This document shows, one piece after another, positions 1 through 64,000 of a stretch of 64,000 nucleotides of DNA. The notes beneath the pieces are model-generated. The model saw nothing but the letters and a program-made list of their open reading frames with translations, was not told where the DNA came from and searched no databases. A program made the translations under genes and the position numbers. The DNA is from Siculibacillus lacustris (GTDB lineage: Bacteria > Pseudomonadota > Alphaproteobacteria > Rhizobiales > Ancalomicrobiaceae). The DNA is taken from assembly GCF_004328075.1 (NCBI RefSeq), contig NZ_SJFN01000004.1, positions 1 to 64,000 of the forward strand. Reading direction: 5' to 3'. Numbering within the stretch: the stretch's first letter is position 1; each line of letters opens with the position of its first letter.

Positions 1-247
1 GTTCACCACGCTCGCCCAGGTCCGTGCGCTGCTCGGTCGCTGGCGTGCCGACTACAACGAAGCCCGACCGCATTCTCGGCTCGGCTGGCAGACCCCGGTC
101 GAGTTCGCCCGCACCTTCCCGCGTCGTGAGACGGCGCTGCGCAACCCGACCAGCTCCGCGCCGTCTCCCGCCGCTCACCCCGCCCCGAAGGACAATCCCA
201 ACCGTCAGAGCGAACTCCGAATTGGATAAAACTTGGGGGCAACGTCA
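1..247 (+). mobile_element. IS3-family insertion sequence, right end only
   Basis: The first 247 bases hold the tail of an IS3-family element: the last 75 codons of its transposase followed by a terminal sequence. The stretch around 224-247 reads as a likely right inverted repeat ending in CA, as IS3-family ends do. The left end lies outside the window, so neither the partner repeat nor the target duplication can be checked. The exact boundary at 247 is inferred. The element ends 2 bases before the ATG of the next gene. Confidence 0.7.
2..229 (+). CDS. IS3-family transposase OrfB, C-terminal 75 residues (5' partial)
   Basis: This reading frame enters from outside the window and stops at 227-229. 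It carries the classic end of the DDE integrase core of IS3-family OrfB: WRADYNEARPHSRLGWQTP, where the glutamate-containing WR-DYN-RPH-LG-TP-EF block includes the last catalytic Glu. The protein catalyses cut-and-copy transposition together with OrfA. After the core comes a proline- and alanine-rich tail of about 35 residues, longer than usual. Whether the rest of the gene is intact is unknown. Confidence 0.85.
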   Translation, partial: FTTLAQVRALLGRWRADYNEARPHSRLGWQTPVEFARTFPRRETALRNPTSSAPSPAAHPAPKDNPNRQSELRIG

Positions 248-249
248 GC

Positions 250-627
250 ATGACCCATCCCTGGATGTGCGACGCCATGGGGCACGTCAACACGCGCCAC
301 ATCGTCGGGTTGTTCGACGACGCCAGCTATCGGCTGCTGATCGATCTGGCCGGGCCGACGCCGCCGGCCGACCTCGGCTGGGCCGACGTGCGCTGCCAGA
401 TCGACTATCGCGACGAGATCCGCGCCGGCACCGCCGTCGACGTGATCTCGACGATCACCGCGATCGGCACCAAGTCGCTGACCTATGCCCATGTGATGGT
501 CGATGCGCTGACGCAAGGGGTCAAGGCCGAGGCGACGGTCGTCAGCGTCCGCTTCGATCTGGCGGCCCGCAAGGCGGTGCCGCTCGAAGCCGACTTGCGC
601 CGGCGCGCCGAGACCTTCGGGGCCTGA
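250..627 (+). CDS. 4HBT-fold acyl-CoA thioesterase, probably N-terminally shortened
   Basis: A 125-residue hotdog-fold thioesterase of the 4HBT/YbgC-FcbC type, which hydrolyses acyl-CoA thioesters in the cytoplasm. Its N-terminus carries the family signature HPW-CDAMGHVNTRH with the catalytic-region Asp and the conserved His-Asn pair, then a DIDYRDEI-like strand. Relatives usually have roughly 8-15 residues before this motif, but here the motif starts at residue 3, directly after the IS end. An insertion has probably replaced the original start. A G-run inside the IS end (233-239) could act as a ribosome binding site. The native substrate cannot be told from sequence. Confidence 0.75.
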   Translation: MTHPWMCDAMGHVNTRHIVGLFDDASYRLLIDLAGPTPPADLGWADVRCQIDYRDEIRAGTAVDVISTITAIGTKSLTYAHVMVDALTQGVKAEATVVSVRFDLAARKAVPLEADLRRRAETFGA

Positions 628-637
628 TCCCGGCCTC

Positions 638-654
638 GGCGGCGGGAAGCCGCC
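638..654. terminator. Hairpin between convergent genes
   Basis: GGCGGC at 638-643 and GCCGCC at 649-654 pair around a 5-base loop, in the 38-bp gap between the convergent thioesterase and pxpC. There is no T-run on either side, so an intrinsic terminator is only likely from position. Confidence 0.35.
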
Positions 655-665
655 CGGCGCGCCGA

Positions 666-1673
666 TCACTCGCTCCAGGTCGAAATCAGATTACACGAGA
701 GCAGGAATTCGGAGGTGAAGACCGTGCGGACGATCGCTTCGCGGGCGGGTCCGCCGGTGAGGCGTTCGGCGAGGGCGCGGCGGGCGGCGACCGCCTGCGT
801 CAGGCTCACCGCCTGGAAGCGCAGGCTCGCGCCGGGGCGCAGCTGCGCCAGTCGTCCGAGATCGGCACCGATCACGTTGGCGATCTTGGGATAGCCGCCG
901 GTCGGCTGGCGATCGGCCATCAGCACGAAGGGCAGACCGGCACCGGGCACCTGGATCGCGCCATGGGCGACGCCGTCGGAGACGATGTCGTGGCCGGCGG
1001 CATGACGCAGCGGCGTGCCGTCGAGTGCATAGGCCATGCGGTCCGAGCGCGGCGAGACGGTCCAGTCACGGGCGAGGAAGGCGGCGATCTGGTCGGCGGC
1101 GAAATGGTCGTCCTGCGGTCCGAGAAGCACGCGGATCGGCGCCGGCGACGGGTCGAGCCAGGGGGCGACGAGGCGGGCCGCGGCGGGCTCGCGCGGGCGG
1201 AGGTCGACGAGCGGCAGGACGTCGCCGGCCTCGAGGGCGCGACCGTCGAGGCCGCCGAGGCCGGAGCGAGTGTGGGTGGCCAGCGATCCGAGCACCGGAG
1301 GCAGGGCGATCCGCCCGGCGATCGCCACATAGGCCCAGGCGCCGACCGATCCCGGGCGCAGCGAGATATGGCCGCCGGCCTCGAGCCGCACGGTGGCGAG
1401 CGAGGGCAGCAACGTGCCGTCGTGACGGACGTCGAAGCCCGGGGCGATCACCGCGAGGTCGACCGCGCCGTCGCGGGCCGCGAGATCGAGACCGCCGAGC
1501 GAGACCTCGATCGCCGCCGCACCGGGCGGATTGCCGACTGCGGCATGGACGGTGGCGAAGGCGGCGGGGTCCATCGGTCCGGCGACGGTGACGCCGTGGC
1601 GCAGATGGCCGTGGCGGCCGCCGTCCTGGATCGTCACGCCGGGGCCGGCGCGTTCGACCACCAGCGCGGTCAT
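666..1673 (-). CDS. pxpC: 5-oxoprolinase subunit C (PxpC, KipA/biotin-dependent carboxylase-like)
   Basis: This 335-residue protein is the large catalytic-partner subunit of bacterial ATP-dependent 5-oxoprolinase (PxpABC), which opens 5-oxo-L-proline to L-glutamate. It shows the family opening (VVERAGPGVTIQDGGR-GHLRHGV, then GPMDP-A-A-AN-like block), the LLGPQDDHF segment and the GGYPKIANVIGADLG block near the C-terminus. The ATG at 1673 overlaps the stop of pxpB by 4 bases, so an upstream in-frame extension was rejected. The last gene of a long minus-strand operon with a liv-type importer. Confidence 0.92.
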   Translation of the reverse strand: MTALVVERAGPGVTIQDGGRHGHLRHGVTVAGPMDPAAFATVHAAVGNPPGAAAIEVSLGGLDLAARDGAVDLAVIAPGFDVRHDGTLLPSLATVRLEAGGHISLRPGSVGAWAYVAIAGRIALPPVLGSLATHTRSGLGGLDGRALEAGDVLPLVDLRPREPAAARLVAPWLDPSPAPIRVLLGPQDDHFAADQIAAFLARDWTVSPRSDRMAYALDGTPLRHAAGHDIVSDGVAHGAIQVPGAGLPFVLMADRQPTGGYPKIANVIGADLGRLAQLRPGASLRFQAVSLTQAVAARRALAERLTGGPAREAIVRTVFTSEFLLSCNLISTWSE

Positions 1674-2392
1674 GGCGTCGCCTCCGACCGCGCCACGACC
1701 TCGCCGGCGGCGACCCGGGCCTCGAGCGCCGCGAAGGTCGCCGCGTCGACCGCTTCGAAGCGCAGGGTGTCGCCGGCGGCGACCAGGAAGGCGGGCTCGC
1801 GGCCGAGCGCGAACATGCGTTCGGCCGAGCGGCCGATCACCCACCAACCGGTCGGCATCGGCACGCTGGCCACCGCCGCCATGCCGCCGGCGATCATGAT
1901 CGCATTGGCAGGGTGGGGCGCGCGCGGCCGATCGCGGCGCGGCAGGCCGAGTTCGTCGGGCAGGCCGCCGAGATAGGCGAAGCCGGGGGCGAAGCCGTAC
2001 ATGTGGACACGGAAGCGCGCGGCGACGTGCAACGCGACCAGCCGCGCCGGGGTCAGTGCCAGACGGTCGGCGGCCTCGGCGAGATCCTCGGCGTGCGGCG
2101 CCTCGTAACAGGCGGGGAGGACCCAGGTCCGCAACGGCCGCGGGGTGACCTCGGCGCGGGTCTCGAGGTCGAGGATGCGGGCGACGAGGGTGTCGCGCGG
2201 GATCTCAAGCGGTTCGTAATGGACGGCGAGGGAACGGAAGGTCGGCACGCTCTCGATCACCCCGGGGACGGCCGCCGCCTGCAGGGCGACGTCGAGGGCC
2301 TGGACGCGTTCGTTGAGACCCGCGTCGATGGTGTCGCCGAATTCGACGACGAGCATCGCCTCGCCGCCGTCGAGAAACCGCAAGGGCACCAT
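1670..2392 (-). CDS. pxpB: 5-oxoprolinase subunit B (PxpB, KipI family)
   Basis: A 240-residue PxpB/KipI protein. Seen directly are the FRSLAVHYEP segment, the ARFRVHMYGFAPGFAYLGGLP motif and the GWWVIGR and FEPV-like C-terminal blocks typical of the family. With PxpC it forms the complex that activates and cleaves 5-oxoproline; in Bacillus the homologue KipI also inhibits the sporulation kinase KinA, but nothing here suggests that role. The start ATG at 2392 lies 4 bp after the pxpA stop, giving pxpA-pxpB-pxpC tight coupling. Confidence 0.92.
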   Translation of the reverse strand: MVPLRFLDGGEAMLVVEFGDTIDAGLNERVQALDVALQAAAVPGVIESVPTFRSLAVHYEPLEIPRDTLVARILDLETRAEVTPRPLRTWVLPACYEAPHAEDLAEAADRLALTPARLVALHVAARFRVHMYGFAPGFAYLGGLPDELGLPRRDRPRAPHPANAIMIAGGMAAVASVPMPTGWWVIGRSAERMFALGREPAFLVAAGDTLRFEAVDAATFAALEARVAAGEVVARSEATP

Positions 2393-2396
2393 CGCC

Positions 2397-3161
2397 TCAG
2401 CCTCGCACGAAGGGGGCGATGGCGACCCCGGCGGCGGCGAGTTGGGCGCGGATCCGGCGGGCGGCATCGACCGCATGGGGGCCGTCGCCGTGGACGCAGA
2501 TCGACTCGACCGGGGTCGGGAGGCGCCGGCCGCCGACGGTGACCACCGCCTGATCTTCGACCATGCGCAGGGCGCGCAGCGCCGCCGCGTCCGGGTCGTC
2601 GATCATCGCGCCGGGCAGGCCGCGGCGCACCAACTGGCCGTCTTCGGCATAGCCGCGGTCGGCGAAGACCTCGGCCACCACCCGCAGGCCGGCGCGCTCG
2701 CCGGCGGCCATCTGTTCGGTGAGCGCGATCGCCAGATGGACCAGGTCGCGATCGACGGCGCGGATGGCGCGGGCCACGGCGTCGGCGACGCCGCGCTCGG
2801 CAGAGGCGACGTTGGCCAGCGCCCCGTGGGCCTTGACATGGGTGATGCGATGGCCGGCGAGTGCGGCCACCGCCTGGGCGGCGCCGATCTGATAGGCGAC
2901 GAGGCGCTCGATCTCGCGCTCGCTCATCGGGATGCGCCGCCGGCCGAAACCCTGGAGGTCGGCGTAGCCCGGGTGGGCGCCGACCGCGACGCCGCTGTCG
3001 CGGGCGAGCGCGAAAGTGTCGGCCATGACGTCGGGATCGCCGGCATGGAAGCCGCAGGCGACGTTGGCGGAGGTGACGATACCGAGCAGCGCGGAATCGT
3101 CGCCGCAGGTCCAGGCGCCGAAGGCCTCGCCGAGGTCGGAGTTGATGTCGACCGTGGTCAT
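2397..3161 (-). CDS. pxpA: 5-oxoprolinase subunit A (PxpA, LamB/YcsF family)
   Basis: A 254-residue LamB/YcsF protein. The signature DINSDLGEAFG lies at residues 5-15 and NVACGFHAGDP at about 33-43, with a KAHGAL block (polar active-site residues) at mid-protein. PxpA is the subunit that binds 5-oxoproline in the PxpABC ATP-dependent ring-opening reaction. ATG 3161 was chosen because the family motif starts right after it and a GA-rich ribosome binding region (AGAAGGA) precedes it. It sits 38 bp after livF, so it is probably cotranscribed with the importer. Confidence 0.93.
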   Translation of the reverse strand: MTTVDINSDLGEAFGAWTCGDDSALLGIVTSANVACGFHAGDPDVMADTFALARDSGVAVGAHPGYADLQGFGRRRIPMSEREIERLVAYQIGAAQAVAALAGHRITHVKAHGALANVASAERGVADAVARAIRAVDRDLVHLAIALTEQMAAGERAGLRVVAEVFADRGYAEDGQLVRRGLPGAMIDDPDAAALRALRMVEDQAVVTVGGRRLPTPVESICVHGDGPHAVDAARRIRAQLAAAGVAIAPFVRG

Positions 3162-3199
3162 GGGGCTGTTCCTTCTCGTCTCGTCGGTGCTTCGGCCGA

Positions 3200-3896
3200 T
3201 CACATGCCCAGATAGACGCGCCGCACCTCGGGGTCGTCCATGATCTGGCGCGCCGGCCCGTCGAGGACCACCCGCCCGGTCTGCAGGACATAGGCGCGAT
3301 CGGCGATCTCCAGGCTCTCCATCAGCCGCTGCTCGACCAGGAGGACGGTCACGCCGGAATCGCGGATGACCTTGACCGCCGCGAAGATCTCGTCGACCAG
3401 TTTGGGCATGATGCCCTGGGACGGTTCGTCGAGCATCAGCAGGCGCGGCCGGCTCATCAGGGCACGGCCGATCGCCAACATCTGCTGTTCGCCGCCCGAC
3501 AGGGTCGCGGCGCGCTGATCGAGCCGTTCGGCGAGCCGCGGGAACAGGCGGAACACCGTCTCGAGCGGGGCCTCGCGATCGGGCTCGCGGCGGTGCAGCC
3601 AACTGCCGAGGCGGAGGTTGTCGCGCACCGTCAGGCGCGGGAACAGGCGCTTGTTCTCCGGCACATAGGCGAGCCCGCGGCTGGTGATCAGGTGGCCGGC
3701 CAAGCGGTCGATGCGTTCGCCGGCGAAGGTGATCGTGCCCCCGCGCGGCCGCTCGAGGCCGGAGATCGACTTCAGCAGCGTCGACTTGCCGGCGCCGTTG
3801 GCCCCGGCGACGACGACGATCTCGCCTTCCGCGACGCCGATCGACACGTCGGCGACGGCGACGAGGCCGCCATAGGCGGTGGTCAGGTGGTCGACC

Positions 3897-3907
<11 letters not shown>
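3200..3907 (-). CDS. livF: Branched-chain-type amino acid/amide ABC importer, ATPase LivF
   Basis: A 235-residue cytoplasmic ABC ATPase of the HAAT (Liv/Urt/Ami) family. Walker A GANGAGKST is at residues 35-43, the signature LSGGEQQ at about 139-145 and Walker B LLMLDEPS right after. The SQGIMPKLVDEIF segment after Walker B is typical of LivF. It overlaps livG by 11 bp. The linkage to pxpABC suggests the substrate is 5-oxoproline or a related lactam or amide rather than leucine; that is inference. Confidence 0.9.
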
Positions 3908-4631
<724 letters not shown>

Positions 4632-4641
4632 GGGGTCACCT

Positions 4642-5637
4642 TCACCGCGAGCGTCGGGGCAGGAGGCTGAGCAGCCCCTCGGGTCGGGCCAGCGCCACCA
4701 CCATGATCAGTCCGCCGTAGATGACCAGATCGAGGCCGGAGCCCGATCCGCCCATGTAGCTGCGGGTGATCTCGGTCAGCGGCACCAGCACCAGGGCGCC
4801 GACCAGCGGACCCCACAGGGTGCCGATGCCGCCGAGCACCGCCGGCAGGGCGAACAGCAGGGAGAAGCGGAAGGTCATCACGCTCTCCGGATCGATGTAG
4901 GCGACATAGGCCGCGTAGAAGCCGCCGCCGACCGCGGTGAAGGCGGCGGAGACCGCGGCGGCCGACATCTTGGAGGCGAAGACTTCGACCCCCAGGCTCT
5001 CGGCGGCCTGGACGTCGTCCTTGACCGCCCGCCACCAGTAACCCCAGGGGCTGTCCTCGATCACCCAGGTGACCAGCCAGGTGGCGGCGAACAGGCCGAG
5101 GGCGACCCAGACATAGGGCGCCTTGGCGCGGCCGAACTGCAGCGACCACCAGCCGTCGCCGGCGATCGGCCATTGGACGCCGAGGGCGCCGCCGGTGAAT
5201 TCGGCGTTGTGGACGATCAGCAGGCCGATCTCGGCGATGACGATGGTGGCGATCGAGAAATAGTGGCCCTTGAGGCGGAAACACAACCGGCCGACCGCCA
5301 GTGCGGTCACCGCCGACAGTGCCGCGCCGACCACCATGCCGCCCCAGGGGGTGATGCCGTGGTTCACCCACAGGAGCGTGGTGGCATAGGCGCCGATGCC
5401 GAAATAGAGCGCGTGGCCGAGGGAGATCTGGCCGCAGTAGCCGCCGAGGATGTTCCAGCTCTGGGCCATCGCGGCATAGAGCAGGGTCAGGATCAGGACG
5501 TTGAGGAGATAGACGTCGTGGAGGGCGAAGGGCAGGGCGGCGAGCGCCGCCACGACCGGCACAGCGAGATGGAGCTGGCGGCGATGCCGGGCGGCGAAAC
5601 GGCTCGGCGGCGAGGCGAGGAACGAGGTGAGGGACAT
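4642..5637 (-). CDS. livM: Branched-chain-type ABC importer, permease LivM
   Basis: A 331-residue inner-membrane permease. After a basic N-terminus it has about eight to ten hydrophobic segments, with the LivM hallmark YAAMAQSWNILGGYCGQISLGH at about residues 55-75 and FRLKGHYFSIATIVIAEI later. The ATG at 5637 shares one base with the livH stop (TGATG), fixing the start. It pairs with LivH to form the transport channel. Confidence 0.9.
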   Translation of the reverse strand: MSLTSFLASPPSRFAARHRRQLHLAVPVVAALAALPFALHDVYLLNVLILTLLYAAMAQSWNILGGYCGQISLGHALYFGIGAYATTLLWVNHGITPWGGMVVGAALSAVTALAVGRLCFRLKGHYFSIATIVIAEIGLLIVHNAEFTGGALGVQWPIAGDGWWSLQFGRAKAPYVWVALGLFAATWLVTWVIEDSPWGYWWRAVKDDVQAAESLGVEVFASKMSAAAVSAAFTAVGGGFYAAYVAYIDPESVMTFRFSLLFALPAVLGGIGTLWGPLVGALVLVPLTEITRSYMGGSGSGLDLVIYGGLIMVVALARPEGLLSLLPRRSR

Positions 5638-6515
5638 CAGAGCCTCCCGAACAGGCCGCTCGGCCGGAAGAAGACGACGCCGAGATAGAGCACGTAGACG
5701 CCCATCGACTTCATCGCGGAGGGGAGCACCAGGGTGGTCGCGGCTTCGACCAGCCCGACGATCAGCCCGGCGGCGAGCGCCCCGAAGACGCTGCCGAAGC
5801 CGCCGAGCGCCACGGTGACATAAGCCACCAGCGCGAAGCCGCTGCCGACCTGGGGGTGGACGTAATAGAAGATCGCCATCACCGCACCGGCCAGTCCGAC
5901 CAGACCGGCGCCGAGCGCCCAGCCGAGCGCGAAGATCTTGTTGCGGTCGATGCCGACCAGCGCCACCGCGCCCTGATCCTCGCGGGTCGCCTCCAGCGCC
6001 TTGCCGAAGTCGGTGCGGGTCATCAGAAGCCACAGCCCGGCGAAGGCGGCGAGCGAGACGACGCCGCCGAACACCTGCGGCGCCGGCAGGAACACGCCGA
6101 GGAGGTTCACCGTCTTGCCGGCGAGGAAGCTGCCGTTGATCGAGCGGTAGTCGGGCGAGAACAGGAACTGGGCGAGGCCCTGGATCAGTACCGCCAATCC
6201 GAAGGTGGCGAAGATCTGGACCATGCCGGCATTGGATTTCGCCCGCATCGCATATCGCACGATCCCGAGATAGACCAGCGCCCCGAATATCGCCATCGCC
6301 GCCACCACCAGCGGCATCAGCAGCACCGGGTCGATACCCGAGATCGCCCACAGGCCGAAGGCGGCATACATCGCCAGCATCAGCATCTCGCCATGGGCGA
6401 AGTTGACCACGTCCATCAGGCCGAAGATCAGCGACAGGCCGACTGCGATCAGGGCATAGATCAGCCCCATCAACAGTCCGCTCGCCAGGACCTGGAAGAT
6501 TCCCTGCGCCGTCAT
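5637..6515 (-). CDS. livH: Branched-chain-type ABC importer, permease LivH
   Basis: A 292-residue permease with the LivH signature IYALIAVGLSLIFGLMDVVNFAHGE near the N-terminus and the GLVGLAGAVMA block later. ATG 6515 fits the family N-terminus (GIFQVLASGLLMGLIYA) and has an AG-rich ribosome binding site; a longer frame upstream is only GC-rich read-through. It lies 104 bp downstream of the binding-protein gene. Confidence 0.9.
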   Translation of the reverse strand: MTAQGIFQVLASGLLMGLIYALIAVGLSLIFGLMDVVNFAHGEMLMLAMYAAFGLWAISGIDPVLLMPLVVAAMAIFGALVYLGIVRYAMRAKSNAGMVQIFATFGLAVLIQGLAQFLFSPDYRSINGSFLAGKTVNLLGVFLPAPQVFGGVVSLAAFAGLWLLMTRTDFGKALEATREDQGAVALVGIDRNKIFALGWALGAGLVGLAGAVMAIFYYVHPQVGSGFALVAYVTVALGGFGSVFGALAAGLIVGLVEAATTLVLPSAMKSMGVYVLYLGVVFFRPSGLFGRL

Positions 6516-6619
6516 GCCTCGCTCCTCGTCGCCGTCGGTCCGTCGCGGGCTCGCCGGGGCGAGCGCGAGGGCAAGGGCGGTGGCGGCCCGGCCGGAGCCG
6601 AGACGCCGCCGCCGCAAGA

Positions 6620-7864
6620 TCAGCCGTTCATCGGCCACTTGGCGGCCTGAAGGGCGACGCCGGTCGGGTAGACGGTGACGAACTTGCCGCCGAGGTACTG
6701 GATCAGCACCGGGTCGCAGAGTTCGTTCTGGCCGTCGGCACCGAAGCGGATCGCCCGCCAGGGCATGATGGTCTGTTCGCCGGGGATGTCGGTGGCGGCG
6801 AGGGCGTCGCGGATCTTGGCGCCGTCGAGGGAGCCGGCGCGATCGATCGCATCGGCGAGAACCAACAGCGCATTGAACTGGCGCGAGGTGTTGTCGTTGA
6901 GGTCGCGGGCGGCGCGCGCCTTGAACATGTCGTTGACCACGGCGATCGACTTGCGCTTGGCGGCGAGATCGAGGGCGAAGGAGGCGCGGCTGACCAGGCC
7001 CTCGAGCCGATCGCCGACCGCGTCGAACACCGCCTTCTCGGAGAAGCCGGCGGCCTGGGCCATCATGTTCTTGGGCTTGTAGCCGAGCTCGCCCATGGTC
7101 TTGACCAGCAGCAGCGCGTCGGTGGTGTAGCTCGACGGCATCACCACGTCGGCGTCGGCGCTCTTCAGCTGCTGCACTTCCGAGGTCAACGACGGCGAAT
7201 TGGCGCGATACTTGACGTCGGCGACGACCTTGTAACCGCGCTCGCCGGCGAGCTTGCGCTGGACGTTGGAGGAATCGGTGCCGAAGATGGTGTCCTCGAA
7301 GAACAGCGCGACGGTTTCGATCTTCTTGCCGGCCTTCTTCTGCTCGTCGAGGAAATCGAACATCGCCGCCGAGAACATCTCGTCGTGGGCGGCGGGGCGG
7401 AAGAAGAACTTGAGGCCGCGGCGGTGCAGGCTCGGCGACGAGCTGTCGGCGGCGACGTAGGGCAGAGCGTAGCGCTCGCAGGTCGCGCTGACGGTCGCCG
7501 AGACCGACGAATGGAAGGCGCCGACGATCGCCGTGACCTTCTCCTGGGTGATCAGGCGTTCGGCCTCGGCGCGGCCCTTCTGCGGGTCGCCCTGGTGATC
7601 GGCGAAGATCAGGCGGATCTTGGCGCCGCCGAGTTTGGGCAGCCCGGCCGTGCGGGCGGTGGGCAGATCGAGGTCGTGGACGCCGTTGACGATCTCGGCG
7701 GCGGTCTCGAGGGCATGGCGGGCGTCGACGCCGATCTGGGCATTGGCGCCCGACATCGGATAGATCGCGCCGATCACCACCTCGTCGGCGGCGGATGCGG
7801 CGCGGGCGCCGGCCATCAGCGTCAGGGCGGCGGCGCCACCGAACAGCACTTCTCTCCGATTCAT
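6620..7864 (-). CDS. ABC importer periplasmic substrate-binding protein (Peripla_BP_6 type)
   Basis: A 414-residue binding protein of the LivJ/AmiC-like periplasmic family. The N-terminus NRREVLFGGAAALTLMAGARAASA resembles a twin-arginine signal, so export may be by Tat. The mature part begins VVIGAIYPMSGANAQIGVDARHALE, the standard Peripla_BP_6 opening. It is the first gene of the importer set and is followed by livHMGF and pxpABC. Specificity for 5-oxoproline or another amide is inferred from neighbours. It lies 79 bp after the DUF1445 gene, with a short hairpin at 7921-7936 between them. Confidence 0.85.
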   Translation of the reverse strand: MNRREVLFGGAAALTLMAGARAASAADEVVIGAIYPMSGANAQIGVDARHALETAAEIVNGVHDLDLPTARTAGLPKLGGAKIRLIFADHQGDPQKGRAEAERLITQEKVTAIVGAFHSSVSATVSATCERYALPYVAADSSSPSLHRRGLKFFFRPAAHDEMFSAAMFDFLDEQKKAGKKIETVALFFEDTIFGTDSSNVQRKLAGERGYKVVADVKYRANSPSLTSEVQQLKSADADVVMPSSYTTDALLLVKTMGELGYKPKNMMAQAAGFSEKAVFDAVGDRLEGLVSRASFALDLAAKRKSIAVVNDMFKARAARDLNDNTSRQFNALLVLADAIDRAGSLDGAKIRDALAATDIPGEQTIMPWRAIRFGADGQNELCDPVLIQYLGGKFVTVYPTGVALQAAKWPMNG

Positions 7865-7943
7865 CGTCTGCGATCCCTCTGTTCGAACGGTCGGCTGTGC
7901 GACGGGTTGGATTATTGCCACTCCCCTAACCGGGAGGGGCTCG

Positions 7944-8759
7944 TCAGATCACCGCGTAGTCGGAATTGCGCCGATCGGTCACCAGCATGGTGCCGGGCTT
8001 GTGGGTGATGGCGAAGGACGGGCGCGCCGAGGCGATCACCGATTGGGGCGTCACGCCGCAGGCCCAGAACACCGGGATCTCGTCGTCCTTCACGGTGACC
8101 GGGTCGCCGTAGTCGGGGCGGGCGAGATCGGCGATGCCGATCAGGTGCGGCAGGCCGAGATGGACCGGGGCGCCGTGCACCGCCGGGTAGCGCGAGGAGA
8201 TCTGCACCGCGCGGATGGCGTGGGGCGGCCGCAGGGGGCGCATCGACACCACCATCCGGCCGGAGAACACCCCCGCCGGGGTACAGTCGATCGAGGTGCG
8301 GTACATCGGCACGCGCACGTCCTCCTCGATGTGGCGGATCGGGATGTCTTCGGCGATCAGGCCTTCTTCGAAGGAATAGGAGCAGCCGATGGCGAAGGCG
8401 ACGAGATCGTCGCGCCAGAACGCGCTCGCGTCGTCGACTTCCGCCACCAGTTCGCCGTCGCGCCAGATGCGGTAGCCGGGGATGTCGCTGCGCAGGTCGA
8501 GATCGTCGCCGAGCGACGGAATCGTCCAGGCGCCGACCTCGGAGACCCCGAGCAGCGGGCAGGGCTTGGGGTTGGCCTGGCAGAAGCGCAGGAAGTCGGC
8601 CGCATAGACCGCGGGCAGCACCGCGAGATTGGCCTGGGCATGGCCGAGTGCCAGACCGGCGGTCGATCCGGTCAGCGCGCCCGAGCGGGCGGCGAGTCGT
8701 GCCGCCAGACTCGGGCGGATCGCCGGCGGGGCCGAGAGGTCGGCGAGAGGCGGGGACAT
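7944..8759 (-). CDS. DUF1445 putative hydro-lyase (YcsI family)
   Basis: A 271-residue YcsI/DUF1445 protein. Seen are [16 protein letters not shown]-like N-terminal block, [21 protein letters not shown], and the C-terminal WACGVTPQ and [12 protein letters not shown] motifs, all diagnostic. In Bacillus ycsI lies in the ycsF-kipI-kipA region, and the mammalian D-glutamate cyclase, which makes 5-oxo-D-proline, carries a DUF1445 domain. A role in forming or racemising a 5-oxoproline-related compound fits, but the exact reaction is not established. ATG 8759 has a clear GGAG site 7 bases upstream. Confidence 0.85.
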
Positions 8760-8860
8760 GGCAATCTCCAGGGGCGGGCGCCGGTTGGGAGCCTCATTTT
8801 CGAGCATGCTCAGTTCATCACCCATCTCGATCAGGCACAAATCGTTTGTCATAATGTTTT

Positions 8861-8879
8861 CGATAAGGTGAGCTTATCG
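8861..8879. promoter_or_regulatory. LysR-type operator dyad between lysR and the ycsI-liv-pxp operon
   Basis: CGATAAG at 8861-8867 and CTTATCG at 8873-8879 form a perfect 7-bp inverted repeat with a 5-base spacer. It contains T8864-N11-A8876, the core LysR-type recognition pattern. It ends 14 bases before the lysR start and lies about 100 bases upstream of the divergent ycsI start, the expected place for autoregulation and divergent activation. An AT-rich stretch just left of it (8840-8860) probably holds promoter elements. Confidence 0.7.
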
Positions 8880-8893
8880 GCGAGGTTCCCGCG

Positions 8894-9832
8894 ATGGCCG
8901 TCGACATCAAGTCGCTCGAGACGTTTCTGATGGTTGCGCAGCTGGCGAGCTTTCGCGGCGCGGCCGAACGCCTGCACACGACGCAGCCGGCGATCTCCCA
9001 GCGTATCGCCCAGTTGGAGGCCGATCTCGGCGTGCGCCTGCTGGTGCGCGAGAACCGCACGGTGACGCCGACGCCGAAAGGGCGGGAGCTGCTGATCTAT
9101 GCCGAGAAGCTCTTGGCGCTGCGCGCCGAGATGATCGCTTCGGTCGCCGATCCGTCGGTGCATCAGGGCGTGCTGCGGCTCGGGGTGGCCGAGACGATCG
9201 TGCATACATGGCTGCCGGCGCTGGTCGAGCGGGTCGCCCGGGTGTTTCCGCGTCTGGCGCTGGAGATCGAGGTCGACATCTCGCCGAACCTGCGCGAGCG
9301 CCTGCAGACCCGCGAGATCGATCTGGCCTTCCTGATGGATACCTTCGCCGGCGAACCATTCGTGTCGCGACCGCTGTGCCGCCATGCGCTGGCCTTCGTC
9401 GCCAGCCCCAAACTGGTCGGCGAGGGCGCCACCATGACCCTCGAGGAACTGGCGCGGCATCCGATCATGACCTTCTCGCGCCGGACCAAGCCCTACGAGG
9501 CGGTCTATCAGGCGTTCAGCCGGCCCGATCTGCCGCGGGTGCGCCTGCATGCCAGCGCCTCGCTCGCCACTCTGGTGCGGATGGCCGAGGAAGGGCTCGG
9601 CATCGCGGCGATCCCGCCGGCGATCGTGCGCGACCACCTCGCCTCCGGCCGGCTGGTGCGCATCGTCACGCGGATCGGCTTTCCCGATCTGCAGTTCCGC
9701 GCCGCCTGGCTCGCCGGCAGCGACTCGCGGTCGGTCGAAGCGATCGCCGACATCGCCGCGGAAGAGGCGATCGCCGCGCAGCCGATGCTCGACGGCGACG
9801 CCGGGCGAGTGGGTGCCGACGGCGGCGCGTGA
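8894..9832 (+). CDS. LysR-family transcriptional regulator of the 5-oxoproline module
   Basis: A 312-residue LysR regulator. The winged helix-turn-helix spans residues 5-64 (LETFLMVAQLASFRGAAERLHTTQPAISQRIAQLE) and the effector-binding PBP2-like domain about 90-295. It is divergent from the ycsI-liv-pxp operon with a T-N11-A dyad directly upstream, so it most likely senses the imported lactam or amide and controls that operon. The C-terminal 20 residues are low-complexity. Confidence 0.9.
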   Translation: MAVDIKSLETFLMVAQLASFRGAAERLHTTQPAISQRIAQLEADLGVRLLVRENRTVTPTPKGRELLIYAEKLLALRAEMIASVADPSVHQGVLRLGVAETIVHTWLPALVERVARVFPRLALEIEVDISPNLRERLQTREIDLAFLMDTFAGEPFVSRPLCRHALAFVASPKLVGEGATMTLEELARHPIMTFSRRTKPYEAVYQAFSRPDLPRVRLHASASLATLVRMAEEGLGIAAIPPAIVRDHLASGRLVRIVTRIGFPDLQFRAAWLAGSDSRSVEAIADIAAEEAIAAQPMLDGDAGRVGADGGA

Positions 9833-9890
9833 GCGCCGCGGCCGGCGCGGCACCTCGGCGCGGCCCGTCCGCCGGAGGTTGCCCCCCGGT

Positions 9891-9905
9891 GTGAGTAGAT
9901 GCCGA
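9891..9905 (+). promoter_or_regulatory. Recurrent GAGTA-TTCCGA-type element, divergent copy
   Basis: GAGTAGATGCCGA at 9893-9905 matches the core GAGTA-N-ATTCCGA found at four other places with one mismatch. It points toward the DUF1236 gene, about 190 bp downstream. This is the weakest of the five copies. Confidence 0.35.
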
Positions 9906-10023
9906 GCCCATGATCCCCGACGACGTCTGTCAGTCATTGAGACGACGCCGATCCGACGGCGTTCATTCAGCGTGATTCCCGTGTCCGGGGAAGAAGACGA
10001 ATTCGATTTTCTCGCCCTCGGGA

Positions 10024-10048
10024 GGAACCATCTGTGCTCCCGGGCGTA
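10024..10048 (+). promoter_or_regulatory. Possible EcfG-type general stress promoter
   Basis: GGAAC at 10024-10028 and CGTA at 10045-10048 are separated by 16 bases, close to the alphaproteobacterial EcfG consensus GGAAC-N16/17-CGTT with one mismatch in the second box. It lies 43 bp before the DUF1236 start. A single degenerate match in GC-rich DNA is weak evidence. Confidence 0.3.
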
Positions 10049-10090
10049 GATACGGTGAGATCAACCGATCGAAAACCCAGGAGTTTCCAA

Positions 10091-10504
10091 ATGCGCACGA
10101 AGATCTTGGCCCTCACGGCCTCTCTGATGCTCGCCCTGCCCAGCGTCGCTCTCGCTCAGGGCATCGTCGGTGGCGCGGCCGAGGGCGCGGCCCAGGGCAA
10201 CGACGCCGCCGGTCCGGTCGGCGGTGTCGTCGGCGGTGCGGTCGGTGCGGTGGTCGGCGGCGTCGCCGGTCTGCTCGGCGTCGAGCAGCGCCCGCGCTTC
10301 CGCGAATACGTGGTCCGCGAGCACCGCACGTCCTACGTCTACGATCAGCCGATGGCGGTCGGCGTGGTGCTGCCGGAACAGGGCATCACCTATTACGACG
10401 TCCCCAGCGAATACGGCGTGAAGGGCTATCGCTACACGGTGATCAACGATCGCCCGGTGCTGGTCGAGCCGCAGACCCGTCGGATCGTCGAAATCATCGA
10501 GTGA
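10091..10504 (+). CDS. DUF1236 family exported protein
   Basis: A 137-residue exported protein. Residues 1-22 are a signal peptide ending VALA. A glycine/valine/alanine zipper-like stretch follows (about 24-62, repeated GGVVGGAVGAVVGG), then the DUF1236 domain with LPEQGITYYDVP and YRYTVINDRPVLVEPQTRRIVEIIE at the C-terminus. DUF1236 proteins are common in Hyphomicrobiales and sit in the periplasm or envelope; no activity is known. ATG 10091 has AGGAG 7 bases upstream. A strong terminator follows. Confidence 0.88.
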   Translation: MRTKILALTASLMLALPSVALAQGIVGGAAEGAAQGNDAAGPVGGVVGGAVGAVVGGVAGLLGVEQRPRFREYVVREHRTSYVYDQPMAVGVVLPEQGITYYDVPSEYGVKGYRYTVINDRPVLVEPQTRRIVEIIE

Positions 10505-10528
10505 GCTCCGACGTCCGAACGTTCGCCG

Positions 10529-10555
10529 AAGGCCGCCCCGATAGGGCGGCCTTTT
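10529..10555 (+). terminator. Intrinsic terminator after the DUF1236 gene
   Basis: A 10-bp perfect stem (10529-10538 with 10544-10553) with loop CGATA; the arm end and the following bases give a TTTT run at 10552-10555. It starts 25 bases after the stop codon. Confidence 0.85.
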
Positions 10556-10698
10556 CGTCGTCGGCAGGGGCGTCGTTCAGGGCATCCGCCGGCGCGCGGT
10601 GATGCGCCTTGCATCGCGGCGACCGGCATGCCCGCATGGCGGCGCAGCAGCGGGGTCGAATCTCCCGCCGCGATCCCTCGCAGGACGGAGACGACCGC

Positions 10699-11292
10699 AT
10701 GAGCGAAGCCCACGCCAGCCTGGAACATTCCGAACACGCCGGCCACGCCGCCGGCCACAACAAGCAGATCGCCCTGGTGATCGCCGTGCTGGCGCTGTTC
10801 CTGGCGTTCTCCGAGACGCTCGGCAAGAGCGCGCAGACCTCCGCTCTGAGCAGCAACGTCGAGGCCTCGAACCTGTGGGCCTTCTTCCAGGCCAAGACCA
10901 TCCGCATGACGACGCTGCGCACGGCGGCGGAGAACCGCGCCCTCGACAAGATCGCCACGCCGGACGCCACGGTCCAGGCGGCGATGGCGGCGCAGATCGA
11001 CGGCTGGCAGAAGACCGCGGCGCGGTACGACGACGAGCCGGCGACCGGCGAGGGACGCAAGCAGCTTGCCGCCCGCGCCACCGAGGCCGAGCACCGCCAC
11101 GATCTGGCGCTGGAGCGCTATCACCATTACGAGATCGCCTCGGCGGCCTTCCAGATCGGCATCGTCCTGTGCTCGGCGACGGTGATCACCGGCATGGTGT
11201 TCCTGACCTTCCTCGCCGGCGGGCTCGGCCTGGTCGGCGTGGCCTTCACGGCGATCGGCCTGTTCGCGCCGCAAATGGTGCATCTGTTCTGA
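10699..11292 (+). CDS. DUF4337 membrane protein
   Basis: A 197-residue membrane protein with a His-rich N-terminus (about residues 1-22), one hydrophobic helix at 24-44, a soluble alpha-helical middle (KTIRMTTLRTAAENRALDK, then WQKTAARYDDEPATGEGRKQL) and a C-terminal helical hairpin at about 150-195. This fits DUF4337, a family of unknown function widespread in alphaproteobacteria. ATG 10699 was preferred because the family begins near the His-rich segment; the upstream in-frame sequence is non-family. It appears to be a single-gene unit after the 10.5-kb terminator. Confidence 0.8.
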   Translation: MSEAHASLEHSEHAGHAAGHNKQIALVIAVLALFLAFSETLGKSAQTSALSSNVEASNLWAFFQAKTIRMTTLRTAAENRALDKIATPDATVQAAMAAQIDGWQKTAARYDDEPATGEGRKQLAARATEAEHRHDLALERYHHYEIASAAFQIGIVLCSATVITGMVFLTFLAGGLGLVGVAFTAIGLFAPQMVHLF

Positions 11293-11337
11293 GGCCGTTG
11301 TGACCGTGGCGCCGCCGCACCAGTCGACCGATTACCG

Positions 11338-11352
11338 AAATTTAAGAAATTT
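11338..11352. promoter_or_regulatory. AT-rich repeated palindrome upstream of the RND operon
   Basis: Two AATTT-centred palindromes, AAATTT at 11338-11343 and at 11347-11352, spaced by AAG, stand out in this GC-rich background about 95 bp before the efflux operon. It could hold the promoter -10/UP region or an operator. No regulator gene is adjacent. Confidence 0.35.
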
Positions 11353-11444
11353 TACCGAGCCTCGGACGAACTTCGGAAACAATTGGGGCGCATGGATCCG
11401 CAGGGCCGCCGCATCGCGGCCGGGCTTGTCGTGTGGAGTTGCCG

Positions 11445-12779
11445 ATGTTCGTTCCCGAGTTCCTCGAATCTGTCGTGAAGACGAGCCGATGCGATCGGCC
11501 TGGGCACGATGCGGATCGGGGGGCGCCGCCGCTGCGCCGCGGTCGCGTGGTGCTCGGCGGAGTCTTCGGACTGGTGCTCGCGCTGTCCGGGCCCGTCCAG
11601 GCACAACCCGGGCCGGTGCCGCAAGGGGCGCCGCGGGTCGAGGTCGGGGTGGTGCGGCTGCATCCCCAGTCGGTGGCGATCACCGCCGAGTTGCCGGGGC
11701 GCACCACCGCGTCGCTGACCGCCGAAGTGCGTCCGCAGGTCAGCGGCATCGTACGCGAACGGCTGTTCAAGGAAGGCGGCGAAGTCGCCGCCGGCGACCT
11801 GCTCTATCAGATCGATCCCGCCTCCTATAAGGCGGCCTTCGACAGTGCGGTGGCGACGCTGCAGAAGGCGCGGGCCGCGGTGCCGAGCGCCGAGACCAAG
11901 GTCGAGCGCTACCAGACGCTGATCCGCCAGAACGCCGTCGCCAAGCAGGATCTCGACGATGCCGCGGCGACGCTGGCCCAGGCCCAGGCGGCGGTCGCGG
12001 TGGCCGAGGCCGATCTCGCCACCGCCCGCATCAATCTCGACTACACCTCGGTCCGCGCGCCGATCGGCGGCCGCATCGACAAGTCGAGCCTGACGCCCGG
12101 GGCCCTGGTGACCGCCGGCCAGACCACGGTGCTGACCACCATCCGCACCATCGATCCGATCAACGTCGACATCATCCAATCGAGCCGGCGCCTGCTCGAT
12201 CTCACCACGGCGATCGCCGCCGGCAAGGTGCGCATCGCCGGCGACAACGTCCGGGTCAAACTCAAGCTCGAGAACGGCGCGATCTATGCCCAGACCGGCA
12301 CGCTCGCCTTCGCCGAGGCCAACGTCAACCAGACGACCGGCACCTATACGCTGCGCGCCCAGTTCCCCAATCCCGAGCGGCTGCTGCTGCCCGGCACCTA
12401 TGTCCGGGCGATCGTCGAGGAAGGCATCGCCGAGAACAGCTTCCTGGTGCCGCAGCGGGCGGTCGGGCACAATTCCAAGGGCCAGGCGACGGCGCTGTTC
12501 GTCGACAAGGACGACAAGGTCCAGGAACGGGTGCTGCAGGTCGCCGATGCGATCGGCAACAGCTGGCGCGTCCAGGAGGGCATCGCCGACGACGATCGGG
12601 TGATCGTCGAAGGGTCGCAGCGCGCCCGTCCGGGCAGCGTCGTGCGGACCGTCGAGGTGGTGATCGACGACCGCACCGGCGAAGTCGTGCAGCGCAAGGA
12701 AGGGGCGTCGACCGGTCAGTCGACGACCGACGTCGCGACCTCCGACGGCCGCCCGCGTCCCACCGCCGGCGCCAACTGA
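11445..12779 (+). CDS. RND efflux periplasmic adaptor (AcrA/MexA type membrane fusion protein)
   Basis: A 444-residue membrane fusion protein. After an N-terminal region with hydrophobic signal at about 35-54, it has the barrel-sandwich half-motif TAEVRPQVSGIVRERLFKEGGEV, an alpha-helical hairpin (about 120-190), the second lipoyl half TSVRAPIGGRIDKSSLTPGALV, and beta-barrel and membrane-proximal domains to about 405. The start is ATG 11445 with GGAG 6 bases upstream; a GTG at 11433 is possible. The N-region before the signal is unusually long. It bridges the inner-membrane pump and outer-membrane factor encoded next. Confidence 0.9.
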   Translation: MFVPEFLESVVKTSRCDRPGHDADRGAPPLRRGRVVLGGVFGLVLALSGPVQAQPGPVPQGAPRVEVGVVRLHPQSVAITAELPGRTTASLTAEVRPQVSGIVRERLFKEGGEVAAGDLLYQIDPASYKAAFDSAVATLQKARAAVPSAETKVERYQTLIRQNAVAKQDLDDAAATLAQAQAAVAVAEADLATARINLDYTSVRAPIGGRIDKSSLTPGALVTAGQTTVLTTIRTIDPINVDIIQSSRRLLDLTTAIAAGKVRIAGDNVRVKLKLENGAIYAQTGTLAFAEANVNQTTGTYTLRAQFPNPERLLLPGTYVRAIVEEGIAENSFLVPQRAVGHNSKGQATALFVDKDDKVQERVLQVADAIGNSWRVQEGIADDDRVIVEGSQRARPGSVVRTVEVVIDDRTGEVVQRKEGASTGQSTTDVATSDGRPRPTAGAN

Positions 12780-12788
12780 GGTCACGAC

Positions 12789-15700
12789 ATGTCCCGTTTC
12801 TTCATCGACCGGCCGATCTTCGCCTGGGTTCTGGCGATCGTGGTGATGCTCGCCGGTCTCCTGGCGGTCAACACGCTGTCGGTCTCGCAATATCCGCAGA
12901 TCGCCCCGACCACCGTCCGGATCACCGCCAACTATCCCGGGGCGGACGCCCAGACGGTCGAGAATTCGGTGACCAAGGTCATCGAACAGGGCATGACCGG
13001 CATCGACAATCTCGATTTCATGACCTCGACCTCGACCTCGACCGGTCAGGCGACGATCACCCTGACCTTCACCAGCGCCGCCAATCCCGACGTGGCGCAG
13101 ATGCAGGTACAGAACAAGCTGCAGCTCGTGACCTCGCAGCTGCCGCAGATCGTCCAGTCGACCGGCATGACCGTCAACAAGACGTCGAGCGGCTTCCTGA
13201 TGGTCGCGAGCTTCGTCTCGACCGACGGCAAGATGAACACCAGCGATCTGTCGGACTTCATCGACGCCACCCTCAACGACACGCTGAAGCGGGTCGACGG
13301 CGTCGGCGAGACCCAGATCTTCGGCTCGAGCTACGCCATGCGCATCTGGCTCGATCCCGACAAGCTGTCGAAATACGCCCTGATGCCGGGGGACGTCGCC
13401 GCGGCCCTCCAGGCTCAGAACACCCAGATCTCGGCCGGTCAGCTCGGCGGCCTGCCGGCGGTTCCGGGCCAGCAGCTCAACGCCACGATCACCGCGCGCT
13501 CGCGCCTGCAGACGCCGGAGCAGTTCCGCTCGATCATCCTGAAGAGCAACACCGACGGCTCGGTGATTCGCGTCGACGACGTCGCGACCGTCGAACTCGG
13601 CGCCCGCAACTACACCAACACCAGCATCTACAACGGTCTGCCGGCCTCGGGTCTGGCGATCAGCCTGGCCACCGGCGCCAACGCGATCAAGACCGCGCAG
13701 GCGGTGCAGGCGGCGATCGACCGGCTGAAGAGCACGTTCCCGCAGAACGTCGAGGTGGTCTACCCCTACGACACCACGCCCTTCGTGCGGCTGTCGATCC
13801 AGGAGGTGGTGAAGACCCTGATCGAGGCGATCGTCCTGGTGTTCGTGGTGATGCTGGTGTTCCTGCAGAACATCCGCGCCACGCTGATCCCGACCCTGGC
13901 GGTGCCGGTGGTGCTGCTCGGCACCTTCGGGGTGCTGGCGGCGGCGGGCTATTCGATCAACACGCTGACCATGTTCGCGATGGTGCTGGCGATCGGCCTG
14001 CTCGTCGACGACGCCATCGTGGTGGTCGAGAACGTCGAACGGGTGATGACCGAGAAGGGTCTCAGTCCCCGCGAAGCGACGATCGAATCGATGTCGGAGA
14101 TCACCGGCGCGCTGGTCGGCATCGCCACGGTGCTGTCGGCGGTGTTCGTGCCGATGGCCTTCTTCGGCGGCTCGGTCGGGGTGATCTATCGCCAGTTCGC
14201 GGTGACCATCGTCTCGGCGATGGTGCTGTCGGTGCTGGTGGCGCTGATCCTGTCGCCGGCGCTGTGCGCCTCGATCCTCAAGCGCCCGGCCGATCATGCC
14301 TCCGGGCGCGGGCTGTTCGGGATGTTCAACCGCGGCTTCGAGCGCACCACCACGGCCTATCACGCCGGCGCCGGCCGGGTGGTCAAGCGCTCGGTGCTGT
14401 TCCTGCTGGTCTATGCGGCGATCGTCGGCGCCGTCGCGGTGCTGTTCGTGCGCCTGCCCAGTTCGTTCCTGCCGGAAGAGGATCAGGGCATCCTGATCAC
14501 CTCGGTGCAGTTGCCGGTCGGGGCGACCCAGGACCGGACGATCCGCGCCGTCGACGAGGTCTCGGCGTGGTATCGCAAGGACGAGGGCAAGGCGGTCCAG
14601 GGCGTGCTGGCGGTGGTCGGCTTCGGCTTCGGCGGGCAGGGCCAGAACGTCGGCATCGTGTTCGTGCGGCTGCGCGACTTCGAGGAGCGCAAGACGCCGG
14701 AACTGTCGGCGGCCGCGGTGGCGCGCCGGGCGATGGGGCATTTCGCCACGACCCGCGACGCGCAGATCTTCGCCATGGCGCCACCGGCGATCCAGGGCAT
14801 GGGCAACAGCAACGGCTTCGATTTCTATCTGAAGGACGTCGCCGGGGCCGGCCACGATCGCCTTATGCAGGTGCGCAACCAGTTCCTCGCCGCCGCGGCC
14901 GGCGACCGCTCGCTGGTCGGCACGCGCCCCAATGGTCAGGAGGACACGCCGCAGTTCTCGGTCGACATCGACCAGGACAAGGCCAGCGCCTTCGGCCTGT
15001 CGCTGGCCGACGTCAACACCACGCTGTCGACCGCCTGGGGTTCGGACTACGTCAACGACTTCATCGACCGCGGCCGGGTCAAGCCGGTCTATCTCCAGGC
15101 CGCCGCGCCGTTCCGCCGCCAGCCCGAGGACCTCGACCGCTGGCACGTGCGCAACGGCTCGGGCGAGATGGTGCCGTTGTCGGCCTTCGTCTCCAACCAC
15201 TGGACCTACGGCTCGCCGCGGCTCGAACGCTACAACGGCTCGGCCGCCGTCGAGATCCTCGGCGCGGCCGCGCCGGGCGTGTCCTCGGGCACGGCGATGA
15301 CCGCGATCGACGCGCTCGCCGCCGCGCTGCCGGGCGACTTCTCCCACGAATGGACCGGCCTGTCGGCGCAGGAGCGCCTGTCGGGCAATCAGGCGACCTC
15401 GCTCTATGCGATCTCGGTGCTGGTGGTGTTCCTGTGCCTGGCCGCGCTCTACGAGAGCTGGTCGATCCCCTTCGCGGTGATGCTGTCGGTGCCGATCGGC
15501 ATCTTCGGGGCGCTCGGGGCGGCGATGCTGTTCGGCCAGACCAACGACGTCTATTTCAAGGTCGGCCTGCTCACCACCATCGGGCTGGCGGCCAAGAACG
15601 CCATCCTGATCGTCGAGTTCGCGCTGGAACGCCAAGCCGCCGGGCAGCCGCTGATCGAGGCGACGCTCGCCGCGGCGCGGCAACGGCTGCGGCCGATCCT

Positions 15701-15920
15701 GATGACCTCGCTCGCCTTCGCCCTCGGTGTGATGCCGCTGGCGCTGGCCTCGGGGGCGGGATCGGGGGCGCAGAATTCCATCGGCATCGGCGTGCTCGGG
15801 GGTATGATCGCCGCGACGGTGATCGGCGTGTTCTTCGTGCCGCTGCTGTTCGTCACCGTGCGCCGGCTCTTTCCGGGCAAGCTTCCTCCGAACGGAACGG
15901 TCGCCGACCATGACATCTGA
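12789..15920 (+). CDS. RND efflux pump (AcrB/MexB, HAE1 family)
   Basis: A 1043-residue proton-driven HAE1 multidrug transporter, the usual length. It begins [19 protein letters not shown], has the large periplasmic porter loops, the proton-relay pair DD in [18 protein letters not shown] (TM4, about residues 400-420) and the TM10 lysine region ([13 protein letters not shown]). It follows the adaptor by 9 bp and overlaps the outer-membrane factor by 11 bp, giving a complete tripartite pump. Substrates cannot be predicted. Confidence 0.95.
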
Positions 15921-17415
15921 CCCCATGACGTCGCCCGCCAGCCGCCGCTCGACCCGGACCGGGGCGGCCGCCGCCTTCCTCGCCCTGCTGCTCTCCGGCT
16001 GTGCGGTCGGTCCCGACGCGACCTCCACCGACATCGCCCTGCCGGCCCATTGGCAGCGCGGCGGCGACGGGCGGTCGGTGACCCCCGAGGCGCTCGGCGA
16101 ATGGTGGCGCGACTTCCGCGACCCGCAGCTCGACTCGCTGGTGGCGCGGGCGGTCGAGGGCAATCTCGACGTCGCCAGCGCCAAGGCGAAGATCCGCGAA
16201 GCCCGCGCCCTGCGGCGCGAGGCGGTCGGCGGGTTGCTGCCGAGCCTCGATGCGTCCGCCACGGCGCTGCGCCGGCAGACCGCCGGCAAGCCGACGGTCG
16301 TCTCCGATCTGTTCCAGGGCGGCCTCGACGCCTCCTGGGAGATCGACCTGTTCGGGGCCAATGCCCGCGGCGTCGAAGCCGCGACCGCCAACACGGCTGC
16401 GACCCGCGACGATCTCGACGCCGTGCTGCTGACCCTGGTCGGCGACGTCACGGCGACCTATGTCGAGGTCCGCGGTACCCAGGCGCGGATCGGGCTCGCC
16501 GAGCGCACCGCCCGGTCGCAGCGCCAGACGGCGGCGTTGACCCGCAGCAAGTTCGAAGCCGGGTCGGCCTCGGCGGTCGACACCGCCAAGGCGGAAGCGA
16601 CCGCGGCGACCACCGAGGCGGGGATTCCGTCGCTGCAGACCACGCTGGCGCAGTCGGTCCATCGCCTGTCGATCCTGACCGGTCAGGCGCCGGGGGCGCT
16701 GGCCGGGGAACTGCGCCGCGACGGGGCGATTCCGTCGCCGCGTCGTGCCCTGCCCAAGGGCATTCCCGCCGACGTGCTGCACAACCGACCCGACGTGCGC
16801 GCCGCCGAGCGGCGGCTGGCGGCCTATACCGCCAAGCTCGGGGTGGCCGAAGCGGCGCTCTATCCGAGCATTTCGCTGACCGGGGCGATCTCGACCTCGG
16901 CGACCCGGCTCGGCGATCTCGGGCGGGCCTCGACGATCGCCTGGTCGTGGGGGCCGAGCATCACTCTGCCGATCTTCCGGGGCGGAACGCTGGTCGCCGC
17001 CCGCGACGCCGCCGCGGCGGTGCGCGACGAGTTCCTGCTGGCCTGGCGCTCGGCGGTGCTGACCTCGCTCGAGGACGTCGAGAACGCCCTGGTGGCGCTC
17101 GCCGACGAGCGGGTGCGGGCGCGGCGTCTGGGCAGCGCGACCGACAATTCGCGCCGCGCCGCGACGCTGTCGCGGGCTCTCTATCAGTCGGGCTCGGCGA
17201 GTTTCCTCGACGTGCTCGACGCCGAGCGCTCGCTCTACACCGCCGAAGACGCCCTGCTGCTCAGCCGGATGACGATCGCCACCGATCACATCGCGCTGGC
17301 CAAGGCGCTCGGCGGCGGCTGGCGCCGACCGGTCGACACGGTGACGCCGGCGGTGGTCGACGTCGACACCGGTCCCCATCTCGCCGCCCCGGTCGTCGCC
17401 CCGACGGAGCTCTGA
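15910..17415 (+). CDS. RND outer-membrane factor lipoprotein (OprM/NodT family)
   Basis: A 501-residue outer-membrane channel subunit of the TolC superfamily. The lipobox LLLSGC puts the acylated Cys at residue 31. Two OEP repeats follow: [17 protein letters not shown] at the first start and [23 protein letters not shown] between halves. It overlaps the pump gene by 11 bp, so translation is coupled. The product completes the pump by providing the exit duct. Confidence 0.93.
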
Positions 17416-17499
17416 GGGCAAGCGTTCGTGCCGCCGGAACTTTGGCCGACGGGCCGACGTTCCGTCCTGCGGGGATTCTCTCCGACCGAAGGGCCGCCG

Positions 17500-18723
17500 A
17501 TGATCGCCGCCATCCTGATCTTTGCCGTGACCTATCTGGTGATGGCCGTCGGCAAGCTGCCGGGCTGGCGGCTCGACCGCGCCGGCGCGGCGCTGCTCGG
17601 GGCGGCACTGATGGTCGGCTGCGGCGTGCTGACCCTCGACGAGGCCTATCGGGCGATCGACATGGAGACGATCACCCTGCTGCTCGGCATGATGATCGTC
17701 GTCGCCAATCTGCGCCTGTCGGGCTTCTTCCGGCTGGTCAACGGCTTCGTGGTGGCCCGCGCCGGGCGGCCGATCGTCCTGCTGATCGCGGTCGTGCTGG
17801 TCACCGGCATCCTCTCGGCGTTCCTGGTCAACGACACCATCTGCCTGGTCATGACGCCTCTGGTGATCGACGTGGTCCGCCGGCTCGACCGCGATCCGGT
17901 GCCCTATCTGCTCGCCGTGGCGCTCGCCTCCAACGCCGGCAGCGTCGCGACGGTGACCGGCAATCCACAGAACATGATCATCGGTTCGCTGTCGCACATT
18001 CCCTACGGCACCTTCGTCGGGACGCTGGCGCCGGTCGCGGCGGTCGGGCTGATCCTCACCGTGGTCCTGATCGCGGTGGTCTACCGCGCGGAGTTCCTGA
18101 CGCGGCAGCGGTTGGTGGCCGTCGCGCCGCAACCGAGCCGTCACCACAGCTCCCTGGTGTGGCGCTCGGTGCTCACCGTGGTGGCGATGATCGGGCTGTT
18201 CTTCTTCGGCTGGCCGATCGCCGAGGTGGCGATCCTCGGCGGCGCGCTGCTCCTGGTGACCCGCCGGGTCAAGCCGGAGAAGGTCTATTTCGACATCGAC
18301 TGGCCGCTGCTGGTGATGTTCATCGGCCTGTTCGTGGTGGTCGCCGGCGTCGAGAAGACGGTGCTGACGCCGCAGGCGATCGCCGCGGTCGGGCAGCTCG
18401 ACCTCGCCCGCGTGCCGATCCTCGCGGGGGTGACCGCGGTGCTGTCGAACATCGTCAGCAACGTCCCGGCGGTGCTGGTGCTCAAACCCTTCGTCGTCGA
18501 CCTCGCCGATCCGATCCGGGCCTGGCTCACCATCGCCATGGCCTCGACGCTCGCCGGCAACTTCACGCTGATCGGCTCGGTGGCCAATCTGATCGTCGCC
18601 CAGCGGGCCCGCCGCGACGGCATCGTGCTCGGTTTCTGGACCTATTTCGGGGTCGGGGCGCCGCTGACGGTGCTGTCGATCGCCTTCGGGATGGCGTGGA
18701 TGGCGGCGCCCGGAGTGCCTTGA
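17500..18723 (+). CDS. SLC13/ArsB-like ion transporter
   Basis: A 407-residue integral membrane protein of the ion transporter (IT) superfamily. About ten to eleven hydrophobic segments are visible, with the hairpin motifs FLVNDTICLVMTPLV and SNAGSVATVTGNPQNMIIGSLS in the first half and IVSNVPAVLVLKPFV plus STLAGNFTLIGSVANLIVAQRA in the second: two repeats with Asn-Asp and Asn-Pro residues typical of NhaD/ArsB/CitM-like carriers. The ion is unknown (sodium, dicarboxylate or arsenite are possible). ATG 17500 follows 84 bp after the OMF gene and may be read from the same operon. Confidence 0.82.
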   Translation: MIAAILIFAVTYLVMAVGKLPGWRLDRAGAALLGAALMVGCGVLTLDEAYRAIDMETITLLLGMMIVVANLRLSGFFRLVNGFVVARAGRPIVLLIAVVLVTGILSAFLVNDTICLVMTPLVIDVVRRLDRDPVPYLLAVALASNAGSVATVTGNPQNMIIGSLSHIPYGTFVGTLAPVAAVGLILTVVLIAVVYRAEFLTRQRLVAVAPQPSRHHSSLVWRSVLTVVAMIGLFFFGWPIAEVAILGGALLLVTRRVKPEKVYFDIDWPLLVMFIGLFVVVAGVEKTVLTPQAIAAVGQLDLARVPILAGVTAVLSNIVSNVPAVLVLKPFVVDLADPIRAWLTIAMASTLAGNFTLIGSVANLIVAQRARRDGIVLGFWTYFGVGAPLTVLSIAFGMAWMAAPGVP

Positions 18724-18746
18724 GGGAGGGCGCGGCGCGCGTCCCT

Positions 18747-18761
18747 CTCGAGTACATTCCG
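18747..18761 (+). promoter_or_regulatory. Recurrent CTCGAGTACATTCCG element
   Basis: An exact 15-base copy of the element seen also at 20420-20434 on the other strand. It reads toward the DUF1269-like gene that starts 143 bp further on. A CTTAGG sequence lies about 38 bases downstream of the GAGTA core, at the spacing seen with CTAAGA and CTAGGG in two other copies. A hairpin GAGGGA/TCCCTC (18722-18747) directly precedes it and may end the transporter transcript. Confidence 0.55.
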
Positions 18762-18903
18762 AGCCTGCCCCGCCACCGCCGACTGCGCTTAGGGTCGGAC
18801 GCTTCGGGTGGCGCGGCGAGTGGCCGATCTCCCCCGGGTCCCGAACCGCCGCGGCGCAGACGGGGCCAGGATCGGTGACGGCGCCTCTCGCGAGGAGGAC
18901 TCA

Positions 18904-19461
18904 ATGGACAACACCAATTCCGTCGTCGCGGTCTTCGACGAACATGCCGCCGCCGAAGCTGCGGTCCTGAAGCTGACCGCCGCCGGCATCGACATGAAGA
19001 ACCTCAGCGTCGTGGGCAAGGGCTACCACAGCGAAGAAAAAGTGGTCGGTTTCTACAACGTCGGCGACCGGATCAAATTCTGGGGGGTCCGGGGGGCCTT
19101 CTGGGGTGGGCTGTGGGGTCTGTTCTTCGGCGGCCTGTTCCTCACCTTGCCCTTCGTCGGGCATGTGGTGGTGCTCGGCTATCTCGCCGCCAGCCTGATC
19201 GCCGCGCTGGAGAATGCCGCCGTGGTCGGCGGGCTCAGTGCGCTCGGCGCCGGCCTCTACGGGCTCGGCATCCCCAAGGACAGCGTGATCGAATACGAGG
19301 CGGCGGTGCGCGCCGACGGCTTCCTGGTGATGGCCCACGGCAGCGCCGACGACATCGCCCGCGCCAAGGCGATCCTGGGGAGCGAGGCGCCGAGCCGGCT
19401 CGACGTGCATGCCAACGACAAGGGTTCGACCGGACACTCCGCCTTCGCCGCGGCGGTGTGA
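18904..19461 (+). CDS. DUF1269-like membrane protein with general-stress (GsiB/17M-like) N-terminal domain
   Basis: A 185-residue protein. Residues 1-50 form a ferredoxin-like alpha/beta unit (SVVAVFDEHAAAEAAVLKLTAAGIDMKNLSVVGKGY) seen in general stress protein 17M-like and DUF1269 proteins. A glycine/tryptophan-rich segment (WGVRGAFWGGLWGLFFGG) and two hydrophobic helices span about 60-125, then a second alpha/beta unit includes GIPKDSVIEYEAAVRADGFLVMAHG. It is probably an inner-membrane stress protein of unknown activity. ATG 18904 has GAGGAGGA upstream. The recurrent element lies 143 bp upstream. Confidence 0.75.
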   Translation: MDNTNSVVAVFDEHAAAEAAVLKLTAAGIDMKNLSVVGKGYHSEEKVVGFYNVGDRIKFWGVRGAFWGGLWGLFFGGLFLTLPFVGHVVVLGYLAASLIAALENAAVVGGLSALGAGLYGLGIPKDSVIEYEAAVRADGFLVMAHGSADDIARAKAILGSEAPSRLDVHANDKGSTGHSAFAAAV

Positions 19462-19517
19462 GGCCGGCATCGCCGGGCGCGCGCCGGCGCCGGTCCACGC
19501 CGGCAACCGGGAGGAAC

Positions 19518-19560
19518 ACGAGACCCCGGGCGGAGCCGTCGGCTTCTCCCGGGGTCTCGT
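19518..19560. terminator. Long-stem hairpin between convergent genes
   Basis: A perfect 13-bp stem: 19518-19530 pairs with 19548-19560. It lies between the DUF1269-like gene and the convergent DUF3309 gene. No clear T-run follows, but the position and stem suggest a bidirectional terminator. Confidence 0.6.
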
Positions 19561-19609
19561 TCCGTCGGACGGTCGGTGGCTTCGGCGGCGCGGCGAGGCG
19601 CGCGCCGGA

Positions 19610-19768
19610 TCACAGACGTCCGAGCAGCAGCAGGACGATGACGACCACGATGATCAGGCCGAGGCCGGAGCTGGGGTAGTAGCCCCAGTTGGCGCTGTGC
19701 GGCCAGGTCGGCAGGGCGCCGACCAGGAACAGGACGAGGACGACGAGAAGGATGGTGCCGATGTTCAT
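19610..19768 (-). CDS. DUF3309 small membrane protein
   Basis: A 52-residue protein reading MNIGTILLVVLVLFLVGALP, then TWPHSANWGYYPSSGLG and a second hydrophobic helix ending LLLLGRL. Two helices around a conserved W-P-HS-WGY-PSG loop are the DUF3309 pattern. The family is common in Hyphomicrobiales next to stress and envelope genes; function is unknown. ATG 19768 has GAGGAG 8 bases upstream. It lies 78 bp after the PRC-barrel gene on the same strand. Confidence 0.85.
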   Translation of the reverse strand: MNIGTILLVVLVLFLVGALPTWPHSANWGYYPSSGLGLIIVVVIVLLLLGRL

Positions 19769-19846
19769 GGGGAGACTCCTCGGGCGGGACGGAGGGAGGT
19801 CGGGGCGAGGGCGTCGGCGGATCCGACGCGCCCGGCGACCGGGCGA

Positions 19847-20236
19847 TCACTCGGCGTAGAGATAGCCGGGCAGGAGACGCAGCGACTCGCGGGTGGCGCC
19901 GGGCAGGCGCAGATCGCGGTTCTTCACTTCGAGGGCGGAGGCGAGCACCACCACGTAATGGGTGCCGACGCCGAGGAAGCCGCCGACCGAGAGGACCGCA
20001 TAGGGCACCTTGCCGTCGGCGGTGACGATCAGGTCGTCGACGGTGCCGATCTTCTCGCCGGTCTCGCCGACCACCGCGGCGCCGACGATCTTGGTGGTGC
20101 GCCAGCCGGTGGCGAGGGTCGCCGGGTCGATCTTGGTCAGCGCCAGGGTCTGCGGCACGCCCTGGGCCTGGACCGGGGTGGCGAGAGCGGCGGCGACGGC
20201 GGCGGCGCAGGCGGCGAGAACGAACGTGCGGGTCAT
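19847..20236 (-). CDS. Exported PRC-barrel domain protein
   Basis: A 129-residue protein with signal peptide (residues 1-24, ending PVQAQG) and a PRC-barrel domain: GWRTTKIVGAAVVGETGEKIGTVDDLIVTADGKVPYAVLSVGGFLG. Exported PRC-barrel proteins are common in Hyphomicrobiales; a role in envelope or stress binding is assumed, not known. ATG 20236 is preferred over a longer frame because the signal peptide begins there. The recurrent element is about 185 bp upstream in the same orientation, so it and DUF3309 may form one transcript. Confidence 0.82.
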   Translation of the reverse strand: MTRTFVLAACAAAVAAALATPVQAQGVPQTLALTKIDPATLATGWRTTKIVGAAVVGETGEKIGTVDDLIVTADGKVPYAVLSVGGFLGVGTHYVVVLASALEVKNRDLRLPGATRESLRLLPGYLYAE

Positions 20237-20419
20237 GACTCTGCCTTCGGTGGTGTCGACGGACGTCCGCGTCGGGGAGACCGGCGGTCGCGTCGGGGCC
20301 GGCGGGGCGCCGGCGGCCGTGGATCGAGGCCTTCCGCCGGAGCGGCGGCGAGCCTCGATCACGGCCGCGACGGGCGGCCCAGCGTCATCATGGGCCGACG
20401 GCGACGGTGGCGGCAGGAT

Positions 20420-20434
20420 CGGAATGTACTCGAG
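20420..20434 (-). promoter_or_regulatory. Recurrent CTCGAGTACATTCCG element, minus-strand copy
   Basis: Read on the minus strand this is identical to 18747-18761 over 15 bases and to 22 of 23 bases when extended by A, one variable base and CCTGCC. It points at the PRC-barrel gene, about 185 bp away. It lies in the 247-bp gap behind the chemotaxis-kinase fusion gene. Confidence 0.55.
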
Positions 20435-20483
20435 GGGGCGCGGCGATCCCGGCGGATTACGGCGGGCGCCGGGCGGCCGCGCT

Positions 20484-23400
20484 TCAGTCGGCCTCGCCGT
20501 CGCCGGCGGCGAGGGCCAGACGGGCCAGCGCCGGCAGCGACTTGGTGCCGGTCTTGCGCATGATCGAGGCGCGGTGGTTCTCGACGGTGCGCTGGCTGAT
20601 GCCGAGGTCGGCGGCGATGTTCTTGCTCGGGTGGCCGGCCAGGACGAGGTTCATGATCTGATGCTGGCGCGGCGTCAGCACCGCGACATGGTCGGCGGCG
20701 AAACTGCGCCAGGCGGCGAGCTTGCCGATGTCGCGGGCCTGATCGAGGGCGCGCTCGACGCTGGCCAGCAACTCGCCGCGGCCGATCGGCTTCTCGATGA
20801 AGTCGGAGGCGCCGGCCTTCATCGCCGCGACCGCCATCGGCACGTCGGAGTTGCCGGTGATCATGATCGACGGCAGGTTGCGGCCGTCCTCGCGCAGCCG
20901 CGCCAGGAGCTCCAGCCCGCTCATGCCGGGCAGGTAGGCGTCGATCAGCAGGCAGGATTCCGCGCTCGGTCGATGGGCGGCGAGGAAGGCCTCGCAGGAG
21001 GCGAAGTCGCGGACGGTGACGCCCTCGGCCTCCAGCACGTCGCGCAGGGCGGTGCGGACGCCGTCGTCGTCGTCGACCACCCAGACGGTCGGGGCGGGGC
21101 GCCCGGAGGCGGCGGTGATCGCCGGACGCGGGACGACGGCGGCGTGCGAGGCCGCGGCGGCGCCGAGCACGCGGTCGACGATCGCCAGCAGTTCGGGGAG
21201 CCGCACCGGCTTGTCGATGTGGATGCAGTCGTGGAGGGCGATGTCGCGCAAGGTGGCGGTCGAGATGTCGCCGGTCAGGACGATCACCGGCAGGCGGCGG
21301 CCGAGCATCTCGCGCAGCGCCGCGGCGACCTGGAGGCCGTTCATGCCGCGCGGCAGGTTGAAGTCGGCGAGCAACAGGTCGGGGTGGATGGTGCCGCCGG
21401 CGACCAGCGCCAGGGCGGTCGGCCCGTCGGCGCCGGCGGCGACGTGATGGCCGCGACCCTCGAACAGCTGCACCAAGAGTTCGCGCACCTCCGGATCGTC
21501 CTCGACGATAAGCACGCCGCCGGCCCGCGGCGGGGCGGCGGCGGTGTCGACGAGGCTCGGATGGCGCGCCGGCGGGCGCATCACTGCGACGTCGTGGGGC
21601 GACCGGGCGATCGACAGGGCGAAGGTCGAGCCGCGGCCGGGGTGCGAGTGCACGGTGACGGCGTGGCCGAGCAGTTCGCCCAGCCGCCGGACGATCGACA
21701 GGCCGAGCCCGAGGCCGCGGCTGTGTTCGCGCGCGGTGTTGTCGACCTGATGGTATTCCTCGAAGATCGCCTCGATCTGGTCGTCGGCGATGCCGATGCC
21801 GGAGTCGTGGACTTCGATCACCAGGCCGTCGCGGCGGTGGCGGCAGCCGACCAGCACCTTGCCCTTGGGCGTGTATTTGATCGCGTTGGCGATCAGGTTG
21901 CGCAGCATCTGTTCGAGCAGGCGCGGATCGCTGGCGATCACCCGCCGGCAGCCGACCACCTTCAACACCAGGCCCTTGGCCTGGGCATGATAGGTGAATT
22001 CGTCGCGCAGGCGGTCGAGCAGGCGGTCGATCGGGAAGGCCACGACCTCGGCCTGGACGGTTCCCGCCTCGATCTGGTTCATGTCGAGGAGGGTGTTGAT
22101 CATCCCGGTCATGGCGGCCAGCGTCTCGTCGAGACGGGTCACCAGCCGCACCGCCTTCTCGCCCTCGACGGTCTGGGCGAGCAGCCCCTGCAACAGGCAC
22201 AGCGTCTGCAGCGGCTGTCGCAGGTCGTGGCTGGCGGCGGCGAGGAAGCGCGACTTGGCGACGTTGGCGAGGTCGGCCTGGCGTTTGGCCGCCTCCAGCG
22301 CTTCGGCGTTGTGCTTGCGCTGGGTGATGTCGACGAAGGTGATGACCACGCCGGCGACCTGGTCGTCGAGGGTGCGATAGGGCAGGACGCGGCGCAGGAA
22401 CCACACGCCGCTGCGGGTCTCGATCTCGCGCTCGATCGGGGTCAGGGCCCTGAGCACCCGCGCGGCGTCGCTGGCCAGAGCGGCATCGGCAGACAGCGAA
22501 TGGAGGTCGGCGAGCGGCCGGCCGACGTCGCCGGGGATCACCGCGAACAGCGACTTGGTGGCCGGCGTGAAGAAGCGGATGGCGAGATCGAGATCGAGAA
22601 AGATGGTCGCGACGTCGGTCGAATAGAGCACGTTCTGGAGATCGTTGGAGGTGGTCCGCTGGCGCTCCAGCGTCTCCTGCAATTGACTGTTGAGGGCGGT
22701 CAGCTCCTCGTTGAGCGACTGCAGCTCCTCCTTGGAGGTCAGCAGTTCCTCGTTGGAGGACTGGTACTCCTCGTTGATCGACAGGGCCTCTTCGTTGATC
22801 GCCTTCTGCTCCTCGCTGGAAAGCTCGAGGTTGCGGACCGCATCGCCGAGGTCCTTGCGCGTCGCCTCGAGGTCGCGTTCCAGCTCGGCGACTCGCGGCA
22901 GATCCTCGGCGGGGATCGCGCTCGCCGGGCGGGCGGCGTCCCGCAGGGCGTCGAGGAAACAGACCAGCAGCAACGTCTCGCCTTCGTAGGCGAGCGGCTG
23001 CAGTTCGATGGAGAAGGTGCGCTCGACGCCGGCCTCGTCCCGGCGACCACCGCCGACCACCACCGGTGCGGCCTCGCGCAGCGCCTGCACCACCGCCGCC
23101 TCGAACCGCGACCTGAGGTTCTGCGGCATCATCGCGACGAGATCATGGGACGGGTAGCCGGGTGGGACGCGCAGGTAGCGATCGGTGGGGCCGAGCGAAT
23201 AGAGGCATTCGTGCTTGCGGTTGATCAACACCGCGGCCGGGGCGTAGGTCTCCATCACCTGTCGGCGGCAGAGATCGGCGAGGGCCATGCGGCGACCCTG
23301 GAGCTGGTCGGGTTCGCGCCGCGGCGGGCCGCGACCGGAGTCCGGCGGGGGCAGGGCGAAGGCGACGCCACCGGCGCGACTGCGGCCGGTGCGGCGATAG

Positions 23401-24878
23401 AGGCGCTCGGCCTTGGACGTCACCTCGAAGGATCCGTCGCCGGCGGCGATGGTCTCGGCGTTGCCGAGCAACAGGATGCCGCCGTCGCGCAGCGCGAAGT
23501 GGAACAGCGCGACGACCTTGGTCTGCGCTTCGGGGCCGAGATAGATCAGCAGGTTGCGGCAGGAGATCATGTCGAGGCGGGAGAACGGCGGATCGATCAG
23601 CACGTCCTGGACGGTGAAGACCACGGCGGCGCGCAGTTCCGGCGACACGCGATAGCCGTGGGCGACCTTGACGAAGAAGCGGGTGAGGCGCTCCGGCGAC
23701 ACGTCGGCGACGATGGTTTCGGGATAGAAGCCCTCGCGGGCGGTCGCCACCGCATCGGCGTCGACGTCGGAGGCGAAGACCTGGAGCTCGAGCTTGTGCA
23801 GGGTGGCGCCGTCCTGTTCGAGGAACAGCATCGCCAGGGAATAGGCCTCTTCGCCGGTGCTGCAGCCGGCGATCCAGATCCGCAGCGGGTGTCCCGCCAC
23901 CCGGTCGCGCACCAGGGCGGGGACGACCCGCTCGGCGACCGCCGCGAACACCTCGGGGTCGCGGAAGAAGCGGGTGACGTTGATCAGCAGATCCTTGGCG
24001 AGCAGATCGAGTTCGCCGTCGTCGCTGCGCAGGCGTTCGAGATAACGGTAGACGTCGCCGCTGCGCAGCCCGCCGACGCCCATGCGGCGCTCGATCCTCC
24101 GGCGCAGCGTGCCCGTCTTGTAGAGCGTGAAATCGTGGGCGGTGCGGGTGCGCAGGAGAGCGACGATCTCGGGCAGGCGCGCCTGGACGCTCGGGGGCAG
24201 CACGACCGGCTCGCGAGCTGCGCCGCTGCCGTGGATGTGGTCGGCGAGCGCCGCGGGGATGGCGGCGAGTCCGGCGATCTGATCGACCAGGCCGGTGGCG
24301 ATGGCGGCGCGCGGCATGCCGTCCCAGCCCGCCTCGGCGGGGTCCTGGACCAGCACCAGGCCGCCGGCCTCGTGGATCGAGACGAGCCCGAGGCTGCCGT
24401 CGCTGCCGCTGCCCGACAGGACGATGCAGGCGGCGCGCGATCCGCAGGCACTCGCGAGCGAATGCAGCAGGAAGTCGAAGGGCAGGCGGGCGCCGTGGCG
24501 CTCCAGCGGTTCGGAGAGGTGGAGACAGCCGCCGGCGACCGCGAGATGGCGGCCGGGCGCGATCACATAGAGATGTTCGGCGGCGATCGGCATGCCTTCG
24601 GTCGCCTGAACCACGGTCATCGAGGTGTGGCCGCCGAGCAGGTCGACCATCAGGCTGGCGTGATTGGGCTCGAGATGGAGGACCAGCACGAAGGCGGCGC
24701 CGGTCTTGGCCGGCAGCACCCGCAACAGGTTGCGGACCGCCTCGAGGCCGCCCGCCGAGGCGCCGATTCCGACGATCGCGAGATCGCCGTCGGGCCGCGC
24801 CGCGGCGTCCACGGGCGGGCTTCCGCCGGCGGGCGTCCGCCGGGGCGTCGCGGCCGGACGAGGGGGAGTTCGGGGCAT
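20484..24878 (-). CDS. CheB-CheR-PAS-histidine kinase-REC-REC-LuxR HTH fusion protein
   Basis: A 1464-residue cytoplasmic signalling protein. Order: CheB methylesterase (about 32-215; GIGASAGG Ser41), CheR methyltransferase (about 238-495; IWIAGCSTGEEAYS SAM site), PAS region, a coiled coil of NEE/SNEEL/KEEL repeats (about 685-740), PAS (740-850), HisKA with ASHDLRQPL (His884), HATPase (to about 1100), receiver 1 (Asp1172), receiver 2 (Asp1313) and a FixJ/LuxR helix-turn-helix (1401-1455, SQRTVENHRASIMRKTG). CheB/CheR-PAS-kinase hybrids are known; adding a FixJ-like output in the same chain is rare. ATG 24878 is the likely start; a TTG at 24923 is possible. The input is unknown. Confidence 0.9.
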   Translation of the reverse strand: MPRTPPRPAATPRRTPAGGSPPVDAAARPDGDLAIVGIGASAGGLEAVRNLLRVLPAKTGAAFVLVLHLEPNHASLMVDLLGGHTSMTVVQATEGMPIAAEHLYVIAPGRHLAVAGGCLHLSEPLERHGARLPFDFLLHSLASACGSRAACIVLSGSGSDGSLGLVSIHEAGGLVLVQDPAEAGWDGMPRAAIATGLVDQIAGLAAIPAALADHIHGSGAAREPVVLPPSVQARLPEIVALLRTRTAHDFTLYKTGTLRRRIERRMGVGGLRSGDVYRYLERLRSDDGELDLLAKDLLINVTRFFRDPEVFAAVAERVVPALVRDRVAGHPLRIWIAGCSTGEEAYSLAMLFLEQDGATLHKLELQVFASDVDADAVATAREGFYPETIVADVSPERLTRFFVKVAHGYRVSPELRAAVVFTVQDVLIDPPFSRLDMISCRNLLIYLGPEAQTKVVALFHFALRDGGILLLGNAETIAAGDGSFEVTSKAERLYRRTGRSRAGGVAFALPPPDSGRGPPRREPDQLQGRRMALADLCRRQVMETYAPAAVLINRKHECLYSLGPTDRYLRVPPGYPSHDLVAMMPQNLRSRFEAAVVQALREAAPVVVGGGRRDEAGVERTFSIELQPLAYEGETLLLVCFLDALRDAARPASAIPAEDLPRVAELERDLEATRKDLGDAVRNLELSSEEQKAINEEALSINEEYQSSNEELLTSKEELQSLNEELTALNSQLQETLERQRTTSNDLQNVLYSTDVATIFLDLDLAIRFFTPATKSLFAVIPGDVGRPLADLHSLSADAALASDAARVLRALTPIEREIETRSGVWFLRRVLPYRTLDDQVAGVVITFVDITQRKHNAEALEAAKRQADLANVAKSRFLAAASHDLRQPLQTLCLLQGLLAQTVEGEKAVRLVTRLDETLAAMTGMINTLLDMNQIEAGTVQAEVVAFPIDRLLDRLRDEFTYHAQAKGLVLKVVGCRRVIASDPRLLEQMLRNLIANAIKYTPKGKVLVGCRHRRDGLVIEVHDSGIGIADDQIEAIFEEYHQVDNTAREHSRGLGLGLSIVRRLGELLGHAVTVHSHPGRGSTFALSIARSPHDVAVMRPPARHPSLVDTAAAPPRAGGVLIVEDDPEVRELLVQLFEGRGHHVAAGADGPTALALVAGGTIHPDLLLADFNLPRGMNGLQVAAALREMLGRRLPVIVLTGDISTATLRDIALHDCIHIDKPVRLPELLAIVDRVLGAAAASHAAVVPRPAITAASGRPAPTVWVVDDDDGVRTALRDVLEAEGVTVRDFASCEAFLAAHRPSAESCLLIDAYLPGMSGLELLARLREDGRNLPSIMITGNSDVPMAVAAMKAGASDFIEKPIGRGELLASVERALDQARDIGKLAAWRSFAADHVAVLTPRQHQIMNLVLAGHPSKNIAADLGISQRTVENHRASIMRKTGTKSLPALARLALAAGDGEAD

Positions 24879-25383
24879 GGGACGATCTCGGGGCGCCTTC
24901 GGGACGGTGGGTGCCGGACGCAATCATAGCATGAATACCAGCACCTCGCCCGAAATTCGGAGCCGATTCCGCGGTGGCATATCCAAAGTGTCATAGAACA
25001 ATTCGGCCCGACGTTGCGTCATGCCTCGGTTTCGGTACGATCGTCGCCCGCCGGAGACCGGCAATGATTTCAGTCCGACATTCCACCGTCGAAGGTTCGT
25101 CTGATCGGGCGGCGGGTTCGATTTTCCGAGACGAGCGATGACGGAGCGAAGACGATCCGCGCGAGGATCGCAGGTCGGCCCGCCGCGGCCCGGCGAGGGG
25201 CGGTCCGGCGCGGGCGGGGGCGTCGAAAACCGATTGAGTAGTTTCCGATCCTGCCGGCTCGCTCGGGCCCTGCGCTAAGATCTCCTCCGAAATCTTCTCG
25301 ATCCGCACCGCTGGTCGCGTCGGTCGCCGTCGGCGATCGCCGCACGATCCTGCTCGGATCGACCACCTCTCGGAGGTCCAACC
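24879..25383. other. 505-bp divergent intergenic region
   Basis: No convincing gene is seen. The left part (24900-25000) is the least GC-rich and probably carries the kinase-fusion promoter. The right part holds one copy of the recurrent element (25234-25248) oriented toward dps. Short open frames on the minus strand here have no recognisable domain and were not called. Confidence 0.6.
25234..25248 (+). promoter_or_regulatory. Recurrent GAGTA-TTCCGA element upstream of dps
   Basis: GAGTAGTTTCCGATCCTGCC at 25236-25255 matches the 18.7-kb copy except at three places. A CTAAGA sequence starts 39 bases downstream of the GAGTA start, comparable to CTTAGG at 38 bases in the 18.7-kb copy. It lies 136 bp before the dps start on the same strand. 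Confidence 0.5.
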
Positions 25384-25863
25384 ATGCATCCGACCCACAA
25401 CACGCTGTCAGAGAACATCCGCACCCAGTCGGTCGAACTGTTGAACAAGCATCTGGCCGCGGCGATCGACCTGCAGGCCCAGGTCAAGCAGGCCCATTGG
25501 AACGTGCGCGGACCGACCTTCATCGCGGTGCACGAACTGTTCGATCGGGTCGCCGGAGAAGTCGGGGCCTATTCCGACCAGCTCGCCGAACGGGCCGGCG
25601 GATTGGGCGGCACGGCGCACGGCACCGTCCAGGTCGCCGCCGAGCGGTCGTTCCTGATCCCCTACGACCTCGGGGTCGCCGACGAGAACAGCCATCTGTT
25701 CGCCGTGTCGGTGGCGCTCGCCGCCTTCGGTCAGTCGGCCCGCGAGGCGATCGGCCTGTCGGCCGGCTTCGGCGACGTCGATACGTCCGACCTGTTCACC
25801 GAAGTGTCCCGCGGCATCGATCGGCAACTGTGGTTCGTCGAATCCCAGACCGCCCCGAAGTGA
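25384..25863 (+). CDS. dps: Dps-family ferritin-like DNA-protection protein
   Basis: A 159-residue Dps protein, which assembles into 12-subunit shells that oxidise and store iron and protect DNA. The four ferroxidase residues fit the family spacing: His38 (QAHWNVRG), His50, Asp65 and Glu69 (YSDQLAER). The N-terminal tail is short with no lysine cluster, so DNA binding may be weak. It has its own promoter region with a copy of the recurrent element; a GGAGG-like site precedes the ATG. It fits the stress theme of the island. Confidence 0.93.
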   Translation: MHPTHNTLSENIRTQSVELLNKHLAAAIDLQAQVKQAHWNVRGPTFIAVHELFDRVAGEVGAYSDQLAERAGGLGGTAHGTVQVAAERSFLIPYDLGVADENSHLFAVSVALAAFGQSAREAIGLSAGFGDVDTSDLFTEVSRGIDRQLWFVESQTAPK

Positions 25864-25940
25864 TCCCGCTCTCGCGAATCGGGGACGGCCGTCGGCGGTT
25901 CCCGGGATTCCCGCCTCTCTCTCCTCAAAGGACGTCCCCC

Positions 25941-26216
25941 ATGAAGATCGTCATCCTCCTGAGCGCCGTGGCGCTGATTCTCGGCGGCTGTGCCAACGCC
26001 CGTGACACCCGCATGGCCGAAGGTGCCGGCATCGGCGGCGTCGGCGGCGCGATCATCGGCGGCGTCGCCTCCAATTCGGTCGGCGGTGCCCTGGTCGGCG
26101 GTGTCGCCGGGGCGGCGGTCGGCGCAGTGGTCGCCGATGCGACCCGTCCGCGCCACGCCCAGCGCTACTGCTACCACAGCGACACGCTCGATCGCCGCGT
26201 CTGCCGCTACCGCTGA
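25941..26216 (+). CDS. Small glycine-zipper lipoprotein
   Basis: A 91-residue predicted lipoprotein. The signal MKIVILLSAVALILGGC has the acylated Cys at residue 17. A glycine-zipper 2TM-like region (about 29-66: GGVGGAIIGGVASNSVGGALVGGVAGAAVGAVV) follows, then an Arg/Tyr/Cys tail with two cysteines. It resembles OsmB/SlyB-type envelope lipoproteins. It lies 77 bp after dps and may share its transcript. Confidence 0.8.
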   Translation: MKIVILLSAVALILGGCANARDTRMAEGAGIGGVGGAIIGGVASNSVGGALVGGVAGAAVGAVVADATRPRHAQRYCYHSDTLDRRVCRYR

Positions 26217-26246
26217 CCCCGGTCGACGACCGACGACCCCACTGAT

Positions 26247-26277
26247 CCCCGGCGCGTCCATCCCCCGCGCGCCGGGG
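26247..26277 (+). terminator. Hairpin after the lipoprotein gene
   Basis: A 10-bp GC stem pairs 26247-26256 with 26268-26277, 30 bases after the stop codon. No T-run follows, so termination strength is uncertain. Confidence 0.45.
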
Positions 26278-26362
26278 GGCCTACTGCTCCCGTCCCCTCC
26301 GGGGGCGGGGGTCGGCCGTCGCGCCCTCACCGGGTGCCGCCGCAGCCTGCCGGAGCTCTTCG

Positions 26363-26512
26363 ATGATGTCCCGCAATCTCGTCTCGGCGGTCGCCGCGAT
26401 CCTGGTGATCGCCGTCGCCGTTCTCGGCTACCAGCTCTATCGTGAACGCCACCGTCCCGAAGGGGTGGAGATCCGAGTCGACGACCACGGATTGACGATC
26501 GAGAAGCGCTGA
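26363..26512 (+). CDS. Small single-helix membrane protein
   Basis: A 49-residue product, MMSRNLVSAVAAILVIAVAV followed by LGYQLYRERHRP and the tail EGVEIRVDDHGLTIEKR. One transmembrane helix (about 5-24) is followed by a short charged cytoplasmic or periplasmic tail. GGAG lies 7 bases before the first of two adjacent ATG codons. Function unknown; the shape recalls small envelope proteins often found in alphaproteobacteria. Confidence 0.65.
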   Translation: MMSRNLVSAVAAILVIAVAVLGYQLYRERHRPEGVEIRVDDHGLTIEKR

Positions 26513-26589
26513 CGCCACTCCGTGTGACGACGACGCGACGATGCCGTCGCGGTAGAATGCCGATACGGCCCCAGACAGGAACCACAGCC

Positions 26590-26805
26590 ATGGACCCGTT
26601 GTTCGCGATCGGCGACTCCGTCAGCTACGGCGACCGTCATGAAGGCCGGTCGCTCCACTTCACGGTGGTCAAGGTCATGCCGGTCGAGCATGCCGTGCAG
26701 ACCTATCGGATCCGCGACGACGGCGAGGCCTTCGAGCGGGCGGTGCCGGAATCGGCGCTGACCCGCATCGAAGCCTCGCCCGAGGCGAAGCTGTTCGATC
26801 ACTGA
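26590..26805 (+). CDS. Hypothetical 71-residue protein
   Basis: A short soluble protein, MDPLFAIGDSVSYGDRHEGRSLHFTVVKVMPVE at the start and a charged tail. The FAIGDSVSY opening and alternating hydrophobic pattern suggest a small SH3-like beta barrel, but no family is recognised. AGGA lies 11 bases before the ATG. It is placed between stress-type small proteins and the magnesium P-ATPase. Confidence 0.6.
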   Translation: MDPLFAIGDSVSYGDRHEGRSLHFTVVKVMPVEHAVQTYRIRDDGEAFERAVPESALTRIEASPEAKLFDH

Positions 26806-26873
26806 CCGCGCCGGGCGCGCCGCCGCCGCGCCCCTCGCCTTCGCGGTATCCCCGGGCGGCGCGAGGGCCTGTC

Positions 26874-29432
26874 TTGGAACCGAACCCGCTCGCCGCCGAG
26901 ATCTCCGGCCCGCCGATCGCCACCGTCCTCGACGGGCTCGCCACCACGGCCGCCGGCCTCGGGGCCGGCGAAGTCGCGATCCGGCAACGACGCCACGGCC
27001 CCAATCGGCTGCAGGTCCATCGGCGCAAGCCGCTGATTCTGCAGTTCCTCGGCCGTTTCGCCAATCCTCTGGTGCTGATCCTGTTGTTCGCCAGCGGCAT
27101 GTCGGCGGCGACCGGCAACGTCGCGAGCTTCGTCATCGTCACGGTGATGGTGGTGCTGTCGATCACCCTCGACTTCGTGCAGGGGCTCCGGGCCGACAAC
27201 GCCGTCGACGCCCTGCGCATGACCGTGGCCCTGCGCGCCCAGGTCCTTCGCGACGGCGGCGAGATCGCCCTGCCGGTCGACCAGCTGGTGCCCGGCGACG
27301 TGGTACGGCTGGCCGCCGGCGATCTGGTGCCGGCCGACTGCCGGCTGATCGAGGCGCGCGATCTCTATGTCGATCAGGCGATGCTGACCGGCGAATCCTA
27401 TCCGGCCGAGAAGGCCGTGGCGGTGGGCGCCGCCGGCACCGGCGAGGCGGTCGACACGGTGTTCATGGGTACCTCGGTGATCTCCGGCAGCGCGCTGGTG
27501 GTGGTGTGCCGGATCGGCGACGACACCGCCTTCGGCCGGCTCGGCGCCAGCCTGACGTCGTTGCCGCCGCCGACCGCCTTCGAGATCGGCATCCGCCATT
27601 TCGGCTATCTGATCCTGCAGTTGACGGTGTTCCTGGTGCTGTTCGTGGTGGTGGTGAACGTCGCCTTCGCCCGGCCGTGGCTGGAATCGCTGATGTTCGC
27701 CCTGGCGCTGGCGGTCGGCCTGACGCCGGAGTTGCTGCCGATGATCGTCACGGTGACGCTGTCGCGCGGGGCGGTGCGCCTCGCCGCCCGGCGGGTGATC
27801 GTCAAACGGGTGGCGGCGATGCACAATCTCGGCGCCATGGACGTGTTGTGCACGGACAAGACCGGGACCCTGACCGAAGCGCGGATCGCGCTGGTGCGCC
27901 ATCTCGACTTCACGGGTGCGGAGAGCGAGCGGGTGTTCCGCCTGGCCTTCCTCAACAGCCGCTTCGAGAGCGGATTGAAGAGCCCGCTCGACGACGCGAT
28001 CCTCGGGTACCGCGATCTCGACGTGTCGGGCTGGACCAAGATCGACGAAGTGCCGTTCGATTTCGAACGCCGCCGTGTCTCGGTGCTGGTCGCCGATGCC
28101 GAGGAGCGGCTGCTGGTGGTCAAGGGCGCGCCCGAGGACGTGTTGCGCCAGTCGACCACTTACGAAGGCGCCGACGGGGCGATCCTGCCGCTCGACGCGG
28201 CGGCGCGGGCGACCCTCGACGCACAGTTCGCGGCGCTCGGCGAAGACGGCTTCCGGGTGTTGGCGATCGCCTCGCGGGCGATGGGCCCCGAACACGTCTC
28301 GGCGGCGCTGAGCGACGAGAGCGCCCTGGTGTTCACCGGCTGGGCGGTGTTCCTCGATCCGCCCAAGGCCAGCGCCACCGCGGCGCTGAAGGCGCTCCAC
28401 GACGTCGGCGTGGCGGTCAAGATCCTGACCGGCGACAACGAGCGGGTGACCCGCCACGTGTGCGGCGAGCTCGGATTGCCGATCCGCGATCTGGTCACCG
28501 GCGACGAGTTGCAGGCAATGAGCGAGGCCGGTCTCAGGGCCCGGGTCGGCAAGGTCGACGTGTTCTGCCGGGTGACGCCGCAGCAGAAGGAGCGGGTGTT
28601 GCTGGCCTGCAAGGCGTCGGGCCGGGTGGTCGGTTATCTCGGCGACGGCATCAACGACGCCTCGGCGATCCACGCCTCGGACGTCGGCATCTCGGTCGAC
28701 AGCGGCGCCGACGTCGCCAAGGAGGCGGCCGATCTGGTGCTGCTCGACCACGACCTGTCGGTGATCCACGAGGCGGTGATCGAAGGGCGGCGCACCGTCC
28801 ACAACGTCACCAAATACATCCTGATGGGGTCGAGTTCGAACTTCGGCAACATGTTCTCGATGGCCGGGGCGGCACTGTTCCTGCCGTTCCTGCCGATGCT
28901 GCCGACCCAGGTGCTGCTCAACAACCTGCTCTACGACGCCTCGGAAGCCGGCGTGCCCTTCGACGACGTCGAGGACGAGGCGCTGCGCGCACCGGTGCAC
29001 TGGGATCTGACCCTGATCCGCCGCTTCATGCTGGTGCTCGGGCCGGTCAGTTCGGTGTTCGACTTCCTGACCTTCTACGCCCTGATCCATCTGTTCGGCG
29101 CCGACGAGGCGCTGTTCCAGACCGGCTGGTTCATCGAGAGCCTGGCCACCCAGGTGCTGGTGGTGTTCGTGATCCGCACCCGCAAACGGCCGTGGGCGAG
29201 CCGGCCCGCAGCGATCCTCGCGGTTCTGTCGATCGGTGCGGCGGTGATCGGCGCGGTGCTGCCGTCGACGCCGCTCGGGCCGTTCTTCGGCTTCGTGGCG
29301 CCGCCGGCCGGGTTCTATCTGTTCCTGGGCGTGGCGGTGGTGAGCTATCTGACCCTGGTCGAAGTGGTCAAACAGGCCTTCTATCGCTGGCTCGCGCCGA
29401 AGGTGACGCGGTCCTGGGTCCGCCGCCGCTGA
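26874..29432 (+). CDS. mgtA: Magnesium-translocating P-type ATPase (MgtA/MgtB type)
   Basis: An 852-residue P-type ATPase of the P3B type that moves Mg2+ inward at the inner membrane. Seen are the cation ATPase N-terminal region, the actuator motif MLTGESYPAEK, phosphorylation motif CTDKTGTLTE with Asp328, KILTGDNERVTRHVC and the hinge GYLGDGINDASAIHASDVGISVD. The C-terminal helices include LNNLLYDASEAGVPFDDVEDE, typical of MgtA. The only suitable start is TTG 26874 preceded by GAGGG; no ATG lies near. The N-terminal domain is shorter than in enteric MgtA. Confidence 0.92.
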   Translation: MEPNPLAAEISGPPIATVLDGLATTAAGLGAGEVAIRQRRHGPNRLQVHRRKPLILQFLGRFANPLVLILLFASGMSAATGNVASFVIVTVMVVLSITLDFVQGLRADNAVDALRMTVALRAQVLRDGGEIALPVDQLVPGDVVRLAAGDLVPADCRLIEARDLYVDQAMLTGESYPAEKAVAVGAAGTGEAVDTVFMGTSVISGSALVVVCRIGDDTAFGRLGASLTSLPPPTAFEIGIRHFGYLILQLTVFLVLFVVVVNVAFARPWLESLMFALALAVGLTPELLPMIVTVTLSRGAVRLAARRVIVKRVAAMHNLGAMDVLCTDKTGTLTEARIALVRHLDFTGAESERVFRLAFLNSRFESGLKSPLDDAILGYRDLDVSGWTKIDEVPFDFERRRVSVLVADAEERLLVVKGAPEDVLRQSTTYEGADGAILPLDAAARATLDAQFAALGEDGFRVLAIASRAMGPEHVSAALSDESALVFTGWAVFLDPPKASATAALKALHDVGVAVKILTGDNERVTRHVCGELGLPIRDLVTGDELQAMSEAGLRARVGKVDVFCRVTPQQKERVLLACKASGRVVGYLGDGINDASAIHASDVGISVDSGADVAKEAADLVLLDHDLSVIHEAVIEGRRTVHNVTKYILMGSSSNFGNMFSMAGAALFLPFLPMLPTQVLLNNLLYDASEAGVPFDDVEDEALRAPVHWDLTLIRRFMLVLGPVSSVFDFLTFYALIHLFGADEALFQTGWFIESLATQVLVVFVIRTRKRPWASRPAAILAVLSIGAAVIGAVLPSTPLGPFFGFVAPPAGFYLFLGVAVVSYLTLVEVVKQAFYRWLAPKVTRSWVRRR

Positions 29433-29469
29433 GGCGCGGCGGGAGCCCGGCCGGGGCCTCCGGGTGCGG

Positions 29470-30156
29470 TCAATCGGTGGTCTTCGGCGCGCTCTCGAGG
29501 GCGATCGGCGCGCCGCCCTCGACGTCGATGCCGAACCAGTCGAGCGCGACGGCGTCGTGGCGGAAATCGAGGCCGGTGAGGATGCGATCGCCGAAGCCGC
29601 TCGAGCGCCGGGTGAGGGTGATCTCGTCGTAGCGCCGGGCGCCCAGGAGCCCGCGGGGTAGGGGCAGGTCGGCGGTGACCGGGCCGCGACTGCAGGCGAC
29701 GGTGCCGACCGGGCGGCCGTCGACGGCGACGTCGAGGGTCGCCACTTCGCCTTCGGGCATGGCGCAGGTGACGCCGAAGTGCAGCCGGTGCGCGCTGGCG
29801 CCGCCGGCGATCGCCGGGGGGAGATGCAGGAACAGCCGTCCGGAGAAGGCGTCGAGGGTCGGCGCCGGCTGGACGTCGCGGCGCCAGTCGAAACGCGCGA
29901 GATGTTTGCGGCCCTCGTCGGCGCGCAGGGACACGCGGCGGCCGGGGCGATAGGCGAGGCCGTCGTCGGTGCCGAGCGAATCGGCGTCGGGCAGGATCGA
30001 GAATTCGCCGGTGAGATAGGTGCGGCGATAGGCCTCGCCGATCTCCGGCGTCAGAACCATCGACAGTACCACCCCGTAGAGGCCGGCGAGGCCGGCGACG
30101 GCGGCCAGCGCCAAACGGCCGGCGGCAGTGCGGCGCGGGGCCGGATCACATGACAT
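29470..30156 (-). CDS. Membrane-anchored hypothetical protein
   Basis: A 228-residue protein with a hydrophobic anchor at about residues 13-36 and a beta-rich soluble region rich in R/D/G. No domain is recognised. It overlaps the upstream GT-C glycosyltransferase by 11 bp, so the two are translationally coupled and the protein is probably a partner or accessory of that enzyme. Topology suggests a periplasmic location. It ends 37 bp from the end of mgtA on the other strand. Confidence 0.65.
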   Translation of the reverse strand: MSCDPAPRRTAAGRLALAAVAGLAGLYGVVLSMVLTPEIGEAYRRTYLTGEFSILPDADSLGTDDGLAYRPGRRVSLRADEGRKHLARFDWRRDVQPAPTLDAFSGRLFLHLPPAIAGGASAHRLHFGVTCAMPEGEVATLDVAVDGRPVGTVACSRGPVTADLPLPRGLLGARRYDEITLTRRSSGFGDRILTGLDFRHDAVALDWFGIDVEGGAPIALESAPKTTD

Positions 30157-31408
30157 AGAACCACTCCCGTGCCCAACCGACCGCGAAGGCGGCCTGCAAC
30201 ACCCCGCAGACGGCGACCACCGCGACCCGCCGGCCCGGCCGATCGGCGACCAGGGCGAGCGCCAGCGTCACCGGAAACAGGGAGCCGACGAAACGCGGCA
30301 TGCTCATGACCGAACCGGCGTGCAGCGCGACGATCAGCGGCGCCGCCACGAACACCGCCTCGGCACGCAGCTCGCGCCGCCACAGCCCCACCGCCGCGGC
30401 CGCGCCGAGGGCGAGGGTGACGAGACAGGCGAGGGCGCCGAGAATGTCGCCGAGCGGGCGGGTGAGCGGATTGATCTCGCCGAGGATCATCGTCCACGGC
30501 CACAGGAAGCGCCGGTTCCAGGCGGTCTGATCATGGGAGAAGGCGAGGGCGTCGCCGACCTGATCGTGGAGATGGATCATGTAGAGGCTGAGCCCGAGGC
30601 CGCAGAGCGCCAGGGCGAGCAGCGCGCGCTCGGTGCCGGGGCGCAAGCCGACGAGGCGGGCGATGCCGTGTTGGCGCAGCGCCAGGATCATGAGCGGCAG
30701 CACCGCCAGCACCCCGACCGCACGGGTGGCGCTCAGCACCGCCGCGGCGAGGCCGGCGAGGAGCCATCGGTCGCGCCGCGCCGCCAACAGGGTGGCGAGC
30801 GACAGCGGTACGTAGACCGCCTCCGACATCGGCACCGAGGTATGGATGGCGAAGGGCCAGGCGACCCAGATCACCGCGGCGAAACGGGCGAAGGCGGGGC
30901 CGGCGAGATCGCGGGCATAGAGGAAGGCCAGGACCAGACCGGCGGGAAACAGCAGGTTGGCGATGACCACCCCGACCAGGGTGGTCTCGGCGCCGGTGAC
31001 CGCCGCGCCGATATGCATCAACAGCGGCAGGACGGGGAAGAACGCCCAGTTGGCGGCGCCGTTGACGTCGACGTCGGTGGCGTCGGAATAGCCGCCCTCG
31101 GCGAGATCGACGTACCAGCTGCAGTCCCAGGCGCACAGCGACTGGGCGAAGGTGGCGTCGATCGCGACCGGCGAGCCGATCGAGCCGATCGCGGCGCTGC
31201 CGAACAGCAGGATCCGCCCGGCGAGGAAGATCGCCAGCAGGAAGAGGAGATCGGCGCGGGAGACGGCCGGGGACTGGGAGGTGACGACGGTGGCGGGGCC
31301 GTGGCCGGGGAAGGCGAGGTCGAGCCGCTGCGCCAGGCCGCGGACGAGGCGTCGCGCCGCACCGGGCGACGGATCTCGTGAGCGGGTGTCGGCGGGGGTC
31401 GGCGTCAT
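30146..31408 (-). CDS. PIG-V-like GT-C fold membrane mannosyltransferase
   Basis: About 420 residues with roughly nine hydrophobic segments. The first luminal-type loop carries AWDCSWYVDLAEGGY, the acidic motif of PIG-V-like GT-C transferases (Asp after Trp is the likely catalytic base). Such enzymes use polyprenyl-phosphate sugars on the periplasmic face. Acceptor unknown. The start is uncertain: ATG 31420 touches the AGGAG site with no spacer, while ATG 31408 has a 12-base spacer; the latter is given. The recurrent element is about 160 bp upstream in the same direction. Confidence 0.75.
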   Translation of the reverse strand: MTPTPADTRSRDPSPGAARRLVRGLAQRLDLAFPGHGPATVVTSQSPAVSRADLLFLLAIFLAGRILLFGSAAIGSIGSPVAIDATFAQSLCAWDCSWYVDLAEGGYSDATDVDVNGAANWAFFPVLPLLMHIGAAVTGAETTLVGVVIANLLFPAGLVLAFLYARDLAGPAFARFAAVIWVAWPFAIHTSVPMSEAVYVPLSLATLLAARRDRWLLAGLAAAVLSATRAVGVLAVLPLMILALRQHGIARLVGLRPGTERALLALALCGLGLSLYMIHLHDQVGDALAFSHDQTAWNRRFLWPWTMILGEINPLTRPLGDILGALACLVTLALGAAAAVGLWRRELRAEAVFVAAPLIVALHAGSVMSMPRFVGSLFPVTLALALVADRPGRRVAVVAVCGVLQAAFAVGWAREWFYVM

Positions 31409-31863
31409 CGAGTCTCGCATCTCCTGGGGGGGGCGGCGCGCGCCGGCCCTCCCGATCTCGTCGTCGCGGCGCCTCGAGGGCGCCGCGGGTTTGTCGGTTC
31501 TGCGGCGCGCGCTGGCGCACCGGAGGGATCGTGCACCCTAGTCGCCGCTGCGTTGCGGCGACGAGAGTCGGAATCTACTCGAGCCGTCGCGACGAGCGCC
31601 GCATCGGAAATGCGCCGCGTCGGGTTCGTTGCGGAGCTCGACCGAGGCCGTGAGGGAAACAGCTTAGACTTCGAAAGGTTCCAAGGAAACACACGCCGAT
31701 CTCGCGGATACGTGAGGTCCAGCGCGGCAGGGCGCTCCGGCACCGAAAAGTGCCGCGACCGGTGCGATCATCGGCGGAATTCGCTCGACCCGGCCGGCCC
31801 CACACCCCATCTCTGTCACCTGACCGTCGGCTTCCTCGTCGGCGGCGAGCGAAGGACGGCGAC
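31409..31863. other. 455-bp divergent intergenic region
   Basis: No gene is supported. It holds a copy of the recurrent element at 31569-31583, a stem GTCGCCGC/GCGGCGAC at 31541-31562, and an imperfect palindrome around TTCCAAGGAA at 31679-31688 on the side of the epimerase gene. These are candidate control sites for the two divergent genes. Confidence 0.5.
31569..31583 (-). promoter_or_regulatory. Recurrent CTCGAGTAGATTCCG element, minus-strand copy
   Basis: Read on the minus strand it differs from the 18.7-kb copy at one base of 15. CTAGGG lies about 39 bases downstream of the GAGTA core on the minus strand. It points to the PIG-V-like gene about 160 bp further. Confidence 0.5.
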
Positions 31864-32889
31864 ATGGCGTTGATCTTGGTGACCGGCGGAGCCGGATTCG
31901 TCGGCGGCCACGTGGCGTTGCGGCTGTTGGCCGACGGCCACCGCCTGCGCTGCACGGTGCGCGATCCGGCGCGTGCGCCGGCGTTGGCGGCGCGGCTGGC
32001 GGCGGCCGGGGCGAGCGGTCTCGCCGAGCGGCTGTCGGTGGTCGCCGCCGATCTGACCCGCGACGACGGCTGGGGTGCCGCGGTCGCCGGCTGCGACGCG
32101 GTGATGCACGTCGCCTCGCCGTTCCCGGCCGGACTGCCGGCGCACGAAGACGATCTGATCGTCCCGGCCCGCGACGGCACGCTCCGGGTGTTGCGGGCGG
32201 CGCGCGACGCCGGGGTGCGGCGGGTGGTGGTGACCTCGTCCTTCGCGGCGATCGGCTACGGCCACGGCGACCGCTCCGGCCCCTTCGACGAGCGCGACTG
32301 GACCGACCCGGACGGCGCCGACGTCCAGCCCTACATGAAGTCGAAGACGCTGGCCGAACGCGCCGCCTGGGACTTCGTCGCCCGCGAGGGGCGCGGGCTC
32401 GAGCTCGCGGTGGTGGCGCCGGTCGGCATCTTCGGGCCGCTGCTCGGGCCTGACGTCTCGGCGTCGATCGAACTGGTTCGCCGCTTCATGACCGGCGCGA
32501 TTCCGATCTGTCCGCGGATCCATTTCGGCATCGTCGACGTGCGCGACGTCGCCGATCTCCACGTCCGGGCGATGGACGACCCGGCGGCGGCGGGCGAGCG
32601 GTTCCTCGCCACCGCCGGCGACTGCCCGTCGCTCCACGAGGTGGCGCAGATGCTGCGCCGGCGGCTGGGGCCGGCGGCGTCCGCGGTGCCGCGATTCCAG
32701 GCGCCGGACTTCGTGGTGCGCCTCGCCGCCCTGGTCAGCCCGACGGCGCGGGCGGCGCTGCCCCATCTCGGGCGGATCCGCACGGCCCGCGCCACCAAGG
32801 CGCGGGAGGTGCTCGGCTGGACGCCGCGGACCAGCGAAGAGGCGATCGTCGCCACCGCCGAGAGCCTGATCCGCCTCGGTCTGCTCTGA
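31864..32889 (+). CDS. NAD(P)-dependent epimerase/dehydratase (dihydroflavonol-reductase-like extended SDR)
   Basis: A 341-residue extended short-chain dehydrogenase. The Rossmann motif VTGGAGFVGGHVA lies at residues 6-18, Asp of the second strand follows, and the active-site pattern is Tyr-x3-Lys (YMKSK), with the TSSFAAIG Ser segment before it. The V-A-ASPFPAG and R/K-rich cofactor region suggests NADP use and relation to dihydroflavonol/cinnamoyl reductase-like enzymes. Substrate unknown. AAGGA lies 8 bases before ATG 31864. It stands alone, convergent with hcp. Confidence 0.85.
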   Translation: MALILVTGGAGFVGGHVALRLLADGHRLRCTVRDPARAPALAARLAAAGASGLAERLSVVAADLTRDDGWGAAVAGCDAVMHVASPFPAGLPAHEDDLIVPARDGTLRVLRAARDAGVRRVVVTSSFAAIGYGHGDRSGPFDERDWTDPDGADVQPYMKSKTLAERAAWDFVAREGRGLELAVVAPVGIFGPLLGPDVSASIELVRRFMTGAIPICPRIHFGIVDVRDVADLHVRAMDDPAAAGERFLATAGDCPSLHEVAQMLRRRLGPAASAVPRFQAPDFVVRLAALVSPTARAALPHLGRIRTARATKAREVLGWTPRTSEEAIVATAESLIRLGLL

Positions 32890-32906
32890 TCGGGCGGCGG
32901 CGCGAT

Positions 32907-32930
32907 CCCCGCGACGCGCGCGCCGCGGGG
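32907..32930. terminator. Hairpin between convergent epimerase and hcp
   Basis: CCCCGCG (32907-32913) pairs with CGCGGGG (32924-32930) in the 56-bp convergent gap. No T-run is present. Confidence 0.4.
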
Positions 32931-32945
32931 CCGTCGTCGGTCGGA

Positions 32946-34529
32946 TCAGGCGGCGGTGGCCATCGCCCGGATGTCGTCCTCGACGGTGCCGATCGGCTTC
33001 AGACCGAAGGTCTCGACCAGCACGCCGAGCACCGTCGGGGTCAGGAAGGCCGGCAGTTTCGGTCCGATGCGGATGTTCTTCACGCCGAGGTGGAGCAGGG
33101 CGAGCAGGACGCAGACCGCCTTCTGCTCGAACCACGACAGGGTCAGCGACAAGGGCAGGTCGTTGATCCCGCAATCGAAGGCGCCGGCCAGCGCCTGAGC
33201 GACCTTGACCGCCGAGAAGGCGTCGTTGCACTGGCCCATGTCGAGGAGCCGCGGCAGGCCGGCGACGGTGCCATAGTCATGGCCGAGCAGGCGGAACTTG
33301 CCGCAACCGAGCGTCAGGATCATCCAGTCGGCCGGCATCGCCGTGGCGAGATCGGTGTAGTAGGAGCGTTCGCCCTCCGAGCCGTCGCAGCCGCCGATCA
33401 GCGCGAAGTGCTTGATCGCCCCCGACTTCACCGCGTCGACGACGGTGCCGGCGACGCCGAGCACGGCGTCGTGGCCGAAGCCGACGAGATGGGTGGCGTG
33501 GGTGACCTCGTCGGCGAAGCCCGGGGCGGCGAGCGCCGCCGCGACGACGGCGGAGAAGTCGCTGCCGTCGAGATGGGCGATGCCCGGCCAGCCGACCACG
33601 TCGCGGGTGAACAGCCGGTCGGCGTAGGACGAATCGGGGTCCTGCAGACAGTTGGTGGTCATCACGATCGGCCCGGGGAAGGTCGCGAACTCCTTCTGCT
33701 GCCGCATCCAGGCGCCGCCGAAATGACCGGCGAGATGGGCGTGCTTCTTCAGTTCGGGATAACCGTGGGCCGGCAGCATCTCGCCGTGGGTGTAGACCCG
33801 GATGCCGGTGCCTTCGGTCTGTTCGAGCAGGGCCTTCAGATCGACGAGATCGTGGCCGGAGACCAGGATCGCCTTGCCGGGGACGTGGCCGATTCGCACG
33901 GGGGTCGGGGTCGGCTTGCCGAAGGTGTCGCCGTGGGCGGCGTCGAGCAGGGCCAGGACCTTCACCGAGGCCTCGCCACAGGCGAGGTTGAGTCCGAGGA
34001 GGGCGGCGATCTCGGATTCGCCGGCGTCGAGCCGGGCGAGTGCCTCGACCGTGAAGGCATCGACGGCGGGGTCGGCGCGGTCCATGCGGCGGGCGTGGTG
34101 GGCATAGGCGGCGACGCCCTTCAGCCCATAGAGCAGCAGCTCCTGCAGGCCGACGACGTCGGCGCCGAAGCGGGCGGTGCGGGCCTCGATGCCGGACTGG
34201 GCCGCGAAGGCGAGCAGAGCTGAGCGGTCGGCGTCGGCGGCGACGCCGGCCTCGGGGCCGATCGCCGCGATCACCCGGCGGATCAGCGCGAGGATCGCCG
34301 CGTCGTCGAAGTTGACGTTGGTCAGGGTGGCGAAGAGCGCGGTCTCGAGCAGCGGCGCGATCTCGGCCGGGCGGTCGGCGGCGGCCAGCGGCGCCACCCG
34401 GGTCGCCAGGCGCTTGGTCGCATGGACCAGCACGTCCTGAAGGTCGGCGGTTTCGGCGGTCTTGCCGCAGACCCCGAACTTCACGCAGCCGGTGCCGCGG
34501 GTGGTCTGTTCACACTGGTAGCAGAACAT
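32946..34529 (-). CDS. hcp: Hydroxylamine reductase / hybrid cluster protein
   Basis: A 527-residue Hcp. The N-terminal cysteines C3-x2-C6-x8-C15-x5-C21 bind the [4Fe-4S] cluster; later motifs (TTNCLQDP, GGCDGSEGERSYYTDLA, LGCGKFR, MGQCNDAFSA) supply hybrid-cluster ligands. The enzyme reduces hydroxylamine and, in enterobacteria, nitric oxide, using a reductase such as Hcr, which is not in this window. It is cytoplasmic. It is divergent from the nap operon with a shared FNR-like box, so it probably detoxifies nitrogen oxides arising during nitrate respiration. ATG 34529 has GGAG-type site upstream. Confidence 0.95.
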   Translation of the reverse strand: MFCYQCEQTTRGTGCVKFGVCGKTAETADLQDVLVHATKRLATRVAPLAAADRPAEIAPLLETALFATLTNVNFDDAAILALIRRVIAAIGPEAGVAADADRSALLAFAAQSGIEARTARFGADVVGLQELLLYGLKGVAAYAHHARRMDRADPAVDAFTVEALARLDAGESEIAALLGLNLACGEASVKVLALLDAAHGDTFGKPTPTPVRIGHVPGKAILVSGHDLVDLKALLEQTEGTGIRVYTHGEMLPAHGYPELKKHAHLAGHFGGAWMRQQKEFATFPGPIVMTTNCLQDPDSSYADRLFTRDVVGWPGIAHLDGSDFSAVVAAALAAPGFADEVTHATHLVGFGHDAVLGVAGTVVDAVKSGAIKHFALIGGCDGSEGERSYYTDLATAMPADWMILTLGCGKFRLLGHDYGTVAGLPRLLDMGQCNDAFSAVKVAQALAGAFDCGINDLPLSLTLSWFEQKAVCVLLALLHLGVKNIRIGPKLPAFLTPTVLGVLVETFGLKPIGTVEDDIRAMATAA

Positions 34530-34646
34530 CGTCGTCTCTCTCCTGGGAAGATCCTGCGCGGGATCGGCGGTCCGACCGGTGGCGGTCGGGGCGGTGCCGT
34601 CGCCGTCGCGGCGTCGCGACTGTGGAAGGACCTCGCCCGACGTCAC

Positions 34647-34660
34647 TTGTCGAAAATCAA
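34647..34660. promoter_or_regulatory. FNR/NnrR-type box shared by hcp and nap
   Basis: TTGTC-GAAA-ATCAA matches the FNR consensus TTGAT-N4-ATCAA at 8 of 10 positions. It is 118 bp before hcp and 162 bp before napF, in their divergent gap. A weaker half-match (TTATC-N4-GTCAA) lies at 34747-34760. Two CRP/FNR regulators are encoded 7 kb away, right behind napC. Confidence 0.65.
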
Positions 34661-34821
34661 GCGCGTGTGCCGCGGAGCGTGATTGCGGCGCCGCATCGGC
34701 CGCGCGGACCGGAACCAAGGTCCGGATCGTGGGCGGGACCCCGGACTTATCATTCGTCAAGCGGCGCACCGCGTCTTCGAGCCACTCTGCGGGCAATGAA
34801 GAAGACGGGGGGAGGGGAGTC

Positions 34822-35337
34822 GTGGTCGCGAATCTGGCGCGTCGGGATCTGTTCCGGGGACGGTTGACCCGCCCACGGCGGCCGACCGTGCCACGCCCCC
34901 CGACGGCGATCCCCGAAGCGGACTTTCTCGCCGCCTGCGACGGCTGCCTCGCCTGCGTCACGGCCTGTCCCGAAGGCGTCGTCCGCCTCGACGCCGATCG
35001 CCGGCCGGTCCTGCAGTTCGTCCACGGCACCTGCACCTTCTGCGACCTCTGCGCCGCGGCCTGCCCGACCGGCGCGCTGGCGACCGAAGGGGCGCGCCCC
35101 TGGGACGCCAGAGCCGAGATCGCCGGCAACTGTCTGGCGATCGGCGGGGTGCACTGCCGCAGCTGCGGCGATGCCTGCGACGAACGCGCCGTGAGCTTCG
35201 TCCCGCGCCCCGACGGGCGTTTTCTGCCGATCATCGACGTCGACCGCTGCACCGGCTGCGGTGCCTGCGTCGGGGTATGTCCGGTCACGGCCGTGGCGGT
35301 GCGCCCGGCCGGCGCCCTGCGAGAGGTGAGAGCATGA
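34822..35337 (+). CDS. napF: Nitrate reductase accessory ferredoxin NapF
   Basis: A 171-residue cytoplasmic iron-sulfur protein with ferredoxin cysteine groups CDGCLACVTACP, CTFCDLCAAACP, and CTGCGACVGVCP plus CRSCGDAC. NapF helps mature NapA before Tat export. The N-terminus ANLARRDLFRG is the NapF signature, so GTG 34822 is the start, with GGGGAG 3-8 bases upstream; no ATG fits. It overlaps napD by 4 bp and opens the nap operon. Confidence 0.9.
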   Translation: MVANLARRDLFRGRLTRPRRPTVPRPPTAIPEADFLAACDGCLACVTACPEGVVRLDADRRPVLQFVHGTCTFCDLCAAACPTGALATEGARPWDARAEIAGNCLAIGGVHCRSCGDACDERAVSFVPRPDGRFLPIIDVDRCTGCGACVGVCPVTAVAVRPAGALREVRA

Positions 35338-35594
35338 ACGTCATCGGCGTGTTGGTCCACGTGGCGCCCCAGGGCCTCGACACGGCCCGGGCGGCGCTCG
35401 CGGCGATGGACGGGGTCGAGGTCCATGCCGCCTCGGCCGACGGACGGCTGGTGGTCACCGCCACCGACGTCGCCGGACGTTTCGCCGCCGACAGCCTGAT
35501 GGCCATGAACCACGTGCCGCACGTGATCGGCACGGCGCTCGTCTACCACGCCTGCGAACCGGATGCCGACGAACCGGCGCCGCGGGCCGCCTGA
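35334..35594 (+). CDS. napD: NapA chaperone NapD
   Basis: An 86-residue NapD protein ([20 protein letters not shown] at the start, [22 protein letters not shown] at the end). NapD binds the Tat signal of NapA and delays its export until the molybdenum cofactor is inserted. The ATG overlaps the napF stop by 4 bp, and napA follows after 46 bp. Confidence 0.93.
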
Positions 35595-35640
35595 ACCCCT
35601 TTCGAAGACCCGAGACTGTCGATCCTGGAGGTCGCGACCG

Positions 35641-38139
35641 ATGAACATGGAAACTTCCCGCCGCGATGTGCTGAAGGCCTCCGCCGCCGCCGCCACCGCG
35701 GCCGTCGCCGGGGTCGCGCTGCCCGCGTCCGCCGTCCCGGTCGGCGACGCCGGCATCCGCTGGGACAAGGCGCCGTGCCGCTTCTGCGGCACCGGCTGTT
35801 CGGTGCTGGTCGGCACCCGTGAGGGTCGCGTCGTCGCCACCCAGGGCGACCCGGAGGCGCCGGTCAACCGCGGCCTCAACTGCATCAAGGGCTATTTCCT
35901 GTCCAAGATCATGTACGGCCAGGACCGCCTGACCACGCCTCTGTTGCGGATGAAGAACGGCAAGTTCGACAAGGACGGCGAATTCGTGGCCGTCTCGTGG
36001 GACCAGGCCTTCGACGTCATGGCGGAGAAGTGGAAGGCGGCGCTGAAGGCCAAGGGGCCGACGTCGGTCGGCATGTTCGGCTCGGGTCAGTGGACGATCT
36101 GGGAGGGCTATGCCGCGGTCAAGCTGATGAAGGCCGGCTTCCGCTCCAACAACCTCGACCCCAACGCCCGCCACTGCATGGCCTCCGCGGTGGTCGGCTT
36201 CATGCGCACCTTCGGCATCGACGAGCCGATGGGCTGCTACGACGACCTCGAGCACGCCGACGCCTTCGTGCTGTGGGGCTCCAACATGGCCGAGATGCAC
36301 CCGATCCTGTGGTCGCGGCTGACCAACACCCGTCTGACCAAGCCGGGCGCGGAGGTCCACGTGCTGTCGACCTTCGAGCACCGCTCGTTCGAACTCGCCG
36401 ACAACGGCATGATCTTCGAGCCGCAGACCGATCTGGCGATCCTCAACTACATCGCCAACCACATCATCCAGTCGGGCGCGGTCAACAAGGACTTCGTCGC
36501 CAGGAACGTGGTGTTCACCAAGACCGCGACCGACATCGGCTACGGCCTGCGCCCGACCCATGCGCTGGAAGTCAAGGCGGTCAACGCCTCGCACAAGGTC
36601 GACGCCGGCAAGATGGATCCGATCACCTTCGAGGACTATGCCGAACTGGTGAAGCCCTACACCCTGGACTACGCCGCGAAGCTGTCCGGCGTGCCGGCCG
36701 AGAAGCTGAAGCGGCTGGCCGAGCTCTATGCCGATCCCAAGAAGAAGGTGATGTCGCTCTGGACCATGGGCTTCAACCAGCATTCGCGCGGCGGCTGGGT
36801 CAACTCGCTGATGTACAACGTGCATCTGCTGGTCGGTAAGATCTCGGAGCCGGGCAATTCGCCGTTCTCGCTGACCGGCCAGCCCTCGGCCTGCGGCACC
36901 GCCCGCGAGGTCGGGACCTTCTCGCACCGCCTGCCGGCCGATCTGGTGGTGACCAATCCGGAGCATCGCAAGATCGCCGAGGGCATCTGGAAACTGCCGG
37001 AGGGGACGATCCCCGACAAGCCGGGGTTCCATGCCGTGCAGCAGCATCGCATGCTCAAGGACGGGGTGCTCAACGCCTATTGGGTGCAGTGCACCAACAA
37101 CATGCAGGCCGCCCCCAACATGAACGAGGAGGGGCTGCCGGGCTATCGCAACCCGGCCAACTTCATCGTCGTCTCCGACCCCTATCCGACGGTGACCGCG
37201 ATGGCCGCCGACCTGATCCTGCCGACGGCGATGTGGGTCGAGAAGGAAGGCGCCTACGGCAACGCCGAGCGGCGCACCCAGTTCTGGCGCCAGCAGGTCT
37301 CGGCGCCGGGCGAGGCGCGCTCCGACATCTGGCAGGTGGTGGAATTCTCCAAGCGCTTCAAGGTCGAAGAGGTGTGGCCGGCGGAACTGATCGCCAAGAA
37401 GCCGGAACTCGCCGGCAAGACCCTCTACGAGGTGCTGTTCAAGAACGGCAACGTCGACAAGTACCCGCTCGCGGAAACGGCGCAAGGCTTCGAGAACCAG
37501 GAATCGAAGGACTTCGGCTTCTATCTGCAGAAGGGTCTGTTCGAGGAATATGCCGCCTTCGGGCGCGGCCACGGGCACGATCTGGCGGCTTTCGACCAGT
37601 ATCACAAGGCGCGCGGCCTGAAGTGGCCGGCGGTCGACGGCAAGGAGACCAACTGGCGCTTCCGCGAGGGCTACGACCCCTACGTGAAGCCCGGCGAGGG
37701 CGTGAAGTTCTACGGCTACAAGGACGGCCGCGCGCGGATCATCTTCGCCCCCTACGAGCCGCCGGCCGAGAGTCCGGACAAGGACTTCCCGCTGTGGCTG
37801 GTCACCGGCCGGGTGCTCGAGCACTGGCATTCGGGATCGATGACCCGGCGGGTGCCGGAGTTGCACAAGGCGTTCCCGGCGGCGGTGGTGTTCATGCATC
37901 CGGAAGATGCGGCCGCGCTCGGCGTGCGGCGCGGGCAGGAGATCAAGGTCTCGACCCGTCGCGGCGAAGTCACCAGCCGCGTCGAGACGCGCGGTCGCAA
38001 CAAACCGCCGCAGGGCGTGGTGTTCTTCCCGTGGTTCGACGAAGGCCAATTGGTCAACAAGTTGACGCTGGACGCGACCTGCCCGTTGTCCAAGGAGACC
38101 GACTACAAGAAATGCGCCTGCAAGATCGTGCGGGCGTGA
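35641..38139 (+). CDS. napA: Periplasmic nitrate reductase catalytic subunit NapA
   Basis: An 832-residue molybdopterin enzyme that reduces nitrate to nitrite in the periplasm. A Tat signal ([20 protein letters not shown]) leads. The [4Fe-4S] cysteines are C46, C49, C53 and C81, and the Mo ligand is Cys179 in [12 protein letters not shown]-terminal molydopterin-binding segments include [19 protein letters not shown]. Length equals known NapA. It needs molybdate and NapB/NapC electrons from this operon. Confidence 0.97.
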
Positions 38140-38165
38140 GGGGAGGGGCTCCGGTTCGGCGACAA

Positions 38166-38353
38166 CGATCGGCGCCGTGCCCCCCCCCCCCCCTGTCCCT
38201 CCCCCTCCAGGGGGGAGGGGACGAGGTGGCGATCCCCTTCGGACATCGAGCGCTCCGCGCGACGGCTGCCTCCGTGGTGCGACGGCCCTCTCCCCAGCCT
38301 CCTCTCCCCCCCTGGAGGGGGAGAGACAGAGAGGGGGGGCACGGCGCCGATCG
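38166..38353. repeat. 188-bp palindromic (MITE-like) element inside the nap operon
   Basis: Outer arms CGATCGGCGCCGTGC (38166-38180) and its exact complement (38339-38353) frame the element. A 14-C run (38180-38193) and a G-run (38333-38339) come next, then matching CTCCCCCTCCAGG segments facing each other (about 38197-38210 and 38311-38324). The element fills most of the 268-bp napA-napG gap, which is tight in related operons. It can fold into a long hairpin. Such CTCC-rich palindromes are widespread in Hyphomicrobiales intergenic DNA; the name of this family cannot be fixed here. No coding frame in it is credible. Confidence 0.75.
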
Positions 38354-38407
38354 TCGAACGCCGAAGACGTCACACAAACTCGATCCCAACCGCCAACCGA
38401 GTCCCCC

Positions 38408-39229
38408 ATGCCCATCACCCCCACGCCCACCGAAGGGCTCCTCAGCCCGCAGCGCCGAAAGGTCCTCGAGACCGTCGCGCGCTCGGTCGTCGGCGTCGGG
38501 GTGGTCGGGGCGCTGCTCGGGGCGCACGAGCGCTCGGCGGAGGCGATGCCGACCCAGGCGCTGCGGCCGCCCGGGGCGCTCGCCGACGAACGGGCCTTCC
38601 TGGCGGCCTGCGTGCGCTGCGGTCTGTGCGTGCGCGCCTGTCCCTACCAGACGCTGCGCCTCGCCGATCTCGGCGATCGGGTCGCCGCGGGCACGCCCTT
38701 CTTCACGGCGCGCAAGATCCCTTGCGAGATGTGCGAGGACATTCCCTGCGTCAAGGCCTGTCCGACCGGGGCTCTCGACCACGGGCTGGTCGACATCGAC
38801 CGGGCCAAGATGGGCACGGCGGTGCTGGTCGACGAGGAGCACTGCCTGAACTTCCTGGGGCTGCGCTGCGACGTCTGCTATCGCGACTGCCCGGTGATCG
38901 ACAAGGCGATCACCCTCGAGATCGAATCGAACCCGCGCACCCGCAAACACGCGATCTTCCGCCCGACCGTGCATGCCACCGACTGCACCGGTTGCGGCAA
39001 ATGCGAGAAGTCCTGCGTGCTGGAGGAATCGGCGATCAAGGTCCTGCCGCTGCGGGTGGCGCGCGGCGTGCCCGGCGCCCACTACCGCCTCGGCTGGGAA
39101 GAGTACCAGAAGCACAACGGCCCGCTGCTCGACGGCGTCGTCGATCTGCCCGACCGGGCGCCCGGCGACGTCACGCCGCCCTCGGGCGTGCCCGATGCGC
39201 CGCCGATCCTGAAAGGACCACGGCCATGA
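38408..39229 (+). CDS. napG: Quinol-linked ferredoxin-type protein NapG
   Basis: A 273-residue periplasmic iron-sulfur protein with a Tat signal ([19 protein letters not shown], residues 13-31) and four cluster motifs: [26 protein letters not shown], the longer [17 protein letters not shown] and [11 protein letters not shown]. NapG with NapH forms a quinol-oxidising branch feeding NapC/NapA. ATG 38408 follows the palindromic element; the napH ATG overlaps its stop. Confidence 0.95.
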
Positions 39230-40167
39230 CCGGGCTCGCCGCCGTCGCGCGCCGCGACCACGCCACCCGCCGGGCCGATCGGGCCGGGCGGCCGAGCCGT
39301 GGATTCTGGGCGCGCCACCGCTTCCTCATTCTGCGCCGCCTGTCGCAGGCGACGGCGCTGGCGCTGTTCCTCACCGGTCCACTGTTCGGCGTGTGGATCG
39401 CCAAGGGCACGCTCGCCGCCTCGATGACCTTCGGCGTGGTGCCGCTCACCGATCCGCTGATGCTCGCCCAGAGCCTGGTCGCCGGCCATCGGCCGGAGAC
39501 TCTGGCGCTGACCGGCGGGGCGATCGTGCTGGCTTTCTATGCGCTGGTGTCGGGGCGGGCCTATTGCGCCTGGGTCTGTCCGATCGATCCGGTCACCGAT
39601 CTCGCCCATTGGTGCCGCGAACGCCTCGGGCTCCAGGCCAAGGGCTGGCAGCCGCGGCCGCAGACCCGGCTGTGGGTGCTGGCGATGATCCTCGCCGTGT
39701 CGGCGGTGACCGGCACGATCGCCTGGGAACTGGTCAATCCGATCAGCTTCGCCTTCCGCGCCGTGGTGTTCGGCTCGACCGGGGCGCTGACCCTGGTGGC
39801 GGCGGTGTTCCTGTTCGACCTCGTCGTCGCCCGGCGAGGCTGGTGCTCGCACCTCTGCCCGGTCGGCGCCTTCTACGGGCTGATCGGGGCTCGCTCGCTG
39901 GTCCGGGTGTCGGCGGCGGGGCGCGCCGACTGCGATCACTGCATGGATTGTTACGCCGCCTGCCCCGAGCCGCAGGTGATCGCGCCGGCGCTCGAGGGCG
40001 CGGCCAAGGGCGCGAGCCCGGTGATCCTCGGGCGCGACTGCAGCTCGTGCGGGCGCTGCGTCGACGTCTGTCCGGCCGGGGTCTTCCGCTTCACCCATCG
40101 TTTCGACGCCTCCACGACCCCGGCGGGATCCGCCGCCCGGTCACACAGTTCGGGAGAGACACCATGA
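39226..40167 (+). CDS. napH: Membrane quinol dehydrogenase component NapH
   Basis: A 313-residue inner-membrane protein with four hydrophobic helices and the NapH motifs [11 protein letters not shown] and [13 protein letters not shown], then two cytoplasmic [4Fe-4S] motifs [12 protein letters not shown] and [12 protein letters not shown]. It receives quinol electrons and passes them to NapG. It overlaps napG and napB by ATGA junctions. Confidence 0.95.
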
Positions 40168-40610
40168 GGTTCCTCATGTTCGCCGCGGCGCTCGGGGTCG
40201 CCGTGCTGACCTTCGCGATCGGTTCGACCGCCGGTCCCACGGCGGCCGAGGTGCGGTCGCTGCGCAACGCCGACCCCCAGGTCGATCTGACGCCCCCCGA
40301 CCCGGCCCGCCAGGACGTGCACGGCCGCTTCGATCGGGCCTATCGGCTGCAGCCGCCGCTGATCCCGCACCAGATCGATCGCTACCAGATCGACCTCAAG
40401 GCCAATCAGTGCCTGGGCTGCCACGACTGGTCGAACGCCGCCAAGAACGGCGCGCCGACCCTGTCGATGACCCATTATCTCGATCGCGACGGACGCCAGA
40501 CCGACACGGTCGCCGGCACGCGGTGGTTCTGCAACGCCTGCCACGTGCCGCAGGCGGAGGCCAAGGACCTGGTCGAGAACACCTTCAAGCCGTCGCAATC
40601 CGTCAGGTGA
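40164..40610 (+). CDS. napB: Periplasmic diheme cytochrome c NapB
   Basis: A 148-residue diheme cytochrome with signal peptide (about 1-27). Heme motifs are CLGCH and CNACH, with HYLDRDGR and HVPQAEAKDLVENTF family segments. NapB passes electrons from NapC to NapA. The ATG overlaps the napH stop by 4 bp. Confidence 0.95.
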   Translation: MRFLMFAAALGVAVLTFAIGSTAGPTAAEVRSLRNADPQVDLTPPDPARQDVHGRFDRAYRLQPPLIPHQIDRYQIDLKANQCLGCHDWSNAAKNGAPTLSMTHYLDRDGRQTDTVAGTRWFCNACHVPQAEAKDLVENTFKPSQSVR

Positions 40611-40665
40611 GGGGGCGCCGCGGGGGTCGACCCCCCGCGCGGCCTCGACGTCCGGAGCTCCCGTC

Positions 40666-41334
40666 ATGACCGAATCTCTCGCGCCTCCCTCCGTCCGGCC
40701 CGGCCTCCTCAGGCGGCTCTGGCGCTTCGTCTGGTCGCCGTCCGGCAGCATCGCCCTCGGCGTGCTGGTGGCCGCCGGCTTCTTCGTCGGCATCGTCTTC
40801 TGGGGCGGGTTCCACTGGGCCCTTGAGATGACCAACAACGAACAGTTCTGCATCAGCTGCCACGAGATGAAGGACAACGTGTATGCGGAATACACGTCGT
40901 CGCCGCATTTCCAGAATCATTCGGGGGTGCGGGCGACCTGTCCGGACTGCCACGTGCCCAAGGAGTGGCAGTACAAGCTGGTGCGCAAGATCCAGGCGAG
41001 CCAGGAACTGTGGGGCCATTTCGTCACCGGCTCGATCTGGACCCGCGAGAAGTTCGTCGACCGCCGCATCGAACTGGCCAGCCACGAATGGCGGCGGATG
41101 AAGACCACCGACAGTCGCGAATGCCGCAACTGCCACGCCTTCGATTCGATGGACTTCACCAAACAGGAGACGCGGGCAGCCAAGCAGCACCAGCTCGCCG
41201 TGGACACCGGCAAGACCTGCATCGACTGTCACCAGGGCATCGCCCATCGCCTGCCCCAGGGCGGCCGCGACGCCTACGAGGCGATGCTGAAGACCCTGGC
41301 GAGCGAGACCGCGGCGGCCGCTCCGGCCAAGTGA
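40666..41334 (+). CDS. napC: Membrane-anchored tetraheme cytochrome c NapC
   Basis: A 222-residue NapC/NirT cytochrome. One helix (about 27-50) anchors it and four heme motifs follow: CISCH, CPDCH, CRNCH and CIDCH. The CHEMKDNVYAEYTSSPHFQNHSGVRATC block is diagnostic. It oxidises membrane quinol and reduces NapB. It ends the nap operon (FDAGHBC, without napE or napL). Confidence 0.96.
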   Translation: MTESLAPPSVRPGLLRRLWRFVWSPSGSIALGVLVAAGFFVGIVFWGGFHWALEMTNNEQFCISCHEMKDNVYAEYTSSPHFQNHSGVRATCPDCHVPKEWQYKLVRKIQASQELWGHFVTGSIWTREKFVDRRIELASHEWRRMKTTDSRECRNCHAFDSMDFTKQETRAAKQHQLAVDTGKTCIDCHQGIAHRLPQGGRDAYEAMLKTLASETAAAAPAK

Positions 41335-41474
41335 TCCGCCGCCGGCGGTCCGCGGGCGGGCGGCGCGATCCGAGCCGATGGCATCGGCGCGGCGCTGGGC
41401 TATAAGGAGGACCGACGGGGCCGATCGCGATCGGCGCCCGGCCTCCCGTGGTCCTCGCAGACGGAGCCGCCCTG

Positions 41475-42206
41475 GTGAATTCGCCGTCCCGCGACCGGCC
41501 GGATCTCGATCCGGCGGATCTGGCGCGCCTGCGCGAAGTGGCGCTGTTCCGCCACGTCGATGCCGACGTCTGTGCGGCGATCCTCGGCGGGGCACGGCCG
41601 CTGCCGCTGCCGCGCGGGTCGACGATCATGACCCAGGGCGCGCCGGCCGACGCGTTCCACGTGATCCTCGAGGGCTGGGTCAAGCTCTACCGCCGCCAAC
41701 CGGACGGCGGCGAGGCGGTGGTGGCGGTGATGACCGCCGGCGAGAGCTTCGCCGAAGCGGTGATGTTCATGGGCGGGCGCTATCCGGTCACCGGCGAGGC
41801 GGTCAGCGACGTGCGGCTGTTGCGGATCGAAGCCGCGACGCTGCGCACGGCGATCCGCGCCGACGGGCGGGTGGCGATCGCGCTCCTCGCCTCGATCGCC
41901 CATCACACCGAAGTGCTCAGCGAGCACGTGGAGGCGATCAAGGCGCTGTCGGCGCCGCAGCGGGTCGCCGACTTCGTGGTCGATCTGGCGCGGCGGACCT
42001 TCGGGCGCGACGTCGCCGGGCGGCTCGCCCTCAAGCTGCCCTACGACAAGGCGCTGATCGCCCGCCGTCTCGGCATGACCCCGGAGAGCTTCTCGCGGGC
42101 GCTGGTCACCTTGCGCGAGGCCGGCGTCAAGGTCAGTCGCGACGCGGTGACCATCGCCGATCTCGACCGGCTCGACGGCTATGCCCGCAGCGGCGAGGGG
42201 GCCTGA
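41475..42206 (+). CDS. CRP/FNR-family regulator 1
   Basis: A 243-residue regulator with cNMP-like sensor domain (about 25-135) and Crp-type winged helix (about 165-235; ARRLGMTPESFSRALVTLREAGVKV). No N-terminal cysteine cluster is seen, so it is not a classical oxygen-sensing FNR; it may be of the DNR/NnrR or heme/NO type. GTG 41475 is preferred because GGAG lies 8 bases upstream, rather than an earlier GTG at 41448. It lies 140 bp behind napC on the same strand and is a candidate regulator of hcp/nap. Confidence 0.85.
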   Translation: MNSPSRDRPDLDPADLARLREVALFRHVDADVCAAILGGARPLPLPRGSTIMTQGAPADAFHVILEGWVKLYRRQPDGGEAVVAVMTAGESFAEAVMFMGGRYPVTGEAVSDVRLLRIEAATLRTAIRADGRVAIALLASIAHHTEVLSEHVEAIKALSAPQRVADFVVDLARRTFGRDVAGRLALKLPYDKALIARRLGMTPESFSRALVTLREAGVKVSRDAVTIADLDRLDGYARSGEGA

Positions 42207-42229
42207 GCGGTGGCGCGGGAGGGATCGAC

Positions 42230-42925
42230 ATGACCGAACGGACGGCGACGACGGCGGCGGATCTCGACGTCGTGTCGCGCAACCCGCTGTTCCGCAAGCT
42301 CGATCCGGCGACGGTGGCGCAACTCGTCGGCGACCGCCGGCCGCGCGTCCATGCCAAGGGTCAGGTGCTGTTTCTCCAGGGCGACCCGCTCGACCGGATC
42401 CATCTGGTGGTGTCGGGCTGGGTGCGGCTCTACCGGGCCAGCGAGGACGGCGTCGACACGGTGGTGGCGGTGGCCGGGCCCGGCGAGAGCTTCGGCGAGG
42501 CGGCGGCGCTGCTCGGCCGGCCGGCCCATGCCAGCGCCGAGGCGGCCTCGGACGCGCGCATCCTCGCCCTCGATGCCGATCGGCTGCGGGCCCGGCTGTT
42601 CGCCGATCCGGACCTCGCCTTCCGCATGCTGGCCTCGGCCTCGGCGCATCTCCGGGTGATGGTCGGCGAACTCGAGGCGCTGAAGAGCCGCCCGGCGACC
42701 CGCCGCGTCGCCGGATTCCTGGCGGATCTCGCGACGGTCGGCGAGGGGCCGGCGGAGGTGGTGTTTCCCTACGAGAAGACCTTGATCGCCGGCCGCCTCG
42801 GGATGACGCCCGAGAGCTTCTCGCGCGGCCTCGCCAAGTTGCGCGAGATCGGCGTCGAGGTCGAGCGCGAGAAGGTGTCGATCGCCCGGGTCGAGGAGCT
42901 CCGCCGTTTCGCCGAGACGGCGTGA
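42230..42925 (+). CDS. CRP/FNR-family regulator 2
   Basis: A 231-residue homologue of the preceding gene, likely from tandem duplication: the recognition-helix region AGRLGMTPESFSRGLAKLREIGVEV is nearly the same. The sensor domain (LFLQGDPLDRIHLVVSGWVRLYRASEDGVDTVVAVAGPGESFGEAAALLG) has diverged. No cysteine cluster is present. A start ATG 23 bp after the first regulator indicates cotranscription. The two may bind the same FNR-like box but answer different signals. Confidence 0.85.
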   Translation: MTERTATTAADLDVVSRNPLFRKLDPATVAQLVGDRRPRVHAKGQVLFLQGDPLDRIHLVVSGWVRLYRASEDGVDTVVAVAGPGESFGEAAALLGRPAHASAEAASDARILALDADRLRARLFADPDLAFRMLASASAHLRVMVGELEALKSRPATRRVAGFLADLATVGEGPAEVVFPYEKTLIAGRLGMTPESFSRGLAKLREIGVEVEREKVSIARVEELRRFAETA

Positions 42926-42926
42926 G

Positions 42927-42946
42927 CGGCGCCCGCGACGGCGCCG
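42927..42946. terminator. Hairpin between convergent regulator 2 and PheC-like gene
   Basis: CGGCGCC (42927-42933) pairs with GGCGCCG (42940-42946) around CGCGAC in the 34-bp convergent gap. Position supports a bidirectional terminator; no T-run. Confidence 0.45.
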
Positions 42947-42959
42947 CCGGTCGGCCGGA

Positions 42960-43778
42960 TCAGTCGAAATATTTGGCGGCGATCGCCCGGGTGCGGCCGG
43001 TCTCGGCGGAGATGTGCAGGAACTGATCGACGAAGGCCTTGAGGGCGACGTCGCGCTGCAGCCAATAGGCCTTCTCGGCGAAGTCGAAGGGCTTGTCGGG
43101 ATGGACCGAGCACAGCACGCCGGGATGCAGCTTCTGCTGATAGAGCGTCTCGGAGGTATCGGTGACCATCACGTCGGCGCGGCCGGCGGCGACTTCCTCG
43201 AAGATCGTGGTGTTGTCGGGGTGCACCCGCAGATCGGCGTGCGGCAGGTTGGCCTTGGCGAAGGCTTCGTTGGTGCCGCCGGGATTGACCACCACGTGGG
43301 TGGTCGGCTTGTCGAGGTCGGCGATGGTCTGGAACTTGGCGACCTCGCCGCAGCGGGCGATCGGCGTCTTGCCCTCGCGCATGATCGGGATCGAGAAGAA
43401 GCCCTTCTTCTGGCGCGGCAAGGTGATCGACACACCGCCCATGGCGATGTCGAAGCGGTCGGCGACGAAGTCGTCCATCAGCTTCGGCCAGGAGGTCGCC
43501 ACGAACTCGACCTTGACCCCGAGGGCGGCGCCGAGTGCCTCGGCGACGTCGATGTCGTAGCCCTCGAACCGCCCGGTGGCCTTGTCGAGCGAGGTGAAGG
43601 GGCGGTAGTCGCCGGTGGTGCCGACCTTGAGCACGCCGCGGGCGAGGATCTCGTCGAGGCGGGTCGGCCGGGCCGCCGGCGCCTCCTGGGCCAGGACCGG
43701 TCCCGGCCCGCCGGCCCCCGGAACGGCGACGACGACGGCGGCGGCCAGCGCGAAGGCGAAGCGGGCGAAGGCGGACAT
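42960..43778 (-). CDS. Periplasmic cyclohexadienyl dehydratase-like protein (PheC, SBP_bac_3 fold)
   Basis: A 272-residue exported protein (signal about 1-31) of the family-3 binding-protein fold. It matches PheC, the periplasmic cyclohexadienyl/arogenate dehydratase of Pseudomonas: LDEILARGVLKVGTTGDYRPF, TSWPKLMDDFVADRFDIAMGG, NPGGTNEAFAKANL, HPDNTTIFEEV and HPDKPFDFAEKAYWL. Such enzymes turn prephenate or arogenate into phenylpyruvate or phenylalanine. A plain amino-acid-binding role cannot be excluded, but no ABC permease is near. ATG 43778 follows a GGAG site. Confidence 0.8.
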   Translation of the reverse strand: MSAFARFAFALAAAVVVAVPGAGGPGPVLAQEAPAARPTRLDEILARGVLKVGTTGDYRPFTSLDKATGRFEGYDIDVAEALGAALGVKVEFVATSWPKLMDDFVADRFDIAMGGVSITLPRQKKGFFSIPIMREGKTPIARCGEVAKFQTIADLDKPTTHVVVNPGGTNEAFAKANLPHADLRVHPDNTTIFEEVAAGRADVMVTDTSETLYQQKLHPGVLCSVHPDKPFDFAEKAYWLQRDVALKAFVDQFLHISAETGRTRAIAAKYFD

Positions 43779-44220
43779 GGGGAGCTCCTGGGGGCGGGGG
43801 GGCGTGCGGGCATCGGCCGAGCGGGCGCGGCGGTCGTGGGGCACGACCTCCCGTCCGGCGGCGCGACGCGAAAACGCCCCGGCACCGACGGCGCCGCGAG
43901 GCTCGCTCCGGGCCGCGCCCGGCGCTCGCAAGCTGGCACCAAGTCCCGCCGCCGGCAAGGAAAATCGCGGGCTCGCCGAGGTGTCCGGGCGCCGGTGCCG
44001 GCGCCCGGACCGGGGCGACGGCCGGGCGGAAGACTTTCGTCGATAGGGTCGATCGCGAGCGAAGATCGGCGCCGGGGCGTCTCGCCGCTTCTCACGAAGA
44101 TTGCTATAGAGGACGTGCGGAATCCCGCGTAGGCGTCTCACCGGATGACCGGTCGATCCGGTCGATCCGGTCGGACGGCCTCGAGACGCGACGCGGACCC
44201 CGGAACCGACGAGGCGTCGC
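43779..44220. other. 442-bp divergent intergenic region
   Basis: No gene is seen. The right end holds two tandem GGTCGATCC units (44151-44159, 44160-44168) and a palindrome GACCGG-TCGAT-CCGGTC (44147-44163) 57 bp before the sugar ATPase gene, a likely operator. No local sugar regulator gene is present. A hint of a sigma-54 promoter near 43934 was rejected. Confidence 0.5.
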
Positions 44221-45777
44221 ATGACCGCGCTGATCGAAGTTCGCAACCTCGACAAGAGCTTTCCCGGCGTCAAGGCGCTGCGGTCTGCGAGCTTCACGCT
44301 GGAGGCCGGCGAGGTCCACGCCCTGATGGGCGAGAACGGGGCCGGCAAGTCGACGCTGATGAAGATGCTGGCGGGCATCTATTCCTGGGATTCCGGCGAG
44401 GTCCTGGTCGATGGCGCGCCGGTGACCATCGCCGGGCCGAAGGCGGCGCAGGCGCTGGGGATCGGCATCATCCATCAGGAACTCAACCTGATGAACCATC
44501 TGACCGCGGCGCAGAACATCTTCATCGGCCGCGAACCGCGCCGGCGCTTCGGCTTCCTCGACGAGGGCAAGCTCAACTTCGACGCGGCGGCGCTGTTCCG
44601 CCGGATGAACGTGACGATCGATCCCAAGACCCTGGTCGGCGACCTCACCGTCGCCAAGCAGCAGATCGTCGAGATCGCCAAGGCGCTGTCGTTCCATTCG
44701 CGCGTGCTGATCATGGACGAGCCGACCGCGGCGCTGAACACCGCCGAGATCGACGACCTGTTCGTGATCATCCGCGATCTCAAGGCGCACGGCGTCGGCA
44801 TCGTCTACATTTCGCACAAGATGGACGAGCTGAAGCGGATCGCCGACCGGGTGACGGTGATGCGCGACGGCGAGACCATCGCCACCCTGCCGGCCCAGTC
44901 GACCCCGGTCGAGACGATCATCTCGCTGATGGTCGGGCGCGAGTTGGCCCATGCCGAGCCGCCGAAAGTCCCCGAGATCCAGGGCGACGAGGCGCTGCGG
45001 GTGGTCGGCCTGTCGCGCGGCCGGGCGCTGCGGGACATCTCCTTCTCGGTGCGGCGCGGCGAGATCCTCGGCTTCGCCGGGCTGATGGGGGCGGGGCGGA
45101 CGGAAGTGGCGCGGGCGGTGTTCGGCGCCGATCCGATCGACACCGGCGAGATCTGGGTGCGCGGGGCGAAACTCAAGATCCATTCGCCGGCGGACGCGGT
45201 CAGGGCCGGCATCGCCTATCTCTCGGAGGACCGCAAACGTTTCGGGCTGGTCACCGCGATGGACGTCGAGGCCAACATCTCGCTGGCCAGCGTGATGCGT
45301 CATCGCCGCGCCTGGGGGTTCCTCGACTTCCCGTCGCTCAAGGCGCTGGCGGCGCGTTACGTCAAGTCGCTGACCATCAAGACGCCGTCGACCGCCCAGG
45401 TCGCCAAACTGCTGTCGGGCGGCAACCAGCAGAAGCTGGTGATCGCCAAATGGCTGGCCCGCGACAGCGACATCCTGTTCTTCGACGAGCCGACCCGCGG
45501 CATCGACGTGGGCGCCAAGGCGGAGATCTACAAATTGTTGCAGAGTCTCGCCGATCAGGGCCGGGCGATCATCATGATCTCCTCGGAACTGCCGGAGATC
45601 CTGCGCATGAGCCATCGCATCCTGGTGATGTGCGAGGGCCGCATTTCCGGCGAACTGACCGCCGCCGAAGCCACCCAAGAAACGATCATGAAGCTGGCGA
45701 CACGGACACACGTGGCGACCGGCACGGCCCGAGGAGGGGCGCACGGGGATGAGCACGGACCTGTCGCAAACGAATGA
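44221..45777 (+). CDS. Ribose/simple-sugar ABC importer, double ATPase (RbsA type)
   Basis: A 518-residue fused ABC ATPase of the CUT2 class. The first domain has Walker [10 protein letters not shown] (37-45) and [11 protein letters not shown]; the second has the degenerate GLMGAGRTE, and LSGGNQQK with [14 protein letters not shown], as normal in RbsA/MglA. It powers uptake of a sugar through the permease encoded next. The product overlaps the permease gene by 29 bp. Substrate unknown. Confidence 0.93.
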
Positions 45778-46765
45778 CGTGAGCCTCCGCAGCCTGCGCG
45801 CCGCGCTGTTCGATTCGGCCGCAGGCCAGTTGTTGCTCGCCTTCGCCAGCCTGATCGTGCTGGTCGCCGGCTTCGGCATCGCCTCACCGAACTTCCTGCA
45901 GACCGACAACCTGATCGGTATCCTGCAGGCCACCGCGGTCAACGGCGTCCTCGCCGTCGCCTCGACCTATGTGATCATCACCGGCGGCATCGACCTGTCG
46001 GTCGGCACGCTGATGACCTTCTGCGCGGTCATCGCCGGGGTGTTCCTGACCTATTGGGGCTATCCGATCGGCGTCGGCGTCGCCGCGGCGCTGATCTGCG
46101 GGGCGCTGTGCGGCGCCACCTCGGGCTTCCTGATCGCCAAGATGGAAGTGCCGCCGTTCATCGCGACGCTCGGCATGATGATGCTGCTCAAGGGCCTGTC
46201 GCTGGTGATCTCCGGCACCAAGCCGATCTATTTCAACGACACGCCGGACTTCCCGGTGATCGCCCAGGATTCGCTGATCGGCTATCTCGTGCCGTCGCTG
46301 CCGATCCCCAATGCGGTGCTGATCCTGTTCGTGGTGGCGGTGGCGGCGTCGGTGGTGCTGCGCTCGACGGTGCTCGGGCGCTACATCTTCGCGCTCGGCA
46401 GCAACGAAGAGGCGGTGCGGCTGTCCGGCGTCGACACCGACTTCTGGAAGATCGTGATCTATGCGGTGAGCGGCGCGATCTGCGGCATCGCCGGGCTGCT
46501 GATCGCCTCGCGGCTCAATTCGGCGCAACCGGCGCTCGGCCAGGGCTACGAACTCGACGCCATCGCCGCGGTGGTGATCGGCGGTACCTCGCTCAGCGGC
46601 GGTCGCGGCACGGTACTCGGCACGATCATCGGCTCGTTCATCATCAGCGTCCTGACCAACGGTCTGCGCATCCTGTCGGTGGCGCAGGAGTGGCAGACGG
46701 TGGTGACCGGCGTCATCATCATCCTCGCGGTCTACGCCGACATCATGCGGCGGCGGAAGACCTGA
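45749..46765 (+). CDS. Sugar ABC importer permease (RbsC type)
   Basis: A 338-residue CUT2 permease with about eight to ten helices. The signature SQ-like [19 protein letters not shown] and [20 protein letters not shown] motifs are present. It overlaps the ATPase by 29 bp; the binding protein follows after 101 bp. It is the inner-membrane channel. Confidence 0.93.
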
Positions 46766-46866
46766 GCGATCGCGTCCATCGACCACGAGAGGGAGGACCT
46801 CGTCCGACGACCACAATCCGTTCGACAGAAGCGGTTTCCAACAATTTCAAGAATGAGGAACGTCCG

Positions 46867-47808
46867 ATGTTCAAGCTCAGGCATCTCGCCGCCGTCGTCG
46901 CGCTCGGCACGGCGGTCGGTCTCTCGGCGCCGGTGTTCGCCGCCGACACCTACATCCCGCTGATCTCCAAGGGCTTCCAGCATCAGTTCTGGCAGGCGGT
47001 GAAGTCCGGCGCCGAACAGGCGGCCAAGGACCTCAACGTCAAGGTGACGTTCGAAGGCCCCGAGACCGAAGCCATGGTCGACAAGCAGATCGACATGCTC
47101 GCCGCGGCGCTGGCCAAGAACCCGGCGGCGATCGGCTTCGCGGCGCTCGACAGCCAGGCGGCGATCCCGCTCCTGAAGAAGGCCCAGGCGGCCAAGATCC
47201 CGGTGATCGCCTTCGACTCCGGCGTCGACAGCGACATCCCGCTGGCCACCGCCGCCACCAACAATGCGCTCGCCGCGGGGCTGGCGGCCGACAAGATGGC
47301 CTCGCTGATCGGCGGCGAAGGCGACGTGGCCCTGGTCGTCCACGACCAGACCAGCCGCACCGGCATCGATCGCCGTGACGGTTTCGTCAACCAGATCAAG
47401 GCCAAGTACCCCAAGATCAAGATCGTTTCGATCCAGTACGGTGCCGGCGACCAGCTCAAGTCGACCGAGATCACCAAGTCGATCCTTCAGGCCAATCCCA
47501 ACCTCAAGGGCATCTTCGGAGCCAACGAGGGTTCGGCGATCGGCGTGCTCAACGGCGCCAAGGAACTCAAGCGCAAGATCGTGGTGATCGGCTACGATTC
47601 CGGCAAGCAGCAGAAGGCGGCGATCCGCTCCGGCGAAATGGCCGGCGCGATCACCCAGAACCCGGTCGGCATCGGCTACAAGACGGTCGAAGCCGCGGTC
47701 AAGGCGATCAAGGGCGAGAAGTTCGACAAGGTCATCGACACCGGCTTCTACTGGTTCGACAAGTCCAACATCGACGACCCGAAGATCGCGGCGCTGCTCT
47801 ACGACTGA
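46867..47808 (+). CDS. Sugar ABC importer periplasmic binding protein (RbsB/Peripla_BP_4)
   Basis: A 313-residue sugar-binding protein with a signal peptide (1-25, ending PVFA). Mature part starts DTYIPLISKGFQHQFWQAVKSGAEQAA; IGYDSGKQQKAAIRSGEMAGAITQNPVGIGYKTVEAA is the closing family motif. GAGGAA precedes ATG 46867. The family includes ribose, xylose and polyol binders; sequence does not decide. The last gene of the importer, followed by two hairpins. Confidence 0.92.
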   Translation: MFKLRHLAAVVALGTAVGLSAPVFAADTYIPLISKGFQHQFWQAVKSGAEQAAKDLNVKVTFEGPETEAMVDKQIDMLAAALAKNPAAIGFAALDSQAAIPLLKKAQAAKIPVIAFDSGVDSDIPLATAATNNALAAGLAADKMASLIGGEGDVALVVHDQTSRTGIDRRDGFVNQIKAKYPKIKIVSIQYGAGDQLKSTEITKSILQANPNLKGIFGANEGSAIGVLNGAKELKRKIVVIGYDSGKQQKAAIRSGEMAGAITQNPVGIGYKTVEAAVKAIKGEKFDKVIDTGFYWFDKSNIDDPKIAALLYD

Positions 47809-47825
47809 TCGTCTCGGACGATCGT

Positions 47826-47844
47826 GGGAGGCGCCTCGCCTCCC
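47826..47844 (+). terminator. Hairpin after the sugar importer operon
   Basis: GGGAGGCG (47826-47833) pairs with CGCCTCCC (47837-47844) around a 3-base loop, 17 bases after the stop codon. No T-run follows. A second stem, GATCGTC/GACGATC, overlaps the stop region just before it. Confidence 0.5.
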
Positions 47845-47976
47845 GCCCCGCCGCCGCGCGTCTGGCGAAGACGGGCGGCGGTGCCGTATCGGGGGGGCGA
47901 TCGGCAAGGCCCGACCCTTTCGACGGCGGCTCGGCTGTTCTAGTGTCGACCGGCAACGGCGACGGATGCCCTTTCC

Positions 47977-48759
47977 ATGACCGACAAGATCGATGCCTTC
48001 CTGGCGCTGCGCAGCGGCGGCCGCCTGCTGGCGGGGCGGGAGCGTATCCGCCTGCTCGAGGCGGTGGCCGAACACGGCAGCATCACCAAGGCCGCCAAGG
48101 CCACCGGCTTCAGTTACAAGACCGCCTGGGAGGCGGTCGACGCGATCAACAATCTCCTGCCGACCCCGGCCTTCGTGACCAAGGCCGGCGGCCGGGTCGG
48201 CGGCGGCGCCGAGGTGACGCCCGAGGGGCGGCGGCTGATCGCCACCTTCCACCGGCTGGAGGCGCGTCTCACCGAGATCTCGGCGACGATCGCCGAGGAC
48301 GGGCTCGACGGGCTCGAGGATGCGCTGACGGTCGGGATCAAGATCTCGGCGCGCAACGTGTTCCAGACCGAAGTGGTCGCGGTCCGCCGCTGGCCGGTCG
48401 ACGTCGAAGTAACGCTGAAGGTCTCCGACCACGCGGCGATCCTGGCGATCGTCACCAATGCCGCGGCCGAGGACCTCGGCCTGGTGCCGGGACGGCGGGT
48501 GCTGGCGCTGGTCAAGTCGTCCTTCGTCCATCTGGTGCCGCTCGCCGCGGCCGAACGCCATCGGCGCAACCTGTTCCGCGGCCTCGTCAAACGGCGGGTC
48601 GACGCGGAGTTGAACAGCGAGATCCATCTCGACATCGGCGCCGGCAAGACGATGATCGCGGTGGTGCCGCGCCACGACGCCGAGGATCTCGGCCTCGCCG
48701 AGGGTGGCGAGATCGCCGCGACCTTCGATGCCGATCACGTCATTCTCGCGGTCGACTGA
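47977..48759 (+). CDS. modE: Molybdate-responsive regulator ModE
   Basis: A 260-residue ModE with N-terminal winged helix (about 18-80; AEHGSITKAAKATGFSYKTAWEAVDAINN, typical ModE) and two Mop/TOBE molybdate-binding domains (about 125-185 and 190-258; SARNVFQTEVVAV and NSEIHLDIGAGKTMIAVV). When molybdate is bound it represses mod genes and activates Mo-enzyme genes. It is next to the importers it likely controls. Start ATG 47977 fits the family. Confidence 0.95.
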   Translation: MTDKIDAFLALRSGGRLLAGRERIRLLEAVAEHGSITKAAKATGFSYKTAWEAVDAINNLLPTPAFVTKAGGRVGGGAEVTPEGRRLIATFHRLEARLTEISATIAEDGLDGLEDALTVGIKISARNVFQTEVVAVRRWPVDVEVTLKVSDHAAILAIVTNAAAEDLGLVPGRRVLALVKSSFVHLVPLAAAERHRRNLFRGLVKRRVDAELNSEIHLDIGAGKTMIAVVPRHDAEDLGLAEGGEIAATFDADHVILAVD

Positions 48760-48832
48760 GGTCGAAGGCCGCCGTCGGACGTCGGGTTCGCGACAGGGTT
48801 TCGTCGTGGGAACGCGCGCCTGCGACGAAGAC

Positions 48833-48865
48833 GTCGTCTATCCTTCGTTCGGAAGGTCGTCTATC
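48833..48865. promoter_or_regulatory. Direct repeat and palindrome upstream of the NitT/TauT-type importer
   Basis: GTCGTCTATC occurs at 48833-48842 and 48856-48865, flanking a palindrome CCTTC-GTTCG-GAAGG (48842-48856). A further perfect palindrome CGAACGTTCG is at 48961-48970. They lie in the 257-bp modE-importer gap and may be regulator sites; the owner is unknown. Confidence 0.4.
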
Positions 48866-49016
48866 ACCGGAAGGGCGTCGAAACGGATCGATCGGATCGC
48901 CATCGACGAACGGACAGCGGCACGGTACTTTCTTCGCCGATCGATGTGTAAACCGAATGCCGAACGTTCGATGATTCGTCGTCGCGCCGTCCGGCCGGAA
49001 GCTCGGAGGGTCTGCC

Positions 49017-50009
49017 ATGCCGTCACGTCTCGATCGTCGCGCCTTTCTCCTCGGTTCCGGCGCACTGGCGCTCGGCGGTCCAGTCGCCGGCGTCGCCCGG
49101 GCCGCGCCGATGCCGGGCCTCGAGATCCTCGGCGCGCCCAACGGCTCGACCATCGTGCTGGTCGATCTGATCGAATCGGGGGCGCTCGCCGCCGCCGCCC
49201 CGGGCGCCACCTTCCGGCTGTGGCGGACCACCGACGATCTGCGCGCCGGAATCGTCTCCGGCCGGACCAAGCTGTTCTCGACGCCGACCCACGTCCCGGC
49301 CAATCTGGCGGCGCGGGGGATGCCGCTGAAGCTCTTGTGTCTGCTCGGCATGGGCCATCTGTCGGTGGTCACCGCCGACGAGACCATCCGCAGCTTCGCC
49401 GATCTCGCCGGCAAGCCGGTGCTCGGTTTCTTCCGCAACGACATGCCCGATCTGATCTTCCGCGCCATCGCCAAGATGGAGGGGATGAACCCCGACACCG
49501 ACATGACCCTGACCTACGTCCAGACGCCGATGGAAGGGGCGCAGCTCTTGGCCGCGGGGCGGGCCTCGACGGCGATCCTGTCCGAACCGCCGGCGACCGC
49601 GGCGATCGTGATGGCCGGGACACAAGGACGGATCTTGCGCCGGGCCTTCGATCTGACCGAGGTCTGGGGTCGCCACAAGGCCCAGCCGCGCATTCCGATG
49701 GTCGGGCTGGCGCTGCACGCTGGCCTCCTCGACGAGGCGCCGGAACTGATCGCGGCGCTGCGGGCCGGGCTCGGCCCGGCCAAGGACCGGGTGCTGGCCG
49801 ATCCGGCGGCGGCGGCGCGGCGCGCCGAGCGCAGCCTCGAGATGCGACCGATGGTGTTCGAGAAGGCGCTGCCGAAGTTCAAGATCGACGTCGTCTCGGC
49901 GCGGGCGGCCAAGGACGAGCTGATCGACTTCTACACCACCCTGCTGGAGCTCGACCCGGCGGCGCTCAGCGGACGCCTGCCGCCCGACGACTTCTACCTG
50001 GACCTGTGA
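49017..50009 (+). CDS. NitT/TauT-type ABC importer binding protein (NMT1-like)
   Basis: A 330-residue exported binding protein. The signal has a twin-arginine type start (RLDRRAFLLGSGALALGG) ending near 30. The mature part (LEILGAPNGSTIVLVDLIESGAL; LFSTPTHVPANLAARGMPLKLL; YVQTPMEGAQLLAAGRASTAILSEPPATAAI) follows the NMT1/SsuA fold used for nitrate, sulfonates, taurine and thiamine precursors. Its place between modE and a ModA-like gene hints at an oxyanion. One base separates it from the permease. Confidence 0.82.
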   Translation: MPSRLDRRAFLLGSGALALGGPVAGVARAAPMPGLEILGAPNGSTIVLVDLIESGALAAAAPGATFRLWRTTDDLRAGIVSGRTKLFSTPTHVPANLAARGMPLKLLCLLGMGHLSVVTADETIRSFADLAGKPVLGFFRNDMPDLIFRAIAKMEGMNPDTDMTLTYVQTPMEGAQLLAAGRASTAILSEPPATAAIVMAGTQGRILRRAFDLTEVWGRHKAQPRIPMVGLALHAGLLDEAPELIAALRAGLGPAKDRVLADPAAAARRAERSLEMRPMVFEKALPKFKIDVVSARAAKDELIDFYTTLLELDPAALSGRLPPDDFYLDL

Positions 50010-50010
50010 G

Positions 50011-50802
50011 ATGGCCGAGCGGACCGGCGGCGATCGGCTGTGGGGGACCTTGGGCTTGGCGGGCCTGGCGGCCGGCTGGAGCCTGATCCACACCACCGCC
50101 GGTCCCTTCGTGCTGCCGTCGCTCGCCGACACCGGGACGGCGCTGATCCGGGTGATCGCCGACGGCTCGGCGCTCGCGGGGCTGGCGCTGACCTGCCTGC
50201 ATGCGGTCGGCGGGGCGGTCGCCGGGGCGGCGGTCGGGTTGGCGCTGGGGCTCGCCGGCGGGGCGGTGCGGCCGCTCGGGGCGGCGCTTGCGCCGGCCGT
50301 CACGGCGATCCTCGGGGTGCCGCCGGTCGCCTGGATCGTGCTGGCCTTCCTGTGGTTCGGCACCGGACCGGCGGCGCCGCTGTTCACGGTGGCGATCGCC
50401 ACGGCGCCGCTGCTCTTCGCCGCGACGCTCGCCGGCGTGCGGGCCCGCGATCCGGCGCTGATCGAAATGGCCACGGTGTTCCGCCTGCCGCGGGCGACGC
50501 GGTTCTTCCGCCTGACGCTGCCGGAACTGGCGGTGCAGGTGGCGCCGGCGCTGTCGAGCGCCTTCGCCATGGCCTGGAAAGTGGCGCTGACCGCGGAAGT
50601 GCTCGGCGACGGCAGCGGCGTCGGCGGCCGCTTCGCGACGGCGCGGGCCCATCTCGACCTCGCCGAGGCGATGGCCTGGATCGTCCTGGTGGTGGCGGTG
50701 CTGCTGACCATCGACGCCGTGCTGTTCGGGCCGCTGCGGCGGCGGATCGATCCGGCGACGCCGGCGACGCGCGACGGCACCGACGACGGAGAGCGGCGAT
50801 GA
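50011..50802 (+). CDS. NitT/TauT-type ABC importer permease
   Basis: A 263-residue permease with six hydrophobic segments and the family EAA-like segment (ATVFRLPRATRFFRLTLPELAVQ) at about 150-170. It is of the SsuC/TauC class. ATG 50011 begins 1 base after the binding protein stop; the ATPase overlaps by 4 bp. Confidence 0.85.
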   Translation: MAERTGGDRLWGTLGLAGLAAGWSLIHTTAGPFVLPSLADTGTALIRVIADGSALAGLALTCLHAVGGAVAGAAVGLALGLAGGAVRPLGAALAPAVTAILGVPPVAWIVLAFLWFGTGPAAPLFTVAIATAPLLFAATLAGVRARDPALIEMATVFRLPRATRFFRLTLPELAVQVAPALSSAFAMAWKVALTAEVLGDGSGVGGRFATARAHLDLAEAMAWIVLVVAVLLTIDAVLFGPLRRRIDPATPATRDGTDDGERR

Positions 50803-51545
50803 GGCTGAGCTTCGACGGGGTGACCTGGGGGGCCGAGGGCGAACCGGTGTTGGGCGGCGTCGATCTCGCGGTCGCGGCCGGCGAGTTGGTGGTGCTGGTC
50901 GGCCGTTCGGGGGTCGGCAAGTCGACGGTGTTGCGGCTCGCCGGGGGATTGACGGCGCCGAGCGGCGGACGGGTGAGGCGCGAGGCGCGGCGGGTGGCGA
51001 TGGTGTTCCAGGAGCCGCGGCTGCTGCCCTGGGCGAGCGCGCTCGACAACGTCGCGCTGTCGCTGTCGGCGCTGGGGCTCGGCCGGGCGGCGGCGCGTGC
51101 GCGGGCGGCGCCGTGGCTGGCGCGGCTGGGGCTGTCTCCGCGCGATCTCGCCAAGCGCCCGGCGGCGCTCTCCGGCGGCATGCGGGCGCGGGTGGCGGTG
51201 GCCCGGGCCTTCGTGATCGAGCCCGACTTGGTGTTGCTCGACGAGCCCTTCGCGGCGCTCGATCTCGCCCTGCGCCGCGATCTCCAGGCGATCACCCGCG
51301 GGCTGGTCACCGAGACCGGCGTCGCGGCGCTGTTCGTCACCCACGATCTGCCCGAAGCGGTGCGGCTCGCCGACCGGCTGATGGTCCTCGACGGCCGCCC
51401 GGCGCGGGTGGTGGCGACGCTGGTGCAACGGCCCTGCGAGACGCTCGCCGACGTCTGGGAAGCCGCCGCGGCCCTGTCGCGCCGGCCCGAACTGGCGGCG
51501 ATCGCCGGCGACGCCGCCGCCCCCCCTCGTGTTTCCCCCCGATGA
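50799..51545 (+). CDS. NitT/TauT-type ABC importer ATPase
   Basis: A 248-residue ABC ATPase. Walker A GRSGVGKST is at about residues 36-44, with VFQEPRLLPWASALDNV Q-loop of the SsuB/TauB type, signature LSGGMRARVAVARA and Walker B LVLLDEPFAALD. Its own ATG overlaps the permease stop; the stop is followed closely by a second binding-protein gene. Confidence 0.88.
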   Translation: MRLSFDGVTWGAEGEPVLGGVDLAVAAGELVVLVGRSGVGKSTVLRLAGGLTAPSGGRVRREARRVAMVFQEPRLLPWASALDNVALSLSALGLGRAAARARAAPWLARLGLSPRDLAKRPAALSGGMRARVAVARAFVIEPDLVLLDEPFAALDLALRRDLQAITRGLVTETGVAALFVTHDLPEAVRLADRLMVLDGRPARVVATLVQRPCETLADVWEAAAALSRRPELAAIAGDAAAPPRVSPR

Positions 51546-51556
51546 GGACCCTCTCC

Positions 51557-52354
51557 ATGAAACGTCTGTTCGCCACCCTGGCACTCGCCGCCGTGTTCGC
51601 CGCTCCGGCCCGGGCCGAAGACGTGGTGCTCTATGCCGCCGGCAGTCTCAGCGGCGCCTTCGGCGAGGTGGCCGCGACCTTCACCGCGGCGACCGGGGTC
51701 GCGGTGAAGGCCGCCTTCGGGCCGTCCGGCCTGATGCGCGAGCGGATCGAGGCGGGCGAGGGCGCCCATCTCCTGGCCTCGGCCGACATGGGGCATCCGC
51801 GCCGGTTGGTCGCCGAGGGCCGCGCCGAGGGGGTGATCCGCTTCACCGGCAATCGGCTCTGCGCGATGGCGCCGCCGGCGGTCGGCCTGACCGCCGACAA
51901 TCTCCTCGACAAGGCGCTCGATCCGCAGCTGCGGCTCGGCACGTCGACGCCCAAGGCCGATCCGGCCGGCGACTACGCCTGGGCGATGTTCGAGCGGGCC
52001 GAGAGCCTGCGGCCGGGCGCGGAAGCGGCGCTGAAGGCCAAGGCGCGGCAACTGGTCGGCGGGCCGACTTCGGAGAAGATCCCGGCCGGCAAGAGCGCCG
52101 TACCCTACATGTTCGAGACCGGCCGGGCCGATCTGTTCGTGGCCTATTGCACCACCGGCAAGGCGGCGGCCGATGCCGGTGTGGCGCTGACCCTGGTCGA
52201 GTTGCCGCCGGCGCTGGCCCAGACCGCCGACTATGGGCTGGTGGTGCTGAAGGGCGCGCCGCGCGACGCCGATCGTTTCGCGCTGTTCCTGCTGTCGGAG
52301 TCCGGCCAGGCGGTGCTCGGCAAGTGGGGCTTCGCGGTGACCACGGCGCGCTGA
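51557..52354 (+). CDS. ModA-like periplasmic oxyanion-binding protein
   Basis: A 265-residue exported protein (signal 1-20, ending PARA) of the extracellular solute-binding family that includes ModA. It opens DVVLYAAGSLSGAFGEVAATF and has FGPSGLMRERIEAGEGAHLLASADM, a ModA-type ligand loop. It is distant from the true ModA at 55.1-55.9 kb. It follows the NitT/TauT-type ATPase by 11 bp, so two different binding proteins share one operon. AGGA lies 8 bases before ATG 51557; an ATG at 51542 overlapping the ATPase stop is the alternative. Confidence 0.8.
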   Translation: MKRLFATLALAAVFAAPARAEDVVLYAAGSLSGAFGEVAATFTAATGVAVKAAFGPSGLMRERIEAGEGAHLLASADMGHPRRLVAEGRAEGVIRFTGNRLCAMAPPAVGLTADNLLDKALDPQLRLGTSTPKADPAGDYAWAMFERAESLRPGAEAALKAKARQLVGGPTSEKIPAGKSAVPYMFETGRADLFVAYCTTGKAAADAGVALTLVELPPALAQTADYGLVVLKGAPRDADRFALFLLSESGQAVLGKWGFAVTTAR

Positions 52355-52369
52355 GGCGTCGCCGCCCGG

Positions 52370-52402
52370 GCGCCGGACCGACATCGATCGCGGGTCCGGC
52401 GC
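52370..52402. terminator. Terminator-like hairpin between convergent importer operon and mod operon
   Basis: A perfect 10-bp stem: 52370-52379 with 52393-52402, in the 62-bp gap between the ModA-like gene and convergent modD. It lacks a T-run. Confidence 0.55.
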
Positions 52403-52416
52403 GAGCCGGGCCTCGA

Positions 52417-53268
52417 TCAATCGTCCGGCGTCAGCCGCACCTGGACGTCGCGGGGACGGGCGCCGTAGGGCCACGACGTGACGATCATGTCGGCGCCGGC
52501 GGCGACGTGGGCGGCGGCGTTGTCGGGACCGATGCCGCCGGCCGCGGCGAGAACCGGGCGGGGATGGCGATCGGCGAGGAGCGCCACCGTGCGGGCGATC
52601 TCGGCCGGGGCGAACTTTTCCAGTTGGATCACGTCGAACCCGGCGGCCGCGGCGCTCGCCGCCTCTTCCGGGCTCGCCACTTCGATCACCAGCTTCTTCT
52701 CCGGCGCGACCCGGCGCAATCGCGCGGCCATCTCGGCGAGCGGTACGTCGGGCAGGAAGCGGCGGTGTTCCTCGAACACCAGCACCGTCTCCGACAGGCC
52801 GAGGCGATGGGGGATGCAGCCGCCGGCGACGATCGCCCCGATCTGCAGGCGGCGGGCGCCGGCGAGCGTCTTGCGGGTACAGGCGACCGGCACGACGCGG
52901 CCGCCGCGGGCCGCCGCTTCGACCAGCGCATGGGCCGCCGAGGCGATGCCGGAGAGGATCTCGAGGGTCGTCTGGGCCTGTTTCCAGGCGCGATGCAGCG
53001 CGCCGGCGGGGCCGCGGGCGGACAGCAGCGGCGTGCCGCGCGGCACCGGATCGCCGTCGGCGACCAGGACCTCGGCGTCGCCACCGGCGACCTCGACGAG
53101 GCCGCGGGCGATGCGGATGCCGGCGACCACCAGGTCGGCGCGGGCGAAGAAGTCGATGCGGGCCGGGCGGTGGCCGAGCCCCAGGCCGGCGGTGGTGAGG
53201 TCGCCCCAAGGGGCGTCCTCGGCGAGCAGAGCCTCGAGTTCGCTGCGGTTCAGGTCGAGATCGACCAT
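52417..53268 (-). CDS. modD: Molybdenum-linked phosphoribosyltransferase-like protein ModD
   Basis: A 283-residue NadC-fold protein of the ModD family, which lies in mod operons of alphaproteobacteria. Seen are DAPWGDLTT, CTRKTLAGARRLQIGAIVAGGCIPHRLGLSETVLVFEEH and AAAGGIGPDNAAAHVAAGADMIVTSWPY, matching NadC/QPRTase blocks. NadC makes nicotinate mononucleotide; ModD function is unproven. It is the last gene of mop-modA-modB-modC-modD, 10 bp after modC. Confidence 0.88.
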   Translation of the reverse strand: MVDLDLNRSELEALLAEDAPWGDLTTAGLGLGHRPARIDFFARADLVVAGIRIARGLVEVAGGDAEVLVADGDPVPRGTPLLSARGPAGALHRAWKQAQTTLEILSGIASAAHALVEAAARGGRVVPVACTRKTLAGARRLQIGAIVAGGCIPHRLGLSETVLVFEEHRRFLPDVPLAEMAARLRRVAPEKKLVIEVASPEEAASAAAAGFDVIQLEKFAPAEIARTVALLADRHPRPVLAAAGGIGPDNAAAHVAAGADMIVTSWPYGARPRDVQVRLTPDD

Positions 53269-53278
53269 GGCGGTTCCT

Positions 53279-54382
53279 TCACGCGCGGGGGACGCCGGCG
53301 ACGCCGCGTTCGTCGATCGACACCGCCTTGACCAGGGCGGTGACCGATTGGCCGACCGCCAATTGCATCGCGTCGACGGCGAGGCGGGTCAAGTAGGCGT
53401 AGAGCCGCTCGCCGCCGGCGAGGTCGAGGGCGACCAGGGCGAAGGGGCCGTCGACGTCGCTGGTGATCGCGGCGATGCGGCCGGCGAGCGTGGTGCGCAC
53501 ACTGGTCGCGCCGTCGGGGAGGCGGCCGAGCGCCACGTCGGTGGCGTGGACGACGACGCGCACGGTCATGCCGACCGAGGCCATCAGCCGCGGCACGACG
53601 ATCGAGCCGGCGGCATGCGCGATGGTCGAGACGCCATGGGCAGGATCGAGCGCGGCGACCTTGCCCGACAGCACCGAGACGGCGCCGAAGCGATCGCCGG
53701 CATGGGCCAGGGTGGTCGGGGCGAGCACCTCGGCGGCGCCGCCGATCGCCGCGACGTGGCCGGCGTCGAGGCGCACCACGGTCGAGGCGAGGCGGACGAC
53801 CTCTTCGACGGCATGGCTGACGTAGAGGATCGGAATCGCGAATTCGTCGCGCAGGCGCTCGACGAAGGGCAGGATCTCGCGCTTGCGCTCCTCGTCGAGG
53901 GAGGCCAGCGGCTCGTCCATCAGCAGCAGGTCGGGCGACATCAGGAGCGCCCGGCCGATCGCCACCCGCTGTTTCTCGCCGCCCGACAGGGTCGCCGGGA
54001 AACGGCCGAGCAGGTGGTCGATGCCGAGCACCTGGACCACGGCGTCGCGCGATACGGCGCGGTCGGCCGGTCTCGTGAAGAAGCGGCCGTAGGCGAGGTT
54101 GGTGGCGACGCGGAGATGGGGGAACAGCTGCGCGTCCTGGAAGACGAGCCCGATGCGGCGGCGGTGGGGCGGCACGAAGACACCGCGCTCGGTGTCGACC
54201 AGCACCCGGTCGCCGAGGACGATGCGGCCGCGGTCCGGGCGCTCGAGCCCGGCGACGAGGCGGATCACCGTGGTCTTGCCGCAGCCCGAGGGCCCGAACA
54301 GGGCGGTGACGCCGCCGTCGCCGGCGAAGGCCACGTCGAGGCGGAAGGCGTTGCGCGCCAGCTCGACCCGCACGTCGATCAT
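53279..54382 (-). CDS. modC: Molybdate ABC importer ATPase ModC
   Basis: A 367-residue ATPase. Walker A GPSGCGKTT is at 30-38, LSGGEKQRVAIGRAL and LLLMDEPLASLD follow, and a C-terminal TOBE/Mop molybdate domain (about 300-360; VRTTLAGRIAAI, LVKAVSI) regulates it. ATG 54382 overlaps the modB stop by 4 bp, so the much longer frame upstream was rejected. Confidence 0.95.
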   Translation of the reverse strand: MIDVRVELARNAFRLDVAFAGDGGVTALFGPSGCGKTTVIRLVAGLERPDRGRIVLGDRVLVDTERGVFVPPHRRRIGLVFQDAQLFPHLRVATNLAYGRFFTRPADRAVSRDAVVQVLGIDHLLGRFPATLSGGEKQRVAIGRALLMSPDLLLMDEPLASLDEERKREILPFVERLRDEFAIPILYVSHAVEEVVRLASTVVRLDAGHVAAIGGAAEVLAPTTLAHAGDRFGAVSVLSGKVAALDPAHGVSTIAHAAGSIVVPRLMASVGMTVRVVVHATDVALGRLPDGATSVRTTLAGRIAAITSDVDGPFALVALDLAGGERLYAYLTRLAVDAMQLAVGQSVTALVKAVSIDERGVAGVPRA

Positions 54383-55068
54383 CGCCGGCCTCCGTCGCGC
54401 CCGGCCCGGCGCACCGACAATTCCGACAGGATCAGCGCGGCGAAGGCGATGGCGGCGGCGACCAGCGACAGTTTGAGCGCGCCGAGATCGCCGCCGGGGG
54501 TCTGGGTGTAGCTGTAGATCGCCGCGGGGATGGTCTGGGTCTGGCCGGGGATGTTGGAGACGAAGGTGATGGTCGCGCCGAATTCGCCGAGCGCCTTGGC
54601 GAAGGCCAGCACCGCGCCGGCGACGATGCCGCGCGCGGCGAGCGGCAGGGAGACGGTGGCGAAGACCCACAGGGGCGGCGCGCCGAGGGTGGCGGCGGCC
54701 TGTTCGATGCGGTCGTCGATCGCCTCGAAGGACAGACGGATCGCCCGGACCATCAGCGGGAAGCCCATGACCCCGGCGGCCAGCGCCGCGCCGGTCCAGC
54801 GGAAGGAGAAGACGATGCCGAAATGTTCGGCGAGCGCCGCGCCGAACACGCCGCGCCGGCCGAACAGGATCAGCAGGGCATAGCCGGTGACCACCGGCGG
54901 CAGCACCAGCGGCAGATGCACCAAGCCGTCGATCAGCGCCTTGCCGGGGAAACGGCCGCGCGCCAGGAGCCAGGCGACGGCGACGGCGAGGGGCAGCGCA
55001 CCGAGGGTGGCGATCGTGCCGACCTTCAGCGACAGACCGATCGCCGTCCATTCTTCGGGAGAAAACAC
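54379..55068 (-). CDS. modB: Molybdate ABC importer permease ModB
   Basis: A 229-residue permease with five hydrophobic segments and the EAA-like loop LGAPPLWVFATVSLPLAARGIVAG; LAFAKALGEFGATITFVSNIPGQTQTIP is the ModB signature. It overlaps modC by 4 bp and is 18 bp after modA. Confidence 0.95.
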   Translation of the reverse strand: MFSPEEWTAIGLSLKVGTIATLGALPLAVAVAWLLARGRFPGKALIDGLVHLPLVLPPVVTGYALLILFGRRGVFGAALAEHFGIVFSFRWTGAALAAGVMGFPLMVRAIRLSFEAIDDRIEQAAATLGAPPLWVFATVSLPLAARGIVAGAVLAFAKALGEFGATITFVSNIPGQTQTIPAAIYSYTQTPGGDLGALKLSLVAAAIAFAALILSELSVRRAGRDGGRR

Positions 55069-55086
55069 GCCGAATTCGCCTCCGCC

Positions 55087-55881
55087 TCACGGCTTCAGAA
55101 TCGTGAAGCCTTGGTCGACGAAGATCTTGGCGGCTTCCGGCCCTTTGAGGAAGGCGAGATAAGCGGCGGCGTCGGGGCTGGTCGAGTCCTTGGTGATCGC
55201 CACCGGATAGACGATCGGCGGATGGCTGTCCGTCGGGAAGGTGCCGACCACCGTGACCTTGGGCTCGGACTTGGCGTCGGTCGCATAGACGATGCCGTAG
55301 CGGGCCTCGCCGCGGGCGACCAGCGACAGGGCGGCGCGGACGTTGTCGGTGCCGGCGATCTTCGGCTGGACTTCGGCCCACAATCCGAGCTTCTCCAGCG
55401 CCGCCTTGGCGTATTTGCCGACCGGTACCGAGGCGATGTCGCCGGTGGCGAGCTTGCCGTCGCCGATCTTGGCGGCGAGCGGTGCGCCGGGGGCGAGGGT
55501 GAGGGTCTCGGGCTGCGACAGGGGGGCGATCAGCACCAGGGCGTTGCCGAGCAGATCGACGCGGGTCTCCGGCCGGATCAGACCCTTCGCCGCGACATAG
55601 TCCATCCACGGGATGTCGGCGGAGACGAACAGGTCGGCGGGCGCGCCCTGCTCGATCTGCTTGGCGAGCGCCGACGACGCGGCATAGGACACGGTGACCG
55701 ACTTGCCGGTCGCTTTGGTGTAGAGGGCGTCGATCTCGTCGAGGGCGGTCTTCATGCTGGCTGCGGCGAAGACGGTCGGGCCGGCGGTCTCGGCGGCGAC
55801 CGGGGCGGTCGGGACGGCCAGGGCGAGGCCGGTGGCGAGCGCCAGGGCGGCGAGACGGCGGAGCGGAGCGGCGGCGAACAT
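55087..55881 (-). CDS. modA: Molybdate ABC importer periplasmic binding protein ModA
   Basis: A 264-residue ModA with signal peptide (1-30). Mature part: TVFAAASMKTALDEIDALY, and ligand loops VSYAASSALAKQIEQGAPADLFVSAD and ARGEARYGIVYATDAKSE; binds molybdate/tungstate in the periplasm. ATG 55881 fits the signal peptide; an upstream GTG/CTG extension was not used. It is the true ModA, in contrast to the distant homologue at 51.6 kb. Confidence 0.95.
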   Translation of the reverse strand: MFAAAPLRRLAALALATGLALAVPTAPVAAETAGPTVFAAASMKTALDEIDALYTKATGKSVTVSYAASSALAKQIEQGAPADLFVSADIPWMDYVAAKGLIRPETRVDLLGNALVLIAPLSQPETLTLAPGAPLAAKIGDGKLATGDIASVPVGKYAKAALEKLGLWAEVQPKIAGTDNVRAALSLVARGEARYGIVYATDAKSEPKVTVVGTFPTDSHPPIVYPVAITKDSTSPDAAAYLAFLKGPEAAKIFVDQGFTILKP

Positions 55882-55940
55882 CAGAGCACTCTCCTCGGTG
55901 GGATCGCGGGGCGCGCGCACGGCGCCCCGGGGGACGGCGG

Positions 55941-56150
55941 TCAGTCGATGGCGATCATCACGTCGGAGGCCTTGATCACCGCGGCGACCGCCATGCCGAC
56001 CCGCAGGTCGAGATCGTCGACGGCCTCGGTGGTGATCGACGCGGTGAGGATCCGCCCGGGGGCGACCTCGACCACGACATGGGCGGTGGTGGCGCCGCGG
56101 GTGACTTTCAGGATCGTGCCGGACAGAATGTTGCGTGCGGAAAATCTCAT
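55941..56150 (-). CDS. mop: Molybdenum-pterin binding protein (molbindin) Mop, copy 1
   Basis: A 69-residue single Mop/TOBE domain: SARNILSGTILKVTRGATTAHVVVEV and ASITTEAVDDLDLRVGMAVAAVIKASDVMIAI. Molbindins form hexamers that store molybdate in the cytoplasm. It heads the mod operon, 59 bp before modA, with a dyad about 140 bp upstream. Confidence 0.93.
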   Translation of the reverse strand: MRFSARNILSGTILKVTRGATTAHVVVEVAPGRILTASITTEAVDDLDLRVGMAVAAVIKASDVMIAID

Positions 56151-56523
56151 GCCCGGCCCTTTCTGGTCGCCACAGACGGGGACCCGAAGATCACCGCAGC
56201 CGCTGCGTGTCCACGTGACGAAGGTCGCGTCGATACGACCCGTCGCGACGAAATCTCGGGGTCACTCTAGCCGAAGGACAGAGCATCCTGTAGCGCAAAT
56301 ATACAGCGCTCGGGCAAAAACGAAGCGCCGTCGCTCGGCGTGACCTGGAAACGGTATCAGGGTTGCTTGGCGGTCGCTGCACGACGGAGGGGCGGGGGAG
56401 GTGCGGCTTCGCGCCATCGGCGCGGTCGGGCCGCGGCGCGCGCCGGGGGGCGGCGCGGGGCTCGGCCGTCGATGCGCCGGCCGGGTGACGGCGGGCCCGC
56501 GACGCGCGCGAGCCCGCGGCCGA
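56151..56523. other. 373-bp region upstream of the mod operon
   Basis: No gene is seen. The part from about 56200 to 56330 is AT-richer than its surroundings and holds the dyad at 56292-56310. The part toward the second mop gene (56400-56520) is extremely GC-rich. Confidence 0.5.
56292..56310. promoter_or_regulatory. Candidate ModE-type operator upstream of mop1-modABCD
   Basis: AGCGC (56292-56296) and GCGCT (56306-56310) flank an AT-rich centre AAATATACA. It is about 140 bp upstream of the mop copy 1 start. Known Mo-boxes are AT-rich dyads, so this is the best local candidate, but it does not match a fixed consensus. Confidence 0.35.
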
Positions 56524-56730
56524 TCAGGCGACGGCGATCAGCACGTCGGAGGCCTTGACGATGGCGGTGGCGGTGCCGCCGACCACTAGGCCGAGGTCGT
56601 CGACCGCTTCGTTGGTGATCGAAGCGGTGATCTTGATGCCGGCGACGTCGAGGGTGACGTGGGCGGTGGTGGCGCCCTTCTTGATGGCGACGATGGTGCC
56701 GGGCAGCGCGTTGCGGGCGGAGATCTTCAT
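56524..56730 (-). CDS. mop: Molybdenum-pterin binding protein (molbindin) Mop, copy 2
   Basis: A 68-residue Mop domain, SARNALPGTIVAIKKGATTAHVTLDV then TASITNEAVDDLGLVVGGTATAIVKASDVLIAV. It is a clear paralogue of the 55.9-kb copy. It lies 373 bp upstream of copy 1 on the same strand and has its own promoter region with the ATAATA-C-TATTAT palindrome. Two molbindins suggest separate control of storage. Confidence 0.92.
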   Translation of the reverse strand: MKISARNALPGTIVAIKKGATTAHVTLDVAGIKITASITNEAVDDLGLVVGGTATAIVKASDVLIAVA

Positions 56731-57116
56731 GGGTGCGATCCTTCTTGCGGGAGGGGAGGTCAGGGTGTTCGGTGCGGGACGGCGTCGAATTCCCGAGCGG
56801 CCGGACCCTCGATTCGTACGATAGGAGCGGGCGTCCGGCAACACGTGTCGTCTTCGCCGTCGTTGCGGCCGCTCCGGACCGTACGACGGGACCTGCGCGA
56901 CACGGTTCACGGCATCGCGACGGCGGGTTGCCGGCCGAGACGGGCCGGCGGCTCGGGTGATAATCAAAATCGATCGGTCGATACGATAATACTATTATAG
57001 AAGCGGTCGATAAATACGCTCTGATTTTGGTTGGTCCGGCGTTTATACTGATTGCATCTTTCGGCAAATCTCGGCATGGATGAGCCGGCGGATCGCCCGC
57101 CCCTCGGAGAACCGCC
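56731..57116. other. 386-bp divergent region between mop2 and fdhD
   Basis: No gene. Bases 56960-57060 are strikingly AT-rich for this genome and must hold promoters for both genes, plus the palindrome at 56986-56998. GAGGGGAGG near 56750 is the mop2 ribosome binding region. Confidence 0.5.
56986..56998. promoter_or_regulatory. Perfect palindrome ATAATA-C-TATTAT, candidate Mo-box
   Basis: A perfect 6-bp inverted repeat with a 1-base centre in the divergent gap of mop2 and fdhD. Both genes serve molybdenum enzymes and ModE is encoded in the window; ModE boxes are AT-rich dyads. It could equally contain a -10 box. Confidence 0.4.
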
Positions 57117-57968
57117 GTGACCGAACCCTCGTCCTCGCCGTCCGTTCCGCTGCCGACCCCGGAGGCGATCCGTTCGCTCGGGGCTCGGCGGATCACCGCG
57201 GGCGGGGTGGCGCAGCGCGCCGAAGCGATCGCCGCGGAAGTGCCGGTGGCGCTGATCTACAACGGCCAATCCTTCGCGGTGATGCTGGCGACCCCCGCCG
57301 ATCTCGAGGATTTCGCCCGCGGCTTCTCGGTGACCGAGGCGGTGGTCGGCGCGGCCGCCGACATACGGGCGATCGAGGTGCGGGCGGTCGACCGCGGCAT
57401 CGAACTGCGCGTGACCATCGACGACTATTGGGCGCTGGCGCTCGCCGCCCGGCGACGCAGTCTCGCCGGGCGCAGCGGCTGCGGCCTGTGCGGCGTCGAC
57501 ACCTTCGCCGAGGCCCTGCGGCCGGTGGCGCGGGTCGCGTCGCGCTTCACCGTCGGCCCCGCGGCGCTGCGGAAGGCGATCGCCGACATGCCGGCGCATC
57601 AGACGATCAACGCCCAGGTCGGGGCGGTGCACGGCGCCGCCTTCGTCGGGGCCGACGGATCGATCCGCGCGCTGCGCGAGGACATCGGCCGGCACAATGC
57701 GCTCGACAAGCTGATCGGCGCGGTGATCGACGACGACGTGGGGCGCGGCGACGGCTTCGTCCTGGTGTCGAGCCGCTGTTCCTACGAAATGGTCCACAAG
57801 ACCGCAGTCGCCGGGATCCCGCTGATCGCCGCGGTGTCGGCGCCGACCTCGCTGGCGATCGAGCTCGCCGAGAAGGTCGGCGTGACCCTGGTCGGCTTCG
57901 CCCGCGAAGGCCGCTTCACGGTCTATGCCGGCGGCGAGCGCATCGCTCCCGAGACGCCGGCGGCCTGA
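57117..57968 (+). CDS. fdhD: Formate dehydrogenase sulfurtransferase FdhD
   Basis: A 283-residue FdhD. The family CxxC (RSGCGLCGV; C122 and C125) is present, as are DLEDFARGFSVTEAVV and REDIGRHNALDKLIGA and SSRCSYEMVHKTAVAGI. FdhD moves sulfur from IscS to the molybdenum cofactor of formate dehydrogenase. Start GTG 57117 has GGAG 8 bases upstream. This implies a Mo/W formate dehydrogenase, though none lies in the window. Confidence 0.95.
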   Translation: MTEPSSSPSVPLPTPEAIRSLGARRITAGGVAQRAEAIAAEVPVALIYNGQSFAVMLATPADLEDFARGFSVTEAVVGAAADIRAIEVRAVDRGIELRVTIDDYWALALAARRRSLAGRSGCGLCGVDTFAEALRPVARVASRFTVGPAALRKAIADMPAHQTINAQVGAVHGAAFVGADGSIRALREDIGRHNALDKLIGAVIDDDVGRGDGFVLVSSRCSYEMVHKTAVAGIPLIAAVSAPTSLAIELAEKVGVTLVGFAREGRFTVYAGGERIAPETPAA

Positions 57969-58006
57969 CGCCGCTCGGCCCGCACGACCATCGCTCCCGA
58001 ATCCGA

Positions 58007-58036
58007 ACGGCGCCCGAGCTTCCGCTCCGGCGCCGT
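58007..58036. terminator. Hairpin between convergent fdhD and moaA
   Basis: ACGGCGCC (58007-58014) pairs with GGCGCCGT (58029-58036); inner GAGC/GCTC extends the stem around TTCC. It sits in the 97-bp convergent gap. CTTC follows on the plus strand. Confidence 0.6.
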
Positions 58037-58065
58037 CTTCGTGTCCCGTCGTGGGGAGCGGCGGC

Positions 58066-59085
58066 TCAGCCGCCGGTGAGGTTCATGCCGCGGGCGACCG
58101 CGGCGAAGGGCGCATGGGCGAAGTCGTGGCCCTGGGGCTTGCGGGCGATCGCCGCGTCGATCGCCGCGGAAAGCGCCGCGTCGCCTTCGCTTCCCCGCAA
58201 CACGGCGCGCAGGTCGACCGCGGATTCGCGGCCGAGGCACAGCGTCAGGCGGCCGTCGCAGGTGATGCGGACGCGGTTGCACTCGCCGCAGAAGCCGTGG
58301 CTGAGCGGGGTGATGAAGGCGATGCGGCCGCCGGTCTCGCGGACCCGGACGTAGCGCGCCGGGCCGCCGCTGCGCTCCGGCAGGTCGATCAGCGTGAAGC
58401 GCCGCTCGAGGTCGGCGCGGACCCGATCGAGGGTCAGGTGGCGGGCGGCGCGGTCGCCACCGATGCGGCCGATCGGCATGGTCTCGATCAGCGCGAGGTC
58501 CATGCCGCCGTCGTGGGCGAAGGCGAGGAGATCGTCGATGGCGCCGTCGTTGACGCCGGTCTGGACCACGGCGTTGATCTTGACCGCGAGCCCGGCGGCG
58601 CGCGCCGCGGCGATGCCGGCGAGCACCTCGGCGAGGTCGCCGCGGCGGGTGACGTCGGCGAATCGGGCGGGATCGAGGGTGTCGAGCGAGACGTTGACCC
58701 GGCGCAGGCCGGCGGCGGCGAGATCGCCGGCGAAGCGGTCGAGCAGCGAGCCGTTGGTGGTCATGGTGATCTCGTCGAGGCCGCCGCCGTCGAGATGGCG
58801 GGCGAGGCCTGCGACCAGACCGACGATGCCGCGGCGGGCGAGCGGTTCGCCGCCGGTCAGCCGCACCCGGCGGATGCCGCGGCGCACGAAGGCGGAGATC
58901 AGGCGGTCGAGTTCGTCGAGATCGAGCACCTCGGCCTTGGGCAGAAAGGTCGGATGGTCGCCCATGCAATAGGTGCAGCGATAGTTGCAGCGATCGGTCA
59001 CCGAGACCCGGAGATAGTCGATGTGGCGCCCGAAGGGATCGACCAGGGCGGGGCGGTCGGCGACGACGGCACGATGATGCGACAT
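58066..59085 (-). CDS. moaA: GTP 3',8-cyclase MoaA
   Basis: A 339-residue radical SAM enzyme for the first step of molybdenum cofactor synthesis. The N-terminal cluster cysteines are C33, C37 and C40 (CNYRCTYC), the second cluster lies at [21 protein letters not shown], and the C-terminus ends in Gly-Gly needed for activity. ATG 59085 fits the family; read-through upstream is spurious. It is 116 bp after focA on the same strand, behind hairpins. Confidence 0.95.
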
Positions 59086-59130
59086 GGGCACTCGCAGGAC
59101 TGGAGGAGGTCGCGGACGCGGAGATGGGGG

Positions 59131-59194
59131 CCCGCGAACCGGCGCGTCGGGGCGTCGGTTCGCGGGATCGCGAGCGGCCGGGCGGACCCGGCCG
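59131..59194 (-). terminator. Two hairpins after focA
   Basis: CGGCCGGG/CCCGGCCG (59175-59194) directly follows the focA stop, then CCCGCGAACC (59131-59140) pairs with GGTTCGCGGG (59157-59166). They precede moaA, so they may end or weaken the hyc-focA transcript. No T-run. Confidence 0.5.
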
Positions 59195-59201
59195 CCGGCG
59201 G

Positions 59202-60107
59202 TCACTCGGCGGGGGCGCGCCGGCCGACCTCGCCCTGCGGGTTCGGCAGCGGATGCAGGCCGCCCAGAGCCTTGCGGTAGATGATCCAGTAGACGAGGCC
59301 GACCCCGCCGGCGCCGCCGACGATGTTGCCGAGCGTCGCCGGGATCAGGTTGTGGACGATGCCGGAGAGGGTGATCGCCGAGACGTCGAGGCCGGCCGGG
59401 ACATGGCCGGTTTCGACCAGGACGTAGGCGAGCGGCAGGAAATACATGTTGGCGACGCAGTGTTCGAAGCCGGCGGCGACGAAGGCGGCGACCGGCAGGA
59501 CCATGCCTGCCATCTTGTCGGCGACCGAGCGGCCGGCGTAGGCGAGCCACACGCCGAGGCAGACCAGGATGTTGCAGAGAATGCCCTTGAAGAAGATCGT
59601 CACCGTGTCGGGGGTGATCTTGCTGATCGCCAGCTTCAGCACCGCCGCGCCGACGGCACCGCCGTTCATCTCGGTGTGATGGGCCATGAACACCATGACC
59701 ACCATCGCCAGGGCGCCGACCAGGTTGCCCAGCCAGATCACCGTCCAGTTCCGCAGCACTTCGCCGGTGCGGATCTGGCGGTTGATCCAGGCCATGACGA
59801 TCAGGCAGTTGCCGGTGAACAGCTCGGCGCCGCCGATCATCACCAGGGCGAGGCCGAGGGCGAAGACGATGCCGCCGAACAGGCGCTGGAAGGCGAAGCC
59901 GAGGGTGGCATCGGCGAGGATGATCACGAAGAACATGCCGCCGAGCGCGATCGAGCCGCCGGCGACCACCGCCAGCATGAAGCTGGCGAGGAACGGCATG
60001 CGCGCCTTCTTGACGCCGAGCTTCTCGACCTTCTCCTGAATTTCTGCGGGCGAATAGGCGTCCGATCCGAACATTTCGGACTTTTGCGACGCATCCTTCT
60101 CAGCCAT
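59202..60107 (-). CDS. focA: Formate/nitrite transporter FocA/NirC family
   Basis: A 301-residue inner-membrane channel with six hydrophobic helices and FNT motifs ([41 protein letters not shown]). Placed right behind hycI, so formate is the likely cargo (import for hydrogenlyase); nitrite cannot be excluded. The N-terminus is acidic/lysine-rich ([18 protein letters not shown]). A 102-bp gap follows hycI. Confidence 0.9.
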
Positions 60108-60209
60108 GGGACGTCTCCTGATGAAGCGGATTCCGGATCGGGTTCTGGTGGGGCTCCATCCCGGGAATCCGGCCGGGTGGGGCCTCGGTAAGGTCGTGGG
60201 CGCCGCGCG

Positions 60210-60668
60210 TCAGGCGACGGCGGCGATGCCGGCGAGGCCGCGGCCGTCGACGAAGCGACGGTGGAGGTCGTCGACCGCGGCGCGGACCGGCGGCGTCATG
60301 GTCTCCCAGAAGGCGACCCGGGCCGGCTGGATGCCGACGAAGATCACTTCCGGAATGGTCTCGCGCAGCGAGGCGACCAGCACGTCGAGCGGGATCGCGT
60401 GGGTGGTGATCAGGAACTGCGCGGCGACGAGGGTCTCGTCGATGATGCGGATCTCGCCGGGGGCGAGCCCCATGTCGGCGGCGTCGACCAGCACCACCCG
60501 GTCGGGGGCGGCGCGGCGCACCGCGTGGACGACGTTCTCGGGGGCCGAACCGCCGTCGATCGCCTCCCAATCGAGAGCCGGCTCGCTCTCCAGGCGCTCG
60601 GCCAGCAGCGGCCCGGCGCCGTCGTCGCCCATCAGGGCATTGCCGACGGTGAACACCACGCCGCTCAT
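60210..60668 (-). CDS. hycI: Hydrogenase maturation protease HycI
   Basis: A 152-residue HycI/HybD-type endopeptidase that trims the C-terminus of the hydrogenase large subunit after nickel insertion. VGNALMGDDGAGPLL near the start holds the first nickel-sensing acid, and VVLVDAADMGLAPGEI the second. It suits HycE, whose extension after DPCYSC is present. It overlaps hycH by 4 bp. Confidence 0.93.
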   Translation of the reverse strand: MSGVVFTVGNALMGDDGAGPLLAERLESEPALDWEAIDGGSAPENVVHAVRRAAPDRVVLVDAADMGLAPGEIRIIDETLVAAQFLITTHAIPLDVLVASLRETIPEVIFVGIQPARVAFWETMTPPVRAAVDDLHRRFVDGRGLAGIAAVA

Positions 60669-61066
60669 GACAGCCTCCGCGCCATCAGATAGATCGCCGG
60701 CTCGCGATCGATCGCCGCCAGCGACTGCGACAACTCGCCGAGCCAGGTCGCCGTCTCGTCGTCGAGGTCGTCGCGGACGGTATCGATCGCCCGGCCGATC
60801 ATCTCGGTGTGGCTGCGGTCGATGGTGATCTCGCCGAAGCGGTGGAGCCCTTCGAACTTGCGGCGGGCCTCGCCCTCGGGCAGCACGGCGATCAGCCGGT
60901 CGTAGAAGTCCGCGGAGCAGCGCAGCACCGGCTTGAAACAGTCGAACACGCCGACGTGGTGGCCGATCGCCAGGGAGTAATAGACCACCTCGCGGGCGTC
61001 CTCGGGCACGTCGGTGGCGCGCTCGAGGAACTTGGCGTTGAGGCGGTAGAACACCACGCCGGTCAT
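60665..61066 (-). CDS. hycH: Formate hydrogenlyase maturation protein HycH
   Basis: A 133-residue HycH, required for processing of HycE in enterobacteria. [39 protein letters not shown] is the family opening. Overlaps with hycG (4 bp) and hycI (4 bp) show tight coupling. Confidence 0.9.
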
Positions 61067-61860
61067 GAGGCCGCCCCCGCCATCGCCGCGGTCACCACGC
61101 CCTTCAGGCGCTCGAGGATCTCGAGGGTGCGCGGATCGTTCTCCAGGCCGGCATGGCGAGCCATCCGCTCGGACAGCGTGCCGGTGCCGGCAGTGCCGAG
61201 CAGGGTCAGGAAAAGTTCGGCGATGTCGCCGCCCTGGCGATAGCCGGCCATGCGGCGGGCCTCGCGTTCGATCAGGACGCGCAGATTGTAGGGGACGTTC
61301 GGGTGGGCGATCGCCACCCGCTCGTCGGCGCCCTCGACATGGGTCTCGGCCTTGAGCTTCTGGCCGAGCAGGCCGAGGGCCACGGCGAAGCCGTAGATCG
61401 TCGCCGCCGGGGTCGGCGGGCAGCCCGGGATGTAGACGTCGACCGGCACGATCTTGTCGGTGCCGCCCCACACGCAATAGAGGTCGTGGAAGATGCCGCC
61501 GGAGCAACCGCAGGCGCCGTAGGAGACGACGATCTTGGGGTCGGGGGCGGCTTCGTAGGCGCGCACCGCCGGCATCCGCATCGCCCGGGTGACCGCGCCG
61601 GTGAACAGCAGAATGTCGGCGTGGCGCGGCGAGGCGACGACCTTGATGCCGAAGCGTTCGGCGTCGAAGATCGGGGTGATGGCGGCGAAGATCTCGATCT
61701 CGCAACCGTTGCAGCCGCCGCAATCGACCCGGTAGACGTAGGCCGAGCGTTGGATGTCCTTGAGCAGCGCCCCCTTCATGCTGGCGATGTCGGCGGGGGT
61801 GTCGATCCGGGTGATGCCGGAGGTCGGCCGGAAGGCGTCGGTGGTCGGCGTGCGGGACAT
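61063..61860 (-). CDS. hycG: Hydrogenase-4/formate hydrogenlyase small subunit HycG
   Basis: A 265-residue NuoB-like small subunit. The cluster cysteines appear as CGGCNGCE (C47, C50, C53), YGACGCSGG and PGCPPTP. It carries electrons from HycF to HycE on the cytoplasmic side of the membrane. Its start shares one base with the hycF stop. Compared with NuoB it has the CGGCNGC change typical of group 4 hydrogenases. Confidence 0.94.
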
Positions 61861-62408
61861 CAGCGGGTCTCCTCCGGCTGGCGGTCGAAGCGGAGCGCGG
61901 CGACGGTGGCGACGTCCCGGGCCCGTTTACAGGCCGGGCAGGTCGCGACGCTGCGGCGGCGGCGGGCGGCTTCGTTCGCCGACGGTGCCGTCTTGTCGAT
62001 CAGATCCTGGACGTAGGCGACCTCTTTGGCGGCGGCGAAGGGTTCGTCGCAGGCCTCGCACCGGGCGAGGCGGAACACCGCCTGACGGGTCAGGTCGGCC
62101 TTGGTGGTCACGGCGAGTTCGAAGTCGGTCGACAGACGGATCGCGTCGGTCGGGCAGACCTCCTCGCAGCGGGCGCAAAAGATGCAGCGCCCGTAGTCGA
62201 TCGACCAGGTGCGGGTGCCGGCGTCGGTGTCGGTGGCCATGGCGATGGCGTTGGGCGGACAGGCGACGGTGCAGGCGGCGCAGGCGATGCACTGTTCCGG
62301 GTCGTGTTCCGGCTTGCCGCGGAAGTCCTTCTCCACGTGCAGTGGAGCGAAAGGATACTTCACCGTGGCTTCGCCGGTGCGGAAGATTTCCTTCAGGAGC
62401 TTGAACAT
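61860..62408 (-). CDS. hycF: Formate hydrogenlyase ferredoxin subunit HycF
   Basis: A 182-residue polyferredoxin with two [4Fe-4S] motifs [12 protein letters not shown] and [12 protein letters not shown], plus a C-terminal extension with two CxxC pairs (CEACDEPF and CPACKRARD) that could bind zinc or iron, like HycF/HyfH extensions. It is 10 bp after hycE. Confidence 0.93.
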
Positions 62409-62418
62409 TCGCGCATCC

Positions 62419-64000
62419 TCACTTCAGCGGCGAGTCGGTACGGTCGCGGCAATAGCGTTCCATCTCCTTGTAGGGGACGGTCTTCTGTGTCGCCTTCTTG
62501 ACGTCGACGACGGTCACGCGATCGGTGCAGGAGTAACAGGGGTCGATCGAGGCGACGATCAGCGGCGCGTCGGAGACCGTGTTGCCGCGCAGCATGTAGC
62601 GCAGCACCGGCCAGTTGGCGTAGGTCGAGGCGCGGCAGCGCCAGCGCCAGAGCTTCTGGTTGTCGCCGGTCATCGACCAGTGGATGTCCTCGCCGCGCGG
62701 CGCCTCCGTGAAGCCGAGGGCGAACTTGTAGGGCTGGTAGGTGAAGTCCTCGGTGAGGATCGGCCCGGCCGGGGTGTTCTCCAGCGCCTGCTCGATGATC
62801 GACAGGCTGTCGAAGAACTCGGCGACGCGCACCAGGGTGCGCGAGAGGACGTCACAGCCCTCACCGACGTTGATGCCGAGATCGACCAGTCCGTAGCCGG
62901 CGAAGGGATGCAGCACCCGGGTGTCGCGCTTGTGGCCCGAGCCGCGGACCAGCGGGCCGACCGGCGAATAGTCGCGGGCGATCTGCGGATCGAGGATGCC
63001 GACGCCCTTGACGCGGCCGTCGACGTTGGCGGTCGACAGCAGCATCTCGACGAGCCGGCCGACCTCGACGCGCAGCTCGCCGATGAGCTGGAGCGTGCGG
63101 GTCCGCTGTTCGCCGAGGATGTCGCGCCGCACGCCGCCGATCAGGTTGATCGCATAGGTCTTGCGGCTGCCGGTGAGCATTTCGGCGAGCGTCATCGACT
63201 TCTCGCGGACCCGGAAGAACTGCATGAAGCCGGTATCGAAGCCGACGAAGTGGCAGGCCAGCCCGAGGTTGAGGAGATGGCTGTGCAGCCGCTCGGTCTC
63301 GAGCAGGATGGTGCGGATCGCCTGGGCGCGTTGCGGTACGACGATGCCCAGCGCGTTCTCGACCGAGTTGGTGTAGGCGACCGAATGGGCGTAGCCGCAG
63401 ATGCCGCAGACGCGGTCGGCGAGGAAGGTGACCTCGTCGTAGCCCATGCGGGTCTCGGCGATCTTCTCCATGCCGCGGTGGACGTAGAACATCCGGTAGT
63501 CGGCGTCGATGATGTCCTCACCGTCGACGAACAGGCGGAAATGGCCGGGTTCGTCGGAGGTGATGTGCAGCGGCCCGAGCGGGATGACCGTGGTCTCCTG
63601 CTTGGAATCGTTGACGAAGGTGTAGGTCTCGTCGTCGCCGACCGGGTCCGGGCGCAGCCGGTAGTCCATGGCGTCCTTGCGCAGCGGATGGAGATCGGCC
63701 GGCCAGTCGTCGGGCAGCACCAAGCGGCGCTCGTCGGGCAGGCCGATCGGCTTCAGGCCGAACATGTCGCGGACTTCGCGCTCGCCCCAGACGCAGGCCG
63801 GGACCTTCGGCGTGACCGACGGGAACTCCTCCTTGCCTTCCGGCACGGCGGCGTGGACGACGACGTAGCCCTTCTCCTCGCCCTCCATCGACAGGACGTA
63901 GTAGAGGCCGAAGCTGCCGTTGAGCTTGCGCTCGTCGTTGCCGACCACCACCGACAGCCAGCCTTCGCGCTGGTAGTAGAGATAGGCGACGGCTTCCGGC
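62419..64000 (-). CDS. hycE: Formate hydrogenlyase large subunit HycE (N-terminus outside window)
   Basis: At least 526 residues, reading in from beyond 64000. Its first part is the NuoC-like domain (YYVLSMEGEEKGYVVVHAAVPEG), followed by the NuoD/NiFe large-subunit domain. Nickel ligands are in RVCGICGYAHS and DPCYSC; the tail after DPCYSCTDRV (DVKKATQKTVPYKEMERYCRDRTDSPLK-like, 31 residues) is the HycI-cleaved extension and closely recalls E. coli HycE. Catalyses H2 evolution coupled to formate oxidation. Group 4a type. The open frame has no start in the window. Confidence 0.95.
   Translation of the reverse strand, partial: PEAVAYLYYQREGWLSVVVGNDERKLNGSFGLYYVLSMEGEEKGYVVVHAAVPEGKEEFPSVTPKVPACVWGEREVRDMFGLKPIGLPDERRLVLPDDWPADLHPLRKDAMDYRLRPDPVGDDETYTFVNDSKQETTVIPLGPLHITSDEPGHFRLFVDGEDIIDADYRMFYVHRGMEKIAETRMGYDEVTFLADRVCGICGYAHSVAYTNSVENALGIVVPQRAQAIRTILLETERLHSHLLNLGLACHFVGFDTGFMQFFRVREKSMTLAEMLTGSRKTYAINLIGGVRRDILGEQRTRTLQLIGELRVEVGRLVEMLLSTANVDGRVKGVGILDPQIARDYSPVGPLVRGSGHKRDTRVLHPFAGYGLVDLGINVGEGCDVLSRTLVRVAEFFDSLSIIEQALENTPAGPILTEDFTYQPYKFALGFTEAPRGEDIHWSMTGDNQKLWRWRCRASTYANWPVLRYMLRGNTVSDAPLIVASIDPCYSCTDRVTVVDVKKATQKTVPYKEMERYCRDRTDSPLK

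Follow-up and report, generated by a model that had tools for sequence, protein, structure and literature searches.

What does a NitT/TauT-type ABC importer with two unlike substrate-binding proteins carry when it lies between a molybdate regulator gene and a canonical molybdate operon? We addressed this question in the 64,000-nucleotide stretch of a Siculibacillus lacustris contig that contains such a locus (the window; Table 1). Open reading frames and HMM scans confirm the arrangement described in an earlier sequence-only reading, namely modE, then the genes for a first binding protein (SBP1), a permease, an ATPase and a ModA-like protein, with modDCBA following in opposite orientation; the group stands as described on the forward strand, with its start corrected, as position 48960 lies 57 bp upstream of the SBP1 start codon. 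The presence of two unlike binding proteins around one permease/ATPase pair is likewise real, since the HMM scans back the gene names. The permease and ATPase genes overlap by ATGA, and 11 bp separate the ATPase stop from the ModA-like start; upstream of the latter lies another in-frame ATG (51542), and a start there would overlap the ATPase stop. Homologues of the Mop-like gene occur at molybdenum loci of relatives, and scanning the window against Rfam at gathering thresholds gave no family. In Azorhizobium doebereinerae the genes for SBP1, permease, ATPase and ModA-like protein likewise follow modE, there with a yqeB-like gene interposed, so the arrangement is not the chance neighbourhood of a single genome. 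The modE gene of the window is 72-74% identical (residues 22-260) to the importer-adjacent modE of Pinisolibacter and Azorhizobium.

Table 1. Genes of the importer locus and the adjoining molybdate operon in the window.
Feature	Position	Strand	Basis
modE, molybdate-responsive regulator	47977-48759	+	ORF; LysR-type HTH and two TOBE/Mop domains (HMM)
SBP1, NitT/TauT-type (NMT1 fold) substrate-binding protein	49017-50009	+	HMM, predicted structure
ABC permease, BPD_transp_1	50011-50802	+	HMM; SaoP/SsuC/NtrB-like, far below those cutoffs
ABC ATPase, ABC_tran	50799-51545	+	HMM; SsuB/TauB/NrtD-like, below those cutoffs
ModA-like substrate-binding protein, PRK03537/NF002917 group	51557-52354	+	HMM, tree
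modD	52417-53268	-	TIGR01334, 245.2 bits (cutoff 178.85)
modC	53279-54382	-	TIGR02142, 402.9 bits (cutoff 285.05)
modB	54379-55068	-	TIGR02141, 216.6 bits (cutoff 182.6)
modA, canonical molybdate-binding protein	55087-55881	-	TIGR01256, 204 bits (cutoff 62.5); tree
Mop-like (molbindin) gene, upstream of modA	55945-56151	-	name from sequence reading

The NMT1-type fold of the SBP1 model and the BPD_transp_1 permease (PF00528, 58.9 bits, cutoff 26.4) place the importer in the NitT/TauT superfamily, and it misses the curated cutoffs of the SsuA, SsuC and NtrB subfamilies. SBP1 matches NMT1/SsuA profiles weakly (SsuA_fam 19.8 bits, cutoff 163.5; NMT1_2 19.7, cutoff 24.7), and the permease scores 63.2 bits against 347 for SsuC and 42.9 against 209.05 for NtrB. 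No ModA profile matched SBP1, nor did any TupA family among profile matches up to E 0.01. The solved folds nearest to its AlphaFold model (pLDDT 91.6) are 3hn0, PqqT (Z 27.5, rmsd 2.8, 288 aligned), 3un6, CmpA (Z 26.8, rmsd 2.8, 288 aligned) and NrtA (Z 26.5, rmsd 3.1, 289 aligned); the scores of PqqT, CmpA, NrtA and SsuA lie so close together that the fold does not predict a ligand. Judged by sequence comparison, SBP1-permease-ATPase is a member of a distinct clade. The nearest SBP1 relatives that we found outside it belong to NnrS-coupled NitT-type importers of denitrifiers, often with a TonB receptor; among the best 80 of 127 relatives the binding proteins of this sister clade are 32-43% identical, and the whole importer is homologous.

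Most loci of the importer clade carry a box of the modA-operator type upstream of SBP1. The strict pattern TATAT-N8-ATATA precedes SBP1 at 19 of 28 clade loci in six of eight genera, a set in which one genus (g450) supplies 13 loci and 13 of the 19 strict boxes; locus L192 was left out, and its copy L080 has no strict site. All 19 sites precede SBP1, and none occurs elsewhere in the 453,917 bases of clade loci. With up to one mismatch the box is found at 24/28 loci and with up to two at 27/28, against a background of 25/2000 and 66/2000 random 400-bp windows, respectively. The strict box is absent upstream of SBP1 in the sister clade (0/69; two of its 71 loci, L094 and L134, yielded no ORF). 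Canonical modA genes of relatives, used as a positive control, have it in 3/25 cases (9/25 with up to one mismatch, 13/25 with up to two; no canonical modA was obtained for L011, L016 and L024), and tupB genes compared in the same way gave 0/23, 0/23 and 1/23. The region upstream of E. coli modA has the same layout, CGTTATAT-N8-ACATAACG, which we take to be the ModE-bound operator, and the box at clade locus L191 reads CGTTATAT-N8-ATATAACG. In genome G977 (locus L266), SBP1 and canonical modA are transcribed divergently, with the box in the interval that separates them. The diazotroph Pleomorphomonas sp. NRK KF1 (locus L079) is among the carriers of both importer and strict box. Upstream of SBP1, sigma-54 and FNR patterns were found in none of 32 regions scanned, and a NifA-like pattern in three.

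The box is absent directly upstream of SBP1 (4-5 mismatches) in the window, Pinisolibacter, G010, G013 and Azorhizobium. Neither pattern nor PWM detects one in the window, where the best candidate upstream of the importer has four mismatches, as does that of the window's own mod operon. In this box-less, five-member subgroup, modE and/or yqeB instead adjoin the importer in four cases (the order modE-yqeB-SBP1 recurs in Pinisolibacter and Azorhizobium), and G010 has neither box nor molybdenum neighbour in view. Elsewhere in the clade, the order modD-Mop-SBP1 is found in six Xanthobacteraceae genomes, and nifH and yqeB lie beside the importer in G815; the name YqeB is an approximation, at 106.7-150 bits for a cutoff of 220. 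NifH (76-87% identity) is encoded in all nine clade genomes searched, that of S. lacustris included, a count that covers clade members only.

We therefore favour, at a probability of roughly 55%, the reading that the importer is a molybdenum-responsive uptake system of nitrogen-fixing Alphaproteobacteria built on a NitT/TauT chassis. A modA-operator (ModE)-type box, at which ModE may bind and repress, precedes it in most of the clade, as modE and/or yqeB do in the subgroup of the window. When molybdenum is scarce, ModE would leave its operators; SBP1, which has a twin-arginine pair (R7 R8) and is probably Tat-exported, would capture molybdenum as molybdate or in an organic chelate, and the type I permease/ATPase would import it for Moco and FeMo-co, alongside ModABC. 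The importer may thus be an unrecognised route of molybdenum uptake with a putative molybdenum cargo. More tentatively, it could add another class of molybdenum importer to ModABC, WtpABC, TupABC and MolABC, a NitT-type system under ModE control in diazotrophic Alphaproteobacteria. Such a system would be a relative of the NnrS-coupled, often TonB-coupled importers, would bring in molybdate or chelated molybdenum for nitrogenase and would have captured a ModA-like protein in two lineages. Within the terms searched, we recognised no account of a ModE-controlled NitT importer in the open literature.

The ModA-like protein is, by profile and tree placement, neither canonical ModA nor TupA. Its best profile is NF002917 (PRK03537 'molybdate SBP'; 276.6 bits, above the cutoff of 264), and it barely exceeds the ModA cutoff (TIGR01256, 64.3 bits against 62.5). 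The phylogeny that the sequence-only reading had called for resolves a ModA-like clade (99/99) separate from the ModA clade (90/99), and the five TupA rows fall apart from it in the tree built without SBP1; one long-branch row, L011, ModA-like by best hit, grouped with TupA. WtpA was compared by profile score only (29.7 bits, cutoff 355). S30, S57 and Y197, presumably oxyanion-site ligand residues by their E. coli ModA positions, are identical in all eight aligned sequences, E. coli ModA among them, and some plasmid members carry A at the S57 column in alignment A3. The structure model of the protein was poor (pLDDT 42.7) and was left unused. These three residues, together with the boxes and molybdenum neighbours of the clade, support the earlier suggestion of a second, molybdenum-linked system, the clade being marked either by modA-operator-type boxes or by adjacent modE, yqeB, modD or Mop genes.

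Where the ModA-like protein delivers its ligand is less clear-cut. From the gene neighbourhoods, it could well be a general molybdenum/tungsten scavenger, passing its ligand on to ModBC or TupBC and having only a promoter in common with the importer, a reading that we hold as a serious if minority one. Relatives of the protein are encoded beside TupABC/TupA and/or MolABC-like genes at 33 of 41 loci in class and order surveys (the order set, n=34, being without S. lacustris, G003 and G013), the Pinisolibacter gene lies behind modABCD, and S. lacustris has a TupA homologue elsewhere in its genome (G000:C3). The sequence-only reading had instead suggested that a single permease/ATPase pair may serve both SBP1 and the ModA-like protein, each binding an oxyanion. 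The 11-bp spacing and the repetition of the gene order in Azorhizobium speak for this, as does the sister relationship of the window and Azorhizobium in both the importer tree (86/84, moderate) and the ModA-like tree (100/100). However, A. doebereinerae is the only one of 32 other clade genomes with a ModA-like gene beside the importer (in three of them, G701, G761 and G947, the contig stops short of the gene after the importer), and such an importer is absent from all 50 further ModA-like loci, which are mostly associated with TupABC or MolABC-like systems. The four-gene set behind modE recurs in Azorhizobium but not across the clade. Lack of conservation of the ModA-like gene next to the importer was the refutation that the sequence-only reading had itself named, and by this standard a permease shared by two ligands loses most of its support and appears unlikely. 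In the molybdenum-uptake reading that we prefer, the protein added in S. lacustris and Azorhizobium would most likely be an extra periplasmic catcher of molybdate or tungstate, which may dock on the NitT-type permease or feed the neighbouring ModBC.

Similarly improbable to us, on balance, is a ModE-controlled importer with an organic cargo, such as a pterin, a homocitrate-like acid or a sulfur compound for molybdenum enzymes or nitrogenase. The fold neighbours of SBP1 include PqqT and Thi5, which bind organic cofactors or precursors; a YqeB-like gene, named for molybdenum hydroxylase maturation, recurs as a neighbour; and five R. palustris COG0715 proteins, of the same broad class, bound organic ligands (PMC3223731). 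What points instead to the metal is the presence of a ModA-like partner in two genomes, along with the box common to modA. Vanadate is less likely as a general cargo, as NifH matches at E up to 1e-60 are few (one of 80% in G610; one of 77% and one of 48% in S. lacustris); in R. palustris vanadate is bound by a different protein, RPA1385, described as a misannotated phosphonate-type protein (PMC3223731). Identity with VupABC, raised by the N2-fixer-like hosts, was rejected because VupABC is described as closest to genes for the transport of tungstate (PMC4284476) and no TupA profile matched SBP1.

A role like that of the NnrS-coupled sisters, in nitric oxide metabolism or denitrification, would fit the homology of the importers throughout, and NnrS genes are present elsewhere in 4/4 genomes checked, but we consider it very improbable. 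NnrS, a nitric oxide response protein, is encoded within 6 kb at 61 of 63 sister-clade loci (8 of 71 with less than 3.5 kb of downstream room were left out), against none of nine loci of the window's clade (unfiltered; seven have comparable room, L076 and L080 less than 3.5 kb downstream) and none of 29 further clade loci (26 with room). The loop residues differ as well as the upstream boxes: all seven close sequences have N42, T72, H92, H114 and Q169, whereas 36 NnrS-clade sequences have A, P, mostly Q, L and G in the matching columns. The structure alignment of SBP1 covered 44 of 77 extracted relatives. The Okeania relatives (L084-L087) are laid out differently. An ordinary taurine, sulfonate or nitrate importer placed among molybdenum genes by chance, as the names of the weakly matching HMM families would have it, is the least probable reading of all, with SBP1, permease and ATPase far below the curated subfamily cutoffs and with boxes and molybdenum neighbours that recur.

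Few molybdenum or tungsten importers have been described, and molybdenum supply can limit nitrogen fixation. Molybdenum-using organisms without any known transporter were noted in a 2018 survey (PMC6147048). If the molybdenum-uptake reading holds, an importer of another family with a modA-type switch would provide a concrete candidate for extra molybdenum uptake in diazotrophs, and would offer a ligand lead for part of the large NitT/TauT group, whose sister half here is coupled to the nitric oxide response.

Among known systems, the NnrS-coupled importer has a homologous permease and ATPase in the same gene order, and the window's clade differs from it in having no NnrS or TonB receptor within 6 kb, in its loop residues and in its upstream box. 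SsuABC, NrtABCD, CmpABCD and the PqqT-type protein resemble the importer in the fold of SBP1 and the class of permease and ATPase; window scores far below the subfamily cutoffs, together with the modA-operator-type box and molybdenum neighbours of the clade, set it apart. VupABC and RPA1385 are metal-oxyanion importers of nitrogen fixers, as the importer of the window would be. Loci at which a PRK03537 protein adjoins TupABC and a MolABC-like type II importer is present also place the same ModA-like family beside an ABC importer, which there is TupABC and/or FecBCD/MolABC-like and here NitT-type. ModABC of the E. coli type differs in that SBP1 matches no ModA profile and that the ModA-like protein, in a clade of its own, has no ModB or ModC in its operon here; it is linked to the importer by modE nearby, by a box that modA has in common with the importer clade, and by a ModA-like protein of the same domain family with the S30, S57 and Y197 of E. 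coli ModA.

Open reading frames, sequence and family scans bear out the claim of the sequence-only reading that two unlike binding proteins accompany one permease/ATPase pair in a molybdenum cluster, an arrangement that is both real and unusual. The family scans upheld the names of the four genes located between modE and modDCBA, of which the NitT/TauT-type binding protein (SBP1) and permease are separated by 1 bp, permease and ATPase overlap by 4 bp, and the ModA-like gene follows the ATPase after 11 bp. In these scans neither SBP1 nor the permease came anywhere near the curated cutoffs for the subfamilies that import sulfonates, nitrate or taurine; the ModA-like protein belonged to the PRK03537/NF002917 group, not to canonical ModA. 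The molybdenum region of the window extends further (56524-56727, 57117-57968, 58066-59550, 59202-60107), with another Mop-like gene that shares 60.6% identity with the first, and then open reading frames that we take to resemble fdhD, moaA and a formate/nitrite transporter. Just 5' of modE lies a ribose-type sugar ABC operon (ATPase, permease and binding protein, named by eye; 44221-47808).

Features of the importer locus in the window
Feature	Position	Strand	Evidence
modE	47977-48759		ORFs and sequence
SBP1	49017-50009	+	ORFs/sequence, family scans
Permease	50011-50802	+	ORFs/sequence, family scans
ATPase	50799-51545	+	ORFs/sequence, family scans
ModA-like binding protein	51557-52354	+	ORFs/sequence, family scans
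modDCBA	52417-55881	-	ORFs and sequence

Whether the ModA-like protein descends with ModA or TupA, a comparison raised from the sequence, was answered with neither: a tree built from 53 rows, 49 of them different, places it in a clade of its own (99/99), in which the window protein is sister to that of Azorhizobium doebereinerae (100/100) and not to proteins of its own family. S30, S57 and Y197, presumably ligand positions in ModA, are kept in alignment with E. coli ModA. Elsewhere, ModA-like genes usually have Mo/W-type importers as neighbours (genes within 4 kb on the same strand). Among 34 order-level loci, 19 have TupA, 16 a FecBCD/MolABC-like set, 26 either and eight neither; one or the other is present at all seven class-level loci. 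The two family members have mod genes nearby, the first modABCD and the second modC. Of the seven plasmid loci, three adjoin a MolABC-like set, two follow a TonB receptor, one is next to fdhF and molybdopterin genes, and one stands alone. The name MolABC-like is tentative; one binding protein of such a set matches HI_1472 (MolA) at 2.1e-16, its better matches being unnamed. Thirteen of the 41 order- and class-level loci (L168, L170, L172, L173, L195, L197, L198, L200, L202, L204, L205, L208, L223) combine TupA (mostly TupBCA), ModA-like, sometimes Mop, and a FecB/MolA-like binding protein, FecC-like permease and ATPase, giving three unlike Mo/W-type binding proteins with one type I and one type II importer; L205 has ModA-like in two tandem copies. 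Elsewhere in the window's own genome, G000:C3 carries tupABC-like genes with MoeA-like genes nearby (L229) and a separate yqeB-like gene (107402-108193). Conservation of the pairing was largely not borne out: a NitT-type importer like that of the window adjoins ModA-like at none of these 50 loci (34 order, 7 class, 2 family, 7 plasmid). The best interpretation of the ModA-like gene is that a Mo/W-linked binding protein, of a type found with several kinds of importer, was added later.

The importer itself is the stronger finding: it is a NitT-type system whose control is linked to molybdenum, and its clade consists of likely N2 fixers. The close SBP1 relatives (55-80% identical) make up this clade, distinct from relatives at 32-43% (the NnrS clade). 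The idea that the four-gene set recurs beside modE held for Azorhizobium (L082/L268), with yqeB intervening (modE-yqeB-SBP1-permease-ATPase-ModA-like). Pinisolibacter (L074) has modE-yqeB-SBP1. A concatenated tree of the three importer proteins makes window and Azorhizobium sisters with moderate support (86/84), adjoined by Pinisolibacter, G013 (yqeB-SBP1, at a contig end) and G010; a single ModA-like gain in the window/Azorhizobium lineage would explain both four-gene sets. Molybdenum-type neighbours of the importer occur in 11 of 32 other clade genomes: Azorhizobium, Pinisolibacter and G013 as above, six that appear to be Xanthobacteraceae (L190, L250, L252, L253, L255, L257) with modD-Mop-SBP1, mostly also with yqeB and/or a short ModE, G815 (L247) with nifH and yqeB, and G977 (L266) with a divergent modA. 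The name YqeB is approximate because matches (106.7-150 bits) lie under the NCBIfam cutoff of 220 bits. DUF2478 (PF10649) genes are near the importer in two lineages (L250, 10586-11176, minus strand; L082, 4735-5328, plus strand), and in Rhodopseudomonas genes for an acyl-CoA-dehydrogenase-like protein, a MadB-like AAA ATPase of the MoxR type and a VWA protein resembling CoxE come after the importer (L077, 10529-14039; L078, 10623-14133). NifH was matched at 76-87% identity in nine of nine clade genomes, the window's own (G000:C5) among them and the G010 match cut by a contig end, a count made without matched control genomes and so only suggestive of an association with N2 fixation.

A strict TATAT-N8-ATATA box stands 5' of SBP1 at 19 of 28 clade loci and nowhere else in those loci's 453,917 bases; these sites span six of eight genera, 13 of them coming from one genus. 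Allowing one or two mismatches raises the count to 24 and 27, against a background of 25 and 66 in 2000 random 400-bp windows. Upstream of canonical modA in 25 relatives the corresponding counts (strict, one, two) are 3, 9 and 13, upstream of tupB 0, 0 and 1 of 23, and the strict box is found 5' of SBP1 at 0 of 69 NnrS-clade loci. Upstream of E. coli modA the sequence is CGTTATAT-TGTCGCCT-ACATAACG, and at one clade locus it is CGTTATAT-ACTTCATG-ATATAACG; in G977 (L266) the box lies between SBP1 and a divergent canonical modA. ModE binding to such a box is established in E. coli, and by analogy ModE would bind those of the clade. Members of the window's subgroup without a box (window, L074, L076, L082/L268) have modE and/or yqeB next to the importer. 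L075 (G010) shows neither a box nor such neighbours, and no good box precedes the mod operon of the window itself.

Modelled from 45 sequences (pLDDT 91.6), SBP1 has an NMT1-type fold whose top solved neighbour is 3hn0 (Z 31.1, rmsd 2.4, 277 aligned), followed by PqqT (Z 27.5), 3un6 (27.4), CmpA (26.8) and NrtA (26.5). The fold does not single out a ligand, since its neighbours bind such different compounds as a quinone cofactor, bicarbonate and nitrate; the most likely candidate cargo is molybdenum, free or chelated. At least 90% of the 45 sequences share a twin-arginine pair (R7 R8), which suggests Tat export.

The widespread SBP-permease-ATPase-NnrS sets (L059-L073, L083-L153), whose neighbours often include a TonB receptor, a regulator of the Crp/Fnr or Rrf2 type, NnrU, DUF1971 or nap, form an importer linked to the NO response, for which no described ligand was found; L071 (NZ_CP128848.1, labelled a Streptomyces plasmid) has genes of what we take to be clostridial look, possibly contamination. 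Among the distant relatives, NnrS lies within 6 kb at 61 of the 63 loci with enough downstream room, and comparison with two reference receptors picked out a TonB receptor at 31 or more of them; 10 of 15 annotated plasmid neighbourhoods have NnrS, with TonB receptors, nap, hutWX and Crp/Fnr- or Rrf2-type regulators as other neighbours. Neither NnrS nor a TonB receptor was found within 6 kb at nine close loci, two of them short downstream, nor NnrS in the stretches fetched for 29 further ones. Seven of seven close SBP1 sequences have N42, T72, H92, H114, F138, Q169 and M228 at loop positions where 36 distant ones have A, P, mostly Q, L, P, G and Q, and the model's secondary structure suggests that these loops line the cleft. 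Given these absences and differing residues, the window importer is probably not merely one more NO-linked system.
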